Shown in pieces: positions 1 to 39,423 of a stretch of DNA of 39,423 bases. Every line of letters begins with the position of its first letter. Within the stretch, counting starts at the first letter, position 1. The notes under the pieces were generated by a model. That model was not told the origin of the DNA, did not search any database, and saw only the letters and a program-made list of their open reading frames with translations. The position numbers and the translations under genes are program-made. This stretch comes from a virus, in the IMG/VR virus record IMGVR_UViG_3300046787_000150, positions 1 through 39,423 of that record, one strand, 5' to 3'.

Positions 1-17
1 GCAAAAAATTAAATCAA

Positions 18-1118
18 ATGGAAAACACTTTTACTGTAAGGGACCTAGGTGTCGCCGAGCAAAAATCAGTACAGGAAGTTGAACAAGAGTTATTGGATAA
101 GCATGAGGAGAGTATTGCTGAACCAGAGCATGTAGAAGTTCAAAACGAACCTGAAGTAGAATTACCAGCAGAGCCATCAAGGGCAGAGCTAGAAGATAAT
201 GACGTTCTTTCATATATTAAAAACAGATACGGAAAGGAAGTAAACTCTATTAATGATCTTATCGCAGAGAGAGAAGAGAAGAAAGAGGACTTACCAGAGG
301 ACGTAGCTGCGTATTTTAAATACAAAAAAGAAACTGGACGTGGAATTGAAGATTTTGTTAAACTAAACAGAAACTTTGACGACATGGATCCGGATGATTT
401 ATTAGTTGAGTACTACTCTCAAACAGAAGAGGACTTAGACAGAGATGATATTCAATATATGATCGAAGATAAGTTTGCTTACGATGAAGAGTTCGATGAT
501 CCAAAGGACATCAAGAAAAAGGAAATCGCTAAGAAAAAAGAGCTTGCTAAAGCTAAGAAGTTTTTTGATGAGTATAAGGAAACATATAAGACGCCTCTTG
601 AGTCAAAAGGTAGTTCTGTTTCTGATGACGAAAAAGAAGCTTACGAGGCTTACAAGAAATATGTTCAAGATTCCAGTAATCAACAAGAAGAGAATCTTAG
701 AAAGTCTCAATACTTTCAAAAGAAGACTGAAGAACTTTTCTCTGATGAATTCAAAGGTTTTGATTTCAATGTAGGAGATAAGACAATTAAGTTTTTACCA
801 GGAGACGTTACAGAGACTAAGAGAGCACAATCTGATGTTACCAATTTTATATCTAAGTATTTAGATGAGAATGGATTGATTTCAGACCACGTTGGTTATC
901 ATCGTTCATTAGCTGCCGCTATGAATCCAGAAAAAGTTGCTAAGTTCTTTTACGAACAAGGTAGAGCAGAGGCGTTATTAGATAACACCAAAAGAATTAA
1001 GAATATTGATATGGAGATGAGAAATTCTCCTCAATCAATTGCTCAGTCTGGATTTAAAGTTGTTGCGTCTGATGGAGATAGCGGAAGAGGACTAAGAATA
1101 AAAAGCAATAAAAAATAA
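18..1118 (+). CDS. Putative capsid scaffold-like protein
   Basis: This 366-residue protein is highly charged. Glu/Asp-rich stretches fill the first ~140 residues, and Lys/Glu-rich probable coiled coil runs from about 160 to 245. It has no hydrophobic segment. It lies 19 bases upstream of the capsid gene, the usual place for a scaffold or capsid-assembly protein in tailed phages, and the acidic helical composition fits. The start is the ATG after an A-rich leader (AAATTAAATCAA), as expected for a Bacteroidota host without Shine-Dalgarno pairing. The assignment rests on position and composition; I see no catalytic motif. It could instead be a minor head protein. Confidence 0.6.
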   Translation: MENTFTVRDLGVAEQKSVQEVEQELLDKHEESIAEPEHVEVQNEPEVELPAEPSRAELEDNDVLSYIKNRYGKEVNSINDLIAEREEKKEDLPEDVAAYFKYKKETGRGIEDFVKLNRNFDDMDPDDLLVEYYSQTEEDLDRDDIQYMIEDKFAYDEEFDDPKDIKKKEIAKKKELAKAKKFFDEYKETYKTPLESKGSSVSDDEKEAYEAYKKYVQDSSNQQEENLRKSQYFQKKTEELFSDEFKGFDFNVGDKTIKFLPGDVTETKRAQSDVTNFISKYLDENGLISDHVGYHRSLAAAMNPEKVAKFFYEQGRAEALLDNTKRIKNIDMEMRNSPQSIAQSGFKVVASDGDSGRGLRIKSNKK

Positions 1119-1137
1119 CAAACAAAACTAAAACAAA

Positions 1138-2513
1138 ATGGCTGGATCAGTACAAGCAACCCCAGGGTTTGCATTACAACCTAGTGCTACATTACAAATT
1201 TCGACTTCTTGAATCAGTATCTTCCTGATACTTACGAGAAAGAATTCGAGCGTTACGGAAATCGTTCTGTTGCATCTTTCTTAAGAGCAGTAGGAGCTGA
1301 GATGCCGTCTAACTCAGACCTTATCAAATGGGCAGAACAAGGTCGTCTTCACACTAAATACATTGACTGTTCTTCTGATGCAGCTGTAGGTGGAGATACT
1401 GCTACAATTACAGTTGATGATACTTTAACAGGATCTATCGCTTTCAAACCAGGGCAAACAGTTTTCTTATCAGATAATGCTGCTGCTGCTAACTCAAACA
1501 AAGCAATCATCACTTCTGTTGATTATACTGCTGGTACTTTTGACGTAGCTTACTACGAAGCTGCTGGACAGTCTTTCGCTGCTACTGCAACTGTTACTGC
1601 TTTCGTTTATGGTTCTGAATTCAAAAAAGGAACTGAAGGTCAAACTGAATCTTTAGAGGCTCAAGACGATATCTTCGAAAACAGCCCAATCATCATCAAA
1701 GAGAAGTATGCTGTTTCTGGTTCTGACATGGCTCAAATCGGATGGGTTGAAGTAACTACTGAAAATGGAGCTACTGGATACTTATGGTACATTAAATCTG
1801 AGCACGAAACTCGTTTGCGTTTCGAAGATTACTTAGAGATGTCTATGATCGAAGCTGTTCCTGCTGAGGCTAACTCTGGAGCTGTAGCTAATACTGCTTT
1901 TGGAAATAAAGGTTCAGAAGGTTTATTCTACGCTGTAGGACAAAGAGGTAACGTATGGTCAGGTGGTAACCCAACTGCATTAGCTGATTTTGATGCTATC
2001 ATCCAACGTTTAGACAAGCAAGGAGCTATCGAAGAAAACGTATTGTTCATCAACCGTCAATTCTCTTTCGATATCGACGATATGTTGGCTGCTCAAAACT
2101 CTTACGGTGCTGGTGGTACTTCTTATGGTTTGTTTGACAACGATAAAGAAATGGCATTGAACTTAGGATTTACAGGATTCCGTAGAGGTTATGATTTCTA
2201 CAAAACTGACTGGAAATACTTGAACGACGCTACACTTAGAGGTGGAGTTGTTGGAGGTGCTATCAATGGTGTATTAGTTCCTGCTGGATCTACTACTGTT
2301 TACGATCAAGTACTTGGTAAAAACGCTAAACGTCCATTCTTACACGTTCGTTATAGAGCTTCTGAGACTGAAGACAGACGTTACAAAACTTGGATTACTG
2401 GTTCTGCTGGTGGAGCACAAACTTCTAGCTTAGATGCTATGGAAGTTCACTTCTTGTCAGAAAGAGCTTTATGTACTTTAGGTGCTAACAACTTCTTCTT
2501 GTTCGAGAACTAG
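1138..2513 (+). CDS. Major capsid protein (crAss-like), apparent frameshift after codon 20
   Basis: This is the main shell protein of the head. From base 1197 the reading frame encodes NFDFLNQYLPDTYEKEFERY and then GNRSVASFL, matching the N-terminal signature of crAss-like capsid proteins. The body continues for about 434 residues to TAG at 2511-2513. The only credible start is ATG at 1138 after an A-rich leader, but that frame (MAGSVQATPG...) reaches TGA at 1210-1212, while the capsid frame has a TAG at 1182-1184 and no ATG before the signature. One missing A in the AAA run at 1196-1198 would join them as ...ATLQ-NFDF. Codons are strongly biased (CGT for Arg, many ATC, TTC and GAC), unlike its AGA-rich neighbours, as expected for the most abundant virion protein. 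A hairpin terminator follows. Confidence 0.88.
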
Positions 2514-2530
2514 AAAATAGTTAACAATAT

Positions 2531-2562
2531 ACCAGGGTGTAACAGCCCTGGTTATTTTTTTT
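2531..2562 (+). terminator. Rho-independent terminator after the capsid gene
   Basis: A perfect 7-bp stem (ACCAGGG at 2531-2537 with CCCTGGT at 2546-2552) closes an 8-base loop and runs into a T-rich tail to 2562. It starts 17 bases after the capsid stop and would cap the strongly expressed capsid message. Some read-through into the next gene is likely, because no clear promoter follows. Confidence 0.85.
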
Positions 2563-2581
2563 AAATTTAAAATCTTATCAA

Positions 2582-3322
2582 ATGGCAAATCAAATTTCAA
2601 GTACAGACAAGATGTATGTACTTAAGAAAAAAAACACTCCGCTATCTTACATGTTAGCATCAAGAAACACACGTAGATCTCCGTTACTACACTTCGACGG
2701 AAAATCAAACAGACCTTTAAGATATGCAGTTAACCAAAAGAGCCCTTTCGAAGACGAACAGGATGGTAACGCTATTTTAGAACCTATTGTATTTGTAGAC
2801 GGTGCATTAAAAGTATCAAAAACAAATCCAGTACTACAATATTTTTTAGAACTACACCCTGGTAATGGCCAAGTATTTGAAGAAGTAAATACTGAGAAGG
2901 ATGCTTCATCTGATATTGAAAAATTAACGAGTGAATTAGACGCTCAAATTGCAGCGAGAGACTTAGATATTGACTCTTTAGAGGCTGTAGCTAGAGTTCT
3001 ATTAGGATCTAAAATTGATAAAATGTCTACTGCTGAATTAAAGCGTGATGTATTTGTTTATGCAAGAAATTATCCAATGTCGTTCTTAGAGATGTTGAAT
3101 GATCCAATGCTACAACTAAGAAACACATGTGCTAAATTCTTTGAGTATGACTTATTAAAGTTAAAGAATAAGGGTAGAGATATTTACTTTAATCTTCCAC
3201 AAAACAAGAAAAAATTATTGACAGTACCTTTTGGTGAAAATCATATTTACATATTAGCTTCTTACTTACAGACAGATGAAGGTATTGAAGTGTTAAGATT
3301 ACTTGAGAATAAAATCGAGTAA
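2582..3322 (+). CDS. Head-associated structural protein
   Basis: The 246-residue protein has an N-terminal segment (about residues 35-80, LLHFDGKSNRPLRYAVNQKS then PFEDEQDG) that I recall as a recurrent domain in proteins encoded just after the capsid gene in crAss-like and other Bacteroidota phages. A helical middle (about 105-190) follows. No catalytic motif or membrane segment is visible. It sits alone between two hairpin terminators, so it may be made at a level separate from both capsid and tail genes. A head-completion, decoration or genome-binding role is inferred from position only. Confidence 0.6.
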   Translation: MANQISSTDKMYVLKKKNTPLSYMLASRNTRRSPLLHFDGKSNRPLRYAVNQKSPFEDEQDGNAILEPIVFVDGALKVSKTNPVLQYFLELHPGNGQVFEEVNTEKDASSDIEKLTSELDAQIAARDLDIDSLEAVARVLLGSKIDKMSTAELKRDVFVYARNYPMSFLEMLNDPMLQLRNTCAKFFEYDLLKLKNKGRDIYFNLPQNKKKLLTVPFGENHIYILASYLQTDEGIEVLRLLENKIE

Positions 3323-3343
3323 ATTACTTTTCTTTTTGCATTT

Positions 3344-3374
3344 AAAGGCGCTCTTTTACAGGGCGCTTTTTTTT
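3344..3374 (+). terminator. Rho-independent terminator
   Basis: AAAGGCGCTC (3344-3353) pairs with GGGCGCTTTT (3361-3370), allowing two G-T wobbles, across a 7-base loop. The right arm merges into a run of eight T residues ending at 3374. It lies 21 bases after the preceding stop and immediately before a promoter-like sequence. Confidence 0.85.
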
Positions 3375-3390
3375 ATTATCTTTGTAAAAA
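3372..3390 (+). promoter_or_regulatory. Putative promoter (TATCTTTG -7 box) for the connector and tail genes
   Basis: TATCTTTG at 3377-3384 matches the Bacteroidota -7 consensus TAnnTTTG. The surrounding 19 bases, TTTATTATCTTTGTAAAAA, recur exactly at 11108-11126. It follows a terminator and ends 10 bases before the next ATG, so transcription would start only a few bases upstream of the gene. I see no -33 TTG at the usual distance. Confidence 0.65.
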
Positions 3391-3400
3391 GTTTTTAAGA

Positions 3401-4090
3401 ATGATAAACTCAGTAAGAAACACTGTATTGTCTGTAGCTAACAAGAATAATTTTGGATACATTACTCCAGATGACTTTAACTTGTACGCTAAACAGGCTC
3501 AGCTAGATATATTTGAAGACTACTTCTATCAGTATAATACGTGGATACTAAAGCAAAACAATAGACAGTCAGGAAGTGGATATGCAGATATCGTAAAGAA
3601 TGTAGAAGAGGTTATTGATAGCTTGTCTTCTACGGCTTCATTAACATTTACAACTCCTGTATTTGACTTACCTAATGACTTTTACTATTTAAACACTGTA
3701 AGATACGGGTCAAAAGAAATCGACAGAGTATCACAAGATAAGATACTAAATCTACTTTCATCTAATCTAACAGCTCCATCAGTACTATATCCTGCTTATG
3801 TTTTAGAGGGAGATAGTATTAAGGTATATCCAACATCTATAGCATCAAACGTTAGTACTCAGTACATTAGGTATCCAAAAGATCCTAAGTGGACATATAC
3901 ATCGTTGTCTGGAGGAGAGCCGTTGTTTAATCAATCAGCATCTGACTACCAAGACTTTGAGTTACCACTAACAGATGAGCCGTTACTGACTGCTAAGATA
4001 CTTCAGTTTGCTGGTATATCTATTAGAGAGGGAGATGTGTTTACTTTTGGAACACAAGAAGAAGTTAAGAATCAACAAACTCAAGGATAA
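3401..4090 (+). CDS. Head-tail connector (ring/adaptor-like) protein
   Basis: This 229-residue protein starts with a helical segment (VLSVANKNNFGYITPDDFNL) and has a beta-rich middle (about 85-160). Near residues 160-210 is a segment (PKDPKW, then FELPLTDEPLLTAKILQFAG) like those in proteins joining head and tail of crAss-like phages. Its position after the capsid genes and before the tail-tip gene fits a ring protein stacked on the portal. It is separated by only two bases from the next gene and is probably translated with it. The role comes from gene order and remembered family resemblance. Confidence 0.65.
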   Translation: MINSVRNTVLSVANKNNFGYITPDDFNLYAKQAQLDIFEDYFYQYNTWILKQNNRQSGSGYADIVKNVEEVIDSLSSTASLTFTTPVFDLPNDFYYLNTVRYGSKEIDRVSQDKILNLLSSNLTAPSVLYPAYVLEGDSIKVYPTSIASNVSTQYIRYPKDPKWTYTSLSGGEPLFNQSASDYQDFELPLTDEPLLTAKILQFAGISIREGDVFTFGTQEEVKNQQTQG

Positions 4091-4092
4091 TA

Positions 4093-5010
4093 ATGGCATA
4101 TTTAACTGGTTATCAATACTATGAGAATTCAGGTAATATACCTGAAAATGAGAACTGGGGATCGTACCAGTATATATCTTTAGAAGATATTGTAAATAAT
4201 TTTATGTTGATGTATGTTGGTAACGACAAGTTAATAAACAACGTACAGAGATACAATGTACTATTCCATGCAAAGAGAGGAATTCAAGAAATAAACTACG
4301 ATGCGCTAAAGGAAATTAAGGTACTAGAAATTAGTATCTGTGACGATCTTAAGTTTATATTACCAAACGACTACGTAAATTACGTTAGAATATCATTATA
4401 TAAAGATGGTGTATTACGACCGCTTACTGAAAACATTCAAACGAATTATAGTAATAGTTATTTACAGGATAATAACTGTAGGGTTTTATTTGATCAGGAC
4501 GGAAATATATTGGAGGGGACTTCTATTTTAGATTACGATAGGGTTACTGACAAACAAAAAACAATGTATCCTGGAAGCGGAATGTATGCTGGTAGAGAAG
4601 GTGTAAATATAGATCAGAACTGGTACTTCGATTACTCTATTGGAGCTAATTATGGTTTAAACACTGAGACTGCTAATGTTAATCCAACATATAGAATTGA
4701 TAAAGCTTCAGGAGTTATTAATTTTGGTTCTGGAATGGCAGGTGAATTATGTATTTTAGAATACATTTCTGACGGAATGCAGGATGGTGATGATTCTAAG
4801 GTAAGTATCAATAAGATGGCTGAAGAGTTTATATACGCTTACATCAAGTACGCTATATTGAATGCTAAGGTTGGAGTACAAGAGTACGTAGTTAATAGAG
4901 CTAAGAAGGACAAAACAGCCCTTCTAAGAAACGCAAAAATAAGATTGAGTAATATTCATCCAGGTAGATTATTGATGAATATGAGAGGTCGTGATAAATG
5001 GATTAAGTAA
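4093..5010 (+). CDS. Second head-tail connector / tail tube-like protein
   Basis: The 305-residue protein has an N-terminal helical region (about 30-80, including NNVQRYNVLFHAKRGIQEIN), a beta-rich centre, and a basic helical C terminus (about 240-305, ending near MRGRDKWIK). This layout resembles the larger ring or tail-tube adaptor that follows the first connector in crAss-like genomes. It starts two bases after the previous stop and is followed five bases later by the giant tail gene. No enzymatic motif is visible. Confidence 0.65.
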   Translation: MAYLTGYQYYENSGNIPENENWGSYQYISLEDIVNNFMLMYVGNDKLINNVQRYNVLFHAKRGIQEINYDALKEIKVLEISICDDLKFILPNDYVNYVRISLYKDGVLRPLTENIQTNYSNSYLQDNNCRVLFDQDGNILEGTSILDYDRVTDKQKTMYPGSGMYAGREGVNIDQNWYFDYSIGANYGLNTETANVNPTYRIDKASGVINFGSGMAGELCILEYISDGMQDGDDSKVSINKMAEEFIYAYIKYAILNAKVGVQEYVVNRAKKDKTALLRNAKIRLSNIHPGRLLMNMRGRDKWIK

Positions 5011-5015
5011 GATAT

Positions 5016-8000
5016 ATGGCAAACGCTGATGTAAATTTCATTGCCGGTAGAATGAATAAAGATTTTGACGAGCGTGTAGTCCCTGCTGGAGAATACATTG
5101 ATGCGTTAAATATCAGAATAGGATCTACTGAAAATAATAGTATAGGTGCCGTAGAGAATACTAAGGGTAATATAAAATTAACCACGCTACAGTATAATGG
5201 AGCGCCTCTTGTTGATGCTACATGTATTGGAGCGTATGAGGACGGATCTAACGAGACTATATATTGGCTTGTAGCGTCTCCTTTAGTTGATATGGTTGTA
5301 TCATTCAATACAGACAAGAAACTTTTAAAGTATCACGTTGTATCTGAGGAGGTTCTTAATTTTAATCCTGAATATCTTGTTACAGGTATAAACTTAATTG
5401 ATAATTTATTATTTTGGACTGATAATTTAAATCCTCCAAGAAAAATAAATGTAACCAGAAACTATCCCGAGCCAATAGCTGGAATAGATCAAATTGATGA
5501 GAGTGATATATCTGTGATAGTAGCTCCTCCATCATCTGCTCCTAATATTACACTTGCATTTGTCCCAGACGAAGAGAATTATATAACCGACAAGTTTATA
5601 TCTTTTGCTTATAGATATAAGTATAAGGATGGGGAGTACAGTGCTCTTTCTCAGTTTAGCGAGATAGCTTTTGAGCCTGGAAACTTCAGTATAGACTATT
5701 CCACATTTGAAAATGCCGGAATGGAGAATATATTTAATTCGGTTAACATTAATTTTAATACTGGAGATAAAAATGTAGTAGGAATTGACCTTTGTTTTAA
5801 ATTTTCAGACTCTAACATTATAAATGTTATAGAGAAGTATAATAAAAAACAAGAAGGCTGGTTTGATAATGCTAATCAAGAGATATCATTTACAAATAAA
5901 AAAATATATACTACGCTAACAGAAAGCGAACTACTTCGTCTTTTTGACAATGTACCTAGATTAGCTAAGGCCCAAACAACAATGGGTAATAGACTTATGT
6001 ATGGCAACTATGTTGATGGATATAATATAGAAGATGAAAACGGAAACGCCATAGATATAGATTATGATTTAAGTTTGATATCTGAAGATGTCGGATTTGT
6101 TGAGTTGCCTGTAGATTTAACTGATGGAATAGTATACACTATAGATTCTTCAATCTCTAAAACTGTAAATAACTCTCAGTTTAATATAGACTTAGAAGGC
6201 GTTTCTTTAACTAGTGGATCATATCTTTCAATAAACATAAACTTACAGCACGACTCTTATTCTGGAGATACTTCTTACACTGATGCTCCTCAGAATAGTT
6301 TTGAATATGATTTTATATTTAATATTCAAAAGGATTACGGAAGTGTTTATGAACTAGCTACTAGTCAAGAATTTATAGATGCTATATCTACTCATGAGAT
6401 TTACTCAAATGCTTGTTCTGGGATTTCATTAACAGATTTTTTTAATTGTCAAATAGTTACTAAGTCTGGATGGAATGAGGTTGGAAGTGGAATAGTTAGT
6501 TCTGACGGGTCATTTGTTATATCTGCATCATTAGGGTCAGACGTAATAGGAATTCAAATTCCTGCATTAAAATTTAGTTTTGAAACGTCTCCCGGTGTAT
6601 TTGTATATGCTTATGAATACCTTTCAAGCGCAATTATCTCTGCTAGTTTTTCTGAATTAGGATCTAAACAAAGTCTGCATAGTAATAGAGATTACGAGGT
6701 AGCTATTGTGTATATGGATGAATATGGTCGTAGTTCGACTGCATTAGTTGATACTAATAATACAGTATTCGTACCTACATATAACTCAGATAAAAAAAAC
6801 TACATAAGAGTAAATGTTAATAGTTTAGCCCCTAGCTGGGCTACTAAATACAAGTTTGTAGTTAAACCGTCTAAGAGTCAATACCAAGTGGTATATTCTA
6901 ATATTTATTTTCAAGAAGACTCAGGTTTTACTTGGTTTAAATTAGAAGGTGACAATAGAAGTAAGGTTCAGGAAAACTCTACGTTAATAGTAAAGTCAGA
7001 TTCCAACGGCGTCCTTAGGAATTTAGTAAAAACCAAGGTTCTAGCACTAGAGGCTAAGGGTAAGGATTTTATTGAAGGTAATAAGAATTCAGCAGAGAAG
7101 GATATTATAGAGCCAGCCGGTTTATATATGAAACTAAAACCTTCCGGTTTTTCTGCTAATTATACAGAGAATTCTTTTATAGACGAGGGAGAGATAAGTG
7201 AAGGCGGTAATTACGCTAACTTGTCATATCCTTGCTATATAGATAACCCGTTATTTGGAGACTCTGGAGAGTTGGAATTTATTCCTTATGATATTCCTGC
7301 CGGCAGTTTAATAAACATAAACTTTAAAGTAACAAGAAACTCTAGAGGAGAAAGTTGCGGTGAAAGAACATATACTTTTAATAAATCATTTACAGCATCT
7401 CAGGATTATGAGAGCTTGTTTGCGTTTATAACTGGAGATCATATTGACTTAACTTCTGGTAATTCAACCGGAGGTGATCTTACTGTTAATGAAAATGAAT
7501 TTTTAAAAACTATAGGAACATATACTGGTGACATACCGGCTATCCCAGGCACTAATCAATATCAGTTTCAACAAGACTCTGCTAATGGTAGGTTATTCTT
7601 TGTAATGAAGAGTGGTACTCCTAATTGCGGGGGTATAGATAGAAGGGTGTCTAGAGTTTTCTGTCAAATTCAAGTACAGAGAGCTGAGTCTATAATGGTA
7701 TTCGAAACTGAGGCTGCTGAAGCCAATGGAGAGACGTACTTTGAAGGAAGTGAATCATTTGATATTATTGACGGTTACCACCAAGGTAACGTTGTAAATC
7801 AATCTATATCTAATCCTTTTGCTACTGTAAACTTAAACTTCTTTGATTGTTTTACATTTGGTAATGGAGTTGAGAGTTATAAGATAGGAGACTCATTAAC
7901 TGGTGCTCCGTTCTATCTTGGAAGTAGAGTTACTGCTGTATCTCAAGAAGATTTTAAAGAAGCCCACAGATATGCTGGAATAACATATAGTGGAATATAT

Positions 8001-9959
8001 AATGAAGAGACTAATGTAAATAAGCTAAATGAATTTAATTTAGCGTTAGCTAACTTTAAGGATTGTGAAAAATCATTCGGACCTATTAATATTCTTCACG
8101 GAAGAAAGACAGATGTATTAACATTACAGGAAGATAAGATATCTTATGTATTAGCTGGAAAGAATTTACTTTCTGACGCAGCAGGAGGAGGAGCTATTAC
8201 ATCTGTTCCAGAGGTTCTTGGAACTCAGATATCTAGAATTGAAGAATATGGCATTAGTAATGATGCTCCTAGCTTTTCTGTTTGGGGAGAAGATGTATAT
8301 TTTACAGATACCAAAAGAACGTCTGTTATTAATTTAAAGGGCGGATCGTCTCAGTCAGACGCATTGATTCCTATATCTAAACTAGGAATGAAAGGTTGGT
8401 TTAGAAATGAATTTAAAGATAGTATAAGTAGAGTTAAATTAGGAGGTTATGATCCGTACTTAAAAGAGTATGTACTTTCATTAACTGACGATACAACTCC
8501 ATCTCCTGTAGATACTTTTGAGTGTGGATTTACTATATCTCAGGACAATGCTAATAACGAATTGTTATTTAACCTGGAGTTTGGAAGTGTTATTGGTGAA
8601 GCTTCTTTTGACTATAACTTTGAAAACGGATCAGCTAACGTAGCGGTTTCTTATGACGGTGTTACTGTTATTAATGAGGTTGTTTCTGGATCTGGAACAT
8701 TAACTTTTAATAAAACAAAAGTAAATCCAACATTTGCAACAGTTACTATTACTCCAGAAGACGCTACTTATGTTTTTGTATTTAACTGTACCGTATCAGA
8801 TCCAATAACAGTAGTTAGAATTGTAATTAACTCTCCGTCTAACGAGGGAGAAACTATTCATAACAACTATAATTGGACTCTTGAAGGATATACAAGTCCA
8901 ACTAATATAGACTTCGTTTTGCTAGAAAGCGACGGAATATCATTGTATGATTCTAATACTGCTCAACCGTCTGTAGGTGTTATTCCTGCAATCGGAAGTA
9001 CAATTAAGATTCAATCTGAGAAGTATATTACAGATACATTTGATTTTGATCCGTTAGCTAACTCGTTTAAATACTTAGTATCTAATACATTATATACTGA
9101 ATCAGAAATAAATACACTAAGACCTTTACTAGCAGAGGCTACACCGATAGTTAATCCTGTTACAGGGAAATACGAGTCGTCGTTTGTGTATAATAATCCT
9201 AGCGGTTATCAGTACTTATATTTAGTATGGGATTTAGTAAACGCATATAGTATTGAATTGTGTTACGATGCTGACAGTTCAATAGAATCTTGTAACGGAT
9301 GTGTGCCTGTTAATTGCGTAGTATCTGAATGGTCAGAATGGTCAGAATGTGTAGATGGATCTAGATCTAGAAATAGAACAGTAATTACTCCAGCTTCTAA
9401 TGGAGGGACAGAATGTCCTTCGCTTATTGAAGTTGAGAGCTGTACACTTCCGCCTGTAGATAGTTATTTAATAAATCTTTGTTATGACGATACTAATAGT
9501 GAATTAGCTTGCGGTTGTGATCCTGTTCCTTCTTGTCCAGACAGAAGAGTAGTATTTCAGATATGTAATTCAAACTCTGCACTAGACGATAACTTTGATA
9601 TTTATCTGAATGACATTTATATTGGAGCTGTTGATTTATCAACTAATGCACAAGTTGGATCTATATTTATAGCTGACGAAAATGTAGCTGTAGAGTTAGG
9701 ATCTTCGGACTTTGTTTGTCCGTTGTCAGGAATGGTTACTTATCACTTTAATCCTTCAATACTTCTTGCTTCTAATATTTTAGAAATGAGAAATACTCAG
9801 AATAACGGTAATGGAAATTTTGGTCAGATAGGAGTTAGAAACTACTCTCTTTCTGGAACTACATTAAGTAGCCCTTGTGTTATAACTAATTTAGAATACT
9901 CAGGAGCTTCAGGAGATAGTTTTACATTTAATTTTGACTACACTCAGTGTTGTGCTTAA
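5016..9959 (+). CDS. Giant tail-tip ('muzzle'-like / stabilisation) protein with TSP1-like segment
   Basis: This 1647-residue protein opens with FIAGRMNKDFDERVVPAGEY, a signature I know from the very large tail stabilisation or muzzle proteins of crAss-like phages, which sit at the distal tail. Most of it is beta-rich. Near residues 1434-1476 there is a segment with the thrombospondin type-1 pattern: spaced tryptophans in SEWSEWSEC, then RSRNRT, GGTECP and ESC. It lies between two copies of a Cys-rich motif (ELCYDADSSIESCNGC and NLCYDDTNSELACGC). The Cys-rich C terminus is the likely receptor-facing part and may have been exchanged between phages. It shares a tight operon with the connector genes. 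Confidence 0.75.
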   Translation: MANADVNFIAGRMNKDFDERVVPAGEYIDALNIRIGSTENNSIGAVENTKGNIKLTTLQYNGAPLVDATCIGAYEDGSNETIYWLVASPLVDMVVSFNTDKKLLKYHVVSEEVLNFNPEYLVTGINLIDNLLFWTDNLNPPRKINVTRNYPEPIAGIDQIDESDISVIVAPPSSAPNITLAFVPDEENYITDKFISFAYRYKYKDGEYSALSQFSEIAFEPGNFSIDYSTFENAGMENIFNSVNINFNTGDKNVVGIDLCFKFSDSNIINVIEKYNKKQEGWFDNANQEISFTNKKIYTTLTESELLRLFDNVPRLAKAQTTMGNRLMYGNYVDGYNIEDENGNAIDIDYDLSLISEDVGFVELPVDLTDGIVYTIDSSISKTVNNSQFNIDLEGVSLTSGSYLSININLQHDSYSGDTSYTDAPQNSFEYDFIFNIQKDYGSVYELATSQEFIDAISTHEIYSNACSGISLTDFFNCQIVTKSGWNEVGSGIVSSDGSFVISASLGSDVIGIQIPALKFSFETSPGVFVYAYEYLSSAIISASFSELGSKQSLHSNRDYEVAIVYMDEYGRSSTALVDTNNTVFVPTYNSDKKNYIRVNVNSLAPSWATKYKFVVKPSKSQYQVVYSNIYFQEDSGFTWFKLEGDNRSKVQENSTLIVKSDSNGVLRNLVKTKVLALEAKGKDFIEGNKNSAEKDIIEPAGLYMKLKPSGFSANYTENSFIDEGEISEGGNYANLSYPCYIDNPLFGDSGELEFIPYDIPAGSLININFKVTRNSRGESCGERTYTFNKSFTASQDYESLFAFITGDHIDLTSGNSTGGDLTVNENEFLKTIGTYTGDIPAIPGTNQYQFQQDSANGRLFFVMKSGTPNCGGIDRRVSRVFCQIQVQRAESIMVFETEAAEANGETYFEGSESFDIIDGYHQGNVVNQSISNPFATVNLNFFDCFTFGNGVESYKIGDSLTGAPFYLGSRVTAVSQEDFKEAHRYAGITYSGIYNEETNVNKLNEFNLALANFKDCEKSFGPINILHGRKTDVLTLQEDKISYVLAGKNLLSDAAGGGAITSVPEVLGTQISRIEEYGISNDAPSFSVWGEDVYFTDTKRTSVINLKGGSSQSDALIPISKLGMKGWFRNEFKDSISRVKLGGYDPYLKEYVLSLTDDTTPSPVDTFECGFTISQDNANNELLFNLEFGSVIGEASFDYNFENGSANVAVSYDGVTVINEVVSGSGTLTFNKTKVNPTFATVTITPEDATYVFVFNCTVSDPITVVRIVINSPSNEGETIHNNYNWTLEGYTSPTNIDFVLLESDGISLYDSNTAQPSVGVIPAIGSTIKIQSEKYITDTFDFDPLANSFKYLVSNTLYTESEINTLRPLLAEATPIVNPVTGKYESSFVYNNPSGYQYLYLVWDLVNAYSIELCYDADSSIESCNGCVPVNCVVSEWSEWSECVDGSRSRNRTVITPASNGGTECPSLIEVESCTLPPVDSYLINLCYDDTNSELACGCDPVPSCPDRRVVFQICNSNSALDDNFDIYLNDIYIGAVDLSTNAQVGSIFIADENVAVELGSSDFVCPLSGMVTYHFNPSILLASNILEMRNTQNNGNGNFGQIGVRNYSLSGTTLSSPCVITNLEYSGASGDSFTFNFDYTQCCA

Positions 9960-9984
9960 TAATAAATAATAAAAATAATAAAAT

Positions 9985-10344
9985 ATGGCAACAAGTTCGA
10001 TATATTACATAGACACAGCAGATTTTTCCACAGCAACAGCGGTATGGACAGATTCTATGCTTACAACTAAAGCTCCTGATGGATACTACTCGTTCGGAGG
10101 AAATTATAGACAACAGTTTTCAGGTTTATTGACAGCTATAGCTAGTTGTACAATACCTACTACAGCTTATTGTTATGATGGATTCTGGGAATTAGATGAT
10201 CCAGCGCATCCAGGTGGAGGTTCAGTTACTTATATAAATAATTTAGGTATAGAAACTACCATAAATGAAATTTGGTCAGGATATCCTGCTAACTTTGAAG
10301 CCTCTTCAATAGTATCAACAGTAGGATGTGCTCCTTGTGTTTAA
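9985..10344 (+). CDS. Small tail-fibre-associated protein
   Basis: The 119-residue protein begins with a pattern (YYIDTADFSTATAVWTDSML, TTKAPDGYYSFGG, then YRQ) that I recall as a short beta module repeated in tail and fibre proteins of Bacteroidota phages. It ends in a Cys pair (GCAPCV), echoing the Cys-rich end of the preceding tail-tip protein. The leader is a run of TAA/AAT triplets ending AAAATATGG. It is probably a tail accessory or adhesion subunit. Confidence 0.55.
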   Translation: MATSSIYYIDTADFSTATAVWTDSMLTTKAPDGYYSFGGNYRQQFSGLLTAIASCTIPTTAYCYDGFWELDDPAHPGGGSVTYINNLGIETTINEIWSGYPANFEASSIVSTVGCAPCV

Positions 10345-10359
10345 TAATAAATAAATAAA

Positions 10360-11106
10360 ATGGCATATACACTATCATTTAGCGAAGACTCAAAGGGATG
10401 GACATCGTTCTTTTCTTTTATACCAGAAAAAATGATTGGTATGAACTCCTATTTCTATACATTTAAGAACGGAAACTTATATAGACATAATTCTAACGAA
10501 CTTAGAAATAATTTCTATGGTGTTCAGTACAACTCTAAAATTACAGGTGTATTTAATATAGAAAATGGAATGGTTAAGAATTTCAAGACCATATCATTGA
10601 ATAGCGACGACTCTTGGAGATGTGAAGTTATAACCGACATGGCTACTGGATTTGTAGACAAGTCTTATTTTTCTTTAAAGGAAGGAGACTATTTTGCTCA
10701 TATTAGAAGATACGAGACTGATGTTGACTTAGCTATGAGATCGGCTCAAGGAATAGGTGGTACTACCGCTGTTAATTCAGCCGTTCCGTCTGCTACGGTT
10801 ATTACATTCCCTTTTAAAATTGGAAGTATAATAAGTGTAGGGGATGTTGCATATAAAAATAATGCTGGAGCGCTATTGAAATTAGGAACTATCACATCAT
10901 TATCAGTAAATTCAATTACTGTAAATACGACTGTAACAGGAGGAAATATTCCGTCAGTATCAGATTATATATTATGTATAAAAAATAGCACAGCGGAGTC
11001 ATACGGAGCTACAGGATACTACATGCAGTTTGAATTAGAGAACGATAATACATCAAGAGTAGAGCTGTTTTCTGTAGGAAGTAGTATTTTTAAAAGTTAC
11101 CCTTAA
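10360..11106 (+). CDS. Tail/virion structural protein
   Basis: The 248-residue protein begins FSEDSKGWTSFFSFIPEKM and continues IGMNSYFYTFKNGNLYRHNS, which I recall as a conserved opening of a structural protein downstream of the tail-tip gene in many crAss-like and related phages. The C-terminal half (about 140-248) is a beta-rich domain with a strand-turn pattern typical of tail proteins. No enzyme motif is seen. A promoter-like 19-mer begins within two bases of its stop, so it closes this transcription unit. Confidence 0.65.
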   Translation: MAYTLSFSEDSKGWTSFFSFIPEKMIGMNSYFYTFKNGNLYRHNSNELRNNFYGVQYNSKITGVFNIENGMVKNFKTISLNSDDSWRCEVITDMATGFVDKSYFSLKEGDYFAHIRRYETDVDLAMRSAQGIGGTTAVNSAVPSATVITFPFKIGSIISVGDVAYKNNAGALLKLGTITSLSVNSITVNTTVTGGNIPSVSDYILCIKNSTAESYGATGYYMQFELENDNTSRVELFSVGSSIFKSYP

Positions 11107-11107
11107 A

Positions 11108-11126
11108 TTTATTATCTTTGTAAAAA
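11108..11126 (+). promoter_or_regulatory. Second copy of the TATCTTTG promoter-like 19-mer
   Basis: TTTATTATCTTTGTAAAAA here is identical to 3372-3390. The -7-like box TATCTTTG lies at 11113-11120, only eight bases before the ATG at 11129, so a message started here would have a leader of a few bases. It would drive the GNAT-like gene and the internal virion genes behind it. No -33 TTG is obvious. Confidence 0.65.
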
Positions 11127-11128
11127 AA

Positions 11129-11524
11129 ATGTTTTCCTGTAGAATAGAGAATAAACATAGTTTTTACAATACATTGTGTCAGTGGTGGACGGATTGGAAG
11201 TTTCCAATAATGAATATAGATATGCTACCAAATAATATATTTGTCGTAAGTAATGATGGAGTTGATTTATATGCGGTGCCTGTTTATTTAAGCGACTCTG
11301 ATGTTTGTTGGATAGGGTTTATTACTGGAAACCGATACAGTACCAAGAACTTACGTTCTGGGTCGTTAGGGTTTTTATTAAATTATACAGAGCAGTACTT
11401 AAAGGATTCCGGCAGAAAGTTTATAATGACTGTAAGCGGAACTCCTATATTAAAGAAAACATTTACTGATAATGGTTATTTATTGTCAGGAGAAAATATT
11501 AACGAATACGTAAAAAAAATATAG
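11129..11524 (+). CDS. GNAT-like acetyltransferase fold protein
   Basis: At 131 residues the protein is about the size of one GNAT domain. A strand-rich N-terminal half leads to WIGFITGN (about 70-77), then a helix with GSLGFLLNYTEQYLKDSGRK (about 87-106), and a C-terminal SGTPILKKTFTDNGY segment that matches the last beta-alpha-beta unit of GNAT enzymes. The canonical acetyl-CoA loop Q/RxxGxG/A is poorly kept, so activity is uncertain. Similar proteins occur in crAss-like structural operons, I believe. It ends two bases before the next gene. Confidence 0.55.
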   Translation: MFSCRIENKHSFYNTLCQWWTDWKFPIMNIDMLPNNIFVVSNDGVDLYAVPVYLSDSDVCWIGFITGNRYSTKNLRSGSLGFLLNYTEQYLKDSGRKFIMTVSGTPILKKTFTDNGYLLSGENINEYVKKI

Positions 11525-11526
11525 TT

Positions 11527-12351
11527 ATGGGACAAGCAGCAGCAGGAGCTACAGGAGTAGCGAGCGCAGGAGGTGGTTTGGCAGGAGCGGCAAGTGCAGC
11601 AATGCCTTGGGTATCACTTGGTTTAGGAGCGGCGAATATAGCTACTGGGCTAGTTGAGGCTAGTAAGCAAAAAGAACTACAAAGAGCAGCTGATAGAGAG
11701 GCTGAAAAAGCAGCGGCAGAACAAGAACGATTATTAGGCCAGAACTTTTTCGAGGCTTTACAGGTTCCTATGCAAGCATACGATAGAGAGTTTAGAGAAA
11801 CTACAGCTCAGCAACAACAAGCTATGTCTGCTCTTCAAGAAGGTGATCCTAGATTATTGCTTGGTGGAGTTGGTAAAGTTCAGGCTGTAGCGGCAGAACA
11901 GGAGGCTAAAACAAGGGAGGCGTTAGGTCAAGACTTATTTAATTTAGGTAAGTTACAAGCAAACGAGGCTGGCCAAACTGCTGATCAATTAGCGGCACTT
12001 GAAGGTCAAAGATTAGCTGGAGCACAAGAAGCATCAGCAGCTGCGAGAGCCGCTTCACTACAGCAACAGCAAAGCGCATTAGCTGCTGGAGGTAAATTAC
12101 TTACTGGACTTACAGGAATGATACCTGAGTATTCTAAAACTAAGACTCCTGGATTGTCAGGAACGGGTTCTGAGGTATTTAATAAGTTCATGAATTATCA
12201 ACAACCACAAACTAGTCAGTTAGGCATTCCTCAATTAGCTCCTGCTCCACAGGCTTCTATTGGATTTGGAAAGAGTGCATTTCAACCTAACCAATTTGCC
12301 GCCGTAAGCATGCCTGATACGTTAGGATATTTATTTAACACTAAATCTTAA
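11527..12351 (+). CDS. Ala/Gln-rich internal virion (ejection) protein candidate
   Basis: The 274-residue protein starts with a Gly/Ala-rich hydrophobic stretch (about residues 2-45, MPWVSLGLGAANIATGL), followed by a long Ala/Gln/Glu-rich probable coiled coil (about 50-185) and a Gly/Pro-rich tail. This resembles small internal core or ejection proteins of podoviruses, which pass through the tail into the envelope. It is followed two bases later by another internal protein candidate and then by the giant polyvalent gene. Function is inferred from composition and order. Confidence 0.6.
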   Translation: MGQAAAGATGVASAGGGLAGAASAAMPWVSLGLGAANIATGLVEASKQKELQRAADREAEKAAAEQERLLGQNFFEALQVPMQAYDREFRETTAQQQQAMSALQEGDPRLLLGGVGKVQAVAAEQEAKTREALGQDLFNLGKLQANEAGQTADQLAALEGQRLAGAQEASAAARAASLQQQQSALAAGGKLLTGLTGMIPEYSKTKTPGLSGTGSEVFNKFMNYQQPQTSQLGIPQLAPAPQASIGFGKSAFQPNQFAAVSMPDTLGYLFNTKS

Positions 12352-12353
12352 TT

Positions 12354-13793
12354 ATGGCAGAATTTTTAGGATACGTAAATCCAGCCAATGTAAAAGCTAA
12401 CCCAACACTTGATTGGGGTTCTGTTATTACTGATGTTCAGGATACTATAATACAACAAGAACAGCAACGACAAGCCGCTAGAGATAAACAATCTAAGGAA
12501 AACGCAGATCTTAACAAGGAGTTAAACAAAATAAGTTTAAGTAGAAGTCAAGATGTTAACGGGTTTTTAACTAATAGCGTTTATAAGGCTAAGGAGATAA
12601 ATAATGACGCTTACAAGTTATACACCTCTGGTAAAATAAATGGAAAGCAGTATAACATTATAAAGCAAAACATTAGTACTGGATTTAGTGAATTTGATGC
12701 CTTAGGTAAAAGCGTAGCTAAGATACAAGAGGAGTACGCTAAGTTATCTGAGGAAGGTAAAACTTCATTTTTAGCAGATTACAATATGGGTCAGCTAGGA
12801 AATTCTTTAGACTTGAAAAATAAGATTCCTTACGTTGATCCAGCAACAGGGTTAATGTACGTGGCTCCAATGGATGCTAATGGCAAGGCTGATATGTCAA
12901 AGTTAGACAGTCCTAGATGGATGCTATCTCAGGCCGATATGCCATTAAAATTTGATTATCTAGCAGAGGCAGATAAGAGATCTAAGGATATAGGAAAGTA
13001 TGAGTATATACTTAAAAATCCACCAGCTGGAGGTATATGGACAATTGACAATATTCAATCTAAGCCTGAGTTTAAAAAATTCTTAGATGAAACTGCTGCT
13101 TCTATAGCGTCAAATCCAACTAAACAGGCCAGTATACTAGGCGATAGAGCTGGTAGTTCTTATACATTAACTTCAGATCCTAATGCTAAAGATAAGGACA
13201 GTATAGTTGTTAAAAAGGATTTGTCTACAGGTGTTAATACACCTGTTCTTACTGAAGAACAAGTGAAAGAGTCTGAAAATATAGTTAAAAATGCTATACT
13301 TGCCAAGATAAATCAAACCTTAAAACAGCAAGAGGGGACTTGGCATGGATTTGCTCCTAGTAGTGGCGGTGGAAAACCTAAAGACATGAGTAAGGTTCCA
13401 TTTATTGGAGAACCGTCTTATATAAACACAAAAGATAGGACTATAGGTAAGGTTGTACCTGTGTCTGGTGTTACTATTAAAAGAGCTCCTGGAGTGGTAG
13501 AACAAGTTAATAGGGTTGGTATTAGTAACGGTAAGTTATTTGTTACGTATACTAAATATAACGGAACTAGCGGATATGAAGACTTTGATTCTGGAAATAG
13601 AGCCAGTTATAAAAATAAAGAAACCGTAACTGTTTATGAAGATAAAGACAGGAATAATATTAACGAAAGACTTCGTTTTGTTGGTGGAGGGTTTGAAGAT
13701 ATTGAATCGGCTAAACAAACTTTAGGGTTTACTCCTTCAAAAGGAAAAAGTACTGCATCAACAGAAAATCTTAGATCTAAATATAATTACTAA
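12354..13793 (+). CDS. Internal virion protein candidate
   Basis: This 479-residue, mostly helical protein has a charged coiled-coil N terminus (about 25-130, rich in Gln, Lys and Glu) and a more beta-like C-terminal half (about 350-450). I recognise no enzyme motif, signal peptide or membrane segment. It lies between an Ala/Gln-rich ejection candidate and the giant polyvalent gene with gaps of two or three bases, so the three genes are probably co-translated and packaged together. Confidence 0.55.
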   Translation: MAEFLGYVNPANVKANPTLDWGSVITDVQDTIIQQEQQRQAARDKQSKENADLNKELNKISLSRSQDVNGFLTNSVYKAKEINNDAYKLYTSGKINGKQYNIIKQNISTGFSEFDALGKSVAKIQEEYAKLSEEGKTSFLADYNMGQLGNSLDLKNKIPYVDPATGLMYVAPMDANGKADMSKLDSPRWMLSQADMPLKFDYLAEADKRSKDIGKYEYILKNPPAGGIWTIDNIQSKPEFKKFLDETAASIASNPTKQASILGDRAGSSYTLTSDPNAKDKDSIVVKKDLSTGVNTPVLTEEQVKESENIVKNAILAKINQTLKQQEGTWHGFAPSSGGGKPKDMSKVPFIGEPSYINTKDRTIGKVVPVSGVTIKRAPGVVEQVNRVGISNGKLFVTYTKYNGTSGYEDFDSGNRASYKNKETVTVYEDKDRNNINERLRFVGGGFEDIESAKQTLGFTPSKGKSTASTENLRSKYNY

Positions 13794-13796
13794 ATT

Positions 13797-16700
13797 ATGC
13801 CAGATAACAAAATATTATCGCAACAAGACAGAACTAAACTAGACGGTATAGTTCAAAAAATGATCAGCAATAAAGAATCAGAAAGTAACATTAAGTTTGT
13901 TGTCGAAGACTTTAAAAATAAATACGGTTCAAGTGGTGAAGTAAAAAAAAAAGAATCATCTCAGCCTACTTCTCAAGAAAATCTTTGGGGATCAAATTCA
14001 CAACCAAAGGATGTGTATACTTCATTGGTTACAGATCAACAGATACCTCAACAGGAATCGGTTATTTCAAATGGAGAACAGTCTAAGCCGATATTGAAAG
14101 GACTTCCGAGCGTAGAGTCTCTAAAGAAAAAACCTATACAGCCTAAAAAAGAAACTGCTAGAATAATTAAAGATGTTATTCCTGAGGTTAATAAGGCTAT
14201 TTCTATAGAGAAAGGTAAGGAAGACTTTTCTGAAGCAACTCAAAAAGCTAGAAAAGAATCTAAATCCTTAGTAGATAAAAAACAAATAGATCAAAAAATA
14301 TCTGAAGTAAGTACACTTCAGAATGAATATGCTAAATCTTTAAAAGAAATTGATCTGGCAAAGAAGTTACTGTCTGATGAAAAATCAGAAATTGATTATC
14401 AAATGTCAATTGGTAATAATACTCCTGAATTCAAAGAAAGAGTTGCTATTCATAACGCAAAGGTTCAAGAAAACTTAGATAGATTTAACTCGCTAAAAGA
14501 TAAGTCTGAGGTTATAAATTACAATAAAAAAGTAATAGAGTCTGCATCTGGAAACTTACTCAGAGACAAAGCAGAGAAAGGGAACTGGTTCGGAGCTATA
14601 TACAACAAAATGTTAGAGGGTGCTAGTTCTATATCTTCTGGAGCTACATCTATGCTTATAGATTTATCAGCAGAAATTATACCATCCAAGTATTTAATAG
14701 GTCCTAAAGAGCTAAAAAGACTAAAAGATAAAGGTCTAAACCAAGATCAGATAGACGACTATATAAAGAAATCAGCTAAAAAAGATATAATACCTACTAT
14801 AAGAAAGGCTAACGTTGAGTTATTAGGAGATAAAGGAACTACAGAAGAGTATGTAAAAAAGAAAGAAGAGTCTGGATTGATCGAGGGTGGTATATTGGGC
14901 TTGGCTGGATCTGTTCCTGCTATGATGGGTGGAGTATATGGAAGGGCTACTAATTTTTTTCTAAGCGGTTCTGATGCCGTTGAAAAAGAGATGGAGTTAA
15001 ATCCTGACTTTCAAAACATAAGTGAAAATGAAAAGCTAGCTGTAATTGTCCCTATAGGAATTGCTAATGCAGTTTTAGAAGAGTTTGGTTTACAAGGAGT
15101 TATGAAGAATAACTCTATTGTAAATAAATTAGTTCATAAAACTTTACTAAAGGTAGGTGCTGATGCTAGCGCTAGTACTTTTAAAAGAGCTATGAATAGC
15201 GAAATAAAAAACGGAATTGCTTCTGGGTTATTTAAAGTAGGATCTGGTTTCGCATCTGAAGCTGTTACTGGAGGGTCTCAGCAGGCTGCTGAAATAGGTA
15301 TAAAAGATATATACAACGTAGTCAAAGATAAGAAGATGTTTCAAACTCCAGAAACGTTATCTGATGCTGTGTCTCAAATATCTGACGCTGCTATAATGGA
15401 GGGTATTGGGGGTACTGTTATGTCTACACTTCCTGCTATTAGTACTGCTATGCAGAATAACGAATTAGGTAAAAAGTCTACTGACTTTGAATTTGAAATA
15501 CTAGATAATATAAACGAAAATTCAGAGGAGTTCAAAAAGTTATTTGCTACTGACTTAAAAAACAAAATGATCGAAGGAAAGATCACTAAGGATGAGGCTG
15601 AGTCTCAACTTAAGTCCTTCGATAAAATGACTGCTACATTTAATAGAATGCCTAAGGACATGTCTATTGAGGATAAAAAGAAATCTTTTGACTTGTTAGT
15701 TGAAAAGGATAAACTTACTGATGAAATAAACGGAAAAGACGAGAGCTTATCTACTAAACAAAAAGAGAGAATATCTGAAATAAACAATGAATTATCTAAC
15801 ATATCTTTAGGTGTAAAACCAAATTTAGAAGTTAAAACTGAAGAAGTTACTCCTGTTGAAGCTACAGAGGTAGAAACTACCGTCGAAGAAACAGTAGCAT
15901 CTACTGAAGAAGTTACACCACAGGCGTACGTTGAAGAACTTACTAAAACAAAAGAGTCTGATCCTGAAGCATATTGGTCTGTAAGTGAGGTATCTCCTGA
16001 GGATGCTGCTAAAGGAACTATTATAGACACTAAAGACGGATCTGCGCTAGTTAAACCTGATGGTGATATAGCTGGATTGTTTAAGAAATTAACGTCTAAA
16101 ACTAAAGGAGTCGCTCAAGACTTACTAAGTAAAGCCGTGGATGCGGGTGGTATTAAGTTGGATAATTTTGACGGATACCTTACTAAACAATACGAGAAGG
16201 CCGGTTTTAAAATTGTTTCTAGGGTTCCTTTTAACGAGGAGTATGCTGGTGATTTACAGGGATGGAATAAAGAAAAACATGGGACGCCTGATGTAGTTGC
16301 TATGGTTTATGACCCTAACAACGAGTTGGATATTGAAGAAAAAACATTTGATGATTATGATGAAGCCATGGCTTACAGAGATTCATTTGTTGACCAGGCA
16401 AAACAAAACGTTAAGGACTCTGAAGATTTAACTAAATTTTTTGATGAGAGTGAAGATGTTGCTATATCAAAAGATATACCTACACTGGTTTCAAAAGCAA
16501 AAATAGCATTATCTAAAATACTTCCTAAAGTAGACGTGGTACTTTATGACAACGAAGATTTATATGCCGAGTCTGTAGGTGAGGTTGATAACGAAGTTAA
16601 AAGTAACGGTGCGTTTATAGGGAATAAAATACATATAAACCCTAGCAAAGCTAACGGTAGGACCGTAGCTCACGAGGTTTTCCATGCTATACTTTTAAAC

Positions 16701-19700
16701 GCAGTAAAGACTGATATTAACGCCGCTAAGGTAACGTTAAATATGATCAACTCCGTAATGAAGTCTGTGTCTCCTGAAGTAAAAATTAAGTTACAGGAGT
16801 TTATAGAGAATGGATATGACGATCAAAAAGAGCTTTGGAACGAAGAAAAGCTAGCTGAACTTGTAGGGTACTTAGCTGACAACTACGAATCGTTATCTAA
16901 ACCAAATAAAAACCTGATTAAGCAGTGGCTAGATGAGATAGCTAAATTATTTGGATTAAAGCAATTTACTGATAATGAAGTTATTGATTTATTAAATGCA
17001 ATTGCTGGTAAGGTTTCTACTGGAGAGGTTATTACCGAGGAAGACATTAATGTATTAGGTATTTCTGGTAATATATTTACAAAAATATCAAAACCTAGAA
17101 AGTCTATAACGAACTATATAAAATTAGAAAGATTTCCAGTAAATAAGAATACTTTATTTAGAGAAAATATTCCGTTAAGTGAATTCAATGGAAAGACTAC
17201 AAACATAATTGAGTCTGATAGAATGACCGGCGCATATATTGCTGATGATAAAGGGGATGTTGCTTTTAAGTTTTTTGGCGGTATATACTACCCTGTTATA
17301 ACTGGAAAGTGGTGGGCCTCTAGAAACACCGCTACTGCTGATAAGATAGTAAAAAATACTAACAAAAACAGAGATGCGGATGGATACCTGTACACATCTC
17401 CAATAATACTTGGTAAGGACTCGCACATGAGTAATCAAGACATGTTCGAGGCTGTATGGGAGTTTATGAAGCATGATCTTAGAAGTAAGAATAATAACGT
17501 AACGAAGCAACAGTTTCATAAATTAGTTGACAAGGCTTTTTCTGTAAAAAAAATAGTAGGTAAAAAAGATCTTTTAAATATAAAACCTAACGACAGTATA
17601 GATACAATGTTAGATAAGTTAGATTCTTTTATGACAGGAAAGGATTTTACTTTTGAAGAGAGAAAGGCTTTTATACAGTCTATTTTAGGAAATCCAAAAG
17701 TAAAGTTGGATAGAAACTTTCCTTCTGCTGGATCTATATCTGAGGTAGCCGAAAGATTTACAGAACCTCAAACTAAAAAAGCTGGTGTCCATGACATAGT
17801 AATGATAATGAGAACTAAAGGTCAATTAAGTTATTCTCGATCAAATACTTCTGATGAGTTTTATCATAAGTCTTATCCTGTTGAAATAACTTCATCTGAA
17901 CCTATAGAGGTAATAATGCTTGACGGGTCTTATCCGCTAGGAGAATCTGTTCCAGAGCTTATAAAAAGTACTGGAGATAAATTTACGTGGGATGAGCATT
18001 ACAAAAAACATTCTAAGGTATCTGACAAGGTAGCTGCCGCTCAATACGGAAGAACGGCTAAGTTATCTAGCGCTTCTGGAACAATAAACGTAAGTAATGA
18101 TACTAAAAGAAAACAAACTCAATCTCCATTACTAATCGCTATTAAAAAAGCTAAGGACGCTGGTAAAACTGATAAGGCTATTTCAACTTACCTGCAATCT
18201 AAAGGGTTTACTGTAAAACAAATTACAGATGCGTTATTAAAATACAGTAAAGATAAGGCTGTTCAAGGTCAAAAGGCGGAAGGTGTTTTTACTAGAGAAG
18301 GCAGAAACAATGTTATTACATTTTTAGACTCAGTAAAAAGAAGGTTTACTTCGGCTAGAGCGTTCTTGCCTAAATCTGTTTTTATAGCTAAAGAAGGAAT
18401 TGAGTCTGGTATAAAAACTCAATCTAAACAAGCGGCTTACTTAGTAAAAGACTTTGACAATGCATTAAAGAATTATAAAGGAGATAAGGATAAATTAATC
18501 TCTGACTTCGATAAGTTTATCAGAGGAGAAGAAGTTGAATTGCCAGATGAGTTTATTTTTATAGGTTCTGACATGAGGAACCATATTGATAACTTATCAG
18601 AAATGCTTATAAAGTCTGGAGCTGTTGATGAATATCAGGCTGATAACATAACAAAAAATATCGGATCGTATTTAACTCGTTCATACGAAGTGTTCGATAA
18701 AAAGGATTGGGCTAAACAGGTAGACAAGGAAATTATTCAAGCAGCAAGAAACTTCTTGAAAAAGCAGTTATTATCTGAAGCTATTAAGGAGGCTGATAAA
18801 AGTGGATTAGACGTTGATTCTGTTTTAGAGAATAAAGTAGATTTAGCTATAAACGACCTTATAGATAGAGAAGGTGCCGAGTCTTTTATTTCTGCTGGTA
18901 AGACTGGTTCTAAAGATGTGTCTATACTTAAACAAAAAACAGATATTCCGTTAGAAATTAGGGCGTTAATGGGGGAATATACAGACCCTGCTCAGAACTA
19001 TTCAAGAACTATTTTTAAAATAGCTTCCTTAATAAGTAACGCTAAGTTTTTAAATACTGTCAAAGAAAACGGTACCGGAGTGTTTTTATTTGAAAAGGAC
19101 GATATCAATAGACCTAAAGAATTTGATACTCAAATAGCTGCTGAGGGTAGTGAAACAATGAACCCATTAAATGGAATGTACACCACTAAAGAAATAGCAG
19201 CTTCTTTAAAAGAGTCTGCCGGTCTACTGAACAGTATAGACGTAGCGCTTCCTTTTGAGATATCAAAACCCGTGAAGAACGTTTATGAATACTACATGAA
19301 GGCCCTTGGATCTGTAAAATGGTTAAAGACTATAGCGTCTGTAGGTACTCACTTTAAAAACTTAACAGGTAACATAACCTTTATGTTAGCTAACGGATAT
19401 TTTAAACCAGATGAGTATAGAAAATCTGCTAAGGTAATTTATAATGACTTTTTAAATAAGTCAGATAAAGAGCTTAGAGAAAAAATGAAGGAGTACACAG
19501 AGGCTGGAATAGTAGATCAGAGTGCTGTTCTTGGTGAGTTAAGGGATATGTTTAAGGATCCTGACTTTGACAAAACTTTTGAAAGAAGGATGGTTGATAA
19601 AAACCTTAACAAAGGACAAAAGTTATTGAACACTATTAAGCGTTACGGTAAAAAAGGAATGTCGTTAGCTGAGAATGCTTATCAAGCCGAGGATGATTAC

Positions 19701-20942
19701 TTTAAAATCGTTGCATACGAAACAGAAAAAAATAGATACGCAAAGGCTATTTACAAAAAAGAGTTTTCAGAGTTAGATGCTAACCAACAAAAAGAAATAG
19801 TTAACGAGGTTTCTGAAATAGTAAAGAACAACCTTCCAAATTATGGAAGGGTTCCTGGAGCCGTTAAGTTAATTAAAGCCTTCCCTGTTGTTGGCACGTT
19901 CGTTTCGTTTCAATCTGAGGCCTTAAGAACAGCGTACAACATTGTTAACCTAGCTAAAGACGAGATAAAGTCAAGTAATCCGGAAATAAGAAAGATTGGG
20001 GCTCAAAGACTAGCAGGTATAATAGCGTCTCAGGCTGTTAAGTACGGGGTAATGTACTTGATTGGCGGTGCTGTTGCTGGAGATGACGAGGATAAAGAAA
20101 AAGAGAACGCTAAGAGATATGTGGCCCCATGGTCTAAAAATTCTAACATAATAGTTAAGAATCAAGGTGATGGTAAGTTTAGCTATATAGATATCAGCGC
20201 ATCTGATCCATTTGGAGGGATTGTTAAACCCCTTAATGCTATGATGTCTGGAGATAATTTACTAGACGGATTTGTAGATGGTTTAAAGGAACTTATGGCT
20301 CCTTTTACTAACCCTGACATCCTTAAATCTATGTTCACTGAAATATCTGAAAATAAGGATGCTTACGGAAATGAGCTGTATAACGAGAATGATAGTTTTG
20401 AAAAGAAGTCGGAAGCTATTCTTTCTAGGGTTTATAAAACATTTGAACCCGGATCTGTAACGTCGGCTAGAAAAATTTCAGAGTCGGACGACATGCTTAA
20501 TGAGATGGCTGGACAATTTACTGGTTATAAAGCTATAGATGTTGATCTTAAAAAACAGTTTGCATTTAAGATATACGACATGAAGGAGAACGAACTTTCA
20601 GCTAGAAAAATTTACACTAAAGCTGCACGTCAATTTTCAGACAAGAAAATAACTAAAGAAGAAATGGATAAGGCTTACGAGCAATCTAATTCAGAAACAT
20701 TGAAGTTATACCAAGATCTTAAAAAAGATTACGACGCCGCTACGTACTTTGGAACATTACCTAAGGATCTTAGATCAGAAATGAGAAGATCTAAAGTAGG
20801 TAAAAATGTAATTCGAAATATAGCCACAGGTAATTTTAAGGACATGAAAATAAAACAAATTCCTTTAAGTGACGAAGAGCTTAAGATTAAAAATCCAGAG
20901 GCTTATAGAATGAGAATGAAATTAAGAAAAGCCTCTAATTAG
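13797..20942 (+). CDS. Giant polyvalent virion protein with HExxH metallopeptidase motif
   Basis: This 2381-residue protein is the largest in the window and is probably packaged and ejected with the DNA. A coiled-coil N terminus (to ~270) precedes a hydrophobic Gly-rich patch near 364. At about 790-841 there is a GNAT-like segment (FDGYLTKQYEKAGFKIVSRV ... GTPDVVAMVY) known from phage polyvalent proteins. A zinc-peptidase motif HEVFH lies at about 959-963, with a candidate third ligand in EEKLAELVGYL. A long C-terminal region (about 1830-2200) contains VVGTFVSFQSEALRTAYNIV and a hydrophobic helix near 2080, resembling the large polyvalent-protein-associated domain LPD38. The gene ends inside a palindrome, overlapping the convergent gene by eight bases. 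Confidence 0.75.
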   Translation: MPDNKILSQQDRTKLDGIVQKMISNKESESNIKFVVEDFKNKYGSSGEVKKKESSQPTSQENLWGSNSQPKDVYTSLVTDQQIPQQESVISNGEQSKPILKGLPSVESLKKKPIQPKKETARIIKDVIPEVNKAISIEKGKEDFSEATQKARKESKSLVDKKQIDQKISEVSTLQNEYAKSLKEIDLAKKLLSDEKSEIDYQMSIGNNTPEFKERVAIHNAKVQENLDRFNSLKDKSEVINYNKKVIESASGNLLRDKAEKGNWFGAIYNKMLEGASSISSGATSMLIDLSAEIIPSKYLIGPKELKRLKDKGLNQDQIDDYIKKSAKKDIIPTIRKANVELLGDKGTTEEYVKKKEESGLIEGGILGLAGSVPAMMGGVYGRATNFFLSGSDAVEKEMELNPDFQNISENEKLAVIVPIGIANAVLEEFGLQGVMKNNSIVNKLVHKTLLKVGADASASTFKRAMNSEIKNGIASGLFKVGSGFASEAVTGGSQQAAEIGIKDIYNVVKDKKMFQTPETLSDAVSQISDAAIMEGIGGTVMSTLPAISTAMQNNELGKKSTDFEFEILDNINENSEEFKKLFATDLKNKMIEGKITKDEAESQLKSFDKMTATFNRMPKDMSIEDKKKSFDLLVEKDKLTDEINGKDESLSTKQKERISEINNELSNISLGVKPNLEVKTEEVTPVEATEVETTVEETVASTEEVTPQAYVEELTKTKESDPEAYWSVSEVSPEDAAKGTIIDTKDGSALVKPDGDIAGLFKKLTSKTKGVAQDLLSKAVDAGGIKLDNFDGYLTKQYEKAGFKIVSRVPFNEEYAGDLQGWNKEKHGTPDVVAMVYDPNNELDIEEKTFDDYDEAMAYRDSFVDQAKQNVKDSEDLTKFFDESEDVAISKDIPTLVSKAKIALSKILPKVDVVLYDNEDLYAESVGEVDNEVKSNGAFIGNKIHINPSKANGRTVAHEVFHAILLNAVKTDINAAKVTLNMINSVMKSVSPEVKIKLQEFIENGYDDQKELWNEEKLAELVGYLADNYESLSKPNKNLIKQWLDEIAKLFGLKQFTDNEVIDLLNAIAGKVSTGEVITEEDINVLGISGNIFTKISKPRKSITNYIKLERFPVNKNTLFRENIPLSEFNGKTTNIIESDRMTGAYIADDKGDVAFKFFGGIYYPVITGKWWASRNTATADKIVKNTNKNRDADGYLYTSPIILGKDSHMSNQDMFEAVWEFMKHDLRSKNNNVTKQQFHKLVDKAFSVKKIVGKKDLLNIKPNDSIDTMLDKLDSFMTGKDFTFEERKAFIQSILGNPKVKLDRNFPSAGSISEVAERFTEPQTKKAGVHDIVMIMRTKGQLSYSRSNTSDEFYHKSYPVEITSSEPIEVIMLDGSYPLGESVPELIKSTGDKFTWDEHYKKHSKVSDKVAAAQYGRTAKLSSASGTINVSNDTKRKQTQSPLLIAIKKAKDAGKTDKAISTYLQSKGFTVKQITDALLKYSKDKAVQGQKAEGVFTREGRNNVITFLDSVKRRFTSARAFLPKSVFIAKEGIESGIKTQSKQAAYLVKDFDNALKNYKGDKDKLISDFDKFIRGEEVELPDEFIFIGSDMRNHIDNLSEMLIKSGAVDEYQADNITKNIGSYLTRSYEVFDKKDWAKQVDKEIIQAARNFLKKQLLSEAIKEADKSGLDVDSVLENKVDLAINDLIDREGAESFISAGKTGSKDVSILKQKTDIPLEIRALMGEYTDPAQNYSRTIFKIASLISNAKFLNTVKENGTGVFLFEKDDINRPKEFDTQIAAEGSETMNPLNGMYTTKEIAASLKESAGLLNSIDVALPFEISKPVKNVYEYYMKALGSVKWLKTIASVGTHFKNLTGNITFMLANGYFKPDEYRKSAKVIYNDFLNKSDKELREKMKEYTEAGIVDQSAVLGELRDMFKDPDFDKTFERRMVDKNLNKGQKLLNTIKRYGKKGMSLAENAYQAEDDYFKIVAYETEKNRYAKAIYKKEFSELDANQQKEIVNEVSEIVKNNLPNYGRVPGAVKLIKAFPVVGTFVSFQSEALRTAYNIVNLAKDEIKSSNPEIRKIGAQRLAGIIASQAVKYGVMYLIGGAVAGDDEDKEKENAKRYVAPWSKNSNIIVKNQGDGKFSYIDISASDPFGGIVKPLNAMMSGDNLLDGFVDGLKELMAPFTNPDILKSMFTEISENKDAYGNELYNENDSFEKKSEAILSRVYKTFEPGSVTSARKISESDDMLNEMAGQFTGYKAIDVDLKKQFAFKIYDMKENELSARKIYTKAARQFSDKKITKEEMDKAYEQSNSETLKLYQDLKKDYDAATYFGTLPKDLRSEMRRSKVGKNVIRNIATGNFKDMKIKQIPLSDEELKIKNPEAYRMRMKLRKASN

Positions 20943-20949
20943 AGGCTTT
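20928..20949. terminator. Bidirectional palindromic terminator shared by two convergent genes
   Basis: The core GCCTCTAATTAGAGGC (20931-20946) is a perfect palindrome, extended by AAA/TTT to 22 bases. On the plus strand it is followed by ATCTTTT; on the minus strand by a T-rich tract (TTTTCTTAAT). The TAG stop of the rightward polyvalent gene (20940-20942) and the TAG of the leftward MazG-like gene (20937-20935) both lie inside it. Confidence 0.85.
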
Positions 20950-21252
20950 ATCTTTTATGAACTGTCCGTCTTTCATGACGCCTGACCTTTTACTGATCAC
21001 ATCATACGCGGACTGCAAACAATCTAACAGATCTACTTTTTGCATTTTTGCTTGGATAATAAGGGTTACTAACGTGTCTCCTAAGCCATCCACTACTTCT
21101 TCTTTACTTTCCTTGTCAATTGCGTCAAGTATTTCGTTAGCTTCTTCGATTGTTTTTAATGCCTGAGCTGTTGGATTACCTTTGGAAAATATACCTATGC
21201 TATCTGCCCAATCCTCAACTAATGCTTCTAATTTTCTATATCTACTTACCAT
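20935..21252 (-). CDS. MazG-like nucleotide pyrophosphohydrolase
   Basis: This 105-residue protein matches the single-domain MazG-like fold. EEANE at residues 36-40 and EEVVDGLGD at 51-59 supply the Mg-binding acidic residues (EExxE and ExxxD...D), and the helical C terminus runs to KRSGVMKDGQFIKD. Such enzymes cleave NTPs or dNTPs to the monophosphate and can clean up or reshape nucleotide pools or blunt alarmone signalling during infection. It ends the leftward operon that also carries ThyX. Its stop lies in the convergent palindrome. Confidence 0.8.
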   Translation of the reverse strand: MVSRYRKLEALVEDWADSIGIFSKGNPTAQALKTIEEANEILDAIDKESKEEVVDGLGDTLVTLIIQAKMQKVDLLDCLQSAYDVISKRSGVMKDGQFIKDKASN

Positions 21253-21469
21253 TTCTTATTAAATGACTGGCTGTCCAGTTCTTTTTTTTAATTATTTTTT
21301 TTAATGATTCCTTATCGTTAGTTGCTAGTATCATAAGATATAGCGCATCCCTTGTACTTGTGGCATAATGCACAGTAAACGTGTTTAGATCTAGTAAGAC
21401 TACTCTGTCATATTGAGAGTAGTCTATCATAAATCTTTTTCTTAACTTGCTATTTAATTTATGTTTCAT
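21242..21469 (-). CDS. Small hypothetical protein
   Basis: The 75-residue basic protein begins MKHKLNSKLRKRFMIDYSQY, has a short strand-rich centre (VVLLDLNTFTVHYATSTRDA) and a Lys-rich end. I recognise no family. Its ATG overlaps the stop of the metallophosphoesterase gene by one base and its own stop overlaps the MazG-like gene by 11 bases, so it is translated within a coupled operon. The tight overlaps on both sides are the main support for it being real. Confidence 0.65.
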   Translation of the reverse strand: MKHKLNSKLRKRFMIDYSQYDRVVLLDLNTFTVHYATSTRDALYLMILATNDKESLKKIIKKKNWTASHLIRNGK

Positions 21470-22668
21470 CAGAATACGTGAACTATACGAGCGATCTGTC
21501 CGTGAGTTTTAGAGTGTAAGAATCCTTCTATAGCCTTAGGGGCATACTGGTACCCATTACGGCTATGCCATCCATCTGCACTACTTGGACTCCTCATACT
21601 CTCAACAGTCACACCAATAAAATCCTTAGACGTCTTATGATGCACGTGATGAGTATAAACGTATCTATGCTTAGTACTACTCCACTCTGGGCTTTCTTGG
21701 GCCATAAGCAGTGGTAAGTCTTGAGTCTTAGCTCCATCACCATGACTTGTTCCGATTAAGTTATCATAGTACCTAAAGTACTTTCTATGCTTGATATCAC
21801 AGTCGAATGTAATATTCTTACAGTCCTTAAAGTATGTCTCAATAACGTTAGCTAAAAAGAATCCGTGGGTAAAGTCGTGGTTAGATGGATTAAAAACAAA
21901 GTGAACGTCGGCGACTTCTATAAGCCTAGTAAGCACATCAATGTACAACTCTTTTGCGATTAAGAAGTTATTGTACCACATTCCATCGGTATCTTGTGGA
22001 GTACCAGATGTAGTAGTTCTTTTTGGTGTGTCAATGTGAAGTATATCATTACCTCCGATAAACAATACCTTATCGATATTAAATCCTTTAGTCTTCTCTA
22101 TAATTCCATCTACGCCCTCCTTAACTCTTTTAACCGCAATCTGATTATTATAGTCCTCTCCAGTCTCAAAGCTCATAGATAACTTGCCAATATGACAGTC
22201 AGCTGGGTCAACAACTAATAAATAAGTTTCATTATCAATAGGACGCTGTCTAACAATCGTCTTTGGTTTGTTTGGAAGTTCTGATAGGTCTTTAAGAAGA
22301 CTATCGAAGAACTTATTAACGTCATCATTCTTTAGAATGTTACTAGCAATATTATAGTAAGGAGTTCCTGTATGGGTAACTAGCTTATAGGTTCTGGCCT
22401 GTTCAAATGGTATTCCATAGTACACGCAGTACTCCTCGATATTCATTATGGTTCCGTCAGGCTTCATTGCTGACAGTTGCACCTCGTTCTTGTACTGATT
22501 AGTGTCAGACCTATTTACCACGTCATGAAACGTACGTCTCACTCCGTCAGTAAACTCTATTCCGAATGATGCGCATGCCCTCTTTACTGCTTTAGTAACT
22601 GATAGCCCTCCGGTAACTAGATCGTTAACCATGACTATCATTTCATTAGGATACTTGTTCTTTGCCAT
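21469..22668 (-). CDS. Calcineurin-like metallophosphoesterase with N-terminal HTH-like region
   Basis: The 399-residue protein carries the metallophosphoesterase motifs in order: DPADCHIGK (154-162), GGND (205-208), SNHD (262-265), SHGDGAK (308-314) and THHVHH (339-344). These bind the two metal ions of a phosphodiesterase or phosphatase. The first ~130 residues lack the fold and include a helix-turn-helix-like stretch (GGLSVTKAVKRACASFGI), perhaps for DNA or partner binding. The fold resembles SbcD/Mre11-type nucleases, but the substrate is unknown. It sits among nucleotide and replication genes. Confidence 0.8.
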   Translation of the reverse strand: MAKNKYPNEMIVMVNDLVTGGLSVTKAVKRACASFGIEFTDGVRRTFHDVVNRSDTNQYKNEVQLSAMKPDGTIMNIEEYCVYYGIPFEQARTYKLVTHTGTPYYNIASNILKNDDVNKFFDSLLKDLSELPNKPKTIVRQRPIDNETYLLVVDPADCHIGKLSMSFETGEDYNNQIAVKRVKEGVDGIIEKTKGFNIDKVLFIGGNDILHIDTPKRTTTSGTPQDTDGMWYNNFLIAKELYIDVLTRLIEVADVHFVFNPSNHDFTHGFFLANVIETYFKDCKNITFDCDIKHRKYFRYYDNLIGTSHGDGAKTQDLPLLMAQESPEWSSTKHRYVYTHHVHHKTSKDFIGVTVESMRSPSSADGWHSRNGYQYAPKAIEGFLHSKTHGQIARIVHVF

Positions 22669-22780
22669 ATCTTTGTTTTAAAATGTTTTTATATACCTTG
22701 TTTACTCTCTCAGAGTTATGCCCCATCTTATAGTAATAGTTCATTACTCTGTATATTCTCTGTAGTGGGCTTTGTTTCAT
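22646..22780 (-). CDS. Small basic hypothetical protein (44 aa)
   Basis: The frame encodes a 44-residue, Lys/Arg/Tyr-rich peptide starting MKQSPLQRIYRVMNYYYKMG. Its ATG overlaps the TGA of the upstream gene by four bases (ATGA), and its end overlaps the metallophosphoesterase start by 23 bases. It fills what would otherwise be the only sizeable gap between these two genes. The basic, aromatic composition could suit nucleic-acid binding, but no family is recognised. Confidence 0.6.
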   Translation of the reverse strand: MKQSPLQRIYRVMNYYYKMGHNSERVNKVYKNILKQRYGKEQVS

Positions 22781-23001
22781 ACTTTATAATATTTAGGGTA
22801 TTTATTTTTTTTTCTTAAATATTCTTTATGATTTTCAATTACTTTAAATGCTTCGTCATATGTTTTATTATGAGAGTATTTTTCAGTTATATTCCATGCA
22901 TAATTATTTATATTATCTATAGAAGCCCATGTTAAAAAAAAATGTTCCCTACATTGCGGTATGAAAATATCATATGCTATTTGCTTTATTCTATATCTCA
23001 T
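22777..23001 (-). CDS. Small hypothetical protein
   Basis: The 74-residue protein is rich in Tyr, Lys and His (MRYRIKQIAYDIFIPQCREH) and appears mostly helical. No motif or family is recognised. It overlaps the end of thyX by four bases (ATGA) and the following small gene by four bases, placing it firmly in the ThyX/MazG operon. Confidence 0.65.
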   Translation of the reverse strand: MRYRIKQIAYDIFIPQCREHFFLTWASIDNINNYAWNITEKYSHNKTYDEAFKVIENHKEYLRKKNKYPKYYKV

Positions 23002-23645
23002 AATTTAAACGCTTTTAATGTATGTTCAAATGGATTTCCGTCTATGTTCTTAATTAAGTCTAGCATACTGGACACTACGTCTCTAGTTTCTTTTTGAGTA
23101 TCTTCTTTTAAACGAAGATTACACATGTGAAAAAATGCAAGTAAACTTCCGGTCCAGATAAATTCAGTTTCTAAAGATAAAGGTAAAACTGAACGGGCTT
23201 GTTCCTTACTTACTCCAAGGCTTAATAAAGCTTCATAAGCTAATCTACAAGTTCCTATTATATTTTCTTGTACTTTATCGCACTCCCATTGATTGTCTAC
23301 TAATCCATCACTTCCTTGCTTACTAGAAGTAGATTGTTTTCTCCACTCACCATTCGGTATTTCATAATATGAATCAGAGAAGTCAACATATCTTCCACTA
23401 ATACTATTTACAGAAATTCCAATTTGGTGTTTGTGTAATTGACGCTCTACGTAAATAGGACATTTAATTCTAAATTGTAACTGAGGGTGCCTGAAGGGAC
23501 TAGTGTGTTTATGATTAACTAAGTAGTTAATTAGTTTGCCATTTTGCTCCTCTGTATAATTAGAGGAATCCTTACCGTAACTAACTCTAGCTACATTAGC
23601 TATCATTACGTCATCTCCGTAATGTGATAATAACTCTACACTCAT
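22998..23645 (-). CDS. thyX: Flavin-dependent thymidylate synthase ThyX
   Basis: ThyX makes dTMP from dUMP using methylene-tetrahydrofolate and FAD. The 215-residue length fits the family. The signature region is KHQIGISVNSISGRY (72-86), equivalent to RHRxxSxNxxSxRY, with both arginines of RHR replaced by Lys and Gln but the SVN..S.RY part kept. The second conserved region is EQARSVLPLSLETEFIWTGS (148-167) followed by NLRL. It supplies thymidine for an AT-rich phage genome and sits next to two MazG-like genes. It overlaps the upstream gene by one base and the downstream gene by four. Confidence 0.9.
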   Translation of the reverse strand: MSVELLSHYGDDVMIANVARVSYGKDSSNYTEEQNGKLINYLVNHKHTSPFRHPQLQFRIKCPIYVERQLHKHQIGISVNSISGRYVDFSDSYYEIPNGEWRKQSTSSKQGSDGLVDNQWECDKVQENIIGTCRLAYEALLSLGVSKEQARSVLPLSLETEFIWTGSLLAFFHMCNLRLKEDTQKETRDVVSSMLDLIKNIDGNPFEHTLKAFKL

Positions 23646-24088
23646 TAAAATTCTTTTTTAAGACGTTCCAAATACAAGCAAAAATCCATGGCTTCATCTT
23701 GAGCCTCGTCTATCCATTGTAGCGTGGTTAACTTATCATTTCCTGCTAGTGTTGTACCGTACTTTTTAATACCGACATCTGATCTATCTTTAAACTTTTT
23801 GATTACTGACTCAACAATAGAGTCTGGTTTTACAGTTTCAAATATAACAGGGATATTCTGAATATAGATTCCGTTACCTCCTAAATTAATATCTTTCTTT
23901 CTATATCTTTTAAAGTGACTCTTAAAATCAGCGTCTCTAAACATTGGATGATCCTTATAAAGAATAGATACTAATTCTCCATTATTAATAGACTCGTATA
24001 CTTGTCCTTTTTTATAAGCCAAGTCGCCGTCTTCCATTATATAATCTTTAGTACACAAGTACTTCTGTCCTTTCTTAATTGTTTTCAT
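23645..24088 (-). CDS. MazG-like C-terminal helical domain protein
   Basis: The 147-residue protein has an N-terminal beta-rich part (GDLAYKKGQVYES, about 20-35) resembling a small SH3-like fold. Its C-terminal helical part includes DVGIKKYGTTLAGNDKLTTL and QWIDEAQDEAMDFCLYLERL. That C-terminal pattern (G.KKYGTTL ... EWL.EAQEE.MDA..YLE) recurs in phage proteins and resembles MazG-type helical bundles with acidic metal-binding residues. A nucleotide-pool role is plausible next to ThyX but unproven. Confidence 0.6.
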   Translation of the reverse strand: MKTIKKGQKYLCTKDYIMEDGDLAYKKGQVYESINNGELVSILYKDHPMFRDADFKSHFKRYRKKDINLGGNGIYIQNIPVIFETVKPDSIVESVIKKFKDRSDVGIKKYGTTLAGNDKLTTLQWIDEAQDEAMDFCLYLERLKKEF

Positions 24089-24224
24089 TTTCGATATAAG
24101 TTAAAATTGTTCTTAATTCTCTAATTGCATCTAGTACTTCTTGTTTTTCTGAATCACACATTCCTTCATACAGCGCATCTGTTTGATCGTTTATGTCCTT
24201 GATAATCTGTTCAATATTTTTCAT
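24075..24224 (-). CDS. Small acidic hypothetical protein (49 aa)
   Basis: The frame encodes a 49-residue helical peptide (MKNIEQIIKDINDQTDALYE...). It ends TAA at 24075 and overlaps the next gene start by 14 bases. It is the first gene after a TAnnTTTG promoter-like box, with a spacer of about 34 bases. No family is recognised. The promoter placement and overlap support it as the head of the ThyX operon. Confidence 0.6.
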   Translation of the reverse strand: MKNIEQIIKDINDQTDALYEGMCDSEKQEVLDAIRELRTILTYIENENN

Positions 24225-24258
24225 GTTTTTGTTTGTAAAATTATCTTATATATTTAAG

Positions 24259-24266
24259 CAAATGTA
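24259..24266 (-). promoter_or_regulatory. Putative leftward promoter (TACATTTG) for the ThyX operon
   Basis: Read on the minus strand, the box is TACATTTG, matching TAnnTTTG. A TTG lies 23 bases upstream (24290-24292), at the long end of the spacing range I recall for flavobacterial promoters. It occupies the only clear intergenic gap (24225-24285) between the DnaA-like gene and the nucleotide-metabolism genes. Confidence 0.6.
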
Positions 24267-24285
24267 AATAACTTACTAACATTTA

Positions 24286-24732
24286 TTAGCAATATTCTAA
24301 CAATGTGTGTATCTTTTCGTAAAAAAAGTCAACCTTGTCCTCTGGAACTCTGCTTACTAACCTATAAAGTTTAGATAGCTTTGCATTTTTATTCGATAAG
24401 TTCATGTACTCCTTCTCGTCTTCTGATATCAAATTAAGCGCTAGAAGTATCTTTAAGTACTTCTGTCTTTTAATGTTATCAGGCTCTATATGGTACCTAA
24501 AGTTATACACTGATCCTAGTACAGTAGCGTGCGTCTTATCAACAGTAGATGCTATCTCTTCATATGTCATGCTGTAGAAGTCGTATAGTATCTTATAGTA
24601 TATTGATCTTGCGTCTATGTACTCCATTTTCCTGCTCTTTGAATTTAAGTCTAAATTAAACTCAAACATAACATACTTCTTAACTTTTGCAGATATATCT
24701 GTAATCTCTTGTTGTGTTAGTTTATTTTTCAT
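24286..24732 (-). CDS. DnaA domain IV-like (HTH) protein
   Basis: The 148-residue protein contains a segment (about 33-75) laid out like the DNA-binding domain IV of DnaA: a helix with YIDARSIYYKILYDF, then MTYEEIASTVDKTHATVLG, in which DKTHATV corresponds to the DnaA signature R-D-H-T-T-V. The AAA+ ATPase part of DnaA is absent. In a phage replication module it could recognise an origin or interfere with host initiation; it could also be a transcription regulator. It overlaps the VRR-NUC gene start by four bases (ATGA). Confidence 0.7.
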   Translation of the reverse strand: MKNKLTQQEITDISAKVKKYVMFEFNLDLNSKSRKMEYIDARSIYYKILYDFYSMTYEEIASTVDKTHATVLGSVYNFRYHIEPDNIKRQKYLKILLALNLISEDEKEYMNLSNKNAKLSKLYRLVSRVPEDKVDFFYEKIHTLLEYC

Positions 24733-24983
24733 GGGTATATTTTTCCTTTAGTGTCGTGTAGGCAGAACGCCTCAAAACCTTGTTTAATTAATTCATCTAT
24801 TCTAAACTTCTGTAGTGGCTTTAGCGTGTCTCCACCCTCCTTGCACTCTATAAAAATAGTTCTTCCGTCCTTGAAGCAGAATAGGTCTGGATAACCACTA
24901 ACGCTTAGCTTTATCGTGTTTATCACTATCCAACCCTCGTTCTCGTACTTCTTCTTTACTTTTGCCTGATGCTTGCTTGCCAT
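24729..24983 (-). CDS. VRR-NUC domain nuclease
   Basis: The 84-residue protein is a minimal VRR-NUC (PD-(D/E)XK) domain. It has an N-terminal helix with KVKKKYENEGWIVI, then GYPDL (30-34), IECK (45-48) and LKPLQKF with Gln58, followed by ELIKQGFEA. The acidic and lysine residues form the metal-dependent cleavage site. Stand-alone VRR-NUC proteins cut branched DNA and may act as junction resolvases in phages. Its first 86 bases overlap, out of frame, the end of the zinc-ribbon gene. Confidence 0.8.
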   Translation of the reverse strand: MASKHQAKVKKKYENEGWIVINTIKLSVSGYPDLFCFKDGRTIFIECKEGGDTLKPLQKFRIDELIKQGFEAFCLHDTKGKIYP

Positions 24984-25098
24984 ATCCTTTACATTTGTTA
25001 CAGTATAATGTGTCGGTGAATCCTATATTAATTATCGCTCTACAGTTGTTGCATAGAGTTGCTCCGTCGCAGTTATTAAATTTGTGTAGTGGCCTCAT
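24898..25098 (-). CDS. Small zinc-ribbon-like protein
   Basis: The 66-residue protein has two CxxC knuckles (LCNNCRAI near 16-19 and YCNKCKGY near 33-36) consistent with one zinc site, then a very hydrophilic tail (residues 38-66). The tail is encoded in the 86-base overlap with the VRR-NUC gene, so its sequence is probably constrained by the nuclease frame. The ATG overlaps the upstream stop by four bases. It may be a nucleic-acid-binding accessory to the nuclease. Confidence 0.65.
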   Translation of the reverse strand: MRPLHKFNNCDGATLCNNCRAIINIGFTDTLYCNKCKGYGKQASGKSKEEVRERGLDSDKHDKAKR

Positions 25099-25322
25099 AC
25101 TTTATTATCTAAGTAAATTGTTGGCGGGTCAAATGAAATAACAGCAGAATAAAAATCACCAAGCTCTTCGTCAACTAGATCTAAAATTTTTTCTAAATGA
25201 TCAAAGTCTTTCACGTCTATAGTTAATGCGTAATAATCAACACCTTCAACTTGCTTAGCCTTTAGTTTTTCAATTAAAAACTCATTATCATTTGTTCTGT
25301 TAAAATCTATTTCAAATATCAT
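25095..25322 (-). CDS. Small acidic hypothetical protein
   Basis: The 75-residue acidic protein (MIFEIDFNRTNDNEFLIEKL) shows an alternating strand-helix pattern and may be a small ferredoxin-like alpha/beta fold. No family is recognised. It overlaps both neighbours by four bases (ATGA on each side), which makes it a secure member of the operon despite its unknown role. Confidence 0.65.
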   Translation of the reverse strand: MIFEIDFNRTNDNEFLIEKLKAKQVEGVDYYALTIDVKDFDHLEKILDLVDEELGDFYSAVISFDPPTIYLDNKV

Positions 25323-25471
25323 AACTTTTGCTTTTTATATTGTTTCCATTTCTTCTTTGCTAACTTAGTAGCGTTTTCGACTTCATTAAAATAAGTAAAT
25401 CCATAATTTAAAAGTTTATCTGAAAAGTAACCATCTAGAAAAGCTCCTATATATTTTTCTTTTTCTGTCAT
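25319..25471 (-). CDS. Small basic hypothetical protein (50 aa)
   Basis: The frame runs from ATG at 25471 to TGA at 25319 and encodes a 50-residue peptide (MTEKEKYIGAFLDGYFSDKL...) with a Lys-rich C terminus. It overlaps the upstream zinc-finger-like gene and the downstream gene by four bases each (ATGA coupling). This coupling, in a stretch otherwise without a gene, is the evidence that it is translated. Function unknown. Confidence 0.65.
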   Translation of the reverse strand: MTEKEKYIGAFLDGYFSDKLLNYGFTYFNEVENATKLAKKKWKQYKKQKL

Positions 25472-25644
25472 AATTCTTTTTCTTTATTTTTAATTATTAT
25501 ATATTCCCAATTCATATCTTCGTTGTATTTAATACATCTTTCTAATAGTTCTTTTGAAGCATGCTGTAGGAATTTAAAGCAAGATTCACACTTGTCAGTA
25601 TCTTTGTATTTTGGATATATCTGACATATTATACATTTTTCCAT
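25468..25644 (-). CDS. Small zinc-finger-like protein (58 aa)
   Basis: The frame runs from ATG at 25644 to TGA at 25468. The 58-residue peptide has CIIC (4-7) and CESC (19-22), a compact CxxC...CxxC knuckle, then a helical charged tail. It is the first gene after the SNF2-like helicase, beyond a pair of hairpins, and is coupled by ATGA to the next small gene. A nucleic-acid-binding or adaptor role is a guess from the zinc site. Confidence 0.65.
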   Translation of the reverse strand: MEKCIICQIYPKYKDTDKCESCFKFLQHASKELLERCIKYNEDMNWEYIIIKNKEKEL

Positions 25645-25649
25645 GATTT

Positions 25650-25714
25650 TAAGGTTATAACCTTACGTTACCGTATCTACTTTAAGGCTACAGCCTTAAA
25701 ATGTGATAACGTAA
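25650..25714 (-). promoter_or_regulatory. Paired hairpins straddling the helicase stop codon
   Basis: TAAGGTTATAACCTTA (25650-25665) is a perfect 16-base palindrome. TTTAAGGC/GCCTTAAA (25681-25700) is an 8-bp stem with a 4-base loop inside the last helicase codons. An outer inverted repeat, TTACGTTA (25663-25670) with TAACGTAA (25707-25714), partly overlaps them. The structure sits between the helicase stop (25677) and the next ATG (25644). No long T-tract follows, so it looks more like an RNA processing or stability element than a strong terminator. Confidence 0.55.
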
Positions 25715-26909
25715 AGTTCTTTTTGTTAAGTACTTGTTTATACACGTGCGACTCTATACCGCCCTGAGCAAATATCCAGTAGACTTTATTAAACTTTCGG
25801 TCCATAGTAGTCATCCTGTCTCGTGCCTGCCAGTAGCTGGTTGCAGAGAAGTCAATATTGTAGAACACTAAGTAGTCAGCATTTCTAAGACTAATACCCT
25901 CACGACCAGACACAATCTGTAACGCTATAGACTTATCGGTTTCGTTAAACTCGTCGATGTCAGTTGTCAATTTATCCTTGAATACTTCCTTTAGCGCGTC
26001 TAACTCTGCCTTAAACTTATAGAATATACCTATCTTGTTACCATAAAACCTATTCTTGATAAACCCAGCCTTAGACGTGTCGAATACCATGGAGTTACCA
26101 GACTCGAACTTAACTGTACCTGAGTACATCTGGTGTAGCTTTTGCTGTAATTTAACGGGTGTGTCGGCTAAAATAACTTCCTCCTTACCTTCGACTACCA
26201 GATCCTTTTTTAATCGACTACACATGCTGTATGTGAGTGGACTCATCAATACATAAAGTATCTCCTCCTCAATTTCGGAACTAAATCCGGCCTGCTCCTG
26301 CGTAAAGGTGATGACGTAGTCTTTTATCACACTCATCACTTTTTCTCTGTCGGCATCGGAGTAGTCGTTAACCTCATGCGATCCTAGGTACTTCTTCTTA
26401 ATCTTAACGAAGTCATTAGCCCACTTATAAAAGTTAGTATACTTCCTGAACGGTGACGCGTTAGAAACCCAGAACTGATGATACAACTGACTATAACTCT
26501 CAGGGCTCATGGTTCCACTTAGAAATATCATTGGTAGACCAGCGAACATCTTCTTGAATGTCTTAGCTCCAACACCTGGCTTAGGGAATGATCCAAACCT
26601 ATGGCTCTCGTCGTGCACTACAAGGTCGTAATCACCTGTAAGTTTATGCATGGACTCATCATTCATTACCTCTAAAGAAAAATGCTGTGCGTAGTTGAAG
26701 TCGTTATAATCTCCAACAATAGAGCTAATAGCTTTCTTCTTGGTAAGGAATAATACCTTGTTAGCTCCAAATAACTTAGCAGTTTCAAGCGCCATAAGGG
26801 TTTTGCCACAACGAACCTCTGCTGCTAAATAAACAATTTTGTTTACTTTTAAAATCTTCACAGCCTTATTTGCTATGTCTACCTGATAATCTCTAAGCTT
26901 TTTTTCCAT
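25677..26909 (-). CDS. SNF2/SF2-type DNA helicase or translocase
   Basis: The 410-residue protein has the superfamily 2 motifs: RDYQ (6-9, Q-like), AEVRCGKT (30-37, motif I), VVHDESHRFG (97-106, motif II as DESH), SGTMSPES (131-138, motif III), and in the C-terminal half QIVSGREGISLRNADYLVFY plus WQARDRM (motifs V and VI). It hydrolyses ATP to move along or remodel DNA. SNF2-like helicases are part of crAss-like replication modules. The lysine and acidic residues needed for ATP use are present. It overlaps the upstream gene by 17 bases. Confidence 0.85.
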   Translation of the reverse strand: MEKKLRDYQVDIANKAVKILKVNKIVYLAAEVRCGKTLMALETAKLFGANKVLFLTKKKAISSIVGDYNDFNYAQHFSLEVMNDESMHKLTGDYDLVVHDESHRFGSFPKPGVGAKTFKKMFAGLPMIFLSGTMSPESYSQLYHQFWVSNASPFRKYTNFYKWANDFVKIKKKYLGSHEVNDYSDADREKVMSVIKDYVITFTQEQAGFSSEIEEEILYVLMSPLTYSMCSRLKKDLVVEGKEEVILADTPVKLQQKLHQMYSGTVKFESGNSMVFDTSKAGFIKNRFYGNKIGIFYKFKAELDALKEVFKDKLTTDIDEFNETDKSIALQIVSGREGISLRNADYLVFYNIDFSATSYWQARDRMTTMDRKFNKVYWIFAQGGIESHVYKQVLNKKNFTLSHFKAVALK

Positions 26910-27267
26910 ATACCTCTTTGTATTTATAGGCTAGATTGTTGTTGCAAAACTCAATCTCTTCTGGTGTTAATGTCTTATAAAATATAGTACGTCCACCTGT
27001 AAATTTTTTAGCCTTGATGCATGACTTTTCATTTAAATAATTCCTGAATGACTTCTTACATTCACGTAAGTAGAAGGGAAATAATGGTAGTCCATCGTAC
27101 CTTTGATCTACCGACTTAATGTTTCCGAACTGCCAAGACAATTCATCGACATGAATCTCGTCTTTGATCGATACCTTGTCTATTTTTAATAAATCCTGAA
27201 ACTTTGTTTTAATTTCTGTGGAAGGCTTGTTAAGTACAAACGCTACCTCTCTGTAGTTTAGTGTCAT
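26893..27267 (-). CDS. Hypothetical replication-module protein
   Basis: This 124-residue basic protein begins with a possible winged-helix-like segment (YREVAFVLNKPSTEIKTKFQ) and later has CKKSFRNYLNEKSCIKAKKF, a Lys-rich stretch. I recognise no family. It is coupled to both neighbours, overlapping the upstream stop by four bases and the helicase start by 17, which suggests it works with the helicase, perhaps as a DNA-binding partner. Confidence 0.6.
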   Translation of the reverse strand: MTLNYREVAFVLNKPSTEIKTKFQDLLKIDKVSIKDEIHVDELSWQFGNIKSVDQRYDGLPLFPFYLRECKKSFRNYLNEKSCIKAKKFTGGRTIFYKTLTPEEIEFCNNNLAYKYKEVYGKKA

Positions 27268-27590
27268 AGTAGTTCGTTTAAAAATAATACTCTGTTCTCT
27301 CTGGCCTTGTCTATGTTATCTACTACGTGATTAATAACGTGTGACAGTAGTAACAGATCAGGCTCGTCAAACTCTGCTATCTGACTTATTAGTCTGTGTC
27401 TAGAGTTCATTAGGTTGGTCACCATCTGAGGATCATTCTTATACATTACGTTGTAGTTGTATATGACGTCCTTTTCAATATCGTTCTTGAGTAGGTTTGC
27501 TAGGTTTTTTGTTTTACCTTTTAACCTCATCTCGTCCATTAACTCCAGTGCTAGCTGTAGTGTTAATGATAATTCAATTCCTGTCTTCAT
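27264..27590 (-). CDS. Helical hypothetical protein
   Basis: The 108-residue protein is predicted from sequence to be almost all helix (LTLQLALELMDEMRLKGKTK; SRHRLISQIAEFDEPDLLLL). No motif, membrane segment or family is evident. It overlaps the small membrane protein gene by 17 bases and the next gene by four, so it is a normal operon member. Function unknown. Confidence 0.6.
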   Translation of the reverse strand: MKTGIELSLTLQLALELMDEMRLKGKTKNLANLLKNDIEKDVIYNYNVMYKNDPQMVTNLMNSRHRLISQIAEFDEPDLLLLSHVINHVVDNIDKARENRVLFLNELL

Positions 27591-27765
27591 CTTTATACTG
27601 AATTAAAAATCCTATTAGTACTAAAATATTCATGCCGAATGAAGCGATGATCTCTCGTATGTCCTCGTAAACATTAATAGATAAGTGCACGTGACCTACT
27701 ACCCAGAACGGTATAGCTAGGTTACTTGCTATCCATACTATAGTGTACTTAAGAAACCTCTTCAT
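27574..27765 (-). CDS. Small two-segment membrane protein
   Basis: The 63-residue protein has two hydrophobic segments: about residues 6-25 (KYTIVWIASNLAIPFWVVGH) and about 38-56 (EIIASFGMNILVLIGFLIQY), with a charged C terminus (KDEDRN). The size and layout resemble small phage membrane proteins, holins included, but it sits in the replication operon rather than near lysis genes. It overlaps both neighbours by 17 bases. Confidence 0.6.
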   Translation of the reverse strand: MKRFLKYTIVWIASNLAIPFWVVGHVHLSINVYEDIREIIASFGMNILVLIGFLIQYKDEDRN

Positions 27766-28138
27766 CTGTGAACTGATTAAAAAAGCTTTCTATACTTTCA
27801 AGCTCTAGTTTGTGCATTTTATTTAGCTGTCTAATCCTAGATTCTTTAGCGTCATCTAAAGAGCTAAATATGTAATTACAATTTAAGCTTAATGATGTTT
27901 CCTCATTACCCTCAAAGTTAAATACTAATCCCTTTGGGATATCCACCTTGTAGTATATCTCTGGATTTAAATTGTCGCTAAGTTCGATGCCTCTTATTAT
28001 GCCTCTGAATATACTGTCTTTTCCATAACCAATAAATACGTCGTCTCCAAGACTGAACTTCTTTTCGTTTCTTAAGAATCCGAAATACTTGTCATAATGA
28101 TTCTCAAATCGAACCTTGTATATATTATCTATTGTCAT
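27749..28138 (-). CDS. Hypothetical protein with SH3-like N-terminal region
   Basis: The 129-residue protein has a beta-rich segment (about 28-65, FSLGDDVFIGYGKDSIFRGI) with the look of a small SH3 or KOW-like barrel, then FSSLDDAKESRIRQL and a helical tail. I recall proteins with this layout as common unknowns in Bacteroidota phages, but cannot name a family. It overlaps the downstream membrane protein gene by 17 bases. Confidence 0.6.
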   Translation of the reverse strand: MTIDNIYKVRFENHYDKYFGFLRNEKKFSLGDDVFIGYGKDSIFRGIIRGIELSDNLNPEIYYKVDIPKGLVFNFEGNEETSLSLNCNYIFSSLDDAKESRIRQLNKMHKLELESIESFFNQFTDEEVS

Positions 28139-28152
28139 AATTCCTTTTGTTT

Positions 28153-28245
28153 TTATATTCCTGAATAATAAACTAATCCTAAAACTATGTCGTAATAAAA
28201 ATACATTCTTGAATTCTTATCTCTTTCACTCCAAAATCTTACCAT
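28153..28245 (-). CDS. Possible 30-residue peptide
   Basis: The frame from ATG at 28245 to TAA at 28153 encodes 30 residues (MVRFWSERDKNSRMYFYYDI...) with an aromatic, hydrophobic C-terminal half. The start overlaps the upstream gene by seven bases, and the stop lies 14 bases before the next gene. It fills a 100-base gap in an otherwise gapless operon. The short length makes it uncertain. Confidence 0.45.
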   Translation of the reverse strand: MVRFWSERDKNSRMYFYYDIVLGLVYYSGI

Positions 28246-28481
28246 CCTTTTTCTTTTTTAAACATTTCTAATAGTTCTTTTGTTGTATATTTATTATCGT
28301 GATTAGAAAATTTATAAATATTACCTTTTTCATTATTGTCGTAAAATTCAACACAATAATCCATTGTCCAATAAAAAAACTCAACAGCGTAATCATCTGC
28401 TATAACTTGAAGTTGTACATCTCTAATTTGCACTCTTGGTTTAGTATCTAACCATTTTTTAAATTTATCTTGTAGTGTCAT
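28239..28481 (-). CDS. Small hypothetical protein
   Basis: The 80-residue, AT-rich gene encodes a protein rich in aromatic residues (DDYAVEFFYWTMDYCVEFYD) with a Lys-rich end (ELLEMFKKEKGW). No motif or family is recognised. It lies seven bases after the NUMOD4/HNH gene and shares that gene's AT-rich composition, so both may have arrived together. Confidence 0.55.
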   Translation of the reverse strand: MTLQDKFKKWLDTKPRVQIRDVQLQVIADDYAVEFFYWTMDYCVEFYDNNEKGNIYKFSNHDNKYTTKELLEMFKKEKGW

Positions 28482-28488
28482 AACTTTT

Positions 28489-28968
28489 TTATTTATATTT
28501 CCATGATTTATTATTAATTATCTTGCCAACTTGAGTTTGACTTATTCCAAATAATTCTGCTAATTCTCTCTGAAAATAAATTCCCTTTAAGTTTTCTTTT
28601 TTTAATTTCTCAACTTCTGATCTATTTAACTTAGACATGGAATGGGTTTCTCCTGAATTAATTAGTCCGTTTTTATAAGCATGTATAGAATTTTCTGAAG
28701 GACTGCACCACTCGAGATTTTCTACTCTATTGTCAGTCTTTATTCCATTAACATGGTTTACTTGAGGTTTGTTTTCTGGATTTAATATATGCGATAACGC
28801 TACTAATCTATGAATTTTCATTTGCTTTCTAACTCCGTCAATGTAAATATTAACTGCTAAATATCCGTCTTTCTTTTTAATGTTTTTTAATACATTACCA
28901 CGTTTACCTATCACGTCTCCGTAATTACTTATGTAAAAATCTTTATATTTTTTAAATACTTTTTCCAT
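28489..28968 (-). CDS. HNH homing endonuclease (NUMOD4-HNH-HTH)
   Basis: The 159-residue protein has the modular layout of free-standing HNH homing endonucleases. It has a NUMOD4-like start (FKKYKDFYISNYGDVIGKRG, 5-24), the HNH core with IHRLVA (52-57) and NHVNGIKTDNRVENLEW (71-87), then a C-terminal helix-turn-helix (about 130-155, FQRELAELFGISQTQVGKII). The core nicks or cuts DNA and the HTH helps choose the target site. It is more AT-rich than the primase next door, which suggests recent acquisition. It does not interrupt a recognisable gene. Confidence 0.85.
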   Translation of the reverse strand: MEKVFKKYKDFYISNYGDVIGKRGNVLKNIKKKDGYLAVNIYIDGVRKQMKIHRLVALSHILNPENKPQVNHVNGIKTDNRVENLEWCSPSENSIHAYKNGLINSGETHSMSKLNRSEVEKLKKENLKGIYFQRELAELFGISQTQVGKIINNKSWKYK

Positions 28969-28972
28969 AATT

Positions 28973-29230
28973 TCAACTATATTTATTCACTATGTATTTA
29001 TAAACCTCGCTTAATTTTTCCTCGGCTTTTTGAACTGTTTTGTACCTCATAGATCCAAGCACTTCTGTACTGGTATACTCGTTACCATTCTCTCTATGCC
29101 AATCTTTACCACAAGAAGATATGCCTCCTCTTCTAATAGCGATACAGAACTGACCATCAATTGGTTTAATATAGACTTGATAGTCGAGTTCTATACACTT
29201 TTTAGCATCAGAATAAGAGTTGTGGTTCAT
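28973..29230 (-). CDS. Small hypothetical protein
   Basis: The 85-residue protein begins MNHNSYSDAKKCIELDYQVY and continues with a beta-like CIAIRRGGISSCGKDWH and a helical end (VQKAEEKLSEVYKYIVNKYS). No family is recognised. Its start overlaps the primase-helicase end by 23 bases, so it is probably translated by coupling. The HNH gene follows four bases after its stop. Confidence 0.6.
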   Translation of the reverse strand: MNHNSYSDAKKCIELDYQVYIKPIDGQFCIAIRRGGISSCGKDWHRENGNEYTSTEVLGSMRYKTVQKAEEKLSEVYKYIVNKYS

Positions 29231-31625
29231 CTTTTGGTTTTTCTGTCTGCGGTTTGTCTACAAACTTTATCCATCTTCCGTTCATGTCCCTACCCTCTAT
29301 CGGCTGTACCCCAGATATAAATACCCCGTACGAGTCTAGCCACTTATAGAACATATTCCTAGAGATAGTCATCTTAGCCTTAGGGGCAAAGTCTGGATTG
29401 TCTTGAATAAAGTCAACGTAAAGGTCCTGCTTATAAATTACAGTGTTGGTCTTCAGCTTATCACTGTGAGCCTTACCGTCAATAAGACCACACCAATCGA
29501 TAAACTCATGGCACGTCTCGGCTGATAACTTTCTGATCTTCAAGTTAACGAACGTACTCTTGATTAGTCCAGTAGTTAAGTAGGCCTGCAAGTTGTTGAT
29601 CATGTAGTTATCGAATCGACACCACTCATCCTCGTCCCACTCGCTAAACAATAACCTACCGAACTCAACCTGTGGTGTAAACTCCTTGGTATAGAACTGC
29701 TTGAACTCTAACTCCCATTTACGTCTCTCGAATGAGTTACCCTTACCCTTGATCGCGTAGTTTGTTGTGATGATAATCTTTGGTGACTTGTCAAATGGTA
29801 TCTTGATCGCATCCTTGTTCTTCTTCTCAATTGTAATACCCTCTGTAATAACGGAGAACAATCTCTCAAAGTCAAAGTGCTTCTTAACGTCATCAAATGA
29901 TAGTACCTGTGTGTCAACCGACGTGGTCTGGTATGGGAACGAACTATCAAAGTTGAAACGCTTACCATCGATCGAAGCGGTATTCTTCATCTTAGATACA
30001 GCATTAACAAACAATCCCTTACCTGTACCTCCCTCTGGATTGTCGGTGATCACCTCATCATTCAGTATCACAGCTGGGCAGTAAGAGAAGTTCTTGTACC
30101 CGTGCAACAAAAATCCGATTGTACTCTCCATTGACTTAATTCTACTCTCGTCACCTCCAGATATGTTAGAGATAAATACCTTGTAGTCACAGTCCGTAAC
30201 CTCGCATATATCAAAGTCTCTATCGATAACCTGATCGCTCCATACGTATCCGCCTAGGTCTAGGTAGTCAATAATGTTTACCTTATCCTTAGTGATATTG
30301 ACAGCGCAGTTTCTATAGTACAGGTACGCGTTGTCCTTGTCGTCTTCCATGAACGATACGTCAACTGATGTAAGTAGTGACAAGAAGTCGTCCTTAAAGA
30401 AGCGCGTCTTATCAGCAAAGTAGTTATAGATTGACAAGTCGTCAAGTCCTTCTAGATACGTCAAAACAAAGTCCTTAATCTCATCGTCAGATGTGTGGTT
30501 GATGAGGTTGTTAGTTACTCGTACAAATATAGAACTCTTACTCCCAGACGGTGTGAACTTATAGAACCCGTTGTCCTCTAAGAACTCCTTGAATAGGTAG
30601 TGAACTATACTGATAGATCCCTTGTCTGACTTGGTCCAGAACTTCTTGGCTGACTCGTCCTGATCTATTGTACTAATCACCGTGTCGATTGTGTTCTCGT
30701 CTAGCGCTGTAGTCATAAGCTCAGACTTGATGTCCTTCTTGGACACTCCTCTCTTAATCTTTTGACGTACCTGAGCCAGCTTGTCGTCGTCCTCGTAGAA
30801 CTTTGTACCGTGCTTGCTTGTGTTTCTATACGCAGACTGAATAGCTGTGTTAATCTCAGACATAGGAAAGTCCTTGGCCTGAAACTGACTCATAACATAC
30901 TCGGCCAGTGACTGAGATATCCCGTACTCGTTGAATGCTGATGCTAATATAAACACGTTGTTGTTACGCTCTCCGTCTACCAGTCCATACCTCTTTGTCC
31001 ACCACTTCATTAGGATGTCAACGATCTTATTCTCGTTTGTTATTGGTATGGTTGGTTGAGAGTTGAACTTCTCCTTCTCAACGTACTCATGCTCAGCTAC
31101 TTCTGTCCACTCTTCAGAGTCCTCGTTGATGTATATTGCTGGATCATATGACTCATAGCATACGCGAGATATGTTCTTGCACGCCTTATCAAACTGAGGA
31201 GAGTCGAAGTGCTTCTCTAGTGCGTTAAAGTAGTTCTTGTGATTGTCTGGATCCTTAGGTATCTTAACGATCACCTTCAGTCCATCTCCTGATGGCGATA
31301 TAAATACAGAGTAAACATAGTTGTCTGTAGACAGTATGTCCTTCTCCATCTTCATCTCCTTAGCCGTAGCGTACCCATCAAAGTCTAGGCATATATATCC
31401 ACTGTGTTCTACTAGCGCGGTGTCGAGTCTTTTATTAAATGTACCCGAGAAGCATATCGCTGGTAGTGACTGCTTCATAATGTTTCTGAGCGACTTGTCC
31501 TTTTCTTTTCGGATCTTTTCTACTAGCTCCTTGGAGTGACCATCTCTGGTGCGTTCTAGTATCTTTTCGATTGGTCGAAAGAATGGCGTCTCAGTTTGTT
31601 TTATATTAGCAAATATTGTTACCAT
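29208..31625 (-). CDS. Primase-helicase (BT4734/VirE_N-like N terminus, SF3 helicase C terminus)
   Basis: This 805-residue protein is the probable core of phage DNA replication. The N terminus has the BT4734/VirE_N pattern: AICFSGTF (56-63) and YICLDFDGY (77-85), where the acidic pair fits an archaeo-eukaryotic primase-like active site. The C-terminal part has a superfamily 3 helicase core: Walker A GGTGKG near 530, Walker B-like VLSFDDV near 573, motif C PKIIITTN near 620, and an FERRKWELEF segment. Together they would prime and unwind DNA. It is preceded by a strong hairpin terminator and has a C-rich, less AT-biased composition than its neighbours. Confidence 0.85.
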   Translation of the reverse strand: MVTIFANIKQTETPFFRPIEKILERTRDGHSKELVEKIRKEKDKSLRNIMKQSLPAICFSGTFNKRLDTALVEHSGYICLDFDGYATAKEMKMEKDILSTDNYVYSVFISPSGDGLKVIVKIPKDPDNHKNYFNALEKHFDSPQFDKACKNISRVCYESYDPAIYINEDSEEWTEVAEHEYVEKEKFNSQPTIPITNENKIVDILMKWWTKRYGLVDGERNNNVFILASAFNEYGISQSLAEYVMSQFQAKDFPMSEINTAIQSAYRNTSKHGTKFYEDDDKLAQVRQKIKRGVSKKDIKSELMTTALDENTIDTVISTIDQDESAKKFWTKSDKGSISIVHYLFKEFLEDNGFYKFTPSGSKSSIFVRVTNNLINHTSDDEIKDFVLTYLEGLDDLSIYNYFADKTRFFKDDFLSLLTSVDVSFMEDDKDNAYLYYRNCAVNITKDKVNIIDYLDLGGYVWSDQVIDRDFDICEVTDCDYKVFISNISGGDESRIKSMESTIGFLLHGYKNFSYCPAVILNDEVITDNPEGGTGKGLFVNAVSKMKNTASIDGKRFNFDSSFPYQTTSVDTQVLSFDDVKKHFDFERLFSVITEGITIEKKNKDAIKIPFDKSPKIIITTNYAIKGKGNSFERRKWELEFKQFYTKEFTPQVEFGRLLFSEWDEDEWCRFDNYMINNLQAYLTTGLIKSTFVNLKIRKLSAETCHEFIDWCGLIDGKAHSDKLKTNTVIYKQDLYVDFIQDNPDFAPKAKMTISRNMFYKWLDSYGVFISGVQPIEGRDMNGRWIKFVDKPQTEKPKDEPQLLF

Positions 31626-31642
31626 TGATTAAAATTTAAATT

Positions 31643-31669
31643 AAAAAGGCCCCGAAACACTCGAGGCCT
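31643..31669 (-). terminator. Leftward hairpin terminator before the primase-helicase gene
   Basis: Read on the minus strand, AGGCCTCGA pairs with TCGGGGCCT (31669-31661 with 31655-31647; one T-G wobble) around a 5-base loop GTGTT, followed by TTTTT. It ends about 18 bases before the primase ATG. No promoter is visible between hairpin and start, so it more likely attenuates than fully stops transcription. Confidence 0.8.
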
Positions 31670-31689
31670 GATGAGTGTGATACGTCTAA

Positions 31690-31980
31690 TTACGGGATAT
31701 CGTTAGTCGCTTCCTTCTTAATGTTCCATCCCTGGATGCTGTTGAAGTACTTAGTCTCTCCTTGTGGGTTAGTCCATTCTCTCCCTTTAAGATTTATACC
31801 AACCTCTACGTCGTCTCCTATAGAGTACTTATCTAACACTGCACACTTGTCCTGATTGAACTCGATGCTAATGTGTTGTGGAAACTGCTCGTCTGTAGTT
31901 ACTACAATTTCTCTTTTTGAAAACTTTTCAGATACTTGTTGTGTTGATCCGATGAACTTGATTTTTCCTTTTACTTCCAT
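31690..31980 (-). CDS. DUF3127 family OB-fold-like protein (candidate ssDNA-binding)
   Basis: This 96-residue protein matches the small DUF3127 family of Bacteroidota and their phages: an N-terminal strand MEVKGKIKFIG, the KREIVVTTDEQFPQHISIEF core, a GDDVEVGINLKGREW turn and a final FNSIQGWNIKK strand. The pattern suggests a five-strand OB fold. It is encoded between nuclease and primase genes, so a single-stranded-DNA-binding or replication-accessory role is plausible, though unproven for the family as far as I know. Confidence 0.8.
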   Translation of the reverse strand: MEVKGKIKFIGSTQQVSEKFSKREIVVTTDEQFPQHISIEFNQDKCAVLDKYSIGDDVEVGINLKGREWTNPQGETKYFNSIQGWNIKKEATNDIP

Positions 31981-31985
31981 GTTGA

Positions 31986-32453
31986 TTAAATTTGATTGTT
32001 AATTTTATGATATTTTTCTTTATTAATTTTGTAGCAATTTATAGCGTCGTCCTTACTTGAAAATGAACCTAAATGTATTTTTTTATAGTTGACCATTATA
32101 TATGATATCCATTTTTTAGATCTTTTACAAAATGAAAACCCATTTACATTTTTCATATTCATTGCATTCTGACTCTTAGTTACACTTCTAAGATTTAGTA
32201 TTCTATTATCTGTCTTTATTCCATTTATATGATCAATACATTCTACCGACTCATTATATTTAATGTACCATGCGAATTGATGTCCATACAAATAGTAGCA
32301 GTTTTTGTTTTGATCTCTCAATGTTAATAATCTATATCCGTTTTTAGTTGTTTTTATACATTTTTTTCCTGTCGGAGTTGTTATGTCTCCAGTTTTTTCG
32401 TCGTAAATAAACCCTAAAGACTTAGCTAATAAACATTTTTCAATCTTATCCAT
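31986..32453 (-). CDS. HNH endonuclease with AP2 domain
   Basis: The 155-residue reading (from ATG at 32453) has a family-typical opening, IEKCLLAKSLGFIYDEKTGD. The HNH core has YLYGHQFAWYIKY and CIDHINGIKTDNRILNL (about 72-88). A C-terminal AP2 DNA-binding unit follows (GFSFCKRSKKWISYIMVNYK ... IHLGSFSSKDDAINCY). The longer start at 32471 overlaps the nuclease gene by 17 bases; the 32453 ATG begins one base after that stop and fits the family better. The gene is strikingly AT-rich beside its neighbours and probably arrived as a mobile homing endonuclease between two replication genes. Confidence 0.85.
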   Translation of the reverse strand: MDKIEKCLLAKSLGFIYDEKTGDITTPTGKKCIKTTKNGYRLLTLRDQNKNCYYLYGHQFAWYIKYNESVECIDHINGIKTDNRILNLRSVTKSQNAMNMKNVNGFSFCKRSKKWISYIMVNYKKIHLGSFSSKDDAINCYKINKEKYHKINNQI

Positions 32454-32454
32454 A

Positions 32455-33189
32455 CTACAATTCTTCTTCAATGATGTAACTATTTATGTCAGCCCAAGCG
32501 TCCTTACCAAAGAACTTGTTGTACTGATCAATCGCCGAGATTACCTTAACTCGTCCAGACTCTAAGAAGTCGTCGCTACAAGTAAACTCTCCTAGCATCC
32601 CCGTTTCCTTGTCTATAACATAGAACACTAACGGCTTACCGAAAAACTCTTGGTACAGGTACGCCTGACTATCGTAGTTGTACTTCTTTGCGCTGTATCT
32701 AAACTCTGATATCTTTGACGTTGTCTTAATGTCTATGATCATCTCGTCGGTCACAATGTCAGCCTTACCCTTCCACATAGCTCCATATATCTCCTTAACA
32801 TTTGGCACCTCGAACTGATTACCAGCCTTGTAGATGTTATCGTAAAAGTGCAGGTTGCCCTTCATTACATTGACAAGGTTGTTAAGTTCCTCTACCTCAG
32901 GTCTAAGGATAAGTATACTAGCTCCAGACTCCTTGATCGCGTCCTTGTAGATATTCGTGTTACGGCTTGACGCGTCCACGATATTAAAGTTACCCAACTT
33001 ATCTGGCTCCAGCATTGCGGTGTGAAAGTAGCTACCTTCGATCATTGCCTTAGTAGTCTCTCCTCTTTGCTTAAAGTTCTTAGGATTGTTTAGTAAGTCT
33101 CCAATGTCTGAGTTAGACAAGAACTGCTTACCTAGATCACCGTAGTAGTCCGCGTCGTTTTTTAATTGTTCAATGATGTTAGTCGACAT
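32455..33189 (-). CDS. RecB-like PD-(D/E)XK exonuclease
   Basis: This 244-residue protein has the layout of the phage exonuclease family with DUF3799-type PD-(D/E)XK domains. It has GSYFHTAML (52-60), the catalytic set GKAD (141-144) and IDIKTT (152-157), and the QAYLYQ helix (175-180). The Asp144, Asp153 and Lys155 arrangement is intact. It would chew DNA ends for recombination or degrade host DNA. It overlaps the upstream partner gene by 11 bases, a pairing that recalls phage exonuclease-annealing protein operons. Confidence 0.85.
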   Translation of the reverse strand: MSTNIIEQLKNDADYYGDLGKQFLSNSDIGDLLNNPKNFKQRGETTKAMIEGSYFHTAMLEPDKLGNFNIVDASSRNTNIYKDAIKESGASILILRPEVEELNNLVNVMKGNLHFYDNIYKAGNQFEVPNVKEIYGAMWKGKADIVTDEMIIDIKTTSKISEFRYSAKKYNYDSQAYLYQEFFGKPLVFYVIDKETGMLGEFTCSDDFLESGRVKVISAIDQYNKFFGKDAWADINSYIIEEEL

Positions 33190-33703
33190 AATTTCCTAGT
33201 TCTTTTTTAGTAGCAGTAGAGATTGTGTACTTAGACTGCAGGTTGTTAATAATACTAGCCAATCCTAGTTGCTTGTTTGCCTTAACGTACTCGATAACTC
33301 CAGCCCAGTTAGGTGACTCTGGTGTTAGTTCCGTCTTAGCATTTACTGGTGCTGATCCCTCTCCTACCGATATGATCCTATTGATCGCTAGTCCCTGAGC
33401 CTCTCCGATACGTCCCTTGTTAGGCTTAACGCTTAGCTCAATTGTAATGTTCTTCCAAGCATCAACGTTACCTGACTTGACCGCATTGTGTAGCATCTTA
33501 CAGTTTCCTGAGTTCAGGATCATTGGCTTGGTTGGTCGTCCAGATGGTAGTTTAGCTTCCTTGAAGTAGGCTACGTTCTTTAGCTCCTGCTTGGTTAGTT
33601 GTACCATCTTCTGCTCTACCCTATCAACGGTGAGCTGTACTGGTCCGTCTAGTTCGTATGAACTCATGAACGGACTGTCGAATGCGTCTTTCCAGTTTGT
33701 CAT
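33179..33703 (-). CDS. Putative ssDNA-binding or recombination partner protein
   Basis: The 174-residue protein is coupled to the exonuclease by an 11-base overlap. It has a probable beta-rich N-terminal half (LDGPVQLTVDRVEQKMVQLT; LNSGNCKMLHNAVKSGNVDA; ITIELSVKPNK) and a helical C-terminal part that may form a small protein- or DNA-binding domain. I recall similar proteins next to PD-(D/E)XK nucleases in Bacteroidota phages, but I have no named family. An annealing or ssDNA-binding function is inferred from context. Confidence 0.55.
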   Translation of the reverse strand: MTNWKDAFDSPFMSSYELDGPVQLTVDRVEQKMVQLTKQELKNVAYFKEAKLPSGRPTKPMILNSGNCKMLHNAVKSGNVDAWKNITIELSVKPNKGRIGEAQGLAINRIISVGEGSAPVNAKTELTPESPNWAGVIEYVKANKQLGLASIINNLQSKYTISTATKKELGNYVD

Positions 33704-33948
33704 TTTATTTTAGATATTATTTGTTTCACTTCCTCTATCTTGGCAATGCAGTCCTTTACGTCCTGACAGTTCTCTGTCTTAAGATCCAGATACTTTCTAA
33801 GCGCTTGTTCCACGCTGAGGTAGTACCACTTGTCTGTGAATATAAAGTCTACCATCTCACCATCCTTCTCTCGCTGTCTTGGTGTAGCGAAGTGCAGTGT
33901 TGTACCTACACTATCTGATTTGATTGAATACTCTTCGTCTAGTTTCAT
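33700..33948 (-). CDS. Small hypothetical protein
   Basis: The 82-residue acidic protein (MKLDEEYSIKSDSVGTTLHF) has a segment YYLSVEQALRKYLDLKTENC that looks helical. No family is recognised. It overlaps the recombination-partner gene by four bases (ATGA) and lies one base from the upstream gene, so it is co-translated with them. Confidence 0.6.
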   Translation of the reverse strand: MKLDEEYSIKSDSVGTTLHFATPRQREKDGEMVDFIFTDKWYYLSVEQALRKYLDLKTENCQDVKDCIAKIEEVKQIISKIK

Positions 33949-33949
33949 G

Positions 33950-34327
33950 CTATTTAAGTTTTAAAATTTCTGTGTACTTGTTCATGATATGCACTCTGTG
34001 ACTCTTCATTGAGTGGTAATGCTTTTGATTGTTTCGATTGGTCAGTTCCAGCCTTATCTTGGACTGGATGCCATTGAGCGAGTTGTTGTAGTTAAATATA
34101 CACACGTTGTACACGCCTACTCTGAATCCTAGATCGTAGAATACTTGGTACTGATCGTCGCAAATCTCTGTGTACGAGTCTCCTATGATCTTTGTGTTGT
34201 ATATCTTAATGTCTCCGTCCGTGTTTTCTATCTTTATTCCCTTGTAGATGTATGACACCGAGTAGGGAGTAACTAGCTTTGTAGCTAACGGATCTGTACT
34301 TGCCTGATTAAAAATTTCTTCTTTCAT
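33950..34327 (-). CDS. Hypothetical first gene of the replication operon
   Basis: The 125-residue protein has a beta-rich centre (VSYIKGIKIENTDGD-like strands, YQVFYDLGFRVGVYNVCIFN) and a basic C terminus (RNNQKHYHSMKSHRVHIMNK). No family is recognised. It is the first gene after a TATATTTG promoter box that ends only four bases before its ATG, so its message may be leaderless. As the first gene of the operon it may be expressed early. Confidence 0.6.
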   Translation of the reverse strand: MKEEIFNQASTDPLATKLVTPYSVSYIYKGIKIENTDGDIKIYNTKIIGDSYTEICDDQYQVFYDLGFRVGVYNVCIFNYNNSLNGIQSKIRLELTNRNNQKHYHSMKSHRVHIMNKYTEILKLK

Positions 34328-34331
34328 GTGG

Positions 34332-34339
34332 CAAATATA
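34332..34339 (-). promoter_or_regulatory. Putative leftward promoter (TATATTTG) for the replication operon
   Basis: On the minus strand the sequence is TATATTTG-CCAC-ATG. The box matches TAnnTTTG and lies in the 15-base gap between two genes. Only four bases separate it from the start codon, so transcription would begin at or beside the ATG, giving a leaderless or near-leaderless message. No -33 TTG is found at the usual spacing. Confidence 0.6.
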
Positions 34340-34342
34340 AAT

Positions 34343-34816
34343 CTATAAAAGATAAATTCCTAATTTTTTTTCAAATTCTTTTAGCATTAGTTCAGCTATT
34401 CTTTTTGACTTTACAACTATTCCAAACACAGATGGATTTACAGATGAAATTTCACATACTGAAGGATGAGGCCCTGCAAATATTCCAAACTTTAACTGAT
34501 TATAATCACTCCAGTCTGGCGTCCATCCGTCGTTGTGAGCTATTGCAAAGTTTGTCATTTCAGCCATTAAATTACACTTGAAAGCTACATTGTTAGCGTC
34601 TTCTTCTCTTTTAAATACAAAAAGAGGGTTGGCTAGTACGTTTCTTGACCCCTTTAACGTATGGAATCCTTCGTCTGCGTATGAATTTATTTGGTAATAA
34701 GTCTCTACAGATGGCCTAGATAATAGTTTTGAGTGCAACCACACTTTTGCTGGACTAATTAATTCTTTTAATTGTTTAATAGTAAACTCTCGTCCGTTTA
34801 TATTTATTGTTTCCAT
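34343..34816 (-). CDS. Conserved hypothetical phage protein
   Basis: The 157-residue protein has a first region ININGREFTIKQLKELI, then FVFKREEDANNVAFKCNLMA, DGWTPDWSDYNQLKFGIFA and a C-terminal FGIVVKSKRIAELMLKEFEK. The DGWTPDW and VVKS.RIAE.ML patterns are ones I have seen in unannotated Bacteroidota phage proteins. No catalytic motif is evident. It is markedly more AT-rich than the replication genes to its left, and it ends at the boundary between accessory and replication regions. Confidence 0.6.
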   Translation of the reverse strand: METININGREFTIKQLKELISPAKVWLHSKLLSRPSVETYYQINSYADEGFHTLKGSRNVLANPLFVFKREEDANNVAFKCNLMAEMTNFAIAHNDGWTPDWSDYNQLKFGIFAGPHPSVCEISSVNPSVFGIVVKSKRIAELMLKEFEKKLGIYLL

Positions 34817-34935
34817 TGCTCTTTTAGTTTTTCTTTTATTGTTTTTAATTTATTAATGCAGTACGTGTTGTCTCTGACCTCTAGTACCGCTATAACTATA
34901 TCTATGTCGTTAAGTATTTCTTGTTGCTCTGTCAT
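34804..34935 (-). CDS. Small helical hypothetical protein (43 aa)
   Basis: The frame from ATG at 34935 to TAA at 34804 encodes 43 residues (MTEQQEILNDIDIVIAVLEV..., Lys-rich end), probably a single long helix or coiled coil. The start shares one base with the upstream stop (TAATG) and the end overlaps the next gene by 13 bases. Coupling on both sides supports translation. Function unknown. Confidence 0.6.
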   Translation of the reverse strand: MTEQQEILNDIDIVIAVLEVRDNTYCINKLKTIKEKLKEQWKQ

Positions 34936-35171
34936 TAGAATAGTCTTTTTATTTGTTGCTTGTCCATGGATAGAACGCTAGTTAATGCGTTGTCCATGTC
35001 GTCGTTGGTACTTAAAATTTTGAAAAGAACGTGTACTTTCCTGTCTGTCAGTCGTTTGCCTTGTGAGAAACTCTTCACTCTCATCAACGTCTCTTGGAAC
35101 TTGTTGTGCTCGTCTGGGGTAGTCAAGGTCTCTCCTTGATCATTTACCCATCTTCCGTTAATTACTTTCAT
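34935..35171 (-). CDS. Small hypothetical protein
   Basis: The 78-residue protein begins with a strand pair (MKVINGRWVNDQGETL) and continues helical (FQETLMRVKSFSQGKRLTDR; VLFKILSTNDDMDNALTSVL). No family is recognised. It overlaps both neighbours (14 bases upstream, one base downstream), so it is part of the linked set of accessory genes. Confidence 0.6.
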   Translation of the reverse strand: MKVINGRWVNDQGETLTTPDEHNKFQETLMRVKSFSQGKRLTDRKVHVLFKILSTNDDMDNALTSVLSMDKQQIKRLF

Positions 35172-35331
35172 CGTATATTGTTAGTTTAGAATCTATAGGT
35201 AGATCGTACCATAGATCGATTAGTTCTTGATTAATTTCTTCTTCTCCGTATAGACTCTGTAGTTCTTGACGTCCTAGAGTTCTGTACCATGTGTCTAGCT
35301 TGTTTTCTATTGCTTCTCTGTATGTTGCCAT
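35158..35331 (-). CDS. Small acidic hypothetical protein (57 aa)
   Basis: The frame from ATG at 35331 to TAA at 35158 encodes 57 residues (MATYREAIENKLDTWYRTLG...) rich in Glu, Asp and Tyr. It overlaps the downstream gene by 14 bases and the upstream gene by 25, leaving no gap in the operon. No family is recognised. Acidic small proteins of phages sometimes mimic DNA, but nothing here shows that. Confidence 0.6.
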   Translation of the reverse strand: MATYREAIENKLDTWYRTLGRQELQSLYGEEEINQELIDLWYDLPIDSKLTIYDESN

Positions 35332-35495
35332 TCGTATTTGATTAGTGCAAAAATTATATTCTGCCTGGTTAATTTTTTAGCCTCTGACCAGCTAAGGTTA
35401 GACTCGTTCATTTCGTACTTTGCAAGTTGTCCAAATTTTTTATTGTACTCGCGCTCTCTGTCAAGGTAGTTCTTGATGTTTACTTTTCTTCTCAT
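35307..35495 (-). CDS. Small basic hypothetical protein
   Basis: The 62-residue basic protein (MRRKVNIKNYLDREREYNKK) has a helical C terminus, SWSEAKKLTRQNIIFALIKY. The LSWSEAKKLT pattern is common in small phage proteins of unknown function. It overlaps the upstream gene by 35 bases and the downstream gene by 25. Confidence 0.55.
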   Translation of the reverse strand: MRRKVNIKNYLDREREYNKKFGQLAKYEMNESNLSWSEAKKLTRQNIIFALIKYEWQHTEKQ

Positions 35496-35676
35496 CTATT
35501 AAATAATTAATGTAGTTATAAATTTCTATTTCACGTTCTGTGCTGACTATCATTGTCGCTATCGTATCGGAATCTATTATCCCGTTGTCGTTAAAGAAGT
35601 CGTCGTATAGACTCTTTAGTTCTCTGTTGAGACACTCTAGTTTAGAGGATATCTTTATACTGGCTTCATGTTGCAT
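35461..35676 (-). CDS. Small acidic hypothetical protein
   Basis: The 71-residue helical protein (MQHEASIKISSKLECLNREL) carries an Asp-rich turn (DDFFNDNGIIDSDTIATMIV) and a short Lys-rich end. No family is recognised. It overlaps both neighbouring genes, 22 bases upstream and 35 downstream. An EF-hand was considered for the Asp-rich turn, but the spacing does not fit. Confidence 0.55.
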   Translation of the reverse strand: MQHEASIKISSKLECLNRELKSLYDDFFNDNGIIDSDTIATMIVSTEREIEIYNYINYLIDEKKSKHQELP

Positions 35677-35840
35677 AGTAGTGATATTGTTATTGTTATT
35701 TCAATAAGCGACACTAGTATCACAGCTACTCCAAACGGATCGTCTTTTGTTTTTCTTATCCCCCAATTGGAAAGGTGTGTTAGTGTTGTGTGTAGTAGTA
35801 TTACTACTACTACGGCTAATGCTAGTGGTATCTGTATCAT
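35655..35840 (-). CDS. Small membrane protein with two hydrophobic segments
   Basis: The 61-residue protein has two clear membrane spans: about 4-20 (IPLALAVVVVILLHTTL) and about 36-56 (PFGVAVILVSLIEITITISL), joined by a charged turn (SNWGIRKTKDD). Size and hairpin topology fit a small holin-like or superinfection-exclusion membrane protein, but no lysis gene is nearby. The first span is encoded partly by an imperfect GTA repeat (35792-35810). Confidence 0.6.
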   Translation of the reverse strand: MIQIPLALAVVVVILLHTTLTHLSNWGIRKTKDDPFGVAVILVSLIEITITISLLCNMKPV

Positions 35841-35844
35841 AATT

Positions 35845-35934
35845 TTATTTGTTTTTAAATTGTTTACTTAAAATAGGAACTACTAAAATAGAACCTACTC
35901 CATAACCTAATAATAAACCTGTAAAAAATTCCAT
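35845..35934 (-). CDS. 29-residue membrane peptide ending in -QFKNK
   Basis: The frame from ATG at 35934 to TAA at 35845 encodes 29 residues with one hydrophobic span (FFTGLLLGYGVGSILVVPIL) and the basic end SKQFKNK. The start lies in an exact copy of the shared leader, and its own last codons (CAATTTAAAAACAAATAA) are another copy of the same sequence. It is too short to name a family. Confidence 0.6.
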   Translation of the reverse strand: MEFFTGLLLGYGVGSILVVPILSKQFKNK

Positions 35935-35961
35935 ATCTTATTTGTTTTTAAATTATTTTTA

Positions 35962-36312
35962 TTAATTTGAATAATCAATACAGACTATTGTATCGTTATA
36001 AATACCAAAATTTTCTTTTTTAGTTTCCCCATTTCTAACATCAGAGAAGTGATCTAATTCTTCGTCTGTAAGTTCTCTTCTAATTGGTTTGCAATATTTC
36101 TGTATTTGAATTAATCCAAAAATGCTACAATATAATGAAGGCGCTATTTTATTTTTTTGTTCTTCGATACATTTAAATGTTTTATAATAGTTGCGCTCAT
36201 ACCAATTTGCATAGCATCCATTTAAGAAATTAAAATGGCTATAAGAATGATTGGGTATTTTAATGACATAGTTTCCTATTTTAAAAACTATTCTTGTCAC
36301 ACCGCGTTTCAT
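35962..36312 (-). CDS. Hypothetical protein with kinase-like features
   Basis: The 116-residue protein has a strand pattern with a lysine in NYVIKIP (14-20) like the ATP-binding VAIK strand of protein kinases, a middle segment AP(S)LYCSIFGLIQIQKYC, and a C-terminal ENFGIYNDTIVCIDYS (100-115) like the catalytic end of phage kinase-like proteins (..N.G.....++DY). It is far too short for a full kinase, and the usual D-x4-N spacing is not kept (Asp91, Asn101). It may be a miniature or inactive kinase-fold protein. It is AT-rich and flanked by shared leader copies. Confidence 0.5.
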   Translation of the reverse strand: MKRGVTRIVFKIGNYVIKIPNHSYSHFNFLNGCYANWYERNYYKTFKCIEEQKNKIAPSLYCSIFGLIQIQKYCKPIRRELTDEELDHFSDVRNGETKKENFGIYNDTIVCIDYSN

Positions 36313-36315
36313 ATC

Positions 36316-36690
36316 TTATTTGTTTTTAAATTGTTCAAACCAAGTCTTTATGCATTGCGTAGTAACCGACCTTTTGCCGTGCCTTTCGTTTGAATGAACA
36401 AGTAATCTAAAAACTTCGTCCTCGCTATACTTATTCTTGTCTTGTTCTTGTTGCCATTTAGCACCCATTATTACTAATTGCATTAACGATTTATAATTAT
36501 AAAAATGATTTTCATTTGTAATTCTTTTCGCAAATTCTTCAAGTGTTTCTTGTTTATTATAAACCTTTTGGTTTTTCTCTAATTCAGAAAGTTCATTTAT
36601 TTTTTCCCAAATTTCTGATACTTTAATACTTTCATCAAAGTTATCTAATCCATCAGAAATAAACCATTTTAATTCTTCTATTGCTGTCAT
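36316..36690 (-). CDS. MTAIE-type hypothetical protein
   Basis: The 124-residue helical protein begins MTAIEELKWFISDG and ends EQFKNK, with a central MQLVIMGAKWQQEQDKNKYS and SEDEV that I recall in many unannotated Bacteroidota phage proteins (GAKWQ.E...YSE.EV). No enzyme motif is visible. Exact copies of the shared leader sit before its start and overlap its stop, and its first codons resemble those of two nearby genes. Confidence 0.6.
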   Translation of the reverse strand: MTAIEELKWFISDGLDNFDESIKVSEIWEKINELSELEKNQKVYNKQETLEEFAKRITNENHFYNYKSLMQLVIMGAKWQQEQDKNKYSEDEVFRLLVHSNERHGKRSVTTQCIKTWFEQFKNK

Positions 36691-36703
36691 ATCTTATTTG
36701 TTT

Positions 36704-36844
36704 TTAAATTAAATAAATAATTTCAGTTGTGTAATTAACTCCTAGTGTGTCCATATTTGAACAAAATCTTTCAAACTCTTGTCGAGTAAACTTTACAAAG
36801 GATAATATTCCTTTTATATAAATTCTGTATTCTTTTACTGGCAT
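36704..36844 (-). CDS. Small hypothetical protein (46 aa)
   Basis: The frame from ATG at 36844 to TAA at 36704 encodes 46 residues (MPVKEYRIYIKGILSFVKFT...) with strand-like N-terminal and helical middle parts. The start follows a variant of the shared leader (AAAACAAATAAGATATG), and another exact copy covers its stop. No family is recognised. It fills the gap between two longer genes. Confidence 0.6.
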   Translation of the reverse strand: MPVKEYRIYIKGILSFVKFTRQEFERFCSNMDTLGVNYTTEIIYLI

Positions 36845-36847
36845 ATC

Positions 36848-37006
36848 TTATTTGTTTTTTGTGAATATTTTATCCCAATCCTTACCAATCCATTCGATAT
36901 ATTTATCTCTTGATTTTTGGTATTTTCTCTCGTTTATTTCCATTGCTATAAAGCATAAAACCATTAAAAAAAATGGTATTGCCACTAAAATATCAATTGC
37001 TGTCAT
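36848..37006 (-). CDS. Small single-span membrane protein (52 aa)
   Basis: The frame from ATG at 37006 to TAA at 36848 encodes 52 residues. MTAIDILVAIPFFLMVLCFI forms an N-terminal membrane anchor, followed by a charged cytoplasmic-type tail (EINERKYQKSRDKYIEW) ending KNK. The MTAI start matches two neighbours, and the KNK end is written in the shared leader of the next gene. Function unknown; the anchor-plus-charged-tail form is common for phage membrane effectors. Confidence 0.65.
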   Translation of the reverse strand: MTAIDILVAIPFFLMVLCFIAMEINERKYQKSRDKYIEWIGKDWDKIFTKNK

Positions 37007-37013
37007 ATCTTAT

Positions 37014-37262
37014 TTATTTATTATAATAATCACTATTTGAAACATCGCGTGTAGAAACTCCTAAATATAAATTAGTATCTATTTTTTTTCTTAACTCAAC
37101 CTTACCTTCTTTTGCACTATACCAATTTCCTTGATATTTAAACTCGAATCCACTATCTCTCATTACTATAGTCATTTCTTCTTTATCATCTGTTACCAAT
37201 GTTATTGGTAAGTAAACTTGTTCTAATTGGAACGAATAATCTTGATTAATTTCTATTTTCAT
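37014..37262 (-). CDS. Small beta-rich hypothetical protein
   Basis: The 82-residue protein (MKIEINQDYSFQLEQVYLPI) is probably mostly strands. It has FEFKYQGNWYSAKEGKVELR in the middle and ends YYNK, a variant of the recurrent -NK end. No family is recognised. It starts after a degenerate leader copy and is followed by the MTAI-type membrane peptide. Confidence 0.55.
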   Translation of the reverse strand: MKIEINQDYSFQLEQVYLPITLVTDDKEEMTIVMRDSGFEFKYQGNWYSAKEGKVELRKKIDTNLYLGVSTRDVSNSDYYNK

Positions 37263-37284
37263 ATCTTATTTTTTTTTAAGTTTG

Positions 37285-37473
37285 TTAAAATCTTCGGTCA
37301 TTTGTAACCATATCACCCCACCTTTTATCAATTATAAAATTAAAAAATCCTTTAATTCCATACACATAGAAATAATAACCGCCTCTTGAATACATTCCGA
37401 CTGAAGCACCTTTACGCCCCCAACAAGTATATTTTGCTTTTTTACCAAATACAATTCCTCTATCTATTTTCAT
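37285..37473 (-). CDS. Small basic, Gly/Tyr-rich hypothetical protein
   Basis: The 62-residue protein (MKIDRGIVFGKKAKYTCWGR; SRGGYYFYVYGIKGFFNFII) is basic and aromatic. No family is recognised and no zinc site is present. It follows a degenerate leader copy (ATAAATAAATAAAATATG). A 22-base gap, longer than usual here, separates it from the next gene. Confidence 0.5.
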   Translation of the reverse strand: MKIDRGIVFGKKAKYTCWGRKGASVGMYSRGGYYFYVYGIKGFFNFIIDKRWGDMVTNDRRF

Positions 37474-37480
37474 ATTTTAT

Positions 37481-37678
37481 TTATTTATTGAAAATTTCAT
37501 TGTAATAATTTTCATTTAATTCAAAAGTATTATCACTATCAGAATAACCATTTTCATAAGCATCAATAATCTGTCGCTTTTCTAATTCTTTAGCTATATT
37601 AAACAACCCTCTGTAATATGGATCGTCTTCAAAATCAATGCTTGGCAGTCTATTAGCTAACCATTCTATTGCTGTCAT
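37481..37678 (-). CDS. MTAIE-type small hypothetical protein
   Basis: The 65-residue protein starts MTAIEWLANRLPSID and has FNIAKELEKRQIIDAYENGY, a layout (..A+E+EKQQI+.AY..G) that I recall as a frequent small phage protein of unknown function. It ends NEIFNK, a variant of the -NK end. It shares its first five residues and much of the DNA around its start with the 36316-36690 gene. Confidence 0.65.
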   Translation of the reverse strand: MTAIEWLANRLPSIDFEDDPYYRGLFNIAKELEKRQIIDAYENGYSDSDNTFELNENYYNEIFNK

Positions 37679-37971
37679 AAGTGTAGTATTGCTTCGTCTT
37701 CGTTAATATCCTCGTCTTGTATCTCTAGTCTTAAGTTGTCTTGGTCTAGTATGGTTAGGAAGAATGTCCATGAATTTCCGGTCTTCCTTGCCCTAGTTGG
37801 AAACTTTTTTGATTCTAGTGTAGGTCTCTTAAATACAACCTTATTGTCGTATACCTTGTATACAAATTCTTGACTGAACCAGTCGTTACTGATACTCACA
37901 TTAAATCTATACGGACATGTTGCGCTGTTAGGGTACAGTCTAACTTCGTTTTGTTTTATCGGTGTTCTCAT
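37675..37971 (-). CDS. Small beta-rich hypothetical protein
   Basis: The 98-residue protein has strand-like segments (VRLYPNSATCPYRFNVSISN; FVYKVYDNKVVFKRP; WTFFLTILDQDNLRLEIQDE) and an acidic end (DINEDEAILHL). No family is recognised. Its stop overlaps the next start by four bases (ATGA). It is less AT-rich than the leader-linked genes on either side. Confidence 0.55.
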   Translation of the reverse strand: MRTPIKQNEVRLYPNSATCPYRFNVSISNDWFSQEFVYKVYDNKVVFKRPTLESKKFPTRARKTGNSWTFFLTILDQDNLRLEIQDEDINEDEAILHL

Positions 37972-38180
37972 ATCTTGCTTGTTTTTATAAATCCAATCTC
38001 TACCCCAATCTGAACGTCATCCCAGTCCAGTGCGTCTTCAAGGTCTTGTCTTGTTACTATCTGTGATTCACTCTCATCGTTGTATAGGGCAAATAATGTT
38101 TTGCCATCGTGAAAGTATTCTATTGCATCGTGATAGCTTAGTATCTGCCATGCAAATCCGTCCTGTGTTAATTTTTCCAT
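37968..38180 (-). CDS. Small acidic hypothetical protein
   Basis: The 70-residue acidic protein (MEKLTQDGFAWQILSYHDAI; TLFALYNDESESQIVTRQDL) has a helix followed by strands. No family is recognised. It ends FIKTSKI in a mutated leader copy (AAACAAGCAAGATATGA), where the usual TAA is read as AGC and the frame stops at the TGA overlapping the next ATG. Confidence 0.55.
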   Translation of the reverse strand: MEKLTQDGFAWQILSYHDAIEYFHDGKTLFALYNDESESQIVTRQDLEDALDWDDVQIGVEIGFIKTSKI

Positions 38181-38278
38181 AGTGTTATAATGTCGTATTT
38201 GTCGTTGATGTATAGGTACGCGTCGTCTGTTTCTTTATAGAATCGATAAGGCGTTCCGTTCTTGATTAGTATATTCAT
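38168..38278 (-). CDS. 36-residue hypothetical peptide
   Basis: The frame from ATG at 38278 to TAA at 38168 encodes 36 residues (MNILIKNGTPYRFYKETDDA...), a beta-hairpin-like pattern. The start shares one base with the preceding stop (TAATG), and the end overlaps the next gene by 13 bases. This continuous coupling supports translation. Function unknown. Confidence 0.55.
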   Translation of the reverse strand: MNILIKNGTPYRFYKETDDAYLYINDKYDIITLWKN

Positions 38279-38355
38279 TACTTGTTTACTACTACTACCA
38301 TCATGGTAAAGAATACTGCCCATAGCAGTATCACGTAGGCTATTTGTTTTTTCAT
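38278..38355 (-). CDS. 25-residue single-span membrane peptide
   Basis: The frame from ATG at 38355 to TAA at 38278 encodes 25 residues: a short basic start (MKKQ) and one hydrophobic span (IAYVILLWAVFFTMMVVVV) ending NK. It overlaps the upstream stop by four bases (CTATGA) and shares one base with the next start. Such peptides can act in membrane insertion, superinfection exclusion or lysis control, but no role is visible here. Confidence 0.55.
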   Translation of the reverse strand: MKKQIAYVILLWAVFFTMMVVVVNK

Positions 38356-38645
38356 AGTTCTGTTGCTTCTTTAATTAGTTTTCTTATAGCATCAATATCT
38401 AATTCTTGAAATACATTTTTATCCCAACAATCAACAATATTTTCTAATTCATTTAGCATTTCAGGTGCTTTTGATATTAGTAATGCGTTGGCTCTGAATT
38501 CTTCATCAGGCAATTCATCGCGCATATCTTGTTTTTTAGAGAACGCACAAATAACGGTGTTATCTCCTCCTGCACTAAAAACATAATGCGGTGTTGTTTT
38601 TATACAACAGCTCCACCATTTCCCTTTTGTTCCTTTAAATTCCAT
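38352..38645 (-). CDS. Conserved hypothetical phage protein
   Basis: The 97-residue protein opens FKGTKGKWWSCC, has a beta-rich middle, and ends with RANALLISKAPEMLNELENI and a helical tail. The KGKW...ANA.LIS.APE+L pattern is one I know from many Bacteroidota phage genomes, where it is unannotated. It follows a shared leader copy and is coupled to the 25-residue membrane peptide. Confidence 0.7.
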   Translation of the reverse strand: MEFKGTKGKWWSCCIKTTPHYVFSAGGDNTVICAFSKKQDMRDELPDEEFRANALLISKAPEMLNELENIVDCWDKNVFQELDIDAIRKLIKEATEL

Positions 38646-38656
38646 ATCTTATTTGT

Positions 38657-38899
38657 TTAGTTATTAGGTACGCAGCAATTGGACGGACATACGACCGCGC
38701 ACTGAGGCGTATCGTGAAAGCCAATACACTCTGTACACTTATCCGCCACGATATAGAACACATCGTCTGATTGTGGCGGGTACTTAGTCGTGTCGTTCTT
38801 GTACGTCCATTGCGTACTTGGTTCATATATTGCGTTGTTGGGACACTCCCACTCGCATAGTCCACAATTGATGCAGCTATCTGTTATTTTGAGACTCAT
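38657..38899 (-). CDS. Two-cluster 4Fe-4S ferredoxin
   Basis: This 80-residue protein is a bacterial 2[4Fe-4S] ferredoxin. The first site is C9, C12, C15 and C19 (CINCGLCEWECP). The second is C55, C58, C67 and C71 (CTECIGFHDTPQCAVVCP), with the eight-residue loop typical of the Allochromatium/YfhL type. All eight ligands are present, with two extra Cys at 75-76. Ferredoxins carry electrons to enzymes in the cytoplasm. I see no partner oxidoreductase in this window. It starts 11 bases into the end of the upstream gene and has a leader copy after its stop. Confidence 0.88.
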   Translation of the reverse strand: MSLKITDSCINCGLCEWECPNNAIYEPSTQWTYKNDTTKYPPQSDDVFYIVADKCTECIGFHDTPQCAVVCPSNCCVPNN

Positions 38900-39086
38900 A
38901 TTTTTGTCGTTCTATTAGTAGCGCGTCTGCTAATTCGTAAGATGAAATCACAACTTCATTGGTATATCCTTGCGTTAGTAGTCCTACTATTATCTGACCA
39001 GCGAAGTAGTCGCGTAGTGTCATGCCTGGATTGAACTTGTCTTCTGAATGCTTTAATGGAAAAGCGGCTATGTTTTTAGTTTTCAT
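38877..39086 (-). CDS. Conserved small phage protein (MTLRDYFA type)
   Basis: The 69-residue protein has MTLRDYFAGQIIVGLLTQG followed by SYELADALLIERQ, a recurrent pattern in small phage proteins of unknown function. Its ATG lies inside the end of the pentapeptide gene (11-base overlap), and its stop overlaps the ferredoxin gene. No enzymatic motif is present. Confidence 0.7.
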   Translation of the reverse strand: MKTKNIAAFPLKHSEDKFNPGMTLRDYFAGQIIVGLLTQGYTNEVVISSYELADALLIERQKYESQNNR

Positions 39087-39423
39087 TGTTTAAAAAGTTT
39101 AAGTAATCCTTGTACGATTCGTATACGGCTTGTATTTGTTTAAATTCTTTCGTTCCTCGTTTTGTTTCTATTTCTTTGTCGCTATTGAAAAAGTCATCCC
39201 AGTCTTGTATATTTCTCTTTTCGCATCCAATATGGATTAGGTTACCATCCGTAATTCCATGTGACCATTTGCAGTATATAGGTAACTTATTAGCTCCGTC
39301 TAAACTAGCTCCGTCTAAACTAGCTCCGTTTAAACTAGCTCCGTCTAAACTAGCTCCGTCTAAACTAGCTCTGTATAAACTAGCTCCGTTTAAATTAGCT
39401 CCGTTTAAACTAGCTCCGTTTAA
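39076..39423 (-). CDS. Pentapeptide-repeat protein, N terminus beyond the window
   Basis: The visible 115 residues are the C-terminal end of a larger gene that runs off the right edge. About nine near-identical repeats (A-S/N-L-D/N-G) form the N-terminal part and would stack as a right-handed beta-helix. The C-terminal domain follows: ANKLPIYCKWSHGI, then TDGNLIHIGCEKRNIQDWDD and a helical tail. That domain is one I recall attached to pentapeptide repeats in Bacteroidota and their phages. Some pentapeptide proteins mimic DNA and bind gyrase, but this role cannot be read here. Confidence 0.8.
   Translation of the reverse strand, partial: LNGASLNGANLNGASLYRASLDGASLDGASLNGASLDGASLDGANKLPIYCKWSHGITDGNLIHIGCEKRNIQDWDDFFNSDKEIETKRGTKEFKQIQAVYESYKDYLNFLNNEN
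39291..39423 (-). repeat. 15-bp tandem repeat encoding pentapeptides
   Basis: About 8.9 copies of a 15-base unit (plus-strand TAGCTCCGTCTAAAC, with T/C, one A and a few other changes) run to the window edge. Copies 1, 2, 4 and 5 are identical. DNA-level identity this high suggests recent copy-number change. Confidence 0.9.

Follow-up and report, generated by a model that had tools for sequence, protein, structure and literature searches.

A reduced thrombospondin type-1 domain in the variable extension of a two-gene crassvirus muzzle

In the 39,423-nt stretch of viral DNA analysed here (IMG/VR record IMGVR_UViG_3300046787_000150, hereafter the window), the open frame of 1647 residues at 5016-9959 encodes a crassvirus muzzle, the tail-tip protein, with a C-terminal adhesin extension that holds a thrombospondin type-1 (TSP1) domain. 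We propose, with a probability of roughly 0.6, that this domain forms one bead of a hypervariable adhesin extension inserted in the muzzle, serving as a disulfide-stapled spacer that presents an exchangeable receptor-binding tip. The identity of the domain and of the muzzle, the split of the muzzle into two genes, the abrupt loss of homology at two cassettes and the exchange of modules are read from sequence comparison and are described below. Unless stated otherwise, features of the window lie on the plus strand.

Results

A four-cysteine TSP1 domain

The domain spans residues 1434-1479 (9315-9452), with SEWSEWSEC starting at residue 1437, RSRNRT at 1450, GGTECP at 1463 and ESC at 1474, as the initial annotation had placed them. 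The Pfam profile PF19028 (TSP1_spondin) matched residues 1434-1478 with 46.3 bits (E = 5.3e-12), above its curated cut-off of 41, whereas PF00090, the model that the annotation had named, scored 18.9, under its cut-off of 21.6; the profile assignment holds for the former model and not for the latter. A TSP1 search at DNA level placed the match at 9315-9452 with 52.6 bits, and 14 control genomes yielded none; comparison of the segment with PDB sequences by phmmer returned complement C8, C6, C7 and C9, F-spondin, UNC5B and Toxoplasma MIC2.

When residues 1395-1647 were modelled with AlphaFold2 (24 aligned sequences), the TSP1 block was predicted with a pLDDT of 94-97 as a three-stranded structure whose short strands follow the order of TSP1, and no fold unlike TSP1 came out; the linker from TSP1 to the tip module was of low confidence (pLDDT about 44). 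The top PDB chains found by Foldseek with this model were complement C9, C6 and C8, all TSP1-bearing, and their E-values were marginal (1e-3 to 3e-2) because the query holds further domains too. Across 19 phage copies, W7, W10, R20 and R22 of the domain were invariant, and the invariant positions are the structural Cys, Trp, Arg and Gly residues of the fold. Between the window and the orthologue of a related contig, L015, dS was 0.52 and dN 0.043 (dN/dS about 0.08), which indicates purifying selection on the segment. The window copy has an acidic net charge of -4, and the mean across 92 phage copies is -1.6. Judged by profile, model and closest PDB relatives, the segment is a genuine, reduced TSP1 domain, as had been supposed from the motif pattern.

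The reduction concerns the cysteines, of which the window copy has four, not six: it lacks the one in CxxCG as well as the last one. By profile it is therefore a reduced variant and not a canonical six-cysteine repeat. In group 2 TSP1 domains, the CxxCG cysteine and the last cysteine form one pair. Therefore, one disulfide would have been cleanly lost and two retained, and the four cysteines left do fit two bonds. In a set of 101 distinct TSP1 sequences, which were gathered with phage-like patterns and form no census, the CxxCG cysteine was found in none of the 92 phage or prophage copies and in all nine bacterial chromosomal copies (0/92 versus 9/9). The six-cysteine TSP1s of some bacterial chromosomes, together with TSP1-named viral proteins, temper the earlier description of the fold as mainly animal and protozoan. 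Thirteen phage copies (L084, L090-L095, L099) carry an additional cysteine in the motif PASCGG, often with a CC pair past the last strand, and this cysteine possibly forms a different third disulfide.

Disulfides in a virion made in the cytoplasm had been raised as a puzzle. There is no paradox in crassviruses, as the cryo-EM atlas of PhicrAss001 has disulfides in the tail barrel and the fibre hubs (PMC10172136). Five phage records, namely the window and four related contigs, yielded no thioredoxin when searched; a search for Erv1/Alr gave no match anywhere, controls included, and is therefore uninformative. The simplest assumption is that the cysteines are oxidised at lysis.

A muzzle divided between two genes

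The initial annotation had called the product of 5016-9959 a tail-tip protein, and its assignment as a crassvirus muzzle agrees with this. The frame is covered by phrog_14478 (virion structural, E = 7.5e-269), and when a model of residues 1-1200 was compared with the PDB by Foldseek, the muzzle of PhicrAss001 ranked first (7qol_P, E = 1.2e-10, probability 1.00; 7qok_A, E = 1e-8); the pLDDT of this model is below 50 at residues 972-1094. Structure comparison found what phmmer and hmmsearch of the core against PDB sequences had missed. The hhalign comparison with PhicrAss001 gp44 gave only a partial match (93%), and PF25731 (crAss_MUZ) had no match in the window protein at E = 1; the related L085 scored 43.2 bits with this profile, against a cut-off of 27. 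The gene order is that of PhicrAss001 gp43-gp47, namely ring protein, muzzle, cargo genes and the giant protein of the RNA polymerase region.

The muzzle of the cultured Flavobacterium phage elemoA (1470 residues) is a single chain ending in crAss_MUZ_C (MUZ_C), as is PhicrAss001 gp44, which contains crAss_MUZ and MUZ_C. The window protein aligned to residues 1-1217 of the elemoA muzzle, with 42% identity over residues 1-369 and 29% over 508-1217, and this alignment delimits the conserved core as residues 1-1156 (5016-8483). MUZ_C is absent from this chain and sits in a separate gene at 10360-11106, whose product of 248 residues matched PF25729 (49.9 bits, cut-off 27) and aligned to elemoA residues 1237-1469 (E = 7e-30) and to PhicrAss001 gp44 residues 1200-1285. 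The two genes are thus jointly homologous to a whole one-chain muzzle. What lies between core and MUZ_C is residues 1157-1647 of the window protein (about 490 residues) and a small gene of 119 residues at 9985-10344 (gene 2), and from the elemoA alignments of both muzzle genes it follows that TSP1 lies in material at the core/C-terminal junction.

The extension begins with residues 1157-1406 (8484-9233), a stretch present in the window's clade that has no counterpart in the one-chain elemoA muzzle and ends in YLYLVWD. The two LCYD motifs that had been noted as flanking TSP1 were found at residues 1415 and 1488, in a first unit with three cysteines, YSIELCYDADSSIESCNGC (9249-9302), and a second unit, LCYDDTNSELACGC (9474-9521). 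An LCYD unit is retained in most relatives, even where no further module is present. The chain ends in a tip module, residues 1507-1647 (9534-9956), which begins with CPDRRVVFQICNSNS, is predicted by AlphaFold2 to be beta-rich (pLDDT mostly 84-95) and is mobile among virion proteins of other phages. Gene 2 consists of a conserved N-terminal anchor (to about 10150; YYIDTADFSTATAVWTDxxLTTKAPDGYYSFGGNYRQQ) and a variable tip. A homologue of gene 2 in MW202828 (L166:8665-9216) is annotated as a putative glycosidase, and no Pfam domain was found in it.

Two hypervariable cassettes and the exchange of modules

When the window was compared with nine relatives, DNA identity was 75-91% from the shared contig start to about 9270-9304 and then stopped; against the relatives without TSP1, the stop falls inside the first LCYD unit (at about 9277). 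Homology returned over about 160-190 bases where gene 2 begins (9957-10150), stopped again, and returned at 10343-10366 at the MUZ_C gene. In this comparison, two hypervariable cassettes are set in a conserved background. L015 has the gene 2 tip of the window and for this reason shows no third stop in homology, and in L007 and L008 homology runs on into TSP1 because both also carry the domain.

Comparison of relatives bears out the suggestion that TSP1 is an exchanged module, missing in close relatives and present in up to 11 copies elsewhere. It is absent from L001-L006 and L018, which share 86-88% amino acid identity over the muzzle. The muzzle of L015 (90% identity) has the TSP1 and LCYD of the window, yet terminates in a von Willebrand factor A (vWA) domain (PF00092, 26.1 bits, cut-off 23.8); this vWA, located after TSP1 at L015:10561-11295, has a MIDAS-like DYTGS. 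Conversely, L001 lacks TSP1 and has the tip module of the window at 94% identity. Among the 26 distinct complete extensions obtained by the muzzle search, the window apart, three had TSP1, with 11 copies in L007, 8 in L008 and one in L015. More distant muzzles, reached through TSP1, had 10 copies (L085) and 2 copies (L097). The arrays of L007 and L085 are long and lie between other domains, and the tips of many relatives carry no TSP1.

Modules were also found in both genes and outside the muzzle. The gene 2 tip of the window (residues 50-119 of its product) corresponds to the C-terminal end of the muzzle in L010 (75% identity) and, more weakly, in L112, and the repeat of about 105 residues in the muzzle arrays of L007, L008 and L085 is the gene 2 tip in L007 and L008. 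TSP1 itself occurs within gene 2 in L081, L085, L088, L089 and L164. The tip module was found in muzzles and in many non-muzzle frames, at 32 viral loci with 26-94% identity. TSP1 was also found in other phage-contig frames, of which some match tail proteins (L083, L090, L095, L100, L105, L108). As judged from these alignments, TSP1 (0 to 11 copies), vWA, the repeat of about 105 residues and other tip modules come and go, and they are also traded between the two genes.

Host and distribution

Cultured relatives infect Flavobacterium, Cellulophaga and Tenacibaculum, and the host of the window phage is likely flavobacterial. PF19028 was matched in 3 of 300 Flavobacterium genomes: in a prophage-like region with an endolysin and a tail-like protein adjoining (L122), in one long repeat protein (L163), and on a contig of 25 kb that carries genes for a muzzle (33% identity) and for MUZ_C as well as a gene 2 with TSP1 (L164/L165). 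The last of these (L165, G107:C14:10000-25477) is a crass-like contig within a Flavobacterium assembly, and the phage was either carried by the bacterium or co-assembled with it. A tblastn search of 50,697 phage records with the 51-residue TSP1 and three L007 repeats returned nothing; as the low-complexity filter may mask repeats, this result is no proof that TSP1 is absent from cultured phages. Among the replication genes of the window there are two HNH endonuclease genes (PF13392), at 28489-28968 and 31986-32471 on the minus strand.

Discussion

At the end of the PhicrAss001 tail, the muzzle forms a hexamer that acts as the gate of the channel and is probably in contact with the cell (PMC10172136). 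If, as we propose, an adhesin extension was inserted at the core/C-terminal junction, the muzzle would as a result have been divided into two genes, which the variable modules and a further small adhesin gene now separate. From the hexameric state of the PhicrAss001 muzzle, we infer that six copies of the extension would be displayed per virion, outside the channel. On lysis, when the particle passes out of the reducing cytoplasm, disulfides would staple TSP1 and the LCYD units, which would then be stiff spacers holding out the exchangeable tip. The tip, which is residues 1507-1647 in the window and the vWA domain in L015, would touch the host envelope and set specificity. The conserved flanks and the LCYD repeats are probably where recombination has exchanged the modules.

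The initial annotation had suggested glycan binding, and the TSP1 domain itself could be the part that binds the receptor, a polysaccharide of the host surface or a sulfated glycan of algae, in the manner of TRAP and other adhesins with glycosaminoglycans. TSP1 domains bind sulfated sugars (PMC9019593), the position at the tail tip is exchangeable, and the pairing of TSP1 with vWA in L015 resembles the apicomplexan adhesins TRAP and MIC2, but glycan binding is so far unsupported. The charge is negative both in the window copy and on average, the invariant residues belong to the core fold, and the long arrays between other domains in L007 and L085 suit a spacer; for these reasons the spacer role is favoured. 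Many relatives also have tips without TSP1, and we consider it unlikely that TSP1 is the receptor binder. An extension that steadies the muzzle or shields the channel and has no part in recognition would suit the stability expected of cysteine-rich, disulfide-type modules and the presence of the LCYD unit in most relatives even without a further module. However, an assembly element would be conserved, whereas the extension is the most variable part of an otherwise 75-91% identical region and unrelated modules occupy the same place, which makes a structural or protective role quite improbable.

The closest relatives are all metagenomic contigs, and TSP1 might have been mis-joined to the muzzle during assembly or might resemble the domain by chance composition. 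Mis-assembly of this join is ruled out because the same junction is present on the independent contigs L015, L007 and L008, and in the Flavobacterium assembly a crass-like contig bears TSP1 in its gene 2. The open frame, the low dN/dS and the PF19028 E-value argue against both artefact and chance, to which together we assign only a very small probability.

With regard to the preferred reading, in which TSP1 is a spacer for an exchangeable tip, the extension may be accessory to host recognition, since the tail fibres probably recognise the host as well. In addition, MUZ_C may be part of the muzzle end that joins the ring, and if so, the extension would point sideways and not towards the cell.

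The window muzzle is like that of PhicrAss001 (gp44; PF25731 and PF25729) in core fold, in gene order before the cargo and RNA polymerase genes, and in the presence of the C-terminal domain; it differs in being encoded by two genes, its core and C-terminal part being separated by the 490-residue extension and the second small gene. Muzzle length has been described as varying through insertions into the crass domain and the IG2 domain (PMC10172136). The TSP1 domain shares with the group 2 (F-spondin-like) domains of PF19028 the Cys before WxxW, the motifs WSxWSxC, RxRxR and GGxxCP, the closing Cys and the three-stranded model, but has four cysteines where these have six. L015, like the apicomplexan TRAP and MIC2, combines TSP1 with vWA on a structure for host entry; its domain order is opposite, its TSP1 is reduced, there is no membrane anchor and no common ancestry of the whole protein, and the window has no vWA. 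Viral TSP1 is not wholly new, because TSP1-named proteins are known from an uncultured Caudovirales phage (A0A6J5N7M8) and Micromonas pusilla virus SP1 (G9E6E6), whose TSP1 fold is seen by structure comparison in BFVD; these are known by annotation and fold, unlike the window TSP1, which is placed in a muzzle. A literature search for TSP1 in crAss-like or Flavobacterium phages found no paper, nor any analysing these two proteins. The domain and the virion protein are each known, but we have not found their combination or this gene arrangement described.

More broadly, a class of crassviruses may have opened the muzzle gene at the core/C-terminal junction and made of it a two-gene platform that shuffles a phage-specific lineage of reduced TSP1, vWA and other adhesins to alter host specificity independently of the tail fibres, in parallel with the TSP1/vWA adhesins of apicomplexans; we hold this wider proposal tentatively, at somewhat under even odds. 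The reduced TSP1 would be a minimal form of an animal adhesion fold, presumably working without C-mannosylation or O-fucosylation, and offers a case in which disulfides of phage virions can be tested. Little is understood of the host specificity of crassviruses, and their muzzle has been described as conserved save for the crass and IG2 insertions. The natural series of presence and absence at one defined site of the muzzle lets one ask directly if host recognition is decided by the muzzle, and this variable region between otherwise very similar phages probably helps to decide which bacterium is recognised.
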